DNA of 38,451 nucleotides from Clostridiales bacterium (GTDB lineage Bacteria > Bacillota > Clostridia > Oscillospirales > Oscillospiraceae): the NCBI GenBank assembly GCA_012520395.1, contig JAAYOL010000087.1:1-38451 (forward strand), in the 5' to 3' direction. Made by a program: the position numbers and the translations under genes. This document shows positions 1 to 38,451 of the stretch, piece by piece. The notes under the pieces were generated by a model. The model was not told the origin of the DNA. It worked only from the letters and a program-made list of their open reading frames with translations, and did not search any database. Every line of letters starts with the position of its first letter. Position 1 is the first letter of the stretch.

Positions 1-1722
1 CAGCTTTTGCTTTTCAGGGCGGAACCACTGTAACATTGCGCGCTGGAGCGCCTTTTCGTGAAAGGTTTTTGCCGTATATACCGGCTTCATTGTACGCGGG
101 TCCAGCCCAGTGTAATACATGCAGGTTGAAAGCGTCCCCGGGGTGGGGTAGAAGTCCTGCACCTGCTCGGGGCGTATACCGGCCCTGTTAAGGTATTCGG
201 CCAGAGAGACAGCGTCCTTTAGCGTACTGCCGGGATGCGAGGACATGAGATAGGGCACGATAAACTGCTTTTTGCCATGCCTTTCGTTGAGCTTGCGGTA
301 CCTGTCTGTAAAGCGCTCAAAAACCTCCGCATGCGGCTTGCCCATATAGTCGAGCACGCCGTCCACGCAGTGCTCCGGCGCTACTTTAAGCTGCCCGCTA
401 ATATGGTGCCGGACAAGCTCGGAGAAAAACTCGCCATTCTTATCTTGAAGCAGGTAGTCAAAACGGATGCCCGAGCGGATAAAGACCTTTTTTATGCCCT
501 TTATTCTCCGGAGCTTTCTCAAAAGGGCGAGGTAATCGCTGTGGTCGGCATTCAGATTCTTGCAGGGCTCGGGCGCAAGGCAGGATTTGCCTTTGCACAT
601 CCCGCTTTTCAGCTGCCCCTTGCAGGACGGAGCTCTGAAATTCGCTGTCGGCCCCCCCACGTCGTGGACATACCCCTTGAATTCAGGGTGGTTTACAAAG
701 CTCTCAACTTCGGCCACTACGGATTCGTGGCTGCGGGAGCTGACCATCCGGCCCTGGTGGAAGGCGAGCGAGCAGAAGTTGCAGGCACCGAAGCAGCCCC
801 GGTTATGTATAACCGAAAAGCGCACCTCTTCAATCGCGGGCACGCCGCCCATCTCGTCGTACATTGGGTGTGGCTCGCGAGTAAAGGGAAGTGCGGCAAC
901 TGCGTCCAGTTCGCCGGGACTGAGCGGAAGGGCGGGTGGGTTTACTATAAGATACCTGTCGCCGTGGCGCTGAATAACCGCCCTGCCCCGAATCGGGTCG
1001 TGCTCCTCATACTGGATTTTTGTCGCTATGGCATACTCCCTCTTGCTCTCCCTAACATCCTCACAGGAGGGGCATTCCACAAAGGGGAAACGGCAGGCAT
1101 CCATATCGGAGGCGAGAAACGCGGTTCCGCGCAGGCCGGTTATTTCCGAAATGTCGGCACCGCCGTATAGTCTTGCCGCAATCTCGCGTGAGGCCGTCTC
1201 TCCCATGCCGTAGACGAGCAGGTCCGCCTTGGAGTCGACCAGCACACTGCGGCGCACATTGTTGTCCCAGTAATCGTAGTGGGCAAAGCGCCTGAGCGAG
1301 GCCTCCAGCCCCCCAATAATCACCGGCAGGCCGGGGAAGGCCTCCTTGATACGGTTTGCGTAGACTACCGATGCACGGTTAGGGCGCAGTCCGGCCCTTT
1401 TACCGGGGCTGTAATAATCCTCACTCCTTGGCTTTTTGGCAGCGGTGTAATGGGCGACCATGGAGTCGAGGTTTCCGGCGCTTATCATAGCCCCGAGCCT
1501 CGGCCTGCCAAGCGCCTTGAAGGCCTTTGTGCTTCTCCAGTCGGGCTGTGAGAGTATCGCGACACGATAGCCCTCGGCCTCCAAAACCCTGCCGATGACG
1601 GGTGTGCCGAAGGAAGGGTGGTCGACATAGGCGTCGCCCGTTACAAGTAAAAAGTCGTAGTAATCCCAGCCCCTCGCCTTCATATCGGCGCGGCTGACGG
1701 GTAAAAACTTATTCCCTTCCAT
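1..1722 (-). CDS. YgiQ family radical SAM protein (UPF0313), C-terminus cut by window edge
   Basis: The frame is open from an ATG at 1722 to the left edge of the window (574 codons visible), so the C-terminus is missing. AGGAGG lies 6 bases upstream of the start. The radical SAM cysteine motif CFGACNFC is at residues 310-317 (C310, C314, C317; bases 772-795), preceded by RFSVIHNRGC. Further on are YLMSSHPGS and QDFYPTPGTLSTCMYYTG, which are hallmark strings of the YgiQ/UPF0313 family. The N-terminal third resembles the cobalamin-binding-like region of this family. By family knowledge it binds a 4Fe-4S cluster and cleaves SAM; the substrate is not established. The start is only 24 bp downstream of the acyl-CoA synthetase stop, so the two genes are probably cotranscribed. 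The identification is firm; the function is not. Confidence 0.93.
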   Translation of the reverse strand, partial: MEGNKFLPVSRADMKARGWDYYDFLLVTGDAYVDHPSFGTPVIGRVLEAEGYRVAILSQPDWRSTKAFKALGRPRLGAMISAGNLDSMVAHYTAAKKPRSEDYYSPGKRAGLRPNRASVVYANRIKEAFPGLPVIIGGLEASLRRFAHYDYWDNNVRRSVLVDSKADLLVYGMGETASREIAARLYGGADISEITGLRGTAFLASDMDACRFPFVECPSCEDVRESKREYAIATKIQYEEHDPIRGRAVIQRHGDRYLIVNPPALPLSPGELDAVAALPFTREPHPMYDEMGGVPAIEEVRFSVIHNRGCFGACNFCSLAFHQGRMVSSRSHESVVAEVESFVNHPEFKGYVHDVGGPTANFRAPSCKGQLKSGMCKGKSCLAPEPCKNLNADHSDYLALLRKLRRIKGIKKVFIRSGIRFDYLLQDKNGEFFSELVRHHISGQLKVAPEHCVDGVLDYMGKPHAEVFERFTDRYRKLNERHGKKQFIVPYLMSSHPGSTLKDAVSLAEYLNRAGIRPEQVQDFYPTPGTLSTCMYYTGLDPRTMKPVYTAKTFHEKALQRAMLQWFRPEKQKL

Positions 1723-1746
1723 CGCGTCACCTCCTGATGATAGAAT

Positions 1747-3447
1747 TCATTTTGATTTTGCAGCTTCCTCAGCTTCAAGCTGGGTATAGGCAATTTTACC
1801 CACACCGGTTTTCGGAAGACTGTCGCGAAACTCAAATTCCCTGGGCATAGCGTACCGCGCGATATTTTTGCGGCAGTGCTCGATTAGAGCGTTTTTATAC
1901 TCATCAGTCGCCGTCACGCCCTCCTCAAGGACAATAAAGGCCTTCGGGCGCTGCATCTTATATGGGTCCGGCACGCCGATTACACAGCTCATCTTAACCC
2001 CTCTGAAGGCATCTATGACATTTTCGAGCTGCGAGGGGTAGATTGAATAGCCGGAGGACATTATCACACGCTTCATGCGCTGCTTGAAGTAGACAAAGCC
2101 GTCCTCATCCATCGTGCCAAGATCACCGGTGTGCAGCCAAATTCGCCCGTCCGAATGGACTTTGAGGGTACTGGCCGTCTCCTCGGGCATGTCCTCATAG
2201 CCGAGCATAACTGTTGGGCCCGATATGCATATCTCACCAACTTCGCCCGGGGGCAGGCTGTCAACACCGCCGACGGAGACGATTTTATAGAAAGTGTCCG
2301 GGAAGGGAAGCCCTATGCTACCTTCCTTTTCATAATTATAGGGGGTAAGGCAGCTGGCGGTCACGCACTCAGTGAGTCCATAGCCCTCGCGCACACCTAC
2401 AGATGCTCCGTTTTCCTTTAAGAAAGCATCAAACTTCCTTTTCAGCTCGATGGAGAGGCTGTCCCCGCCGGAGAAAACACCCTTCAGGCAGCTAAGGTCC
2501 GCGCCCTTGAGGTCCTCACCCTTCAGCAGGGCTTCAAAGAGCGTCGGAACTCCGGCTATGCAGTTCGGGCGCTGCTTCTTAATCAGACCGGCATAGCTTT
2601 TGGCATTAAAGCGCGGCACCAATATGCAGTGGCAGCCGGCTACAAGCCCTGTGTGAACGCATACACCCAGTCCGAAGCCGTGGAATACGGGCATAACGGT
2701 CAGCATCTTGTCCCCGGCCGAAACGCAGTTTCCCATTGCGAGCGTCTGGAGTGCCAGCGCGTTAAAATTTAGGTTCGAGAGCAAAATACCCTTGATGGTA
2801 CCCGTCGTGCCGCCGCTGTAAAGAATCACAGCGCAGTCGCCGGGCTTCCTTTTTTCGCTGGGGTCTTCGGTAGGATTTCCGCCTTTGAGGAAATCCTTCC
2901 AGTGTATTACCGGCGCTGAGCGGGGCACTTTTTCAATCTTTCTCCCCTCTGTGAGTGCAAAGCCCATACGCTTTATAGGGCTGAGGGCATCCTTTACGCT
3001 TGTCAGAATCAAAAACTCGGGACTTGCCTCGGCTTTTACGGCGGCAAACTTGCCGTAAAACTGGTCGAGGGCCACAACAGCCCTGCATTTTGAGTTTTTT
3101 ATGAAGAAGGCGGTTTCGCCCTCACTGGACAGGGGGTGGACCATGACGGCGACAGCGCCAATGAGATTGATGGCGTAAATACATTCAAGGGCCTGCGGCA
3201 CGTTCGGCAGATAGAGCATCACACGGTCCCCGGGCACTATGCCGAGGGCCTTGAAGGCGCGGGCTGTCCTCTCAATATCAGAGGCAAAATCGCGGTAGGA
3301 CCTTTTTTCCCCGAGGAAGGAATAGGCCGTGAGCTCAGGGTGTATTTTTGCGGTCTTCAGCACCGCCTCGGCCATGGTGCAGTCAGGGTATTCAATGCTT
3401 TTGGGCACCTCACCGTAATGTTTCAGCCAGGGAGCATCCTTGGACAT
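1747..3447 (-). CDS. AMP-dependent acyl-CoA synthetase/ligase
   Basis: This 566-residue adenylate-forming enzyme would activate a carboxylic acid to an acyl-AMP and then to an acyl-CoA. Motifs appear in family order: the phosphate loop ILYSGGTTGTIKG near residue 210, the A5-like motif EGYGLTE near 355, LHTGDLGTMDEDGFVYF followed by RMKRVIMSSG near 440-465, and the C-terminal PKTGVGKIAY with the probable catalytic lysine. Length is normal for fatty-acyl-CoA synthetases. AAAGGAGA precedes the ATG. The first threonine of the usual SGTTG phosphate loop is read as SGGTTG, which is common. Chain-length specificity cannot be read from sequence. The gene appears to lead a short operon with the downstream YgiQ-type gene, from a promoter at 3486-3514. 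Confidence 0.93.
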   Translation of the reverse strand: MSKDAPWLKHYGEVPKSIEYPDCTMAEAVLKTAKIHPELTAYSFLGEKRSYRDFASDIERTARAFKALGIVPGDRVMLYLPNVPQALECIYAINLIGAVAVMVHPLSSEGETAFFIKNSKCRAVVALDQFYGKFAAVKAEASPEFLILTSVKDALSPIKRMGFALTEGRKIEKVPRSAPVIHWKDFLKGGNPTEDPSEKRKPGDCAVILYSGGTTGTIKGILLSNLNFNALALQTLAMGNCVSAGDKMLTVMPVFHGFGLGVCVHTGLVAGCHCILVPRFNAKSYAGLIKKQRPNCIAGVPTLFEALLKGEDLKGADLSCLKGVFSGGDSLSIELKRKFDAFLKENGASVGVREGYGLTECVTASCLTPYNYEKEGSIGLPFPDTFYKIVSVGGVDSLPPGEVGEICISGPTVMLGYEDMPEETASTLKVHSDGRIWLHTGDLGTMDEDGFVYFKQRMKRVIMSSGYSIYPSQLENVIDAFRGVKMSCVIGVPDPYKMQRPKAFIVLEEGVTATDEYKNALIEHCRKNIARYAMPREFEFRDSLPKTGVGKIAYTQLEAEEAAKSK

Positions 3448-3485
3448 AAGAGTCTCCTTTGCATGTAAATTGAAGATAATATTTA

Positions 3486-3514
3486 ATTTTACCCCAGAAG
3501 GTGCATAATGTAAA
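3486..3514 (-). promoter_or_regulatory. Sigma-A-type promoter for the acyl-CoA synthetase gene
   Basis: On the minus strand a TTTACA -35 box (3509-3514) and a TAAAAT -10 box (3486-3491) are separated by exactly 17 bp, about 40 bp upstream of the ATG. It lies back-to-back with the plus-strand promoter at 3528-3556. Confidence 0.6.
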
Positions 3515-3527
3515 GCAAAACAGCCGG

Positions 3528-3556
3528 TTGAAGTTGCCGGGTGTATGCTGTATAAT
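3528..3556 (+). promoter_or_regulatory. Sigma-A-type promoter for the DUF3810 gene
   Basis: TTGAAG (3528-3533), a 17 bp spacer and a perfect TATAAT (3551-3556) lie about 95 bp upstream of the TTG start. Only 13 bp separate it from the divergent promoter, so the two genes may share control. Confidence 0.6.
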
Positions 3557-3649
3557 GACGGCGTGATATGCGCAGAGCGTATGTTATACCGGATTTTGCG
3601 CGGGCGGCTCCTGTATTTTGGACAGAACCGCCGATTGAGGTGACCTGAA

Positions 3650-4717
3650 TTGAAGACTTACAAGAAATACTTCATATACCTAGCTATCTCCACCTTTCTG
3701 ACCCTTCTCTTTCATATTTTTAAACACTTCCGGCCCGTTATGAACGCAGTTACAAATATGCTTGTACCGGTCAAGCGTGCCCTTTCAGCGATATGTGACA
3801 TAACAGCGCTGTCTGTGGCGGAAATCGTTGTTGCCGCAGCTATAATATTCGCGCTCTACTATATTGTCCGCTGGGTCATAGCAGTCGTAAAAAGCGAGGA
3901 AAAGCTCCCCGTATTCCTGAAAAAGCTGCTGGGCGCGCTCTGCGCGATTCTGACGGTATATTTCGGCATGTCCCTGATGCTTGGCACGACCTATTATTCG
4001 GATTCCTTTCAGGACAAGAGCGGCCTCTACGCCAAGGGAGGGACCGTGGATGAGCTCTATTCGCTTGCGAAGTTCTTTGCGAAAAAGACGACTGAGACAG
4101 GCAGTCTGGTCAGCCGTGACGAAAATGGGGTGTTCAATGTCCCGCTCGATGTGATAATCAGTAACAGCAGGGGTATATATGACAGGGCGGAGGAGGAATT
4201 TCACTTCCTTTCAGGGCCGGACAGAAGGCCCAAGAAGGTGATATTCTCGCGGCTTATGAGCTATTTAAACAATACCGGCTTTTACTTTCCGTTCACAGCG
4301 GAGGCCAACATAAATGCAGACTGCCCTCTGGCCCTTATCCCGTCGACAATTGCCCACGAATTTGCCCACCAGCGCGGAGTGGCTGCTGAGCAGGAGGCGA
4401 ACTTTGTTGCGATAATCTCCTGCGTGACCAGCGGCAAGGCCGAATACGAATACTCCGGCTGGCTCCTGGGTTATATCTACCTTGTAAACGCGCTTTATTC
4501 CCAGGACTATGACAGATTTGTCGAGGTGTATAGTTTTTTATCCGAGGAGGTGCTGGCCGATTTGAGGGCCAACAACGAGTACTGGGCTCAGTTTGAGACA
4601 CCGGTTTCTGAGATTTCCGACAAACTGTACGACGAGTTTCTAAAGGGCTATGGGCAGGAAATGGGCGTCCAGAGCTATGGAGCAGTCGTAGACCTGCTGC
4701 TGGCATACTTCAAATAG
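3650..4717 (+). CDS. DUF3810 family membrane protein with HExxH metallopeptidase-like motif
   Basis: This is a 355-residue protein starting at a TTG codon; GAGGTGACC lies just upstream and no better start is in frame. Three hydrophobic segments occupy roughly residues 5-25, 58-80 and 92-112, followed by a soluble domain. That domain contains HEFAHQRG (H236, E237, H240) and then E247/E249, the pattern HExxHxxGxxxExEA seen in zinc-dependent peptidases. The arrangement matches the DUF3810 family, whose function is not known to me. Peptidase activity is inference from the motif. The gene stands alone between its own promoter and a terminator, with the acyl-CoA synthetase divergent to it. Confidence 0.82.
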   Translation: MKTYKKYFIYLAISTFLTLLFHIFKHFRPVMNAVTNMLVPVKRALSAICDITALSVAEIVVAAAIIFALYYIVRWVIAVVKSEEKLPVFLKKLLGALCAILTVYFGMSLMLGTTYYSDSFQDKSGLYAKGGTVDELYSLAKFFAKKTTETGSLVSRDENGVFNVPLDVIISNSRGIYDRAEEEFHFLSGPDRRPKKVIFSRLMSYLNNTGFYFPFTAEANINADCPLALIPSTIAHEFAHQRGVAAEQEANFVAIISCVTSGKAEYEYSGWLLGYIYLVNALYSQDYDRFVEVYSFLSEEVLADLRANNEYWAQFETPVSEISDKLYDEFLKGYGQEMGVQSYGAVVDLLLAYFK

Positions 4718-4723
4718 TCAAAA

Positions 4724-4749
4724 GAGAGGGCCTAAGCCCTCTCCTTTTA
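4724..4749. terminator. Bidirectional intrinsic terminator between convergent genes
   Basis: A GC-rich stem GAGAGGGC/GCCCTCTC (4724-4731 with 4736-4743) has a 4-base loop. CTTTTA follows on the plus strand and TTTTGACT on the minus strand. It lies between the DUF3810 stop and the DUF378 stop and can serve both. Confidence 0.75.
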
Positions 4750-4755
4750 TTGTGA

Positions 4756-4965
4756 TTACATCTCGTCTGCGTGTTCCCGCTCACGGAACAGAAGGGATAC
4801 GCACCAGACTCCCGCAAGCCCTACCAGAGTATAAATCACGCGGCTTACGGTTGAGTTCTGGCCGCCGAACAAATAGGCAACCGTGTCGAAGCCAAAAATA
4901 CCGATTCCACCCCAGTTCAGGGCGCCAATTATCACCAGTATAAGAGAGATTCTATCCATTATCAT
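4756..4965 (-). CDS. DUF378 family small membrane protein
   Basis: This 69-residue protein contains LILVIIGALNWGGIGIFGFD, the signature of the DUF378 family (YuzA-like in Bacillus). Two hydrophobic helices span about residues 5-25 and 40-60. GGAGG sits 8 bases before the first ATG, which favours 4965 over the ATG two codons later. It is a likely integral membrane protein of unknown role. It is transcribed alone, divergently from the Lrp operon, and converges on the DUF3810 gene. Confidence 0.85.
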   Translation of the reverse strand: MIMDRISLILVIIGALNWGGIGIFGFDTVAYLFGGQNSTVSRVIYTLVGLAGVWCVSLLFREREHADEM

Positions 4966-5072
4966 TTCTAATTCCTCCAGTGAAATTATGCAGATTGCAA
5001 GCTGTAACGCGTTTAATATGCCCCCTGAAAGTAAATATATTCATTTTATGACTTTGAGCAATAATTTTGTGT

Positions 5073-5100
5073 TTGAATTATGATGAAAGTATGATACAAT
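5073..5100 (+). promoter_or_regulatory. Promoter of the lrp-aminotransferase-ispE operon
   Basis: TTGAAT (5073-5078), a 16 bp spacer and TACAAT (5095-5100) with an extended -10 TGA (5092-5094). It is about 50 bp upstream of the regulator gene that heads the operon. I did not identify an Lrp-type operator. Confidence 0.5.
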
Positions 5101-5153
5101 TACCGTTAAATTAATCGGTTTTAAAGCCGGAAATACCGCGAGGGGGAACAAAA

Positions 5154-5633
5154 ATGAATGATATATTAAAGCTCTTGGAACAAAACTCCAGATATACAGC
5201 CCGGGATCTGGCGTCCATGCTGGGCATGGAGGAGGCGGCGGTAGAAGCGGCAATAGCAAAATATGAAGAGGACAAGGTAATACTGGGCTATCAGGCACTC
5301 ATAGACTGGGACCGCGCCGGTGAAGAATTCGTGACTGCGCTTATAGAAGTGAAGGTCACGCCCCAACTCGGCGACGGCTTCGATCGTATAGCTGAGCGTA
5401 TATATCAATATGATGAGGTCGAGAGCGTTTACCTCATGTCCGGAGCCTTTGACCTTTCTGTTATTATTTCCGGCAAGACCCTGAAGGAAGTCGCCCAGTT
5501 TGTGGCAAGGCGCCTTTCTACCATAGAGGGCGTCACCTCTACCGCCACGCACTTTATACTGAAAAAGTATAAGGAAAAACATTGTCTGTTCCGGAAGCAG
5601 GAGGAGCAGAAGGAGAGGACGTTGTTTGTTTGA
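5154..5633 (+). CDS. Lrp/AsnC family transcriptional regulator
   Basis: This is a 159-residue regulator. The N-terminal winged helix-turn-helix runs from LLEQNSRYTARDLASMLGM to about residue 45. The C-terminal ligand-binding RAM-type domain follows, with YDEVESVYLMSGAFDLSVII and IEGVTSTATHFILKKYK typical of the family. GAGGGGGA precedes the ATG. Its stop overlaps the start of the next gene (TGATG), so translation is probably coupled to the aminotransferase. Lrp-type proteins next to aminotransferases usually respond to an amino acid and control the adjacent gene. That role is inferred from context. Confidence 0.9.
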   Translation: MNDILKLLEQNSRYTARDLASMLGMEEAAVEAAIAKYEEDKVILGYQALIDWDRAGEEFVTALIEVKVTPQLGDGFDRIAERIYQYDEVESVYLMSGAFDLSVIISGKTLKEVAQFVARRLSTIEGVTSTATHFILKKYKEKHCLFRKQEEQKERTLFV

Positions 5634-6796
5634 TGGACTATAATTCAATACTATCTGATAAGGTCCAGGGCCTTGTTCCCTCCGGAATAAGAAAGTTCTT
5701 CGATATTCTCAATGAGATGAAGGATGCCATATCGCTGGGAGTCGGCGAGCCGGATTTCGTAACGCCCTGGCACATACGAAACGCAGGTATTTATTCTTTG
5801 GAAAAGGGACACACAAAATACACCTCGAATGCGGGCATGCTGTCACTGAGGAAGGAAATATCTACCTATCTCAGCCGCCGCTTCGATTTAAATTACGATC
5901 CCGCAAGCCAGATACTGGTAACAGTCGGGGGCAGTGAGGCCATAGACCTTGCCATGCGCGCCCTTATTAATCCGGGGGACGAGGTCATAGTGCCCGTGCC
6001 CTCCTTCGTTTGCTATGGCCCCCTCGTCAGTATGGCGGGCGGTGTGCCTGTTTATATCCAGACTAAGATGGAAAACGAATTTCGCCTCACACCCGAGGAG
6101 CTGCGCGCGGCAATCACCCCTAAGACAAAGCTCGTCGTTCTGCCCTATCCCTGCAACCCGACCGGCGGAATAATGGAGAGGGGCGACCTTGAGGCGCTTG
6201 TCGATATTTTTGAAGGCACCAATATAATGATTTTGTCGGATGAGATTTACGCGGAGCTTACATACGGACTTAAGCACACCTCGCCGGCTAATATAGAGGC
6301 CCTGCATCAGCGCACAATTGTCGTCAACGGTTTTTCAAAATGCTATGCCATGACCGGTTGGAGGCTTGGCTACGTCTGCGCGCCGGAACCCGTTATTACA
6401 CAGCTTACAAAGCTCCACCAGTTTGCCATCATGTGCGCGCCGACAATGAGCCAGTACGCCGCGATAGCGGCCATGAAGGACGGCGACGGCGACATCGAAA
6501 GGATGCACAGGGAATATGACCGCCGCCGGAAATACCTTGTAGCGGAGCTTCCTAAAATCGGGCTGGACTGCTTTGAGCCCAGGGGTGCCTTTTACGTTTT
6601 CCCCAGCATAAAGAGCACAGGGCTCTCCTCGGACGATTTCTGCGAAAGGCTGCTGATCTCCGAAAAGGTTGCGGTAATATCCGGCACTGCCTTCGGTGAG
6701 GGCGGTGAGGGCTTCGTGAGGATGTGTTACGCCACATCCTTTGACGAAATCAAGGAGGCGCTCCGGCGCATAGATAGGTTTATAAAAAGCTTGTAA
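5633..6796 (+). CDS. Class I/II PLP-dependent aminotransferase
   Basis: The frame is open from 5582, but the ATG at 5633 overlaps the regulator's stop by one base and gives a normal 387-residue protein. The protein begins MDYNSILSDKVQGLVPSGIR, an N-terminus typical of the family. PLP-site motifs are present: PYPCNPTGG, SDEIYAEL and SKCYAMTGWRLGY, with the Schiff-base lysine at about K236 and a conserved arginine in the C-terminal GFVRMCYA. It should transfer amino groups between an amino acid and a 2-oxoacid. Aspartate/aromatic or alanine-type specificity cannot be separated by eye. It is the second gene of the operon, 13 bp before the phosphoglycerate mutase-like gene. Confidence 0.92.
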   Translation: MDYNSILSDKVQGLVPSGIRKFFDILNEMKDAISLGVGEPDFVTPWHIRNAGIYSLEKGHTKYTSNAGMLSLRKEISTYLSRRFDLNYDPASQILVTVGGSEAIDLAMRALINPGDEVIVPVPSFVCYGPLVSMAGGVPVYIQTKMENEFRLTPEELRAAITPKTKLVVLPYPCNPTGGIMERGDLEALVDIFEGTNIMILSDEIYAELTYGLKHTSPANIEALHQRTIVVNGFSKCYAMTGWRLGYVCAPEPVITQLTKLHQFAIMCAPTMSQYAAIAAMKDGDGDIERMHREYDRRRKYLVAELPKIGLDCFEPRGAFYVFPSIKSTGLSSDDFCERLLISEKVAVISGTAFGEGGEGFVRMCYATSFDEIKEALRRIDRFIKSL

Positions 6797-6809
6797 AGGA
6801 AATGGCAAA

Positions 6810-8048
6810 GTGAAATATATACTTGTAATAGGCGATGGAATGGCAGACAATCCCGTGGCTGAGCTCGGCGGAAAAACACCGGCCGAATATGCCAAGACCC
6901 CGGTAATGGACTATCTCGCGGCGAGGGGCGAGCTCGGCAGCACCTTCAATATACCAGAGGGCATGCCGCCCGGAAGCGACACCGCGATACTCTCGATATT
7001 CGGCTGTGACCCAAAGCATTGCTACACCGGCAGAGCGCCGCTGGAAGCGGCCGCGACGGGCATTAAGCTCAATGCCGGCGACGTGGCCTACCGCTGCAAC
7101 ATGGTCTCCTATGAGGACGGCGATATGCCCTTTGAGGAAAAGCACATACTCTCACACAGCGCAGGCTCTATTGAGGGCGACGTGTCAGACAAGCTGATAA
7201 TCGAGCTTTTCAGCGAGCCCGAGTTCAAGGCTGCCGCGGAAAAAGCCGGAATGACCGTAAATCCCGGGCACTCCTTCCGTCATATAGCAGTGCAAAAATC
7301 AGCGGATGTGAAGGGCATAACACTTGCGGCACCCCACGACCATCTGGGGGAGAAGATAGGCCCGCTCCTGCCGCGCGGCTGCGATAACGCCGAGATTTTA
7401 AAGCAGCTGATGCTGCTCTCACACAGGATATTGGACAGGCACCCTGTAAACGAAAGGCGCAGGGCCGAGGGCAAAATGCCCGCCAATGGCATCTGGTTCT
7501 GGGCCGAAGGTACGGCAGTGGAGCTGCCAGGCTTTTATGAAAAGTACGGCAAAAGGGGCGGCGTTATCAGCGCCGTTCCCCTGTGCCACGGTATAGCCAC
7601 GCTTATAGGTCTGGAAATGGTAACTGTCGAGGGCGCGACGGGCGAGCTTGACACCAATCTTGAGGGAAAGGTTGAGGCGGCCATGGACGTGCTGCGAAAG
7701 GGCGCGGATTTTGTGGCGATACACGTGGAAGCTCCGGACGAATGTACTCATAACGGTGACACAAACGGGAAGGTTTGTGCAATAGAATATATAGACCGCA
7801 GGGTGCTGGGGCCTCTATTAGAAAAGCTTGAGAAAGAGGGCTTTGAGTACCGTATGCTGGTTTTGAGCGACCATAAGACACTTACCTCCACCAGGGGGCA
7901 CGACGGCGATCCTGTGCCGTATATTCTTTTTGACAGCCGCAAAAGGGAGGGCTCCGGACTTTCCTACAGCGAGGCAAACGGTCTTAAGGGGCCGATTGTC
8001 AAAGCCGGAACAGAGCTTATGGGGAAGCTGTTTGAACAAACAAAATAA
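6810..8048 (+). CDS. Archaeal-type cofactor-independent phosphoglycerate mutase / proposed homoserine kinase
   Basis: This 412-residue member of the alkaline-phosphatase superfamily starts at GTG 6810. AAAGGA lies upstream, and the nearby ATG at 6802 runs straight into a stop. The N-terminal metal motif VIGDGMADNP (D9) and the nucleophile region MPPGSDTAILSIFG (S56) are clear. Later metal-site strings are VAIHVEAPDECTHNGD and LVLSDHKT. The ApgM family interconverts 2- and 3-phosphoglycerate. A bacterial subfamily has instead been proposed to be a homoserine kinase. The amino-acid context here (Lrp regulator, aminotransferase) fits either role. Confidence 0.88.
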   Translation: MKYILVIGDGMADNPVAELGGKTPAEYAKTPVMDYLAARGELGSTFNIPEGMPPGSDTAILSIFGCDPKHCYTGRAPLEAAATGIKLNAGDVAYRCNMVSYEDGDMPFEEKHILSHSAGSIEGDVSDKLIIELFSEPEFKAAAEKAGMTVNPGHSFRHIAVQKSADVKGITLAAPHDHLGEKIGPLLPRGCDNAEILKQLMLLSHRILDRHPVNERRRAEGKMPANGIWFWAEGTAVELPGFYEKYGKRGGVISAVPLCHGIATLIGLEMVTVEGATGELDTNLEGKVEAAMDVLRKGADFVAIHVEAPDECTHNGDTNGKVCAIEYIDRRVLGPLLEKLEKEGFEYRMLVLSDHKTLTSTRGHDGDPVPYILFDSRKREGSGLSYSEANGLKGPIVKAGTELMGKLFEQTK

Positions 8049-8068
8049 GGATAGGAACAGATATAGTA

Positions 8069-9349
8069 ATGGAGAGAAGCGATTACAGGGATCTTTTTGT
8101 ACCGGCGGACATTCTGCTGCCGGTGAACTGCGATATGAAAAAATGGAGTGTCGTTGCCTGCGATCAGCACACCTCGGAGCCGGAATATTGGGAGCGTGTG
8201 GACGAGTTTGTCGGCAGCGCGCCCAGTACGCTGCGGATGATGCTCCCGGAGCACACCTATAACTTCCCGAATCTTGAAGAGCTGGTTTCGGATACCAAGG
8301 CATCGATGGCGGAGTACGAGGCCGGCGGAGTATTTGAAGTTTGCGAAAACTCCTATGTCTATGTTGAGCGCGAGCTGTATAACGGCAGGCTGCGCCGCGG
8401 AATTGTCGGCGCCCTCGACCTCGAATGCTATGACTTTGCCGAGAACACCAAGCCGGCGGTACGCGCGACCGAGGGCACGGTCGTGGAAAAGCTGCCCATC
8501 AGGATAAGACTGCGAGAGGGGGCGCCTATCGAGCTGACGCATGTTCTCGTCCTGGTCGACGACCCCGACATGACCTTGATAGAGCCGCTTTCCGATAAAA
8601 AAGAAGAAATGCACAAGCTCTATGATTTTGAGCTGATGGAAAAGGGCGGGCACATAACCGGCCACCGCATAGCGGGTGCATTGGCCGAGAGGGTAAAGGA
8701 CTCCGTCGCCGCCCTTGCCGACAGCAAGAGATTCAATGGGCACTACGGACTTGATAACGAGCCTGTCATGGTACTGGCCACCGGAGATGGAAACCACTCC
8801 CTCGCAACCGCCAAGGTCTGCTGGGAGAACTTAAAGCCCACGCTCAGCGAGGAGGAGCGGAAAAAACACCCCGCACGCTACGCCCTTGTGGAGATTGTAA
8901 ATATACGCGACTCATCGCTTGAGTTCCAGCCAATAAACCGTGTGGTGTTCGATATCGACCCGGAGGTAATGGTAGAGGCCATGCTGGAGTTTTTCCCCGA
9001 CTCCTACCTCGGACCCGGCGGCTACCACGAGATATGCTTCGTGCACGGTGAGCAGACGGGGATAATAAGCCTTCCGAAAGATAGCGGCGCCCTTGCCATT
9101 GGCGCTTTATCAAAATTCCTTGACGAATACGTCCCAGATGTGGGGGGAAGGATAGACTTCGTGCACGGCGACGACGTGGTCGTTAAGCTCTCCCAAAAGC
9201 CGAGGAGGCTAGGTTTTGTTCTGCCCGCCATAGATAAGGGGAACTTGTTCCTTTCGATAATACAGGATGGTGCGTTGCCCAGAAAGACCTTCTCAATGGG
9301 CGGCTCAAACGATAAAAGGTTTTATTTGGAGTGTAGAAGAATAAGGTAG
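8069..9349 (+). CDS. DUF1015 family protein
   Basis: This 426-residue soluble protein contains VVACDQHTSEPEYWERV near residue 27 and the conserved TGDGNHSLATAK near 235, both diagnostic of DUF1015. The biochemical function is not known to me. In clostridia the family often sits beside serine or phosphoglycerate genes, as here behind the mutase-like gene (20 bp gap) and 9 bp before ispE. The ribosome-binding site is weak (AAGGATAGG, about 15 bases from the ATG), which suggests coupling to upstream translation. No signal peptide or membrane segment is visible. Confidence 0.85.
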   Translation: MERSDYRDLFVPADILLPVNCDMKKWSVVACDQHTSEPEYWERVDEFVGSAPSTLRMMLPEHTYNFPNLEELVSDTKASMAEYEAGGVFEVCENSYVYVERELYNGRLRRGIVGALDLECYDFAENTKPAVRATEGTVVEKLPIRIRLREGAPIELTHVLVLVDDPDMTLIEPLSDKKEEMHKLYDFELMEKGGHITGHRIAGALAERVKDSVAALADSKRFNGHYGLDNEPVMVLATGDGNHSLATAKVCWENLKPTLSEEERKKHPARYALVEIVNIRDSSLEFQPINRVVFDIDPEVMVEAMLEFFPDSYLGPGGYHEICFVHGEQTGIISLPKDSGALAIGALSKFLDEYVPDVGGRIDFVHGDDVVVKLSQKPRRLGFVLPAIDKGNLFLSIIQDGALPRKTFSMGGSNDKRFYLECRRIR

Positions 9350-9358
9350 GAGAGCCCG

Positions 9359-10228
9359 ATGGAGCTGCGCGAAAAGGCCTATGCAAAACTGAATTTCGGA
9401 CTTGACGTGCTCCGCAGGAGGGAAGACGGCTACCATGAGCTTCTCACCGTTATGCAGAGCGTGAGCCTCTGCGATGAGATTACGCTCAGGCTGAGCGGTG
9501 GGGAGAGCATAAGCGCGGATGCTAATCTGAAGTACCTGCCCAAGGGTGAAAAGAATATCGCAGTCAGGGCTGCCCTTCTTTTTTTTGAGACCACGGGAAT
9601 ACCGATTCAGGGCGGCGAAATCGAAATTATTAAGAACATTCCAGTCTGCGCGGGAATGGCGGGCGGCAGCACCGACGCTGCAGCCGTTCTAAGGGCGCTG
9701 AACAGGGCGTTTTCGACCGGACTGGGCAGGTCTGACCTTGAGGAGATGGCCTATAAGCTTGGCTCGGATGTGCCCTTCTGTCTGAGGGGGGGTACGGTGC
9801 TCTGCCGGGGCAGAGGCGAGATAATGACCGATCTGCCGCCTATCCCGAAATGCTGGGCGGTTATCTGTAAGCCGCCCTTCTCCATCTCGACTTCCGAGCT
9901 GTTTGCTATCATAGACTGCGGAAAAATCAGAAACCGCCCCGATATGGACGGACTTATCAAGGCCATAGAGCAGGGGGATGTCGAACGGATTGCAAGGCGG
10001 GTATACAATGTGTTTGAGGATGTTCTGCCGCCGCAGTACTCCGAGGTAGGCGTTATAAAAGCAAAGCTCATAGATTACGGTGCGCTCGGCGCCTCTATGA
10101 CAGGCACGGGCCCCTCTGTTTTCGGGCTCTTCAAAGACCCGGATACTGCCGGGAGGGCCTATGACCTTCTGAAAAAGCAGTACCGCGAGTGCTATTTAGC
10201 TGTTACGACAGAAAAGCTGGATGTATAA
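9359..10228 (+). CDS. ispE: 4-diphosphocytidyl-2-C-methyl-D-erythritol kinase
   Basis: This 289-residue GHMP kinase phosphorylates CDP-methylerythritol with ATP in the MEP isoprenoid pathway. The N-terminal substrate motif AYAKLNFGLDVL with GYHEL is at residues 7-27. The glycine-rich ATP loop PVCAGMAGGSTDAAA spans 95-109, GSDVPF with the catalytic aspartate D137 follows, and the C-terminal GASMTGTGPSVFGLF completes the fold. Length is standard. TAGGAG lies 7 bases before the ATG. It is the last gene of the 5.15-10.2 kb operon. In many clostridia ispE also lies next to spoIIR, as it does here. Confidence 0.96.
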   Translation: MELREKAYAKLNFGLDVLRRREDGYHELLTVMQSVSLCDEITLRLSGGESISADANLKYLPKGEKNIAVRAALLFFETTGIPIQGGEIEIIKNIPVCAGMAGGSTDAAAVLRALNRAFSTGLGRSDLEEMAYKLGSDVPFCLRGGTVLCRGRGEIMTDLPPIPKCWAVICKPPFSISTSELFAIIDCGKIRNRPDMDGLIKAIEQGDVERIARRVYNVFEDVLPPQYSEVGVIKAKLIDYGALGASMTGTGPSVFGLFKDPDTAGRAYDLLKKQYRECYLAVTTEKLDV

Positions 10229-10252
10229 AACCAATAAAAACCGTCGATACTT
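10223..10252 (+). promoter_or_regulatory. Candidate sigma-F promoter for spoIIR
   Basis: GTATA (10223-10227), overlapping the end of ispE, is followed after 15 bp by GTCGATACTT (10243-10252). This fits the Bacillus sigma-F -10 pattern GgnrAnAnTw at six of seven specified positions. In B. subtilis spoIIR is a sigma-F gene, so a forespore promoter is expected here. The predicted RNA would start near 10258-10260, in the loop of the hairpin at 10241-10279. It is a pattern match only. Confidence 0.35.
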
Positions 10253-10288
10253 TATGTAAACTTTACATAGTATCGGCGGTGTTTTATT
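10241..10288 (+). terminator. Terminator-like hairpin between ispE and spoIIR that covers the spoIIR ribosome-binding site
   Basis: A long stem (10241-10259 with 10263-10279, two-base bulge, 3-base loop) is followed by TGTTTTATT. It ends the ispE operon. Its 3' arm also contains GGCGG (10275-10279), the only ribosome-binding site candidate for spoIIR at 10290. Confidence 0.6.
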
Positions 10289-10289
10289 A

Positions 10290-10892
10290 ATGAAAATTAG
10301 AAAATGGGAAATCGCGCTCTTAGCCGCGATTCTGATTGCCATATTTGTCGGCTCTGTTTCGAGCAGGCAGACGGAGCTCTCAGAGAACCTTATCCGGCTG
10401 CACGTGGTTGCAAACTCGGACAGCGAGGAGGACCAGGCCCTCAAGCTCTCCGTACGTGACGGCATACTCGAAGAACTTGAGGAAATTTTGAAGGGCTGTA
10501 ACGACAAGGCGGAGGCGGAGGCCCTGATTTCACGCAACATTGACGCGCTAACGCAGGCGGCGAGTGAAGCCATATTTGAAAAGGGCGAGTATTTTACAGT
10601 TACTGCCAGCATAACAGAGGAAGTGTTCCCAACGGTAGAGTATGATACCTTTACGCTTCCGGCCGGTGAGTACTCCTCTCTGCGGGTCGTTATCGGGGAG
10701 GGGGAAGGCCAAAACTGGTGGTGCGTGGTCTTTCCCCCGCTCTGCCTCAGCATTGCCGAGGACACGCTTTCCTATGAGGAGATGGGTCTGAGCGACGAGA
10801 CCTTCAGCATCATCTCCGAGGAGTCCGGGGGCTATGTGGTAAAGTTTAAGCTCCTTGAGTGGATTTCACAAATCAAGCTCTGGTTCGATTAG
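10290..10892 (+). CDS. spoIIR: Stage II sporulation protein R
   Basis: This is a 200-residue protein with an N-terminal hydrophobic segment (about residues 6-24), expected for a protein secreted from the forespore. The SpoIIR signature IRLHVVANSDSEEDQALKLSVRDGIL is present at residues 36-61, as is the conserved GQNWWCVVFPPLC with its tryptophans and cysteine. By B. subtilis precedent it is made in the forespore and triggers SpoIIGA to process pro-sigma-E in the mother cell. It stands alone between the hairpin at 10241-10288 and a terminator at 10940-10970. The ribosome-binding site (GGCGGTG) is embedded in the hairpin. The call is firm and indicates a spore former. Confidence 0.95.
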   Translation: MKIRKWEIALLAAILIAIFVGSVSSRQTELSENLIRLHVVANSDSEEDQALKLSVRDGILEELEEILKGCNDKAEAEALISRNIDALTQAASEAIFEKGEYFTVTASITEEVFPTVEYDTFTLPAGEYSSLRVVIGEGEGQNWWCVVFPPLCLSIAEDTLSYEEMGLSDETFSIISEESGGYVVKFKLLEWISQIKLWFD

Positions 10893-10939
10893 GGGCCTTC
10901 CCCGCTTTCTTAAAACACATCTTTTTTCCTCTCTTTAGG

Positions 10940-10970
10940 GTCCGCGCTGAGCATGGTGCGGGCTTTTTCT
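10940..10970 (+). terminator. Intrinsic terminator after spoIIR
   Basis: A stem GTCCGCGC/GGTGCGGGC (10940-10947 with 10956-10963, including G-U pairs) with an 8-base loop is followed by TTTTTCT. It separates spoIIR from the addB promoter. Confidence 0.7.
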
Positions 10971-10991
10971 TGCGAAAATTATCTAAAAACC

Positions 10992-11020
10992 TGTGAAGCC
11001 GGGGTGTTTTTTGCTATAAT
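10992..11020 (+). promoter_or_regulatory. Promoter of addBA
   Basis: TGTGAA (10992-10997), 17 bp, then TGC-TATAAT (11012-11020), an extended -10 element with a perfect hexamer. It lies 33 bp upstream of the addB start. Confidence 0.65.
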
Positions 11021-11052
11021 GACAGCAGATTAATTGATAGGGCGGTGAAGCA

Positions 11053-14000
11053 ATGCTGACGCTTGTTACGGGCAGGGCACGCAGCGGAAAAACCAGCTAT
11101 ATAATGAGCGAAATCAAAAAGAGCGTTGATGAAAAGCGCAGCGGTAATATCCTGCTGGTGCCGGAGCAGTATTCGCACCAGACAGCGAGAGCGCTCTCGG
11201 AATACTGCGGTGACAGCCTGAGCCTCTACGGTGAGGAGCTGACATTTTCCCTGCTTTCCGACCGTGTGCTCGCCGAGACGGGCGGGATATCGGAAACGCT
11301 GCTTGACGAGGGGGGGCGGCTTTTGATTATGGCCCTCGCCTTTACGAGTGTCCAGCCGAGCCTTCGGATGTATGGAGATATTGCTGCAAAGTCGGAGTTT
11401 CTGTCCGGTATTCTGAAGGCTGCGGACGAGCTTAAAAGCTGCCGGATACCGCCCTCGGAGCTCGCTGATAAGGCCGCCTCAGAAGGGGCCTTGGCCGATA
11501 AGCTGCATGACCTGGCCCTCATCTGCGAAGCCTATGATGCGGTTATGGAAAACAGCCTGCGCGATCCTGCCGGGCGCCTTGACAAGCTGGCCGACAAAAT
11601 TGCGACGAGCAGCGTAGGCAGCAGAGGGAACATATACATAGACGGCTTCTCTGACTTCACCGCTCAGGAGCTTGAGGTCATACGAGAGCTGCTGAAAAAG
11701 GGCGCAAATATGACAATCACCCTCCCCGCCGGGGCGGAGGAGGTCTTTGCCTTGTCGGAGAGCACGCGCAGCCGCCTTGTTCGGATGGCGGACAGTCTGG
11801 GAGTCGCCTGCAAAACTATAAAGCTCCAGCCTGTTAAGGGCGCGGCGGTGCCGGAACTTGAATATCTGGAGCGAAGGCTCTTTACGACAGACAAAACCCC
11901 ATTCGAGGGTGAAAAGGGTGCGGTCTCACTCATATCTGCCGAAACCCAGAGCTCGGAGTGCGAAATTGCAGCGGCGGAGCTCATACGACTTGTCCGCGAC
12001 GAGGGCTACAGGTGGCGCGAGCTTGCCGTTACGGCAAGGGGCTTTGAAAACTACGAGGCCCTGCTTGAAAACACCTTTGCCAAATACGGCGTACCGCTGT
12101 TTTTAAACAAGAGAACCGACATATTGCAAAAGCCGGTGCTCAGCCTTATTACCTCGGCGATGGAGGCTGTGACGAGGGGCTGGGACTACGAAAGCATGTT
12201 CCGTTACCTGAAAAGCGGGCTTGCGGGGGTCACTCCCGAGGAGTGCGACCTGCTGGAAAACTATGTACTGAAGTGGAACCTGAGGGGTGTCAAGGTCTGG
12301 AGCAGGGATGAGCCATGGTCCTTCAATCCGCGCGGCTATGTCTCGGAATACACCGACGTCGACAGACAGCATCTATCCGAGCTTGACCGGATAAGGCGGA
12401 TTGCCGCCCTGCCCCTAAAGCGCTATCACGAGGCCGCAAAGTCGGCGGAGACGGCAGCGGGGCAGATAAAAGCGCTCTACTCATTTATGGAGGATATAGC
12501 CTTGCCCGAGTGCCTTGAGGAAAAGACGAGGCGCTTTCGGGAGATAGGGTGGGAGGCGACTGCCGAGGAGTATTCGCAGCTTTGGGACATCCTAGTGGGT
12601 GTAATGGAGCAGTGTATGGCCATACTTGGGGATCTCCCGATGGATGTTGAGGAGTTTTCGCGCCTGCTTAAGCTCGTGCTCTCAAAATACGACGTATCGA
12701 CCATACCCGTGTCGCTCGACGCTGTTTCGGCAGGCGATATGACCCGGATGCGCGTGGGGAAAGTTAAGTGTCTGATTGTCCTCGGTGCGACTGATGATGC
12801 CCTGCCGATGGTAGGCGAGGGAGGGGGGATTCTTACCGACCCGGAGCGGGAAAGGCTACTGGAGCTCGGCTTCGAGCTCACGGGCGGTACGGAGGATAGA
12901 ATATCAAGGGAGATGCAGACGATGTACTCCTGCCTTGCCATGCCCACAGAGCGGCTGATGCTCAGCTATCCCAGGACATCGGGCGGCTCCAAGAAGCGCC
13001 CGTCGTATATAGTGGGGCGCATAGAGACCCTGCTGGGCATAACAGTTAAGGACGAGAGAGAGCTCGGCTGTGCATTTCGCACGGCCGCTGAGGCCCCCTG
13101 CTTCGAGCTTGCGGTTTCGGGCGACAAGACAGAGGTGGCCATGGCCGCAAGAGCGGTGTTCGAGCGCTCGCCGGAGAGGAAAGCCATGCTTAAAAGGGCG
13201 CTTGACGCCGCCGGAACTGCGCGCGGCACACTCGGCCCCGGCTCCGTCGAGAGCATCTACGGTAAAAAGCTCAGGCTGACAGCCTCGCGGGTGGACAGAT
13301 TCTATTCCTGTAAGTTTTCCTACTTCATGCAGTACGGCCTGAGGGCGAAGCCCCGCCTGAAGGCGGAGCTTGACGCACCCGAGGTGGGTACGTTTTTGCA
13401 CTTTGTGCTTGAAAATGTCATAAGTGAGCTGCGTGAAAAGGGAGCATTGAAAACAGCCGAGAAAAAGGAATACCTCGCCCTGACCGAAAAGTATGTCGGC
13501 CTGTACGCCCGGCAGCGCTTAGGCGGCCTTGAGGACAAAAACGGGCGGTTTAAATACCTTTTCGGACGCCTGACAAGGGATGTATATATAATTGTCGAGG
13601 ACATGGTGGAGGAACTGAAACGCTCCGACTTTATCCCAATGAATTTTGAGTTGCAGTTCGGGGGGGAGAGCATGCCCGCGGCCGAGGTGAGGGGTGGCGA
13701 CATGGACATATCCGTCAGCGGCATTGTTGACCGCGTAGACGGCTGGCTGCACGACAACAAGCTCTACCTGCGCGTTGTAGACTACAAGACCGGAAAAAAG
13801 ACCTTTGACCTCTCGGAGGTCTGGTACGGTTTAGGCATGCAGATGCTCATATACCTCTTTACGCTGGAAAGGCACGGCAGTAAGCTTTACGGTCAGGAGA
13901 TAGTGCCTGCAGGCGTCCTGTACGCGCCTGCCCGTGACGTATATCTCAGCCTGCCCAGGAGTGCATCGGATGAGGAAATCAGGAAAGCGCGGGCTAAAAG

Positions 14001-14364
14001 TATTATGCGTAGCGGTCTTATACTAAACGACGAGAAGGTAATAGAGGCAATGGAGCGGGGGGAGAAGAAGTACCTGCCCATAAAGCTATCAAAGGACGGC
14101 AAAATAAAGCCGGATAACATCGCAACGCTGGAACAGCTCGGAAGATTAGGCACACATATTGAGGAAACGCTGCGCAATATCGGGCGTGAGATTCAGCGCG
14201 GCAAGATAGACGCAGACCCGTTTTTCAAGGGTGGCATAAGTCCCTGCGACTACTGCGACTATGTAGAGGCCTGTCTCTTCGACGAGGAAAGAGATAGGCG
14301 GCGGAGACTCAAGCACAGGAAGGCAGAGGAGATTTGGACTGACCTTGAAAAGAAGGGGAGGTGA
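11053..14364 (+). CDS. addB: AddAB helicase-nuclease subunit AddB
   Basis: This 1103-residue subunit forms, with AddA, the recombinational repair enzyme that processes double-strand DNA ends. The N-terminal Walker A motif GRARSGKT is at residues 7-14. The C-terminal nuclease domain carries RVVDYKTGKKTF. Iron-sulfur cluster cysteines are visible as the lone Cys in FYSCKFSYFMQYG and the closing cluster SPCDYCDYVEAC, the AddB 4Fe-4S pattern. GGCGGTGA precedes the ATG. Its stop lies 5 bp before the preferred addA start, so the two are cotranscribed from the promoter at 10992-11020. Length is slightly below that of B. subtilis AddB. Confidence 0.96.
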   Translation: MLTLVTGRARSGKTSYIMSEIKKSVDEKRSGNILLVPEQYSHQTARALSEYCGDSLSLYGEELTFSLLSDRVLAETGGISETLLDEGGRLLIMALAFTSVQPSLRMYGDIAAKSEFLSGILKAADELKSCRIPPSELADKAASEGALADKLHDLALICEAYDAVMENSLRDPAGRLDKLADKIATSSVGSRGNIYIDGFSDFTAQELEVIRELLKKGANMTITLPAGAEEVFALSESTRSRLVRMADSLGVACKTIKLQPVKGAAVPELEYLERRLFTTDKTPFEGEKGAVSLISAETQSSECEIAAAELIRLVRDEGYRWRELAVTARGFENYEALLENTFAKYGVPLFLNKRTDILQKPVLSLITSAMEAVTRGWDYESMFRYLKSGLAGVTPEECDLLENYVLKWNLRGVKVWSRDEPWSFNPRGYVSEYTDVDRQHLSELDRIRRIAALPLKRYHEAAKSAETAAGQIKALYSFMEDIALPECLEEKTRRFREIGWEATAEEYSQLWDILVGVMEQCMAILGDLPMDVEEFSRLLKLVLSKYDVSTIPVSLDAVSAGDMTRMRVGKVKCLIVLGATDDALPMVGEGGGILTDPERERLLELGFELTGGTEDRISREMQTMYSCLAMPTERLMLSYPRTSGGSKKRPSYIVGRIETLLGITVKDERELGCAFRTAAEAPCFELAVSGDKTEVAMAARAVFERSPERKAMLKRALDAAGTARGTLGPGSVESIYGKKLRLTASRVDRFYSCKFSYFMQYGLRAKPRLKAELDAPEVGTFLHFVLENVISELREKGALKTAEKKEYLALTEKYVGLYARQRLGGLEDKNGRFKYLFGRLTRDVYIIVEDMVEELKRSDFIPMNFELQFGGESMPAAEVRGGDMDISVSGIVDRVDGWLHDNKLYLRVVDYKTGKKTFDLSEVWYGLGMQMLIYLFTLERHGSKLYGQEIVPAGVLYAPARDVYLSLPRSASDEEIRKARAKSIMRSGLILNDEKVIEAMERGEKKYLPIKLSKDGKIKPDNIATLEQLGRLGTHIEETLRNIGREIQRGKIDADPFFKGGISPCDYCDYVEACLFDEERDRRRRLKHRKAEEIWTDLEKKGR

Positions 14365-14369
14365 CGGGT

Positions 14370-17300
14370 ATGGGCAGTATCAAATATACGGAGAGCCAGC
14401 GCGCTGCGATAGATAGTCGGGGCGGGGCTCTACTCGTGGCGGCGGCAGCCGGCTCAGGCAAGACAAGGGTGCTCGTTGAGCGGCTGATGTCGAGGGTGAC
14501 CGACAGGGAAAACCCGGTGGACATAGATAATTTCCTGGTGATAACCTACACAAAGGCGGCGGCGGCAGAGCTGCGCTCAAGAATACTTGACGAGATAAAC
14601 GAGCTCCTGGCTAAGGAGCCGGAAAACAGGAGCCTTGCCCGACAGTCGGCACTTGTCTACAAGGCCCCGATATCCACCATACACTCCTTCTGCTCGGGGC
14701 TCCTGCGCGAAAACGCTCACCTGCTTGGCATATCGCCGGAATACCGCGTGATGGAGGGTGACGAGAGCGATATTATAAAGCTGCGGGTTTTAAGTGCAGT
14801 GATAGACAATTGGTATGAGCGCATGGACAAGGGCTTTGCCGAGCTGGTCGATACAATGGCAGCCGGCAGGGATGATCAGAGACTGCCCCAGCTTGTGCTC
14901 GACCTCCACGCAAAACTGAAAAGCCACCCCTATCCCGAAAAATGGGCTGCGGAAAGGCTGGCCGAGCTTAAAGGCGACGGGCCCGGCACCGACGCTTCCG
15001 AAACCTTATGGGGCAGGTCAATAATGGACTACGCGGCCTCCTGCGTCGAATACTGGGCGAAAACCTTCGGCGGCGCTGAAAGCTTAGTCTACGGGGATGA
15101 AAAAATTGCGGCCGCTTATGGTGAGAGCTTCAGCGAGACCGCGGCCGCGCTTGAGAGACTTCTGGAGGCGCTCGGAAGCGGCTGGGACGAAGCGCGCGCG
15201 GCGCTGCCCATTGCGTTTCCGCGGCTGAAGGCCCTGCGTGGCTACTCAACTCCGGAGACCGCGGAGGTTAAGCGTGTTCGCGAGCTGTGCAAGAAGGCCA
15301 TGGTAAAGCTAGCGGAAATCTTCGATTGCTCCTCCGCCGAGCTTGCAGAGGACATGGCCGCCATATTCCCTCCAGTCAATGCCCTGTTTTCCCTCGCACT
15401 TGACTTTGACAGGGCCTATTCTGAGGAAAAAGCAAGGCTCCGCGCCCTTGATTTCAACGATTTGGAGCACCTTGCGATAAAGCTTCTCACGGATGAGGAC
15501 GGCTCGCAGAGCAAAAAGGCCGGGGAGATATCACAGCGCTTTGAGGAAATTATGGTCGACGAGTATCAGGACGCAAACGAGATACAGGACATAATTTTAA
15601 GGGCGCTGTCTAAGGATGGGAAAAACCTCTTCATGGTTGGTGACGTAAAGCAGTCAATATATCGCTTCCGCCTTGCAGACCCGACCATATTTCTAAGAAA
15701 GTACGCAGCGTTCAAAGACGCTAAGGACGCAGGCGAGGGCGAGCCGAGGAAGATAGTCCTGCAGGACAACTTCAGATCGCGCAAAAACGTACTCGACGCT
15801 GTGAACTTCGTCTTTGGAAACATCATGTCCAGGTCCTTCGGTGAGATGGACTATACGGAGCGCGAAAGGCTGAATTACGGAAAAACGGATTACCCCGGGA
15901 GTGCAGATATGGCCTTCGAGCTCGACGTCATCGAGGTGCCCAAGGATGAAGATGGGGAAGCGGATTTTGACAAGGCGGAAGTTGAGGCCGCATTCGTTGC
16001 AAGGCGCATCAGGGAATTGGTGGACGGCGGCATGCTCGTAACCGGGGAAAGCGGGCAAAGGCGGGTTGAATACGGAGATATTGCGATACTGCTGCGCAGT
16101 GTAAAGGGCAAGGCTGAGGTCTATGCCGAGGCGCTGCGGGCCGAGAACATCCCCTTTGAGAGTGACAGGGCGGGTGACTTCTGGAGCAGGAGCGAGGTCT
16201 TGGTCATGCTCTCCCTATTCTCCGTCATAGACAATCCCCGTCAGGACGTGCCGCTTATTTCCGTTTTGCGCTCACCGCTATTCGGCTTTACGCCCGACGA
16301 GCTCGCCGAGATACGCTCAGTGAGCAGGGACTGCGACTTCTATACGGCGCTGGTCAAGACCGCCGAAGTATCGCAAAAATGCGCCGATTTTCTCGATTTT
16401 TTGAGCGCACTGAGGCTAACGGCCTCCGAAATGCCGAGCGATGCCTTCGTCTGGCATGTTTACACCCTGACAAATGCCCCCGCGATTTTCGGCTCGATGA
16501 GCGGCGGCACAGAGCGTAAGGCGAACCTTATGGCGCTTCTGGATCTTGCGCGTCAGTTTGAAAGCGCGGGCTACAAGGGGCTTTTCGGCTTCGTAAATCA
16601 GCTGAAAAGCCTTATGGAGCGCGGCGGCGAGCCCCCGGTTTCAAGCGGCGCCGGGGCGGGAAACGCCGTTACGATTACAAGCATACACAAGTCAAAGGGG
16701 CTTGAATACCCCGTCGTGTTCGTTGCCGATACGGGAAAGCGCTTTAATATGGACGACACGAAAAAGCAGCTATTGATACACCCCGACCTCGGTGTCGGCC
16801 CGAAAAGATTGGACCTCAGGCGCGGAATAGAGTACACCACGCTGCCGCGTATGGCGATAGCAAGGCGCATGAGGGATGAGCTGTTAGCCGAGGAGCTGCG
16901 CGTCCTCTATGTTGCGATGACAAGGGCAAGGGAAAAGCTAATCGTTACCTGCGCCTTAAGAAACACCGAAAGGCTTATTGCAGGCCTGAAACCCGCGGCG
17001 AAGGTGCCCATAGCCCCGCAGTTTCTGTCCGAATGCTCGTCCATGGCGGAGTGGCTTTTGCTCTGCGCCCTTCTACGCAGGGAGTCTTATGTCCTTCCGT
17101 GTGCCGAGACCGAACATTTGCCGCAGAGCGGCGACAGCCCCTGGGATATTCGATACATAACGCCGGAAACCTATGAAAAGGAGAAGCCCTCCTCCGGCGC
17201 TGAAAAATCCGACACGGCGCCTGAAGTTGACGAGGCCGAGGTTTTGGAAATCGAAAGAAAGCTAGGCTTCAGATATGCGCACGAGGCGGCGATAAGACTA

Positions 17301-17945
17301 CCCTCAAAGCTTACCGCCACAGAGCTTAAGGGACGCTTTCTTGACAGGGAGGCCGCTGAAGAGGCCGGGCAGCTTGAAAGACCGGAGAAGAAAATAGTAT
17401 TTGACCGGCCGAACTTCGCAATCGAGGATACTCCGCTCACTGCAGCCGAGCGCGGCATCGCCCTGCACCTCGTCATGCAGTACATAGATTATCAAAAGTG
17501 CGGGACGGTAACCGAAATAGAGGAGGAGATAGCAAGGCTTGCCCGGGAGAAATTTATCACCGAAAAGCAGGCGAAGGTGGTGTCGCCAATAAAAATCTTA
17601 AAATTCTTCACCTCGCCGCTGGGACAGCAGGTTCTAAGCGCCGACAGCCTGCGGCGTGAATTTAAGTTTTCTCTGCTGGTTCCTGCTTCTGATTACTTCC
17701 CGGACGTGGAGGATGAAAGGATACTCCTCCAAGGTGTGGTTGACTGCTGTTTCGAAAAGCAGGGCGAGCTTACCGTAATAGACTTTAAAACCGATTATGT
17801 AAACAAAGAAACCCAGAATGAGAGGGCGGAGAGCTACAAACCGCAGATAATGGCTTACGCGAAGGCCATGGAGCGCATAATGGGCAAGCCTGTGAGCAGA
17901 AGGATTTTATACTTCTTTCGCACGGATTCGGCTGTGGAGCTTTAA
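14370..17945 (+). CDS. addA: AddAB helicase-nuclease subunit AddA
   Basis: This UvrD-like superfamily 1 helicase fused to a nuclease has 1191 residues from the ATG at 14370. That start is preferred over GTG 14361 because GGAGG (14356-14360) is 9 bases from it and overlaps the GTG. Helicase motifs are AAAAGSGKTRVLVERL (motif I), IMVDEYQDANEIQ (motif II), VGDVKQSIYRFR (motif III), SIHKSKGLEYPVVFV (motif V) and RVLYVAMTRAREKL (motif VI). The C-terminal nuclease shows GVVDCCFEK and VIDFKTDYV. With AddB it unwinds and degrades DNA ends until a Chi site. All motifs are intact. Confidence 0.97.
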   Translation: MGSIKYTESQRAAIDSRGGALLVAAAAGSGKTRVLVERLMSRVTDRENPVDIDNFLVITYTKAAAAELRSRILDEINELLAKEPENRSLARQSALVYKAPISTIHSFCSGLLRENAHLLGISPEYRVMEGDESDIIKLRVLSAVIDNWYERMDKGFAELVDTMAAGRDDQRLPQLVLDLHAKLKSHPYPEKWAAERLAELKGDGPGTDASETLWGRSIMDYAASCVEYWAKTFGGAESLVYGDEKIAAAYGESFSETAAALERLLEALGSGWDEARAALPIAFPRLKALRGYSTPETAEVKRVRELCKKAMVKLAEIFDCSSAELAEDMAAIFPPVNALFSLALDFDRAYSEEKARLRALDFNDLEHLAIKLLTDEDGSQSKKAGEISQRFEEIMVDEYQDANEIQDIILRALSKDGKNLFMVGDVKQSIYRFRLADPTIFLRKYAAFKDAKDAGEGEPRKIVLQDNFRSRKNVLDAVNFVFGNIMSRSFGEMDYTERERLNYGKTDYPGSADMAFELDVIEVPKDEDGEADFDKAEVEAAFVARRIRELVDGGMLVTGESGQRRVEYGDIAILLRSVKGKAEVYAEALRAENIPFESDRAGDFWSRSEVLVMLSLFSVIDNPRQDVPLISVLRSPLFGFTPDELAEIRSVSRDCDFYTALVKTAEVSQKCADFLDFLSALRLTASEMPSDAFVWHVYTLTNAPAIFGSMSGGTERKANLMALLDLARQFESAGYKGLFGFVNQLKSLMERGGEPPVSSGAGAGNAVTITSIHKSKGLEYPVVFVADTGKRFNMDDTKKQLLIHPDLGVGPKRLDLRRGIEYTTLPRMAIARRMRDELLAEELRVLYVAMTRAREKLIVTCALRNTERLIAGLKPAAKVPIAPQFLSECSSMAEWLLLCALLRRESYVLPCAETEHLPQSGDSPWDIRYITPETYEKEKPSSGAEKSDTAPEVDEAEVLEIERKLGFRYAHEAAIRLPSKLTATELKGRFLDREAAEEAGQLERPEKKIVFDRPNFAIEDTPLTAAERGIALHLVMQYIDYQKCGTVTEIEEEIARLAREKFITEKQAKVVSPIKILKFFTSPLGQQVLSADSLRREFKFSLLVPASDYFPDVEDERILLQGVVDCCFEKQGELTVIDFKTDYVNKETQNERAESYKPQIMAYAKAMERIMGKPVSRRILYFFRTDSAVEL

Positions 17946-17980
17946 TGGTCCCTTGATTCGCCTACGCTTCAAAAAAATAG

Positions 17981-18009
17981 TTGCAATTTGAATTATAGTG
18001 TGCTAGAAT
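17981..18009 (+). promoter_or_regulatory. Promoter of rpmE
   Basis: TTGCAA (17981-17986), 17 bp, then TGC-TAGAAT (18001-18009). It leaves an untranslated leader of about 45 bases before the rpmE start. Confidence 0.65.
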
Positions 18010-18059
18010 ACTGTTTGCTGTCAAAGACGGCTGTTTCGGATCAGAAAGAGGTGAACATA

Positions 18060-18257
18060 ATGAAGGAAGGGATTCATCCCAACTATATGCAGACCACAAT
18101 CAGGTGCGCCTGCGGCGAGGTCATAGAGACCGGTTCTACAAAAAAGGATATAAGGGTTGAAATCTGCTCAAAGTGTCACCCCTTTTTTACGGGCAAGCAG
18201 AAGCTTGTTGACACAAGTGGCCGCGTTGACAAGTTCAACAAGAAGTTCGGCCTGTAA
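18060..18257 (+). CDS. rpmE: 50S ribosomal protein L31
   Basis: This is 65 residues from the ATG at 18060. The frame is open further upstream to 17988, but that would run into the promoter. AGAGGTGA lies 5 bases before the ATG. The sequence begins MKEGIHPNY and contains [13 protein letters not shown] and [14 protein letters not shown], which are unmistakable for L31. Zinc-ligand cysteines C16, C18, C36 and C39 are all present, so this is the zinc-binding form. The gene has its own promoter and terminator. L31 is a late-assembled protein on the central protuberance of the large subunit. Confidence 0.97.
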
Positions 18258-18280
18258 TATACCTATTTTTTGAACCCAGA

Positions 18281-18318
18281 TAACCTGCGCCCAAAAAGCG
18301 TGGGTTATTTTTGTTTTT
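18281..18318 (+). terminator. Intrinsic terminator after rpmE
   Basis: Stem TAACCTGCGC/GCGTGGGTTA (18281-18290 with 18298-18307, two G-U pairs), loop CCAAAAA, then TTTTTGTTTTT. Confidence 0.8.
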
Positions 18319-18341
18319 CTCAGAAAAGCCGCCGGCAGCGG

Positions 18342-18350
18342 TGTTATAAT
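18342..18350 (+). promoter_or_regulatory. Extended -10 promoter for the YfjL-like gene
   Basis: TGT-TATAAT (18342-18350) is a perfect extended -10 element without a recognisable -35 box, 65 bp upstream of the gene at 18415. Confidence 0.45.
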
Positions 18351-18414
18351 GATAAAGCAAACAAGAAAGGCTTAAGATCATTTTTATTAAGCTATGTGTT
18401 TAGAGGGGGAAAAC

Positions 18415-19155
18415 ATGACGAAAAAGATGCTTCTAAAGATTTCTGCAGGTATAATTGCTTTTCTGCTAATACTAGCTGTGCTTTTTATTGCTATTTCTTT
18501 CTTAGGAAACCCTATATCAGCAAATATAGCGAAAGATAAAGCTCTGAAATATATAAACGATAAGTATAGTCATTTGAATTTGGAGCTTAAAGATGTCACT
18601 TATAGTCCTAAAGACGGCTCATATCTTATATCCCTTAGCTCAAGCACAAGTGTAGATACTTACTTTTTTTTAAGCTATAGGGATGGGGAAATATTTAGAG
18701 ATAATTATGAGATGTCAGTCCTCTCCGGTGTGAATACTATGCATAGGTTTTGTGATGAATATAAAAAAAGTGTAACAGCATTGGTGCAGGCAAAAACCAG
18801 TGATGTTACTCATATAAATGTACTACCGGAAAAACTGGCCAAATATGGTCTTGACCTTGACTCAGCTTTTGATAAAACATTAGTTAAAAATGTTGAGATT
18901 ATAATTAGCTGCATCGGAGGTACGGATGCAAAACACCTCTCCGAAATTTTGAAAACAAGCTATGAGGTAATGCAAGAAAACGGATACGATGCCACAAAAT
19001 TTGGAATTACGGGTGCATATGAAACAGCATTAACTGAGCTTAAGAACATAAAGCCAACACATATTGAGAGTGAGAATTTGGAAGAAATCTTAGGGAAAGC
19101 GATAAATAATACTGAATATGATGGGATTACCGTCTTTAGCAAAGGTCAAAAGTAG
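18415..19155 (+). CDS. YfjL-like membrane-anchored protein of unknown function, AT-rich
   Basis: This is 246 residues from the ATG at 18415, with GAGGGGGA upstream; the frame is open seven codons further. One N-terminal hydrophobic segment (about residues 9-29) looks like a signal anchor. Next comes GNPISANIAKDKALKYINDK, then DVTYSPKDGSYLISLSS and VDTYF. This pattern resembles the N-terminal region of Bacillus YfjL-type proteins, by memory only. Codon use is strikingly AT-rich (many ATA, AAA, TTA and AGT codons) compared with the GC-rich genes on both sides. That suggests recent acquisition. No terminator is evident after it. Function unknown. Confidence 0.6.
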   Translation: MTKKMLLKISAGIIAFLLILAVLFIAISFLGNPISANIAKDKALKYINDKYSHLNLELKDVTYSPKDGSYLISLSSSTSVDTYFFLSYRDGEIFRDNYEMSVLSGVNTMHRFCDEYKKSVTALVQAKTSDVTHINVLPEKLAKYGLDLDSAFDKTLVKNVEIIISCIGGTDAKHLSEILKTSYEVMQENGYDATKFGITGAYETALTELKNIKPTHIESENLEEILGKAINNTEYDGITVFSKGQK

Positions 19156-19343
19156 CAGATGTTTTTGTAAAACCTAATTCGAATTATTTCTAAGCTGTGT
19201 CACATCTACAGATAATTATTAGTGGGCAGTGCGGGTGAGCTGGTCTTATTTTATTGCTCAAACAGAGAAGCAACTCACATGAAAATCGCGTGCAAAATTG
19301 ATCGAGCAGCCGCCGGAAGGCGGTCTGTTAGGAGGTAAGGAAT

Positions 19344-20615
19344 ACGGAAAAGATAGAGTTTGAAAAAGCGGTGCTGGCGGGGCTTTCCGCCGATAGCATG
19401 GACAGGGACGAGCGCTCCGACGAGAGTAGCATGGCGGAGCTTGAGGCCCTGCTTCAGACGGCCGGCGGTGAGTGCCGGGGCCTTGTGTTCCAGAACAGGC
19501 CCGCGCCCGACCCGCGCAGCTTTATAGGCGAGGGCAAGGTCAAGGAGATGAAGGCGCTCATTGAGGCTGAAAACTGCACCCTTGCGGTGTTTGACAACGA
19601 GCTTTCGCCCTCGCAGATGCGTGCCCTCTCCGAGGACCTGGGCGTAAAGGTGCTCGACAGGAGTGGGCTTATACTTGATATTTTTGCCCAGCGCGCCATG
19701 ACAAGGGAGGGTAAGCTCCAGGTCGAGCTTGCCCAGTACAAGTATTTGCTCCCGCGTCTTACAGGAATGTGGACGCATCTTGTGCGCCAGACGGCGAGCG
19801 GCAGCAGCAGCCCCATCGGCACGAGGGGCCCCGGTGAAACCCAGCTTGAGACCGACAGAAGGCACATCAGGCGAAAGATACAAAAGCTGGAGCAGGAGCT
19901 GGAGGCCGTGCGCAAGGTCAGGAGCACCCAGCGCCGCCGCCGCGAAAAAAACGATATGCCCGTCGTGGCCCTCGTCGGCTACACAAACGCCGGGAAATCG
20001 ACGCTTCTAAACAGGCTCACCGGCTCGGACATTTCGGCAAAAAACCGACTGTTCGATACGCTTGACACCACAACAAGAAGGCTTGCCATAAGCGAGACGC
20101 AGGAGGTTTTGCTCTCCGATACCGTCGGCTTTATCAGAAAGCTGCCGCACCATCTTGTGGAGGCCTTCAAGGCCACGCTTGAGGAGCTCAGCTACGCTGA
20201 CCTGCTGCTGCATGTAATTGATGCTTCAAGCCCCGACTGGGAGCAGCAGTACAAGGTCGTGGAAGGGCTAATTACAGAGCTTGGGGCCGAAAAGACGCCC
20301 CGGATAGACGTTTATAACAAGGTGGATATATGTACCGATAGCATCCTGCCCCGCGGGGAGAACAAGGTTGCGGTATCGGCGCGCACGGGGCAGGGCACCG
20401 AATCCCTTATTAAGCGCATAGATGAGATAATTGGCAGGGGCAATCGCCGGGTGACGGTGCATCTGCCCTATTCAAGTGCCTCCCTTTTGGAGACGCTCCA
20501 CCGTGACGCCTTTGTAGAGAAGCTTGAGTACACGGAAGACTATATAATTGCCGAGGCCATCTGCTCCCCGGAAACCTACGGAAAGCTGCATGAATTTATC
20601 TCGGAGGTGAAGTGA
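19344..20615 (+). CDS. hflX: GTPase HflX, apparent ACG start codon
   Basis: This ribosome-associated GTPase shows the HflX N-terminal domain, the glycine-rich linker TRGPGETQLETDRR, and the G motifs GYTNAGKST (G1), DTLDTTTR (G2), DTVGFI (G3) and NKVD (G4). By family knowledge it splits stalled or stressed ribosomes. There is no ATG in frame near the N-terminus. AGGAGG (19330-19335) is 8 bases from an in-frame ACG at 19344, giving an N-terminus read as EKIEFEKAVLAGLS. The next standard start is GTG at 19371, 35 bases from the Shine-Dalgarno and inside the first conserved strand. I use ACG as the start, unconfirmed. The 3' end overlaps the yigZ region. Confidence 0.88.
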   Translation, partial: TEKIEFEKAVLAGLSADSMDRDERSDESSMAELEALLQTAGGECRGLVFQNRPAPDPRSFIGEGKVKEMKALIEAENCTLAVFDNELSPSQMRALSEDLGVKVLDRSGLILDIFAQRAMTREGKLQVELAQYKYLLPRLTGMWTHLVRQTASGSSSPIGTRGPGETQLETDRRHIRRKIQKLEQELEAVRKVRSTQRRRREKNDMPVVALVGYTNAGKSTLLNRLTGSDISAKNRLFDTLDTTTRRLAISETQEVLLSDTVGFIRKLPHHLVEAFKATLEELSYADLLLHVIDASSPDWEQQYKVVEGLITELGAEKTPRIDVYNKVDICTDSILPRGENKVAVSARTGQGTESLIKRIDEIIGRGNRRVTVHLPYSSASLLETLHRDAFVEKLEYTEDYIIAEAICSPETYGKLHEFISEVK

Positions 20616-20617
20616 AG

Positions 20618-21259
20618 ATGGAGTATTTCGTCCCCTCCGGTTTCGGGGAGGCCGAATTTATAGAAAAGCGCTCCCGCTTTATCGGCAGGGTATGGCGCAC
20701 GGATACAGAGGAGGAGGCCCTCGCGCGCATCGCTGAAATGAGGGAGAAGCACTGGGACGCCACGCACAACGTCTACGCCTATATTATTAAGGACGGCGGT
20801 GCCATGCGCTACTCCGACGACGGTGAGCCGCAGGGGACTTCCGGAATGCCGGTACTGGGTGTTTTCCGCTCCGCGGGCGTCTTTAATGTCTGCTGCGTGG
20901 TGACAAGGTACTTCGGCGGCGTTCTCCTAGGGGCGGGCGGACTTGTGCGCGCCTATTCCCATACTGCTGCCCTCGCGCTTGAGAGCGCCGGCATCTCCGT
21001 AATGCGTCGCTGGAAGGAGCTTAAAATGAACTGTCCTTACAGCTATTTTGAGCGTGTCAAGCTGGAGATTGCGGCATATGATGGAGCTATCGAGAATATA
21101 GATTACGGATCCGAGGTCGTAATTGAGGCTCTGCTGCCCGCATCCAAGGCCGGGGACTTCAACGCAAGGCTCATTGACATGACAGCCGGCACCCTTGCCG
21201 CGGAGATAACGGGGGAGTGCTACAGGGCGGTAGATTTAAAAGGGAGAAACGATGAGTAA
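20618..21259 (+). CDS. YigZ/IMPACT (UPF0029) family protein
   Basis: This is 213 residues from the ATG at 20618, with GGAGGTGA 7-10 bases upstream. A GTG at 20612 is also possible but sits too close to the Shine-Dalgarno. Family strings are IEKRSRFIGRV, HNVYAYII, YSDDGEPQGTSGMPVL and VTRYFGGVLLGAGGLVRAY. The C-terminal half is the usual RNA-binding-like alpha/beta domain. The family is related to the eukaryotic IMPACT translational regulator; its bacterial role is unclear. It starts 2 bp after the hflX stop, so the two are cotranscribed, and its end overlaps the next reading frame by 8 bp. Confidence 0.92.
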   Translation: MEYFVPSGFGEAEFIEKRSRFIGRVWRTDTEEEALARIAEMREKHWDATHNVYAYIIKDGGAMRYSDDGEPQGTSGMPVLGVFRSAGVFNVCCVVTRYFGGVLLGAGGLVRAYSHTAALALESAGISVMRRWKELKMNCPYSYFERVKLEIAAYDGAIENIDYGSEVVIEALLPASKAGDFNARLIDMTAGTLAAEITGECYRAVDLKGRNDE

Positions 21260-21783
21260 TATTTTTATAGGGGCACTGTTTGTATTTTTGAATTTTACCA
21301 TTAATATCAATGGCATTAAAAATCGGGCTGATACCCGACTTCATCGGCTATATAATAATGGTAAAGGGCCTTGCAGAGCTTGAAAACGAGAGCCCGTACT
21401 TTTTAAAGGCAAAGGGTTTTGCAAAGGGCATGGCCGTTTATACAGCCATTCTTTACGCCATGGATTTGTTCGGGCTATCATATAACTTCGGCATCGTGGC
21501 ATATTTGCTGGGAATTGCGTCTATTATTCTCACTCTTTACACATCTTACATGGTTGTAAAGGGTATAGAGGAGATGGAGGCCATCCGCAACACAGATTTG
21601 AATGCCGAGTCCCTATACTCAGTCTGGAAGGTCCACGCAGGCTTTACTCTGGCGGCCTGCGTACTGATAATAATTCCGTTTTTGAGTGTTATCTGCTTAC
21701 TGGTGTCTTTTGTTGCCGCCATAGTGTTTCTGGTGGCTCTCAATAAATCAAAAAAGCTATATTACAGTCCGTGGAATCAATAA
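21252..21783 (+). pseudogene. Small polytopic membrane protein gene with an apparent +1 frameshift
   Basis: An ATG at 21252, with AGGGAGA just upstream, overlaps the yigZ stop. It opens MSNIFIGALFVFLNFTININ in one frame, but that frame closes after about 43 codons. The rest, beginning IGLIPDFIGYIIMVKGLAEL, continues in the next frame to 21783. Removing one A from the AAAAA run at 21318-21322 joins the two into about 176 residues with about five membrane helices. That fits a family that opens NxNxG..IGLIPDFIGYI. Alternatives are a sequencing error, slippage, or use of the ATG at 21310 (157 residues). I do not know the function. Confidence 0.6.
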
Positions 21784-21826
21784 AATATGGGCATCCGGCT
21801 GTGGCGGATGCCCATATTTATTTTTA
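21783..21826. terminator. Bidirectional terminator between convergent genes
   Basis: A perfect 15 bp stem (21783-21797 with 21805-21819) with a 7-base loop has a T-rich tail on the plus strand (TTTATTTTTA) and an A/T-rich stem base on the minus strand. It serves the membrane-protein gene and probably the malic enzyme gene. Confidence 0.85.
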
Positions 21827-21832
21827 CTTCAA

Positions 21833-23002
21833 TTATATTCTGGCAACCCCCGTAAGGCGGGCCGCCTCGGCGACAGCCTTTGCCACCGCCGGCGCAACTG
21901 CGGGACTTAAAGCGCTTGGCAGGAGGTTTTCTGCCGACAACTCATTTGCAACAAGCTCAGCTAAGGCGGTTGCGGCTGCGACCTTCATATCGTCGTTTAT
22001 ATCCGAGGCTCTAACGTCTAGCGCGCCCCTGAAAATGCCGGGGAAGGCCAGAACGTTATTTATCTGATTCGGGAAATCGCTGCGCCCGGTACCGACTACC
22101 GCAGCGCCCGCGGAGCAGGCCTCGTCCGGCATTATCTCGGGAATCGGGTTTGCCATGGCAAAAATAATGGGCGATGGTGCCATGGAGCGAACCATGTCCT
22201 GTGTCACGGTACCCGGACCGGAGACCCCGATGAACACGTCCGCGCCTTTTAAGGCGTCGGCCAAAGTTCCCTTCAGCTTCTCCCGGTTTGTGACCTTGGC
22301 AATCTCCTCCTTCTCGGAGTTGAGCTCGCCACGGCCTTCGTATATTGCTCCGGCACGGTCGCACATAATTATGTTTTTCAGGCCGGCGCTCGCTAGGAGC
22401 TTAATAATAGCGATGCCGGCGGCCCCGGCTCCGCTGGTTACAGCCTTGATTTCGTCCATCCTTTTGCCGGTGACCTTCAGCGCGTTAATAAGGGCCGCGA
22501 GCACGACGACCGCGGTGCCGTGCTGGTCGTCATGGAAAATGGGAATATCACAGCGCTCCTTGAGCTTGCGCTCTATTTCAAAGCAGCGGGGGGCGCTTAT
22601 ATCCTCAAGATTAATGCCGCCAAAGCTCCCGGCTAGGAGGGCGACGGTGTTTACTATTTCGTCTACGTCCTTAGAGCGGATGCACAGCGGTATTGCGTCA
22701 ACACCGCCAAAGGTCTTGAAAAGCACGCACTTGCCCTCCATGACGGGCATGCCCGCCTCAGGGCCTATGTCGCCGAGGCCGAGCACGGCAGTTCCGTCGG
22801 TAACCACGGCTACGAGATTGTGCCTGCCGGTCAGGGTGAAGCTCTTTGAAACGTCCTTTTGTATTTCAAGACAGGGGGCGGCGACGCCCGGCGTGTATGC
22901 AAGTGACAAATCCTCGCGGCTTGTCAGGGCCATTTTGGGGCGAATATCCTGCTTTCCCGCCCACTGATAATGTAGTTTAAGCGATTGCGCCATATAATCC
23001 AT
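21833..23002 (-). CDS. Malic enzyme (oxaloacetate-decarboxylating malate dehydrogenase)
   Basis: This 389-residue protein has the size of the short bacterial malic enzymes, without the phosphotransacetylase extension. Motifs are SLAYTPGVAAPC with the catalytic tyrosine region, VTDGTAVLGLGDIGPEAGMP, metal- and substrate-site IFHDDQHGTAVVVLA, the nucleotide-binding SGAGAAGIAIIKLL, and FAMANPIPEI. It converts malate to pyruvate and CO2 with NAD(P). Cofactor preference cannot be called. AAGGA lies 10 bases before the ATG. It lies 80 bp downstream of spoIID on the same strand; I found no clear promoter in that gap. Confidence 0.95.
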   Translation of the reverse strand: MDYMAQSLKLHYQWAGKQDIRPKMALTSREDLSLAYTPGVAAPCLEIQKDVSKSFTLTGRHNLVAVVTDGTAVLGLGDIGPEAGMPVMEGKCVLFKTFGGVDAIPLCIRSKDVDEIVNTVALLAGSFGGINLEDISAPRCFEIERKLKERCDIPIFHDDQHGTAVVVLAALINALKVTGKRMDEIKAVTSGAGAAGIAIIKLLASAGLKNIIMCDRAGAIYEGRGELNSEKEEIAKVTNREKLKGTLADALKGADVFIGVSGPGTVTQDMVRSMAPSPIIFAMANPIPEIMPDEACSAGAAVVGTGRSDFPNQINNVLAFPGIFRGALDVRASDINDDMKVAAATALAELVANELSAENLLPSALSPAVAPAVAKAVAEAARLTGVARI

Positions 23003-23082
23003 TTTAATCGGTCCTTCCCGCAGGGGCTATTTTATTCGCCCTTCTGCCGTAAAGGATATTTTATAGCAATTTTCTCAACATT

Positions 23083-24060
23083 TCAAGGGGGAAAAGTGCC
23101 GGAGAAGAACGACAGCTCGGTCCCCGGGTAATAGGCTGCGAGAATTTCGTCAAACAGCGCGCCGTCGGCTGCCATGATGTTGGCACCGTACTGGCTCATG
23201 CCCACGCCGTGCCCGTAGCCCGTCACGGAGAATACGAAGTTACCGTCGTATTTAAATGTAAAGGCTGTGGAGCGAAGGCCGAACAGGAAGCGAAAGTCGG
23301 TGCCCGACATTTGAATGCCGCCGACCTTGAGCGCCTTGACCCGTCCGCTCTCGGTATAGTAGACATAGGATATCCACAGTCTGGGGTCGCTGTCCAGAAC
23401 CGCATTGGGAAATTTTTTGAGAAGCGTATTTTTAAAATCCTCCGCCGAGACGGTTACGGTGGAAATCAGGTTTGAAACCCGCTCCGGAGTTTCAGGACTA
23501 TCAACCGGCACAAGATAGGGAAGCGCGCTGCTCCAGACGTTTTCGCTCCCTTCGGTTCTGCCGGGGGATGAGGAATGGAAAACTGCCAGTATCGGCTCGT
23601 CCGCCCAGCTGAGGAATAGGCCGTCCGTGGCCTCCACGGCGGAGCAGATTTTTTCTATGTAATTATCGTAATCCCGGCCCCATCTCTCCCTCAGCTCCGA
23701 ATGGTCAAAATAGGCGCTGCAGCAGCCCGCATTATCGCACAGGTCGAAGTCCTGGTGGGAGTGCTTGGCAATCTTGTAAAGCGCGTAGGTTCGCGCCGCC
23801 ACCGCCTGAGCCTTTAAGGCCTCGATATTGAAGCTTGCCGGCATTTCCGCCGCCACAACCCCCGTGAGATAGTCTTTCAACGAGATATTCTCGCCCCTGC
23901 CCTCACGGCTGAAGCTGATGACGGCACTGTCCGCCGCCTTAGCTGTGTCTGCCCCGGGGGAGGGTGAGAGATCTACCTCCAAAGAAGGCACTACGATAAG
24001 CAAAGGAATTGAAAAGGCCAGCGCAAGCAGGAGAATTGATACTATTAATACAGCTTTCAT
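23083..24060 (-). CDS. spoIID: Stage II sporulation protein D
   Basis: This is a 325-residue membrane-anchored lytic transglycosylase with an N-terminal hydrophobic anchor (residues 3-24). SLKDYLTGVVAAEMP with the catalytic glutamate E72, followed by ALKAQAVAARTYAL, is the SpoIID core. The cysteine group CDNAGCC and the C-terminal GYGHGVGMSQYGA are also characteristic. In sporulation it degrades peptidoglycan with SpoIIP and SpoIIM to drive engulfment. GGAG lies about 7 bases before the ATG. In Bacillus it is a sigma-E gene; I could not find a convincing sigma-E promoter here. It is divergent from the membrane protein gene at 24213. Confidence 0.95.
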   Translation of the reverse strand: MKAVLIVSILLLALAFSIPLLIVVPSLEVDLSPSPGADTAKAADSAVISFSREGRGENISLKDYLTGVVAAEMPASFNIEALKAQAVAARTYALYKIAKHSHQDFDLCDNAGCCSAYFDHSELRERWGRDYDNYIEKICSAVEATDGLFLSWADEPILAVFHSSSPGRTEGSENVWSSALPYLVPVDSPETPERVSNLISTVTVSAEDFKNTLLKKFPNAVLDSDPRLWISYVYYTESGRVKALKVGGIQMSGTDFRFLFGLRSTAFTFKYDGNFVFSVTGYGHGVGMSQYGANIMAADGALFDEILAAYYPGTELSFFSGTFPP

Positions 24061-24095
24061 CTGTTACTCCAATCTCTCCGAAAGGGGCAAGGCAG

Positions 24096-24124
24096 TTGAC
24101 GGAGATATGTTTCTGGTGTAAAAT
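24096..24124 (+). promoter_or_regulatory. Strong sigma-A-type promoter upstream of the 24213 membrane protein gene
   Basis: TTGACG (24096-24101), 17 bp, TAAAAT (24119-24124). The predicted RNA start near 24131 rules out the more upstream in-frame ATG at 24123 and helps to choose the gene start. Confidence 0.6.
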
Positions 24125-24212
24125 GGAGGACATGCCCCATACAGCTTATGCGGGCAGATTTAACTTATGCCTTGCTCTGAAAGGGATGGTCAATATTAGC
24201 CGTAAAGGAAAA

Positions 24213-24956
24213 ATGTACGCGCCTGTCGCCGCGTTTTTAGGCGTAGTCGGCGCCGTACTCAGGATAGTAGAGCTTAAAACGGTTTTTGAGCCGGAGACGG
24301 GACTGGCAATGAGAGGGCAACCAATTACAGGTTCACTTATACTCCTGTCGGCTGTGTCCGTCACAGTCTTTATTATCCTGTCGCTCGGATTAAAGAAAAT
24401 GGAATCACCCGCGACATACAGCGGCGCCCTTGAGAGCAAAAGCTCACTTGCGCTGATAGCTTCGGCGCTGGCCGCCCTGGGCCTTGCCATCGGCTCGGTT
24501 TTATACTTCGTGGGCGGAACCAGGGGGCCGGCCGAACTGATACTCATGCTCTGCGGCCTTTTGGCGGCCGTATCGGCTTTTCTGCTCTCGCGCAACGTGT
24601 TTTTTCAAAGGGATAACTCAGGAAACGCAATATTCAGCACAATTATTGTCATTTTTGTCTGCCTGTGGATGGTCCTTGAGTATAAACTGCGCTCCGCCGA
24701 TCCTGTTATTCTTCACTATGTCTATGATTTTCTGGCCCTTTGCAGCGCGGCCGTGGCTCTTTACTATAAGGCCGGCTTTACATTCGACAGGCCGCGGCCT
24801 TCCCGGACGATCCTGTTTTCGATGATCGCCTGCTACTTCTGCCTTGTCGCCACGCCGGGAGGGAGCGGAAGTGCTCAGAAGATTTATTTCTTCTGCCTTG
24901 CCCTGCTGCTTATCGCGGACATGCCCGCTATAATAGGAAACTTAAAAGAAAAGTAA
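24213..24956 (+). CDS. Polytopic membrane protein of unknown function
   Basis: This is about 247 residues with six or seven hydrophobic helices. It begins with a segment VAAFLGVVGAVLRIVEL followed by FEPETGLAMRGQP, an opening I associate with uncharacterised Oscillospiraceae membrane proteins. The frame is open from 24009. The promoter at 24096-24124 means that only starts after about 24131 are likely. I prefer ATG 24213 (AAAGGA upstream, short spacing); ATG 24186 would add nine basic residues. A cytoplasmic loop contains RPRPSR. It converges on the HtrA gene. No function assigned. Confidence 0.7.
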   Translation: MYAPVAAFLGVVGAVLRIVELKTVFEPETGLAMRGQPITGSLILLSAVSVTVFIILSLGLKKMESPATYSGALESKSSLALIASALAALGLAIGSVLYFVGGTRGPAELILMLCGLLAAVSAFLLSRNVFFQRDNSGNAIFSTIIVIFVCLWMVLEYKLRSADPVILHYVYDFLALCSAAVALYYKAGFTFDRPRPSRTILFSMIACYFCLVATPGGSGSAQKIYFFCLALLLIADMPAIIGNLKEK

Positions 24957-24992
24957 AAGCTCCGGTTTACCTTCAGGTGCACCGGCTTTTTC
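24957..24992 (+). terminator. Intrinsic terminator after the membrane protein gene
   Basis: A stem CCGGT/ACCGG (24962-24966 with 24981-24985), extended by an outer AAG/CTT across a small bulge, is followed by CTTTTTC. Confidence 0.55.
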
Positions 24993-25000
24993 AGCAGAAA

Positions 25001-25034
25001 CACGAAGCCCCGTCCTTTCGGACGGGGCTTCGTG
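25001..25034. terminator. Perfect 15 bp hairpin between convergent genes, probable htrA terminator
   Basis: Arms 25001-25015 and 25020-25034 are perfectly complementary, very GC-rich, and close a TTTC tetraloop. U-tracts are weak on both sides (minus-strand TTTCTG). It may act as a terminator or 3'-end stabiliser for the HtrA gene ending at 25093. Confidence 0.6.
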
Positions 25035-25092
25035 CAGTAAAAGAGAGGAGTTTGTACACGGGTACTTATATGGAAGTGAGCTGGTGCTCTGG

Positions 25093-26514
25093 TCAGCTAA
25101 GTTTTGCCTTGTCTGCTAGAACGACATCGACAACGAAGTAATTGCCGTTCCTGTAAATTTTCAGCGTTACAGTGTCGCCGGCGACAAATGAGTTGATGAT
25201 TTCGCTCAGTTCTTCAGAGGATTTAACCGTCAGGTCGTTAACGGCGCAGATTATGTCTCCGCGCTGGATGCCCTTTTCGTAGGCATCAGATACGGTGTAG
25301 ACTCCGCTGACGTAAACGCCCTTGGGGAGACCATAATAGATGGAGGCCGAGATGGTTATATCCGACTGGAGAACACCCAGGGAGGGCCTTCCGGCAACAT
25401 AGCCGTTTTCAAGAATTTCATCCACAATCGGCTTGGCAGTGTTGGTGGGTATCGCAAAGCCGATGCCCTCTATGGTCGAATAGTAGGAGACCATTTTCAT
25501 ATTGGTAATGCCGATTATCTGGCCGTACATATTGATGAGCGGGCCGCCGGAATTGCCTTCGTTTATCGCTGCGTTTGTCTGCAAGAGCGTCATCGTATAG
25601 CCGTTATAGCTAATATTCCGGTTTATTGCGGAAATTATACCGTTTGTCATGGTGAGAGACTGGTTGACAGGATTGCCTATGGCAACGACTGAATCTCCTA
25701 TCTGAACGAGCTGCGAATCCCCAAATTCTGCCGGGGTGAGGCCGGTTGCGTCTATTTTCAATACCGCAAGGTCGCTCTGCTCGTCTCCGCCGACCACCGC
25801 CGCAAAATACTGGTCTCCGCTTTCGAGAGTAATCGTTACGGCTATGCTGTCCTTGATGACGTGATGGTTCGTGATAAGGTATCCGCTTCTTGAGATTATG
25901 ATTCCCGTACCAAGTGAGCTGCCGCCCTGAAGCTCCGAATAAACTGAGACTATCGACGGAGCACATTTTTTGTAGATGTCTTGGAGACTGAGCATTTCCC
26001 CTGCTTCCGGGGGCGTGTTCGTGGACAGAACTGTGCCGTCCCAGCTTACGCCGGATGGAACTCCGGAAACCCCGGAGGTTGGAGTGGGGGAGGGAGTCTG
26101 AACTATCGGCAGGGGAGCAGTGGGCACGGGGTCCTCCGGCCTTGGAATTAGCGAAATCTTAATATTGCCGTCGCCGGAGGAGAATTGAAAATCATAATGT
26201 GTGAAAAGGTAGGTTATGAAGGAGGAGACAACTATGAGCGCAAGTGAGGTCAGTGCCATCGCGATAAACCTTGCAAGACCAAGCTTCTTTTTTTTGCGCG
26301 GCTCGTCATCTCGGGTGTGGCTTCGATTCAAGGCTGAGGGGGTTTGCGGGGAGAAGGGCTGATACTCGCGTTCAACCGGTGAGGTGTAGGCCGAATAACC
26401 GAAGGAACGGCCTTCCTCAGGAAACTGCTCTGACGACATATCGGAGAGCTTTTCGATTTTCTCTCCGGTTCTTTTGAAACGGAATTTCTTTTTATTATTG
26501 CCGTCTTCCAACAT
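25093..26514 (-). CDS. Membrane-anchored HtrA/DegP-type serine protease (S1C) with PDZ domain
   Basis: This 473-residue protein has a cytoplasmic N-terminal tail of about 77 mostly charged residues, one membrane helix (about 80-105), and a Pro/Thr-rich linker (about 124-170). A trypsin-like protease domain follows, with the triad H218 (ITNHHV), D248 (SDLAV) and S322 (EGNSGGP), and a C-terminal PDZ domain from about 375. The protease domain should face outward and degrade misfolded envelope proteins. GGGGGGAGA precedes the ATG. It is third in line after the response regulator and kinase, but has its own promoter region with three 11-bp-phased hexamers. This resembles CssRS/HtrA-type stress circuits. 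Confidence 0.94.
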   Translation of the reverse strand: MLEDGNNKKKFRFKRTGEKIEKLSDMSSEQFPEEGRSFGYSAYTSPVEREYQPFSPQTPSALNRSHTRDDEPRKKKKLGLARFIAMALTSLALIVVSSFITYLFTHYDFQFSSGDGNIKISLIPRPEDPVPTAPLPIVQTPSPTPTSGVSGVPSGVSWDGTVLSTNTPPEAGEMLSLQDIYKKCAPSIVSVYSELQGGSSLGTGIIISRSGYLITNHHVIKDSIAVTITLESGDQYFAAVVGGDEQSDLAVLKIDATGLTPAEFGDSQLVQIGDSVVAIGNPVNQSLTMTNGIISAINRNISYNGYTMTLLQTNAAINEGNSGGPLINMYGQIIGITNMKMVSYYSTIEGIGFAIPTNTAKPIVDEILENGYVAGRPSLGVLQSDITISASIYYGLPKGVYVSGVYTVSDAYEKGIQRGDIICAVNDLTVKSSEELSEIINSFVAGDTVTLKIYRNGNYFVVDVVLADKAKLS

Positions 26515-26541
26515 AAATGTCTCCCCCCAAAGACTGATTGC

Positions 26542-26595
26542 AGTATAAGATAAGAATATGGAGCAATTGTGAATACGTTGTGAAAATATTGTAAA
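26542..26595 (-). promoter_or_regulatory. htrA promoter with triple direct-repeat operator
   Basis: On the plus strand TGTGAA (26568-26573), TGTGAA (26579-26584) and TGTAAA (26590-26595) are spaced by exactly 5 bases. Read on the minus strand they are TTTACA-N5-TTCACA-N5-TTCACA. A -10 box TATACT (26542-26547, minus strand) lies 20 bp downstream of the last repeat, and the -35 is poor. This is the layout of a promoter activated by an OmpR-family regulator. The hexamers fit the B. subtilis PhoP box (TT[A/T/C]ACA repeats). Confidence 0.65.
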
Positions 26596-26614
26596 CGCAA
26601 ATTTCAGACAAAAT

Positions 26615-28039
26615 TCATGCTTTCAGCGTCAGAGTGAACACAAATTCGGTCACTCCCTCTGCGCTTGTCACATACACGTTTTCCTTGTGGTTGTCAATGA
26701 TGGTTTTTACGATATAAAGCCCGAGACCAACCCCTTCCTTATCCAGCCCGCGGCTGCGGTCGGTTTTGTGGAAACGGTCAAATATCAGCGGCAGCTCGGC
26801 CGGATCTATTGTCTCTCCAAGGTTCTTGACGGAGACATAGGCCTTTTCATTCTGTTTCCAGAGGCTGAGTGTTATGGCAGCCCCGTCGGATGAGAACTTG
26901 ATGGCATTGTCGAGCAGGTTGTAGACCACCTGGGTAATGGAGTCTGCGTCCCCGACGACAATTATGCTCTCCTCGGGTATCCGCAGCTCGGGCCTCAGGC
27001 CCCTTGCCTTCAGCTTTCCCTCGAGTCCGAGCACGGCGTGGCGGAGTACTTCGGTGATGTCGAAGGAGCTGTGGGCAGCGAGGGCCGGGTCTATCGACTG
27101 GATGCGGGAGAGCTCCAGCATTCTGCGCACGAGGCGGGAGAGCCTCCTTGTCTCCGAGGAGATGATTTCAAGGTATGTGCCCTGCTTTTCGGCGGGGATG
27201 GTTCCGTCGATTATGCCGTCGGCAAAGCCGGCTATGGTCGTCATGGGCGTCTTGAGCTCATGTGATATGTTGGCAATGAACTCGCTGCGGAGCTTTTCAG
27301 ACTTCTCCAGCGACTCCGCCATGGAGTTGAATGCGGCGGTAAGCTCGGCTATTTCGTCCTTACGCTTCGTCTGCCGGACGCGAACGGAGAATTCACCCCT
27401 TGCAAAATGCTTTGCCGCGGCGGCCATCTCCTTAAGAGGCGCCACCTGTCTGCCCGTTGTGATAAGCGAAAACACCAGTGACAGGATAAGCACGAAGCAG
27501 GAGGCAAAGAAGAATATGACGGCAAAAGAGCGCCAAATCTGCATCATTGACGAGGAATCTATCGATATGAGTATATACCCTGCCTGAGTTCCTGAATATG
27601 GGTTCTCAACGGTTGTGAAGTAATAGTAGCGCGGAGTGTTGTAAAAGCCCTCTAGCATGCCTGAGGACATTACCGCCTCTTCCCATTTCAGCGAGCTTAT
27701 CAGTGTATCCGGCAGCCTTGCTCCGATGTGCTGGCAGGAGCCGTAAACATCGGAGCAGGACACCACGTTGCCGTAGTTGTCACTTATCAGAATATCTACG
27801 CTTGAAGCCCCCGCTATAGCCGAAATCGTCATACGAAGGTCCCAGCCGTCGAGCTTCGATTCGGTGAGCTTTGCTGAAACTGTGCCCTGAATTACACCGG
27901 CTGTCATACGCAGCGATTCACGCTTGTCGGAGACAATAAAGCTATAGCTGACGGAGATAAACGAGGTCCCGAGAATGAGCAGGCTCAGCAGGACCATTCC
28001 AACCGTCAGCGTAAAATTCTTCAGATAGATGCTTTTCAT
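26615..28039 (-). CDS. Two-component sensor histidine kinase with HAMP domain
   Basis: This is a 474-residue membrane kinase. The first helix is about residues 10-36, the extracytoplasmic sensor about 37-168, and the second helix about 170-194. The HAMP region (about 195-245) follows, then the HisKA box FIANISHELKTP with the phosphorylated H260. The HATPase domain has NLLDNAIKFS (N box), KEGVGLGLYIVK (G box) and the F-box FDRFHKTDRS. The sensor domain holds two cysteines, C95 and C102, seven apart. It begins 24 bp after the response regulator stop and must be cotranscribed with it. The signal is unknown; the adjacent HtrA protease suggests envelope protein stress. Confidence 0.94.
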   Translation of the reverse strand: MKSIYLKNFTLTVGMVLLSLLILGTSFISVSYSFIVSDKRESLRMTAGVIQGTVSAKLTESKLDGWDLRMTISAIAGASSVDILISDNYGNVVSCSDVYGSCQHIGARLPDTLISSLKWEEAVMSSGMLEGFYNTPRYYYFTTVENPYSGTQAGYILISIDSSSMMQIWRSFAVIFFFASCFVLILSLVFSLITTGRQVAPLKEMAAAAKHFARGEFSVRVRQTKRKDEIAELTAAFNSMAESLEKSEKLRSEFIANISHELKTPMTTIAGFADGIIDGTIPAEKQGTYLEIISSETRRLSRLVRRMLELSRIQSIDPALAAHSSFDITEVLRHAVLGLEGKLKARGLRPELRIPEESIIVVGDADSITQVVYNLLDNAIKFSSDGAAITLSLWKQNEKAYVSVKNLGETIDPAELPLIFDRFHKTDRSRGLDKEGVGLGLYIVKTIIDNHKENVYVTSAEGVTEFVFTLTLKA

Positions 28040-28063
28040 ACGGGGATAGACCCCCTTAAAAAA

Positions 28064-28747
28064 TTACTGCGACAGCTCAAACTTATAGCCGACGCCCCAG
28101 ACAGTGGTCAGCGCCCAGCGGTCGCTGACGTTTTCGAGCTTCTCCCGAAGGCGCTTGATATGTACGTCCACTGTGCGAGAATCGCCGAAGTAGTCAAAGC
28201 CCCATACCTCGTCGAGAAGCTGGTTGCGTGTGTAGACCCTGTTGGGCGAGGATGCCAGATGGAACAAAAGCTCCAGCTCTTTGGGCGGGGTGTCCACCTT
28301 TTTGCCGTCCACAAGCAGCTCGTAAGACTCCATGTTTATCACAAGCTTGTCGAAGAAGAGCTTTCTGCTCGGGGGTTCGCCCGGCTCGTAACGGCGCATA
28401 ACGGCGTGAACCCGCGCCATTAGCTCCTTAATTTCAAAGGGCTTGGTTATGTAGTCGTCTGCTCCCATCTCAAGGCCCGAGATCTTTTCGTTTGTCTCGC
28501 CCCTGGCTGTGAGCATGATGATGGGAACATTCGAGTTCTTGCGGATTTCCCGGCAGACCGCCCAGCCGTCCATGACGGGCAGCATTATGTCGAGCAGTAC
28601 TAGGTCCGGCTCAAAGCTCTGCGCCATGGCGACGCCGGCCCCCCCGTCGGGCGCTATTGAAATAACAAAGCCGTCTTTCTCGAGATACAGGCGCAGAAGC
28701 TCTGCGATATTTGCATCATCCTCGACTATCAGGACTTTCTTTGACAT
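28064..28747 (-). CDS. OmpR/PhoB-family response regulator
   Basis: This is a 227-residue regulator. The receiver domain has the acidic pair D10/D11, phosphoacceptor D53 in LVLLDIMLPVMDGW, the T in MLTARG, and lysine in YITKPF. The C-terminal winged helix contains LELLFHLASSPNRVYTRNQLLDEVWG and SRTVDVHIKRLREKL with the usual GVGYKF end. It is the partner of the kinase directly downstream. Its own promoter carries two of the same hexamers, 11 bp apart, that occur in three copies before htrA. This indicates autoregulation and direct control of the protease gene. Confidence 0.95.
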   Translation of the reverse strand: MSKKVLIVEDDANIAELLRLYLEKDGFVISIAPDGGAGVAMAQSFEPDLVLLDIMLPVMDGWAVCREIRKNSNVPIIMLTARGETNEKISGLEMGADDYITKPFEIKELMARVHAVMRRYEPGEPPSRKLFFDKLVINMESYELLVDGKKVDTPPKELELLFHLASSPNRVYTRNQLLDEVWGFDYFGDSRTVDVHIKRLREKLENVSDRWALTTVWGVGYKFELSQ

Positions 28748-28783
28748 AGAAACACCTCTTTATGAGAATTTCCCTCTTATCTC

Positions 28784-28829
28784 ATTATAATAGATAACCG
28801 GCAAGCGTCAATAGTGAACAAATTGTAAA
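28784..28829 (-). promoter_or_regulatory. Promoter of the TCS operon with two direct-repeat half-sites
   Basis: On the minus strand TTGACG (28806-28811) and TATAAT (28784-28789) are 16 bp apart. Just upstream of the -35 lie plus-strand hexamers AGTGAA (28813-28818) and TGTAAA (28824-28829) with 5 bases between them. A further TGTAAA (28831-28836) is out of phase. The position immediately upstream of -35 is typical for an activator. Confidence 0.65.
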
Positions 28830-28873
28830 ATGTAAACCCTCCGGCTTTTAATAAATCTTCCAAACGCCGGCTA

Positions 28874-28909
28874 GGAGAAAAGCAATTGGGCGCACACTGT
28901 ACGCCCAAT
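28874..28909 (-). terminator. Terminator of the GntR-ABC operon
   Basis: An 8 bp stem (28885-28892 with 28902-28909, core ATTGGGCG) with a 9-base loop is followed on the minus strand by TGCTTTTCT. It lies 11 bp past the permease stop. Confidence 0.65.
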
Positions 28910-28919
28910 GCCTTTGCGG

Positions 28920-30776
28920 TTAATAACCGTATTTGCTGTATTCCATATCCATGCGGTATTCCATATCCATATAGGGTACCCTATCCGGATACTCTGCAAC
29001 CGCGGGCTCTATGCCCATCTTCTTCAGATATGATATGGTCTTTTCCGAGCTTAGGTTGGGGAGTACGGTAATATAATCTACGCCGCCCGCAAAATTGATT
29101 TTGATAAAACAGTCGTATAACGCATTTTCGGAGCCCATGTCATAGAAAATGAAGGTCCTGCCGAGCTTGCCTGCGCGTATATCGGCCTTAATGCAGTCCT
29201 GTAAAAACTCCCGTGCATCAGAGCCCGTGAGGTACTCCTCGTTTACCTTTGCCTCGGGGGTTTCATGGTCCAGATAATAGATGCCGACAGACGATATCGA
29301 ATTTTCGTCAATTTCCAGAATGTCGCTCATGCGGTCGGACACTGCCCCGGGAGTATTAAACCTCTCCTCCAGCATCAGCAAAATATCTTTGTCCGCTCCG
29401 GGGACATTGTAAAGGTCATATCTGCGCGAAATCGTCTTCCCGTTTTTAAGAGAGTAGCGGTAATCTATGTGGAACATATCGGAATAGATTCTGCTTCCGC
29501 TGCGGGCGTATTTTTCATTTGCGGGCTTGTTTTCGATTATGGCCTTATGCGCCAACATAAGCTCCTCTATCACCTCCGGGTCGTCAAAGAACAATGTCTC
29601 GGAACTTCCGTATATCCTGAGGGTTTCTACCGAATTGACATCGGGGATGTAGCGCTCGACCTTGAAAACGTCAAGCTCCATCGCCATCACAAGGGCGGCT
29701 AGAGCGACCACATAAACGAGAAAGCCGGGAGTGGTTTTCTTAAACACTCGGAAGGATTTTCTAAGCAGCATGGCTGTTATAAAATAGCCCAGGAATCCGC
29801 CGACTATCATGCAGCTGAGCATCGGCCAGGCCGAGCCGCTTTCGTCGTAGCTCGAGAATCCGAATATGACGCTATAAAAGAGAATACCGAGCACAAGCGA
29901 GCCGATAAAAGCAAAGAAGTACTGGAAAAAGGGTCTGAGGGTGGGTACTGCGATAAACTCTGAGGCGCTTTCACTGTGCCGCCTGCGATAGAGCAGGAGA
30001 GCCAGAGCGGTAAAGACCAGCCCCGCCGCAGCGTAAATTAGAAGCGTCGTCCATCCCGTATAGACCGGGTCAAGGTAGCGGGAACCGTCATAATAACCCT
30101 CGATCGAGGTGTTTTTAAACAGCATAACGATGGGAGAGAGGACGTCAAGGGTTGTGGAGCTGACGCTGGTGAGTCCGTAGCAGAAGAGCGAGGCGCAAAA
30201 GCGGATTATAAGCTCTACAATAGCCACGATAAAGTTTAAAATGCCGTATATGACCAGCAGGGCGAAGCCGTGCCCGGTCAGAAATGCGCAGAACACAGCG
30301 AAGCCGTAGAAAAACAGTCCCTGAAGGCAGACCATGGCAAGCCACTGGAGCAGGTATCCGATGGAAAGCGAGCCATAAAGCAGCTCAATTCCCGCGGAAA
30401 GGGCGAAGATAAACAGGTTGGAGATGAAAAGCCAGCAGAGACCTGAGAGAAAGCAGGTCAGGAACAGTCCCTCCCGGCGAATAGGCAGGGTGTGGAAGGC
30501 GCCGGCGCTCCTCGCATTATAGAGGTATGAAAAGAGCGTCAGAGCGGAAACGAAGCCAAAAATGGCGTTCATTATGACGCCCATATAAAGGGCGTTATTC
30601 ATAATGTAATTGTTAATATAGGAGGCATTGCCGAAGAAGCTGCTGGAGAGCTGGCTTACAATTACCAGAGGCATGCCTATCACCCAGGCGATGTTATATA
30701 GAGCCCAGACAGGCCAGAAACGCTTTATGTTTTTGATGAACAGAGCCTTATTAAAGCAGGATGTCACGGATTTCAT
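28920..30776 (-). CDS. ABC transporter permease, DUF6449-like C-terminal domain
   Basis: This is 618 residues from the ATG at 30776. The frame is open to 30860, but GGGAGGTG (30783-30790) lies 8 bases before this ATG, and the start MKSVTSCFNKALFIKNIKR is a typical permease opening. About twelve hydrophobic segments in the first 400 residues form two membrane blocks. A soluble outward domain of about 200 residues follows, from VERYIPDVNSVETLRI. I think it matches the DUF6449 region of clostridial permeases. The C-terminus ends in a duplicated MDMEYR/MDMEYS. The gene overlaps the ATPase gene by 26 bp. The substrate is unknown. Confidence 0.85.
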   Translation of the reverse strand: MKSVTSCFNKALFIKNIKRFWPVWALYNIAWVIGMPLVIVSQLSSSFFGNASYINNYIMNNALYMGVIMNAIFGFVSALTLFSYLYNARSAGAFHTLPIRREGLFLTCFLSGLCWLFISNLFIFALSAGIELLYGSLSIGYLLQWLAMVCLQGLFFYGFAVFCAFLTGHGFALLVIYGILNFIVAIVELIIRFCASLFCYGLTSVSSTTLDVLSPIVMLFKNTSIEGYYDGSRYLDPVYTGWTTLLIYAAAGLVFTALALLLYRRRHSESASEFIAVPTLRPFFQYFFAFIGSLVLGILFYSVIFGFSSYDESGSAWPMLSCMIVGGFLGYFITAMLLRKSFRVFKKTTPGFLVYVVALAALVMAMELDVFKVERYIPDVNSVETLRIYGSSETLFFDDPEVIEELMLAHKAIIENKPANEKYARSGSRIYSDMFHIDYRYSLKNGKTISRRYDLYNVPGADKDILLMLEERFNTPGAVSDRMSDILEIDENSISSVGIYYLDHETPEAKVNEEYLTGSDAREFLQDCIKADIRAGKLGRTFIFYDMGSENALYDCFIKINFAGGVDYITVLPNLSSEKTISYLKKMGIEPAVAEYPDRVPYMDMEYRMDMEYSKYGY

Positions 30777-31644
30777 AGTCCACACCTCCCAATTCGTAAA
30801 TAAAAATTTCTTCAAGCGTGAGCGGCACAAGGTCATAGAACACAGGGGACAGGGCCGCAACCTTCGCGCTTATATACTCGGTAGTGCCGCGCATGATAAG
30901 CGTTAGAATCCGTCCGCTTGACGACTCGTGAATAGCTCCGAAGTTCTGAGGAAGCGTCTCACCCTCGGGCAGGACGAGCTGAAGCTTTGCAATGTTGTCC
31001 TGCAGCTCCGACAGGGAGCGCTGGAGAAGAAGCTTGCCGTTGTGCATTATTCCGACATGGTCGCATACGTCCTCAAGCTCACGAAGGTTGTGCGAGGAGA
31101 CAAGGACCGTAGTGCCTCTATCGGCCACATCGTTCATAATAATGCTCCAGACCTGGCGGCGCATAACGGGGTCAAGTCCGTCCACCGGCTCGTCTAGTAT
31201 CAGGATGTCCGGTCGCATACACACGGCAAGCCTGAAGGCCGCCTGCTTCTGCATACCCTTGGATAGCTGGCGCATCGGACGCTTGTCGTTGAACTCGAAG
31301 ATCTTGCCAAGCTTTTCATAGCGCCCCATGTCAAAGCGCGGGTATATGCCCTTGTAAAACTGCATCATGTCCCTTGTGGAGGCCTGGAGAAAGTAGAATA
31401 TTTCGTCAGGAATACAGGCCATGCGCTGCTTCACCTCAGGGTTTTCGTAAACGGTTTTGCCGTCTATCTTCACCTCGCCGGCGTCCTGCCGGTATATACC
31501 CGAAAGATGTCGTATCACTGTCGATTTGCCCGCGCCGTTGGGCCCTACAAGCCCGTAGACCGAGCCTTTTTCCACACTGAAGCTCAGACCACTCAGTGCA
31601 GTAAAGTCACCGAAGCGCTTTACGAGATTTTTTACCTCAATCAT
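30751..31644 (-). CDS. ABC transporter ATP-binding protein
   Basis: This is a 297-residue ATPase subunit. It has Walker A GPNGAGKST (about residues 35-43), the degenerate signature LSKGMQKQAAFRLA, Walker B ILILDEPVDGLDP and the switch histidine in VLVSSHN. The C-terminal tail is of the type found in ABC-2 exporters next to YtrA-type regulators. AGGAG (31654-31658) is 9 bases before the ATG and lies inside the small ORF upstream, whose stop overlaps this start as ATGA. The permease start lies within its last codons. Together with the permease it should form an exporter, perhaps for a cell-wall-active compound by analogy with Ytr systems. Confidence 0.95.
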   Translation of the reverse strand: MIEVKNLVKRFGDFTALSGLSFSVEKGSVYGLVGPNGAGKSTVIRHLSGIYRQDAGEVKIDGKTVYENPEVKQRMACIPDEIFYFLQASTRDMMQFYKGIYPRFDMGRYEKLGKIFEFNDKRPMRQLSKGMQKQAAFRLAVCMRPDILILDEPVDGLDPVMRRQVWSIIMNDVADRGTTVLVSSHNLRELEDVCDHVGIMHNGKLLLQRSLSELQDNIAKLQLVLPEGETLPQNFGAIHESSSGRILTLIMRGTTEYISAKVAALSPVFYDLVPLTLEEIFIYELGGVDYEIRDILL

Positions 31645-31772
31645 ATTACGTCGCTCCTTTCGCTGTACTCAAGGAAATAAAATGACCGTGAAAAGGGCCG
31701 GCCATTTGTGAAGGCGCTGCTTATTGCGGGGGACAGGCAGCTGTGTTCATTCAGGTTTGTAATAGGTTTCAT
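31641..31772 (-). CDS. Small 43-residue protein in the GntR-ABC operon, unannotated type
   Basis: The start ATG (31770-31772) overlaps the GntR stop as ATGA, and the stop TGA (31641-31643) overlaps the ATPase start as ATGA. AGGAGG lies 6 bases before the start. The peptide begins MKPITNLNEHSCLSPA and ends LEYSERSDVI. It is polar, with a single cysteine (C12), no membrane helix and several serines and aromatic residues. I do not recognise a family. It could be a true small partner protein of the transporter or a coupling ORF that delivers ribosomes to the ATPase start. Confidence 0.6.
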   Translation of the reverse strand: MKPITNLNEHSCLSPAISSAFTNGRPFSRSFYFLEYSERSDVI

Positions 31773-32146
31773 AGCCCTCCTCCTGAATCCTTAGATAGAC
31801 TGTCTATCCGGCTTTTAAGTTCCTCGGCATGGGTGCCGAGGAATAAAAGCTCGATTACCGCTTCCTCAAACTTCTTAAGCTGCTGCGACCGGCGCGCGCT
31901 GTCCACACCGGACATGTCGGAAACGAAGGAGCCCTTGCCAGCCGTCGTGTAAATGTAACCCTCTGCCTCCAGCTCCTTATACGCCCGCTGTATGGTATTC
32001 GGATTAATTGCGAGAGCAGAGGCCAGCTCCCGAACCGAGGGCAGCCTTTCGTCCGGAGAGAAGGCGCCCGTCATCACCAGCTTTCTCAGGCCGTCCTTTA
32101 TCTGCTCGTAAATTGGTCTGGAATCCCGGTAGTTTAGATTTATCAC
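31769..32146 (-). CDS. GntR-family (YtrA subfamily) transcriptional regulator
   Basis: This is a 125-residue regulator from a GTG at 32146 with GGTGGTGA upstream. The winged helix-turn-helix has RPIYEQIKDGLRKLVMTGAF, RLPSVRELASALAINPNTIQRAYKELE (split helix) and GYIYTTAGKGSFV. The short C-terminal helix of about 40 residues is the YtrA-type dimerisation tail without a ligand domain. Such repressors usually control the adjacent ABC operon and respond to cell-envelope antibiotics or membrane stress. It heads the operon and overlaps the small ORF by 4 bp. An inverted repeat over its transcription start suggests autorepression. Confidence 0.93.
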   Translation of the reverse strand: MINLNYRDSRPIYEQIKDGLRKLVMTGAFSPDERLPSVRELASALAINPNTIQRAYKELEAEGYIYTTAGKGSFVSDMSGVDSARRSQQLKKFEEAVIELLFLGTHAEELKSRIDSLSKDSGGGL

Positions 32147-32177
32147 AGTATCACCACCCGCTTATTTTTTTACAGCC

Positions 32178-32227
32178 GTATTAGGGATATTAGTACAGAT
32201 GATACACTGAGGAAAAAAGAATGTCAA
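32178..32227 (-). promoter_or_regulatory. Promoter and probable operator of the GntR-ABC operon
   Basis: On the minus strand TTGACA (32222-32227), 17 bp, TATCAT (32199-32204). Directly downstream lies the imperfect palindrome GTATTA-N7-TAGTAC (plus strand 32178-32183 and 32191-32196), covering the expected transcription start. This placement fits repression by the encoded YtrA-type protein. Confidence 0.6.
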
Positions 32228-32370
32228 GCATTTTTTTAAAAAATTTTAATCAGGTCAGGTGAGGGTAGGAGGGAGTTTTCGCCATACTTCTTAGAATGCT
32301 CTATAAAAGGACAATATATTTAGGAGATATTTGAAGAATTTAGGGAGCGGGGGCATGACTAAGCAGATTG

Positions 32371-32399
32371 TTGACAAAACAACAGGGCTGTGATATATT
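32371..32399 (+). promoter_or_regulatory. Consensus promoter driving the cobalamin riboswitch
   Basis: A perfect TTGACA (32371-32376), 17 bp, then TGA-TATATT (32391-32399), an extended -10. The RNA would start near 32406, just ahead of the aptamer. Confidence 0.7.
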
Positions 32400-32420
32400 T
32401 ATTTTATAAATATGGAGACT

Positions 32421-32573
32421 CCCGGGTGGCCGCTGTGCGGTCTTAAAAAGGAAACAGGTTAAAAGCCTGTGCGATCCCGTCGCTGTAAGAGAGGAGTCCG
32501 TTTCTTACATGATCACTGAGAAATTGGGAAGATCGAAACGGATGATGACGCTCGAGCCAGAAGACTTGCCCGG
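32421..32573 (+). promoter_or_regulatory. Cobalamin (B12) riboswitch aptamer
   Basis: The segment shows the cobalamin-aptamer order. A closing stem CCCGGG (from 32421) pairs with GCCCGG near 32569-32573. Next come the AAGGAAACAGGTTAAAAGCC core with its variable hairpin, then CGATCCCGTCGCTGTAAGAG (equivalent of the CCCCGCNACTGTAA box). A variable arm with GGGAAGATCG follows, and finally the B12 box GAGCCAGAAGACTTGCC (32554-32570). It is followed by a terminator with an alternative pairing, so it should shut off transcription when B12 is bound. No protein gene follows on this strand until 34300. Identification is by eye; a covariance search would settle the exact class. Confidence 0.88.
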
Positions 32574-32585
32574 AAGTTAGTACGA

Positions 32586-32686
32586 AAAGCCACGCGGAAT
32601 TGGCAGTTGTACATATTGGGAGATAGGGGATAGCTCTACTCCGATGTGCGATGTGGCTTTCACTTTTGAAAGCCGCTTTTTGTTTT
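32586..32686 (+). terminator. Riboswitch expression platform: antiterminator/terminator pair
   Basis: The terminator stem GTGGCTTTC/GAAAGCCGC (32653-32661 with 32668-32676) with a 6-base loop is followed by TTTTTGTTTT. AAAGCCAC at 32586-32593 is perfectly complementary to GTGGCTTT (32653-32660), the 5' arm of the terminator. It can therefore form the competing antiterminator. This shows an intact regulatory switch. Confidence 0.75.
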
Positions 32687-32899
32687 GTCGATTTCGCCTG
32701 AGCTATTGGCGCGGTCACGACCCCACGATAGACGGGTGATGATAGAATCCTTGCAATGACAGAAATTGTGTGATGTTCTGTTCAACATTAAGCACAATAA
32801 GAATCCGGAGGCGTGTTGCCTCCGGATTCTTATTGTCAAGAGTATATTACTTGAGGTTTTGAAGGCGGCCCTGTATCTCCTTTGAGCCGAACAAAAAGC
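32687..32899. other. Gene-free stretch behind the riboswitch, with a 19 bp perfect hairpin
   Basis: Only very short ORFs occur after the riboswitch terminator. One of about 29 codons (starting MFCSTLSTIR) reads through a hairpin and has no ribosome-binding site. The hairpin has perfect 19-base arms (32794-32812 and 32818-32836) with loop GTGTT and A/T-rich outer ends. It looks like a bidirectional terminator. I see no tRNA, repeat element or recognisable gene remnant here. Confidence 0.6.
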
Positions 32900-32901
32900 T
32901 A

Positions 32902-32939
32902 AAACCGAGGAATGTTGTTAACTCAACAATCCTCGGTTT
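32902..32939 (-). terminator. Terminator of the perR-rubrerythrin operon
   Basis: A 10 bp stem (32902-32911 with 32930-32939, core AAACCGAGGA) and an inner 5 bp stem are followed on the minus strand by TAGCTTTTTG. It lies about 60 bp past the rubrerythrin stop. Confidence 0.7.
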
Positions 32940-32999
32940 CGTAATAAGTATCAGCCCAGTGCCGTCAACACTTGATTTTTTGGGCGCTGAGGGTGAATT

Positions 33000-33551
33000 T
33001 TAAGCACCGAAGTAGCGCTTCAGGAGACCTGCGAAGCCCGCCCCGTGTCTGGCCTCATCCTTTGCCATCTCCATCACGGTATCATAAATGCCATCGTAGC
33101 CTAGCTCCTTAGCGCGCTTTGCAAGCTCGCACTTGCCTGAGCAGGCGCCGGACTCGGCGCTTGTGCGCATCTCGAGGTTCTTTTTAGTGCTGTCGGTGAC
33201 GACTTCGCCCAAAAGCTCGGCAAACTTGGCGGCATGCTCTGCCTCCTCGAAGGCGTAGCGCTTAAACGCCTCGGCAATCTCCGGATAGCCCTCGCGGTCG
33301 GCCACGCGGCTCATCGCAAGATACATGCCAACCTCGCTACATTCTCCGTTGAAGTTATCAAGAAGACCCTGGTAAACGTCCATCTCCACCTTGTCTTTAG
33401 CGCCGATGCCGACTATATGCTCGGCGGCAAAGCCCTCATCCTCCACAAGCTCCTTGAACTTGCTTGCAGGAACCCTGCATATGGGGCAGGACTCGGGAGG
33501 ATTCGGCCCCTCGTGAACATAACCACATACAGTACATACCCATTTTTTCAT
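33000..33551 (-). CDS. Rubrerythrin with N-terminal rubredoxin domain (reverse rubrerythrin)
   Basis: This is a 183-residue protein. Its N-terminal rubredoxin iron site is CTVC...CPIC (C6, C9, C22, C25), followed by a four-helix diiron domain with ECSEVG, FEEAEH and DEARHG. Putting the rubredoxin first is the reverse-rubrerythrin order, typical of clostridial NADH-dependent peroxidases that reduce hydrogen peroxide and oxygen. GGAGG lies upstream of the ATG. The gene follows the PerR-like gene by 51 bp on the same strand and is presumably induced with it by peroxide. A short stem GAGCG/CGCTC sits in the gap. Confidence 0.95.
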
Positions 33552-33602
33552 TGCTGATAAACCTCCGTAAAAATAATAAATATATTAGGAGCGATTGTAC
33601 GC

Positions 33603-33989
33603 TCATTTTTTGCATTTGTTACATTTTCCGTGAAATACTATCTCGCAGTACTCAACCTCGCCTCCGGAGAAGTTTTCCATGCTATCAATAAGCCTGTAGT
33701 CAGGCTCAATATCCAAATCTAAGACATTCCCACAGGCATCACAGATAAAGTGAGGATGCGGCAGGACGTTCGCGTCAAAGCGCTCCTGGCCATTTACCGT
33801 GCCGACGCATCTTATAAGCCCCTCCCCGCGGAAAAGCGAAAGGTTTCTGTATACCGTTCCGAGGCTAAGGTCGGGATAAACAGGCTTTAGCCTTGTGTAT
33901 ATCCATTCGGCGCTGGGGTGTGACCTGGTGGAGCGCAGCGTTTCTAATATCGCCTCACGCTTACGGCTGTACTTTCTTGCCGTTTTCAT
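33603..33989 (-). CDS. Fur-family regulator, PerR-like
   Basis: This 128-residue Fur-family protein has the DNA-binding part HPSAEWIYTRLKP and LSLGTVYRNLSLF. Its regulatory metal ligands are RFD, HPHF and an aspartate in NVLDLD. PerR has aspartate at the last of these positions where Fur has glutamate, which favours PerR. Structural zinc cysteines are CDACG and CNKCKK. PerR oxidises its own histidines in peroxide stress and releases DNA. The adjacent rubrerythrin gene is the expected target. GAGGTG precedes the ATG. Its promoter carries a palindromic operator. Confidence 0.88.
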   Translation of the reverse strand: MKTARKYSRKREAILETLRSTRSHPSAEWIYTRLKPVYPDLSLGTVYRNLSLFRGEGLIRCVGTVNGQERFDANVLPHPHFICDACGNVLDLDIEPDYRLIDSMENFSGGEVEYCEIVFHGKCNKCKK

Positions 33990-34000
33990 GTTACACCTCT

Positions 34001-34056
34001 ATAACAATAATGATAACTGTTATTGTTATTATAACCTATACTTTTTTATTTGTAAA
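34001..34056 (-). promoter_or_regulatory. perR promoter with Fur/PerR-type palindrome
   Basis: On the minus strand TTTACA (34051-34056), 17 bp, TATAAT (34028-34033). Just downstream is a perfect 10-base inverted repeat ATAACAATAA/TTATTGTTAT (34001-34010 and 34020-34029, 9-base spacer). It overlaps the -10 and the expected start. This is the AT-rich palindrome expected of a Per or Fur box and implies autorepression. Confidence 0.65.
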
Positions 34057-34299
34057 GAGTTTTTTGCAAAAAACAAAAAATATTTTTTGTGGTCTGCCCT
34101 TTAACTTCGCTTATCAATTGAGTTTTAAGCCGAAAAAATATGCAACACACCCTCGCCCGGGTTTTTATATCAAAAAAGTGAACTTGTTATCATAAAGTTT
34201 TGTAAGGGTCTGTTTTTTTTAGTGGTAATCTGTTACAATATATATGAACAAAAATATCGGCTAACCTCAAATTAAAAAGTAAAAGGGAGAATCGGTAAA
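34057..34299 (+). promoter_or_regulatory. Intergenic region before prs with extended -10 promoter
   Basis: The only recognisable element is TGT-TACAAT (34231-34239), an extended -10 with a poor -35, about 60 bp before the prs start. The AT-rich rest (34057-34210) shows no convincing structure, ORF or riboswitch. In particular I saw no purine aptamer. Confidence 0.4.
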
Positions 34300-35259
34300 A
34301 TGATTTCACACGGCAAGGAGATAAAGATTTTTTCAGGAAGCTCGCATCCCAAATTTGCGGAGGCGGTTTGCCGTCATTTGGGCCTCAGACTAGGCCAATC
34401 GGAGGTAAAGTCCTTTTCAGACGGAGAAAAATCCATATCTATTCTTGAAACCGTTCGAGGTGCAGATGTATTTCTCATACAGTCAACTTGTGGGCCCGTC
34501 AACGACAACCTGGTGGAAATGCTCATTATGATAGACGCGTTCAGACGCGCCTCCGCCGGCAGAATTACAGCCGTTATGCCTTATTTCGGATACGCAAGGC
34601 AGGACAGAAAGGCCAAGGCCAGAGACCCCATCTCGGCAAAGCTGGTTGCCAATATCATCACCTGCGCCGGGGCGGACAGGGTTTTGACAATGGACCTTCA
34701 TGCGGCCCAGATTCAGGGCTTTTTTGACATTCCCGTTGACAATATGCTCGGGAACCCTCTCTTTGTGGAATATTACATAAATAAGTTCGGCCCGGATAGC
34801 AGCGATGTCGTGGTCGTGTCTCCCGATGTCGGCTCGGTGTCGCGGGCCAGAGCCTTTGCCCAGAAGATGGGCATGGGACTTGCCATCGTGGACAAGCGTC
34901 GGCAGAAGGCCAATTCCTCCGAGGTAATGAATATAATCGGAAACGTACAGGGCAAGCATGTCATACTGTTTGACGACATGGTTGACACCGCAGGGAGCAT
35001 ATGCGGCGCGGCCAATGCCCTGGTGGAAATCGGAGGGGCGAAGGACGTCTATGCCTGCGCCACGCACGGGGTGCTCTCCGGCCCGGCCATTGACCGCATC
35101 AACGAAAGCTGCATAAAGGAGATGATGTTCCTCGACACCATCCCCTATCCCTCGGACAAAAAGTGCGATAAAATCGGCTATATCTCCGCGGCGCACATGT
35201 TCGCCGAGGCGATAGACAGAGTTTACGAGGAAGTTTCCATTTCACCCTTATTCAGATAA
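34300..35259 (+). CDS. prs: Ribose-phosphate pyrophosphokinase
   Basis: This 319-residue enzyme makes PRPP from ribose-5-phosphate and ATP for purine, pyrimidine, histidine and tryptophan synthesis. Motifs are FSDGE, the flexible loop YARQDRKAKARDPISAKL, metal-binding DLHAAQIQGFF, PDVGSVSRA, and the PRPP loop ILFDDMVDTAGS. Length is normal for class I enzymes. AAAGGGAGA lies upstream of the ATG. It is 15 bp before pth and cotranscribed with it, a frequent clostridial and bacillar neighbourhood. Confidence 0.97.
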   Translation: MISHGKEIKIFSGSSHPKFAEAVCRHLGLRLGQSEVKSFSDGEKSISILETVRGADVFLIQSTCGPVNDNLVEMLIMIDAFRRASAGRITAVMPYFGYARQDRKAKARDPISAKLVANIITCAGADRVLTMDLHAAQIQGFFDIPVDNMLGNPLFVEYYINKFGPDSSDVVVVSPDVGSVSRARAFAQKMGMGLAIVDKRRQKANSSEVMNIIGNVQGKHVILFDDMVDTAGSICGAANALVEIGGAKDVYACATHGVLSGPAIDRINESCIKEMMFLDTIPYPSDKKCDKIGYISAAHMFAEAIDRVYEEVSISPLFR

Positions 35260-35274
35260 AAGCGAGGTTCAGCC

Positions 35275-35868
35275 ATGTTTTTTATACCCAAACGGAGGGG
35301 CCAGCCGGCGTGGCTGGTTGCGTTTCTGGGTAATCCGGGAGCAAAGTATGATAAGACAAGGCATAACGCCGGATATATGGCGGCAGCCTTTCTCGAGTCG
35401 GAGCAGGGGATAAAAATCCGCTCGCTTAAATTCAAATCGCTGACGGAGCTGTGCACACTGGGCGGGGCCAAGGCGCTTGCGATTAAGCCCCAGACCTTTA
35501 TGAACCTCAGCGGGCAGGCTGTTAGGGAGGCCGCGGCCTTTTATCGAATACCCGCGGACCATATAATAGTAGTCTGTGACGATACGGCGCTCCCGCTCGG
35601 AAAGCTCCGCATAAGAAGGCAGGGCAGTGCCGGCGGCCACAACGGACTAAAGAGTATAATATCCTGTCTTGGTACCGATGCCTTTTTGCGGGTGAAGATA
35701 GGCGTGGGCGCGCCTTCGCACCCGGAGCACGACCTTGTCGACTGGGTTATAGGCAGGATGAGCGACAAGGAATATGAGCAGCTCCTTGCCTCGTCGAAAG
35801 AGGCGCTCAGGGCAGTCGAGGCGATTATAGAGCATGGCGTTGAAGCAGCGATGAATAAGTTCAACTGA
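35275..35868 (+). CDS. pth: Peptidyl-tRNA hydrolase
   Basis: This 197-residue enzyme cleaves peptidyl-tRNA released from stalled ribosomes. The core motif FLGNPGAKYDKTRHNAGY contains the catalytic histidine of TRHN (about H30). KPQTFMNLSG, DDTALPLGKLRIR and GSAGGHNGLKSI follow in family order. The N-terminus has about ten extra residues (MFFIPKRRGQ) compared with the usual start just before the first strand. The start at 35275 is kept because no alternative start codon lies between it and the conserved strand. Expressed from the prs promoter. Confidence 0.96.
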   Translation: MFFIPKRRGQPAWLVAFLGNPGAKYDKTRHNAGYMAAAFLESEQGIKIRSLKFKSLTELCTLGGAKALAIKPQTFMNLSGQAVREAAAFYRIPADHIIVVCDDTALPLGKLRIRRQGSAGGHNGLKSIISCLGTDAFLRVKIGVGAPSHPEHDLVDWVIGRMSDKEYEQLLASSKEALRAVEAIIEHGVEAAMNKFN

Positions 35869-35881
35869 ATACCGTGAAGCT

Positions 35882-35907
35882 ATATCGGGCGGAATACCGC
35901 CCGATAT
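35882..35907. terminator. GC-rich hairpin after pth, possible terminator
   Basis: An 11 bp perfect stem (35882-35892 with 35897-35907) closes an AATA tetraloop. No U-run follows, so intrinsic termination is uncertain. It lies 14 bp after the pth stop and just before the next promoter. Confidence 0.4.
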
Positions 35908-35918
35908 CTATATAGCGG

Positions 35919-35947
35919 TTGAAAAAAACGCGCAAGTAATGTAAGAT
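35919..35947 (+). promoter_or_regulatory. Promoter of the aconitase-isocitrate dehydrogenase operon
   Basis: TTGAAA (35919-35924), 17 bp, TAAGAT (35942-35947), about 40 bp before the gene start. Confidence 0.55.
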
Positions 35948-35985
35948 TAATCATTAAATCAGTATAGCAACGGAGAGGAGAATAT

Positions 35986-38244
35986 ATGGTTTCACTTATT
36001 AAAAACGGCGTATTTGTGAAGGACGGTAAGCTTTTTGAAAGCGCCGAGGCCGGTTTTCCGACCCCGGACGAGGGCAGGGAGCAGACAATAGCCTACCGCG
36101 TAATGCGCTCGCACGACACATCGGATGACCCAAAAAAGATGCGTCTTAAATTTGACGCGCTCATATCTCATGACATCACATATGTCGGGATTATACAGAC
36201 GGCGAGGGCCAGCGGGCTTAAGGAATTCCCGGTTCCCTATGTGCTTACAAACTGCCATAACAGCCTCTGTGCCGTCGGGGGCACCATAAATGAGGACGAC
36301 CATGTCTTTGGCCTGTCCGCCGCGAAGAAGTACGGCGGCATATATGTGCCGGCAAATCAGGCGGTTATACACCAGTACGCAAGGGAGGAGCTTTCCTTCT
36401 GCGGCGGCATGATACTCGGCAGCGACAGCCATACGCGTTACGGCAGCTACGGCTGTATGGGTGTCGGCGAGGGCGGCGGCGAGCTTGTAAAGCAGCTTCT
36501 TTCCAACACCTATGATGTGGACGCGCCCGAGGTTGTGCTCGTTTGGCTTGAGGGGGAGCCGAGGCGCGGCGTCGGTCCGCAGGACGTGGCCATAGCGCTC
36601 TGCGGTGCGGTATTTAAAAACGGCTTTGTAAAGAACAAGGTACTGGAATTTGCAGGGCCCGGTGTCGCCGGCCTTGACGCAGATTACCGCATCGGCATAG
36701 ACGTAATGACCACCGAGACTTCCTGCCTGAGCTCAATTTGGACGACGGACGACAGGATAAAGGAATACTACGAGAACGTAGGCAGACCGGAGGCATACCG
36801 GGAGCTTAAGCTCGAAAAGACCGCCTATTACGACAGCGCGGTGAAAATTGACCTTTCCAAGGTGGAGTGCATGATAGCGCTGCCCTTCCACCCCTCAAAC
36901 GCTTATACGATAAAGCAGCTGCAGGAAAACCCCGAGGCCATTCTCAAGCAGGTTGAGGAGGAGTGCCGCGAAACACTCGGCGGCAAGGTTGAGCTGAAGC
37001 TGACGGACAAGATAGTCGGAGGCAAAATCGTGGCCGACCAGGGCTCAATTGTCGGCTGCTCCGGCGGCACTTACAGTAACCTTGCCGAGGCGGCCGCAAT
37101 TCTAGACGGCGCCTCCATCGGCAACAGCTACTTCGACCTGTCTGTTTATCCGGCCTCGGCGCCCATTTCACTCGCTGTTACCAAGGACGGAACGAGCGCA
37201 AGGCTCATGTCCGCCGGCGCGGTAATGAAGCCCGCCTTCTGCGGCCCTTGCTTCGGAGCGGGCGATACACCGGCGCACAATGCCCTGAGTCTGCGTCACG
37301 CGACCAGAAACTTCCCCAACCGTGAGGGCTCAAAGCCCGGCCAGGGTCAGATTTCGGCAGTGGCGCTCATGGATGCCCGCTCGATAGCCGCAACGGCAAA
37401 AAACGGCGGAGTACTTACCGCCGCGACAGATATTGACTACGAGATACCCAAAACCGATTACAAATACGACCGTACGATATATGAAAAGCGCGTGTACAAC
37501 GGCTTCGGCAAGGCGCAGCCGGACTACGAGCTGAGGCTAGGCCCGAACATCACCGACTGGCCGAAGATGTATGCCCTCGGCGAGAATATGCTCATGAAGC
37601 TCGCCGCCGTCATCTTCGATGAGGTCACGACAACCGACGAGCTCATCCCCTCAGGCGAGACATCCTCCTACCGCTCAAACCCCCTGAAGCTCTCGGAATT
37701 TGCGCTCTCACGCCGCGTGCCCGAATATGTGGGCCGCGCGAAGGCCGTTCAGGCGGCGGATATAGAGCGCCGGGCCGGCAAGGTTTCACAGGAGATTATT
37801 GACGCGCTCTCCAAGGTCACTGACAATCCGGAGGAGCTTGCGAAAACCACTGATTTCGTCTCCTGCGTGTTCGCAAAGAAGCCGGGCGACGGCAGCGCGA
37901 GGGAGCAGGCGGCCTCCTGTCAGAAGGTTCTCGGTGGCGGGGCGAACATCTGCTACGAGTACGCCACCAAGCGCTACCGCTCCAACTGTATCAACTGGGG
38001 CATAGTGCCCTTCACGATAGACAAGGATACTCCCTTCGACTATGCAGCAGACGACTATGTGTTTGTGCCTGATATCAGGGCGGCCATCGTCTCAGGCAGG
38101 GAGGAGATTCCCGCAAAGGTCATATCCAAGGACGGTGTGCACGACATCACACTCTATGTAAGGGGCCTGTCCGATGAGGAGAAGACCATTATTAAAGAGG
38201 GCTGCCTTATGAACTACTACGCCGCGCTCAATGCAAGTACCTGA
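35986..38244 (+). CDS. Aconitase-family hydratase (YbhJ-like)
   Basis: This is a 752-residue member of the aconitase superfamily. The three cluster cysteines are visible: C358 in GCSGGTYSN, and C419 and C422 in CGPCFGAGD. Upstream strings GSDSHTRYGSYGCMGVGEGGGE and the C-terminal swivel-type region with NICYEYATKRYRSNCINWG support the fold. Length and overall order resemble E. coli YbhJ (a putative hydratase) more than the classical AcnA. The next gene, 18 bp downstream, is isocitrate dehydrogenase, so conversion of citrate to isocitrate is the likely role. AACGGAGAGGAG precedes the ATG. Confidence 0.88.
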   Translation: MVSLIKNGVFVKDGKLFESAEAGFPTPDEGREQTIAYRVMRSHDTSDDPKKMRLKFDALISHDITYVGIIQTARASGLKEFPVPYVLTNCHNSLCAVGGTINEDDHVFGLSAAKKYGGIYVPANQAVIHQYAREELSFCGGMILGSDSHTRYGSYGCMGVGEGGGELVKQLLSNTYDVDAPEVVLVWLEGEPRRGVGPQDVAIALCGAVFKNGFVKNKVLEFAGPGVAGLDADYRIGIDVMTTETSCLSSIWTTDDRIKEYYENVGRPEAYRELKLEKTAYYDSAVKIDLSKVECMIALPFHPSNAYTIKQLQENPEAILKQVEEECRETLGGKVELKLTDKIVGGKIVADQGSIVGCSGGTYSNLAEAAAILDGASIGNSYFDLSVYPASAPISLAVTKDGTSARLMSAGAVMKPAFCGPCFGAGDTPAHNALSLRHATRNFPNREGSKPGQGQISAVALMDARSIAATAKNGGVLTAATDIDYEIPKTDYKYDRTIYEKRVYNGFGKAQPDYELRLGPNITDWPKMYALGENMLMKLAAVIFDEVTTTDELIPSGETSSYRSNPLKLSEFALSRRVPEYVGRAKAVQAADIERRAGKVSQEIIDALSKVTDNPEELAKTTDFVSCVFAKKPGDGSAREQAASCQKVLGGGANICYEYATKRYRSNCINWGIVPFTIDKDTPFDYAADDYVFVPDIRAAIVSGREEIPAKVISKDGVHDITLYVRGLSDEEKTIIKEGCLMNYYAALNAST

Positions 38245-38262
38245 TAAAGGACGGGTAAATAT

Positions 38263-38451
38263 ATGGACAAAATAAAAATGACAACGCCGCTTGTCGAGAT
38301 GGACGGCGACGAGATGACACGGGTTTTGTGGAAGCTCATCAAGGACGAGCTTATACTGCCTTTTGTTGATTTGAAGACAGAGTATTACGACCTCGGCCTC
38401 ATGGAGCGTGACAGGACGAACGACCAGGTTACAATTGACGCGGCCGAGGCA
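38263..38451 (+). CDS. icd: NADP-type isocitrate dehydrogenase, N-terminal part only
   Basis: The first 63 codons are present and the gene runs off the right edge. The opening with [20 protein letters not shown], followed by [19 protein letters not shown], is characteristic of the NADP-dependent isocitrate dehydrogenase type also found in eukaryotes and many bacteria. AAAGGA lies 11 bases before the ATG. It is 18 bp after the aconitase-family gene, so the pair provides the citrate-to-2-oxoglutarate arm that supplies glutamate in an anaerobe. Confidence 0.93.

Follow-up and report, generated by a model that had tools for sequence, protein, structure and literature searches.

Three direct hexamer repeats that precede htrA in a 38,451-nucleotide stretch of Oscillospiraceae DNA (referred to here, at its full length, as the window) constitute a real and conserved control site. 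Judged from sequence comparison, these boxes are most likely read by the neighbouring sensor-regulator pair: we hold with good confidence that the triple is the operator of a response regulator of the OmpR/PhoB type whose gene lies two positions upstream, and which would activate htrA and also regulate its own gene through a two-box copy of the site. The htrA operator would then be a new example of a familiar kind, and the apparent exchange of htrA for a candidate small RNA in other genera may be a variant worth testing.

The three genes of the locus lie on the minus strand in the order regulator, kinase, htrA, the last two being separated by a 100 bp gap (Table 1). The regulator scored over the Pfam cut-offs for a receiver (PF00072) and a Trans_reg_C domain (PF00486), which places it in the OmpR/PhoB family, and the protease did so for its trypsin-like (PF13365) and PDZ (PF13180) domains, its score against TIGR02037 being below cut-off (270.4 vs 416.2). 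The top NCBIfam models of the regulator all scored under their own cut-offs, and three more specific names were accordingly rejected: MtrA, the best model, at 240.6 bits (NF040689 cut-off 300), WalR/YycF at 233.8 bits (NF040534 cut-off 340, another regulator of the same genome, G000:C10, reaching 314.1), and PhoB at 229.8 bits (TIGR02154 cut-off 296.2, with no PstB over cut-off in the genome). For the kinase, the best NCBIfam model was WalK, with a score far under the WalK cut-off. Upstream of the regulator, the minus strand of the window (28920-32146) carries genes named by eye as a GntR-type regulator, an ABC ATPase and a membrane protein. This cluster ends with a terminator-like hairpin at 28909-28885, so that transcription of the regulator operon is probably driven by a promoter of its own.

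Table 1. Features of the regulator-kinase-htrA locus, in window coordinates.
Feature	Position	Strand	Description
htrA	25093..26514	-	HtrA-like serine protease, one PDZ domain; RBS GGGGGGAG at 26528-26521
-10 box TATACT	26542..26547	-	20 bp from third box; no good -35
Triple operator	26568..26595	-	TTTACA 26595-26590, TTCACA 26584-26579, TTCACA 26573-26568; 11-bp period
Sensor histidine kinase	26615..28039	-	HAMP-HisKA-HATPase_c, 474 aa
OmpR/PhoB-family response regulator	28064..28747	-	227 aa, recognition helix SRTVDVHIKRLREKLE
Regulator promoter	28784..28811	-	-35-like TTGACG, 16 bp, TATAAT; near-consensus sigma-A (11/12)
Two-box operator TTTACA-N5-TTCACT	28813..28829	-	Response regulator's own promoter; same place in 5/5 genus genomes

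The operator and the -10 box both sit in the gap between the kinase gene and htrA and are followed by GGGGGGAG and the ATG. Read on the plus strand, 26568-26595 is TGTGAA-N5-TGTGAA-N5-TGTAAA, and the initial annotation, which had described these three hexamers in 11-bp phase, with a -10 box at 20 bp and a poor -35, was exact on every position. Indeed, no promoter-like site matching at least 9 of 12 positions and ending on the TATACT of htrA was found. Repeats of TT[ATC]ACA form the PhoP box of Bacillus subtilis, and the proposed resemblance to this code also holds, since all three hexamers match it on the minus strand at 11 bp. The regulator gene, which had been placed just upstream of htrA, does lie upstream, but the kinase gene comes between the two. 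A search of the window with up to three mismatches returned four matches against 0.13 expected, a number reached by none of 100 shuffles; two of the four are the htrA operator itself in two registers. Across the 1.86 Mb genome the exact triple has a single occurrence, and on this count and the shuffles a chance origin was rejected.

The same boxes recur at the regulator's own promoter, which ties the operator to the neighbouring regulator. The form of this two-box site in the genus is TTWACA-N5-TTCACT (5/5 genomes), and an alternative -10, TATTAT (28792-28787), overlaps the one listed in Table 1 and lies exactly 20 bp from the second box. Since autoregulatory sites and an adjacent target occur together, the neighbouring regulator is the first candidate for the protein that reads them.

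All five congeneric genomes possess the regulator-kinase-htrA arrangement with the triple before htrA and a spacing of N20 to the -10, and across the five species both the box letters and this spacing are kept within the kinase-htrA gap. The initial annotation would have been refuted by a lack of conservation upstream of htrA orthologues; its main inference withstood this check, as the operator is present there in every genus member and, in addition, in other genera where the gap leaves room for a promoter (see below). A three-box pattern search of the genus matched the htrA promoter in 5/5 genomes and one stray site in a single genome. When relaxed to at most three mismatches, it returned 61 matches against 46 in the control, and only the htrA site was found in all five genomes; on this basis, no wider regulon can be called in the window's genome. 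The two-box search of the genus gave further matches, most of them chance-like; two of these, L037 and L053, are identical and lie inside a coding frame. Two other two-box sites, L052 (G000:C109, 6438) and L038 (G001:C4, 6953), are each followed by an RBS and a 25-aa frame that is conserved (..EDIDD.IF.N.GT..SDR), with a terminator-like hairpin behind it, the L038 frame being located near pfkA; this frame would encode an unannotated small protein, perhaps a member of the same regulon.

At the level of the family, 120 genomes were surveyed. The kinase matched strongly in 113, in split form in one (G089) and only weakly in six (G013, G015, G022, G051, G062 and G086); these last seven were left out, and 111 loci outside the genus were examined with the five genus loci (116 in total). 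The regulator lies upstream of the kinase in 109 of the 116 and htrA directly downstream in 81, while the label 'no adjacent htrA' (35/116) includes contig ends (e.g. L212, L259, L286); adjacency was assigned by hand from coordinates at 16 loci. A matrix trained only on the five genus species (20 genus hexamers) was scanned against first-order shuffles. Its denominators of 103 and 110 arise because seven of the 116 loci have no regulator in the stretch, one regulator region is shorter than 120 bp and one kinase-downstream region is shorter than 100 bp.

Outside the genus, the two-box operator was detected at 68 of 103 regulator promoters at p<=0.01 (81 at p<=0.05), and the -10 of those 68 lies at 19 bp in 50 cases and at 20 bp in 12. 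Sites exceeding 10 bits numbered 74/103 at period 11, compared with 4-26 at other periods and nine on the reverse strand. The idea that the boxes are mere -35 elements was rejected, as 62 of the 68 promoters have 19-20 bp, and not 16-18 bp, between box and -10. Behind the kinase, 30 of 110 loci carried the three-box operator at p<=0.01; the distance to the -10 is 20 bp in 19 of them and 19 bp in three, and 26 loci exceeded 10 bits at period 11, with none on the reverse strand.

Where the htrA start could be measured (59 loci), the three-box operator is present in 10 of the 21 whose kinase-htrA gap is at least 50 bp, and it is absent from all 38 shorter gaps. The remaining 11 of the 21 fail p<=0.01, which counts against the model of an htrA operator. 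The operator thus occurs only where the gap leaves room for a promoter, so that in many family members htrA probably belongs to the operon served by the autoregulated promoter; some of them, the window's among these, have an htrA operator in addition. Boxes were also found at htrA genes away from the kinase, namely at both of two homologues in G019 (L396 and L355, the L355 gene being named by coordinates) and, at p<=0.003, in G102, G063 and G029 (L397, L404, L408). Counter to the model, eight of the 16 non-adjacent htrA upstream regions (L393-L408) gave no three-box signal at p<=0.1 (L393, L395, L398-L401, L405, L406), and four controls from genomes without the kinase were not all clean, with three-box p values of 0.467, 0.043, 0.020 and 0.057, although their scores were low (0.8-6.8 bits). 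A further 48 named kinase loci (L066-L113, four of them genus members again) were scanned once and stand outside these counts; most have htrA close behind the kinase.

These observations fit a simple circuit, the steps of which we infer: binding, its dependence on phosphorylation, activation and an envelope-stress signal. The kinase would phosphorylate the neighbouring regulator, molecules of which would line up head-to-tail along a single face of the helix in 11-bp steps. With the last box ending 20 bp before the -10, the bound regulator would bring RNA polymerase to the htrA promoter, which has no good -35, and htrA would be switched on as a result. The two-box copy at the regulator promoter would serve autoregulation, and in other genera the operator slot behind the kinase would serve a candidate CU-rich small RNA in place of htrA.

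The identity of the regulator that reads the boxes deserves particular attention, since boxes of this type also occur at pst promoters, in two of the five genus genomes, and the code alone cannot name it. TTTACA-N5-TTTAC[AT] boxes stand before pstS-like (L054, L056) and pstB-like (L051) genes, and the recognition helix of the pst-linked regulator, TRTVDVHIRTLRQKLG, is close to the SRTVDVHIKRLREKLE of the window. Two regulators of the genus may thus share one DNA code, and the boxes could be Pho boxes read by a PhoB/PhoP phosphate regulator rather than by the neighbour, making htrA a phosphate-starvation gene. We regard this as unlikely, however, because a PstB over the family cut-off is present in G002-G004 and absent from both G001 and the window's own genome (G000, of 98.87% completeness); the latter two nevertheless retain both operators, although none of their aligned regulators has a PhoB helix of the pst type. 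Furthermore, across the family the operator tracks the regulator-kinase genes. The case for the WalR orthologue of the same genome is weaker still, and we consider it very improbable: its hexamer repeats have the same N5 spacing, its consensus, TGTWAH-N5-TGTWAH (PMC4168254), resembles the plus-strand letters, and a WalR-like regulator exists in 5/5 genomes (303-318 bits to NF040534). Yet only one of the three window hexamers (TGTAAA) fits TGTWAH in that form, both copies of TGTGAA failing, and the WalR-like regulator has a different helix, LRAVDVAVKRLREKVE.

The sign of control was weighed in the same manner. The two boxes at the regulator gene lie immediately next to a sigma-A promoter of near-consensus sequence, a setting compatible with either sign, and the boxes might repress htrA or just tune a constitutive promoter. 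Such a role is improbable in our view, as the htrA promoter is devoid of a good -35 and its boxes, ending 20 bp upstream of the -10, leave the -10 and the start site free; both features would suit activation.

Of the known systems, Bacillus WalRK (YycFG) has htrC downstream, and the present locus is similar in clustering a regulator, a kinase with WalK as its best model and an HtrA-type protease; it differs in that both proteins fall far under the WalR/WalK cut-offs and in that the WalR-like regulator is a separate gene. CssRS of B. subtilis likewise exerts two-component control over htrA genes. With the PhoB/PhoP system, the locus shares TTYACA-type hexamers at 11 bp and a regulator of the OmpR/PhoB family, but not a PhoB-level score or, in its genome, a PstB over cut-off. 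A parallel in logic is CiaRH of streptococci, which (PMC3091779 and PMC8317062) controls htrA and its own genes through direct hexamer repeats with N5 spacing (NTTAAG-N5-TTTAAG, 10 bp from the -10; helix VVEVYVSKVRKKL), as well as csRNAs that bear anti-SD regions and end in terminators. Common to both systems are direct repeats with N5 spacing at htrA as well as at the regulatory genes themselves. In contrast, the boxes here are TTYAYA, lie 19-20 bp from the -10 and are paired with helix SRTVDVHIKRLREKLE; as repeat letters, spacing and helix all differ from that description, the circuit is CiaRH-like in logic and is not established as CiaRH. As for operator-driven small RNAs, candidates were found here in 11 genera and at loci in trans, with none in the window's genus. 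Finally, LisRK of Listeria monocytogenes is described in PMC4132741 as an envelope-stress two-component system needed for the CU-rich LhrC small RNAs; a box consensus for LisR had not been identified in that paper. The combination of a stress system with CU-rich RNAs is similar in description, and no htrA slot is described for LisRK in the part consulted.

At 13 loci from 11 genera in which htrA is not the next gene (L208, L209, L213, L214, L217, L219, L222, L231, L243, L257, L263, L272 and L314), the kinase gene is directly followed by the operator with a -10-like box. No good reading frame follows; instead, a pyrimidine-rich tract (often CCCTCTCTTTT) lies close before a GC hairpin, and this short non-coding stretch with its terminator-like hairpin is a candidate small RNA gene. 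Over 170 nt downstream of the -10 position, the longest pyrimidine run averages 16.9 at these loci, compared with 6.8 on the reverse strand and 10.1 in shuffles (maximum 13.2), and the exact CU motif is present in 6/13. Comparison loci with operator and htrA gave a run of 7.2 and the motif in 1/20, and loci with neither gave 6.9 and 1/19. A new pattern search matched 43 of 400 family genomes, and in the genomes beyond the first 120 it yielded 16 sites behind the kinase, four of which precede htrA-type genes (L416, L417, L439, L440). The other 12 (L413, L425, L429-L438), without htrA, all contain the CU motif (shuffles: mean 1.47, maximum 6); they come from five genera, four of which were already in the first set, and are therefore not fully independent. 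Comparison of five g4 species showed the CU block to be best kept while the 5' half diverges, and four g98 species gave two-sided changes in 5/32 pairs with a covariation term of about zero, so that evidence for structure is thin. A short SD-preceded frame (16-34 aa) occurs in 3/21 candidate RNAs and is not conserved. When 12 loci were searched against Rfam, none of its families matched at the candidate RNAs, and the window's genus itself yielded no operator-controlled small RNA.

The CU motif also occurs at 8/30 operator-like sites away from the kinase, several of which have a hairpin behind it (L342, L346, L347, L349, L420, L441). Judging by this layout, the kinase-remote units are possible small RNA copies in trans, and they could also be sites of a different regulator that shares this code. 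CU-rich tracts and hairpins accompany the kinase-remote operator-like sites L346, L347, L349, L418-L420, L342, L361, L364 and L441, which are further candidates for small RNA genes.

It is conceivable, if doubtful, that the candidates are simple spacers, the operator being a relic of htrA loss and the hairpin terminating the kinase operon or a convergent gene. Several loci do have a convergent next gene that the hairpin could serve, the 5' parts of the candidates diverge quickly, and the exact CU motif is missing from seven of the 13 discovery loci. A relic, however, sits poorly with an operator and -10 that persist in 11 genera, with a pyrimidine tract enriched on one strand only, with the motif in every new locus where shuffles reach at most 6/12, and with similar operator-CU-hairpin units away from the kinase (L342, L346, L347, L349, L418-L420, L441). 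On balance we lean, by a modest degree, towards a previously unrecognised autoregulated stress circuit in which the slot behind the kinase would be interchangeable, holding either htrA or new CU-rich, terminator-ended small RNAs with more copies in trans.

If so, this circuit would parallel CiaRH while using a DNA code of the PhoB type and RNAs that fall outside the Rfam families, and it would be a second, differently built case of htrA and anti-SD small RNAs under one two-component regulator. An operator defined by sequence, period and -10 spacing would make the regulon readable straight from genomes, and concrete candidate small RNAs are hereby supplied for testing. Among the papers listed by a limited literature search on these bacteria, none contained the name Oscillospiraceae or Ruminococcaceae, so that this listing holds no prior report. 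To our knowledge, little is known about stress regulation and small RNAs in these mostly uncultured Clostridia.

Two further groups of sites stand apart. The candidate RNA of L219 and L243 (genus g2) is unlike the others, having a hairpin loop with a conserved GAGGGTAGCCGCC and a two-sided change in its stem. Operator-like sites were also seen before the long-protein genes of L341, L353 and L362, whose products have a Lys/Arg-rich start and one membrane helix and, by eye, resemble membrane-fusion (efflux adaptor) proteins.
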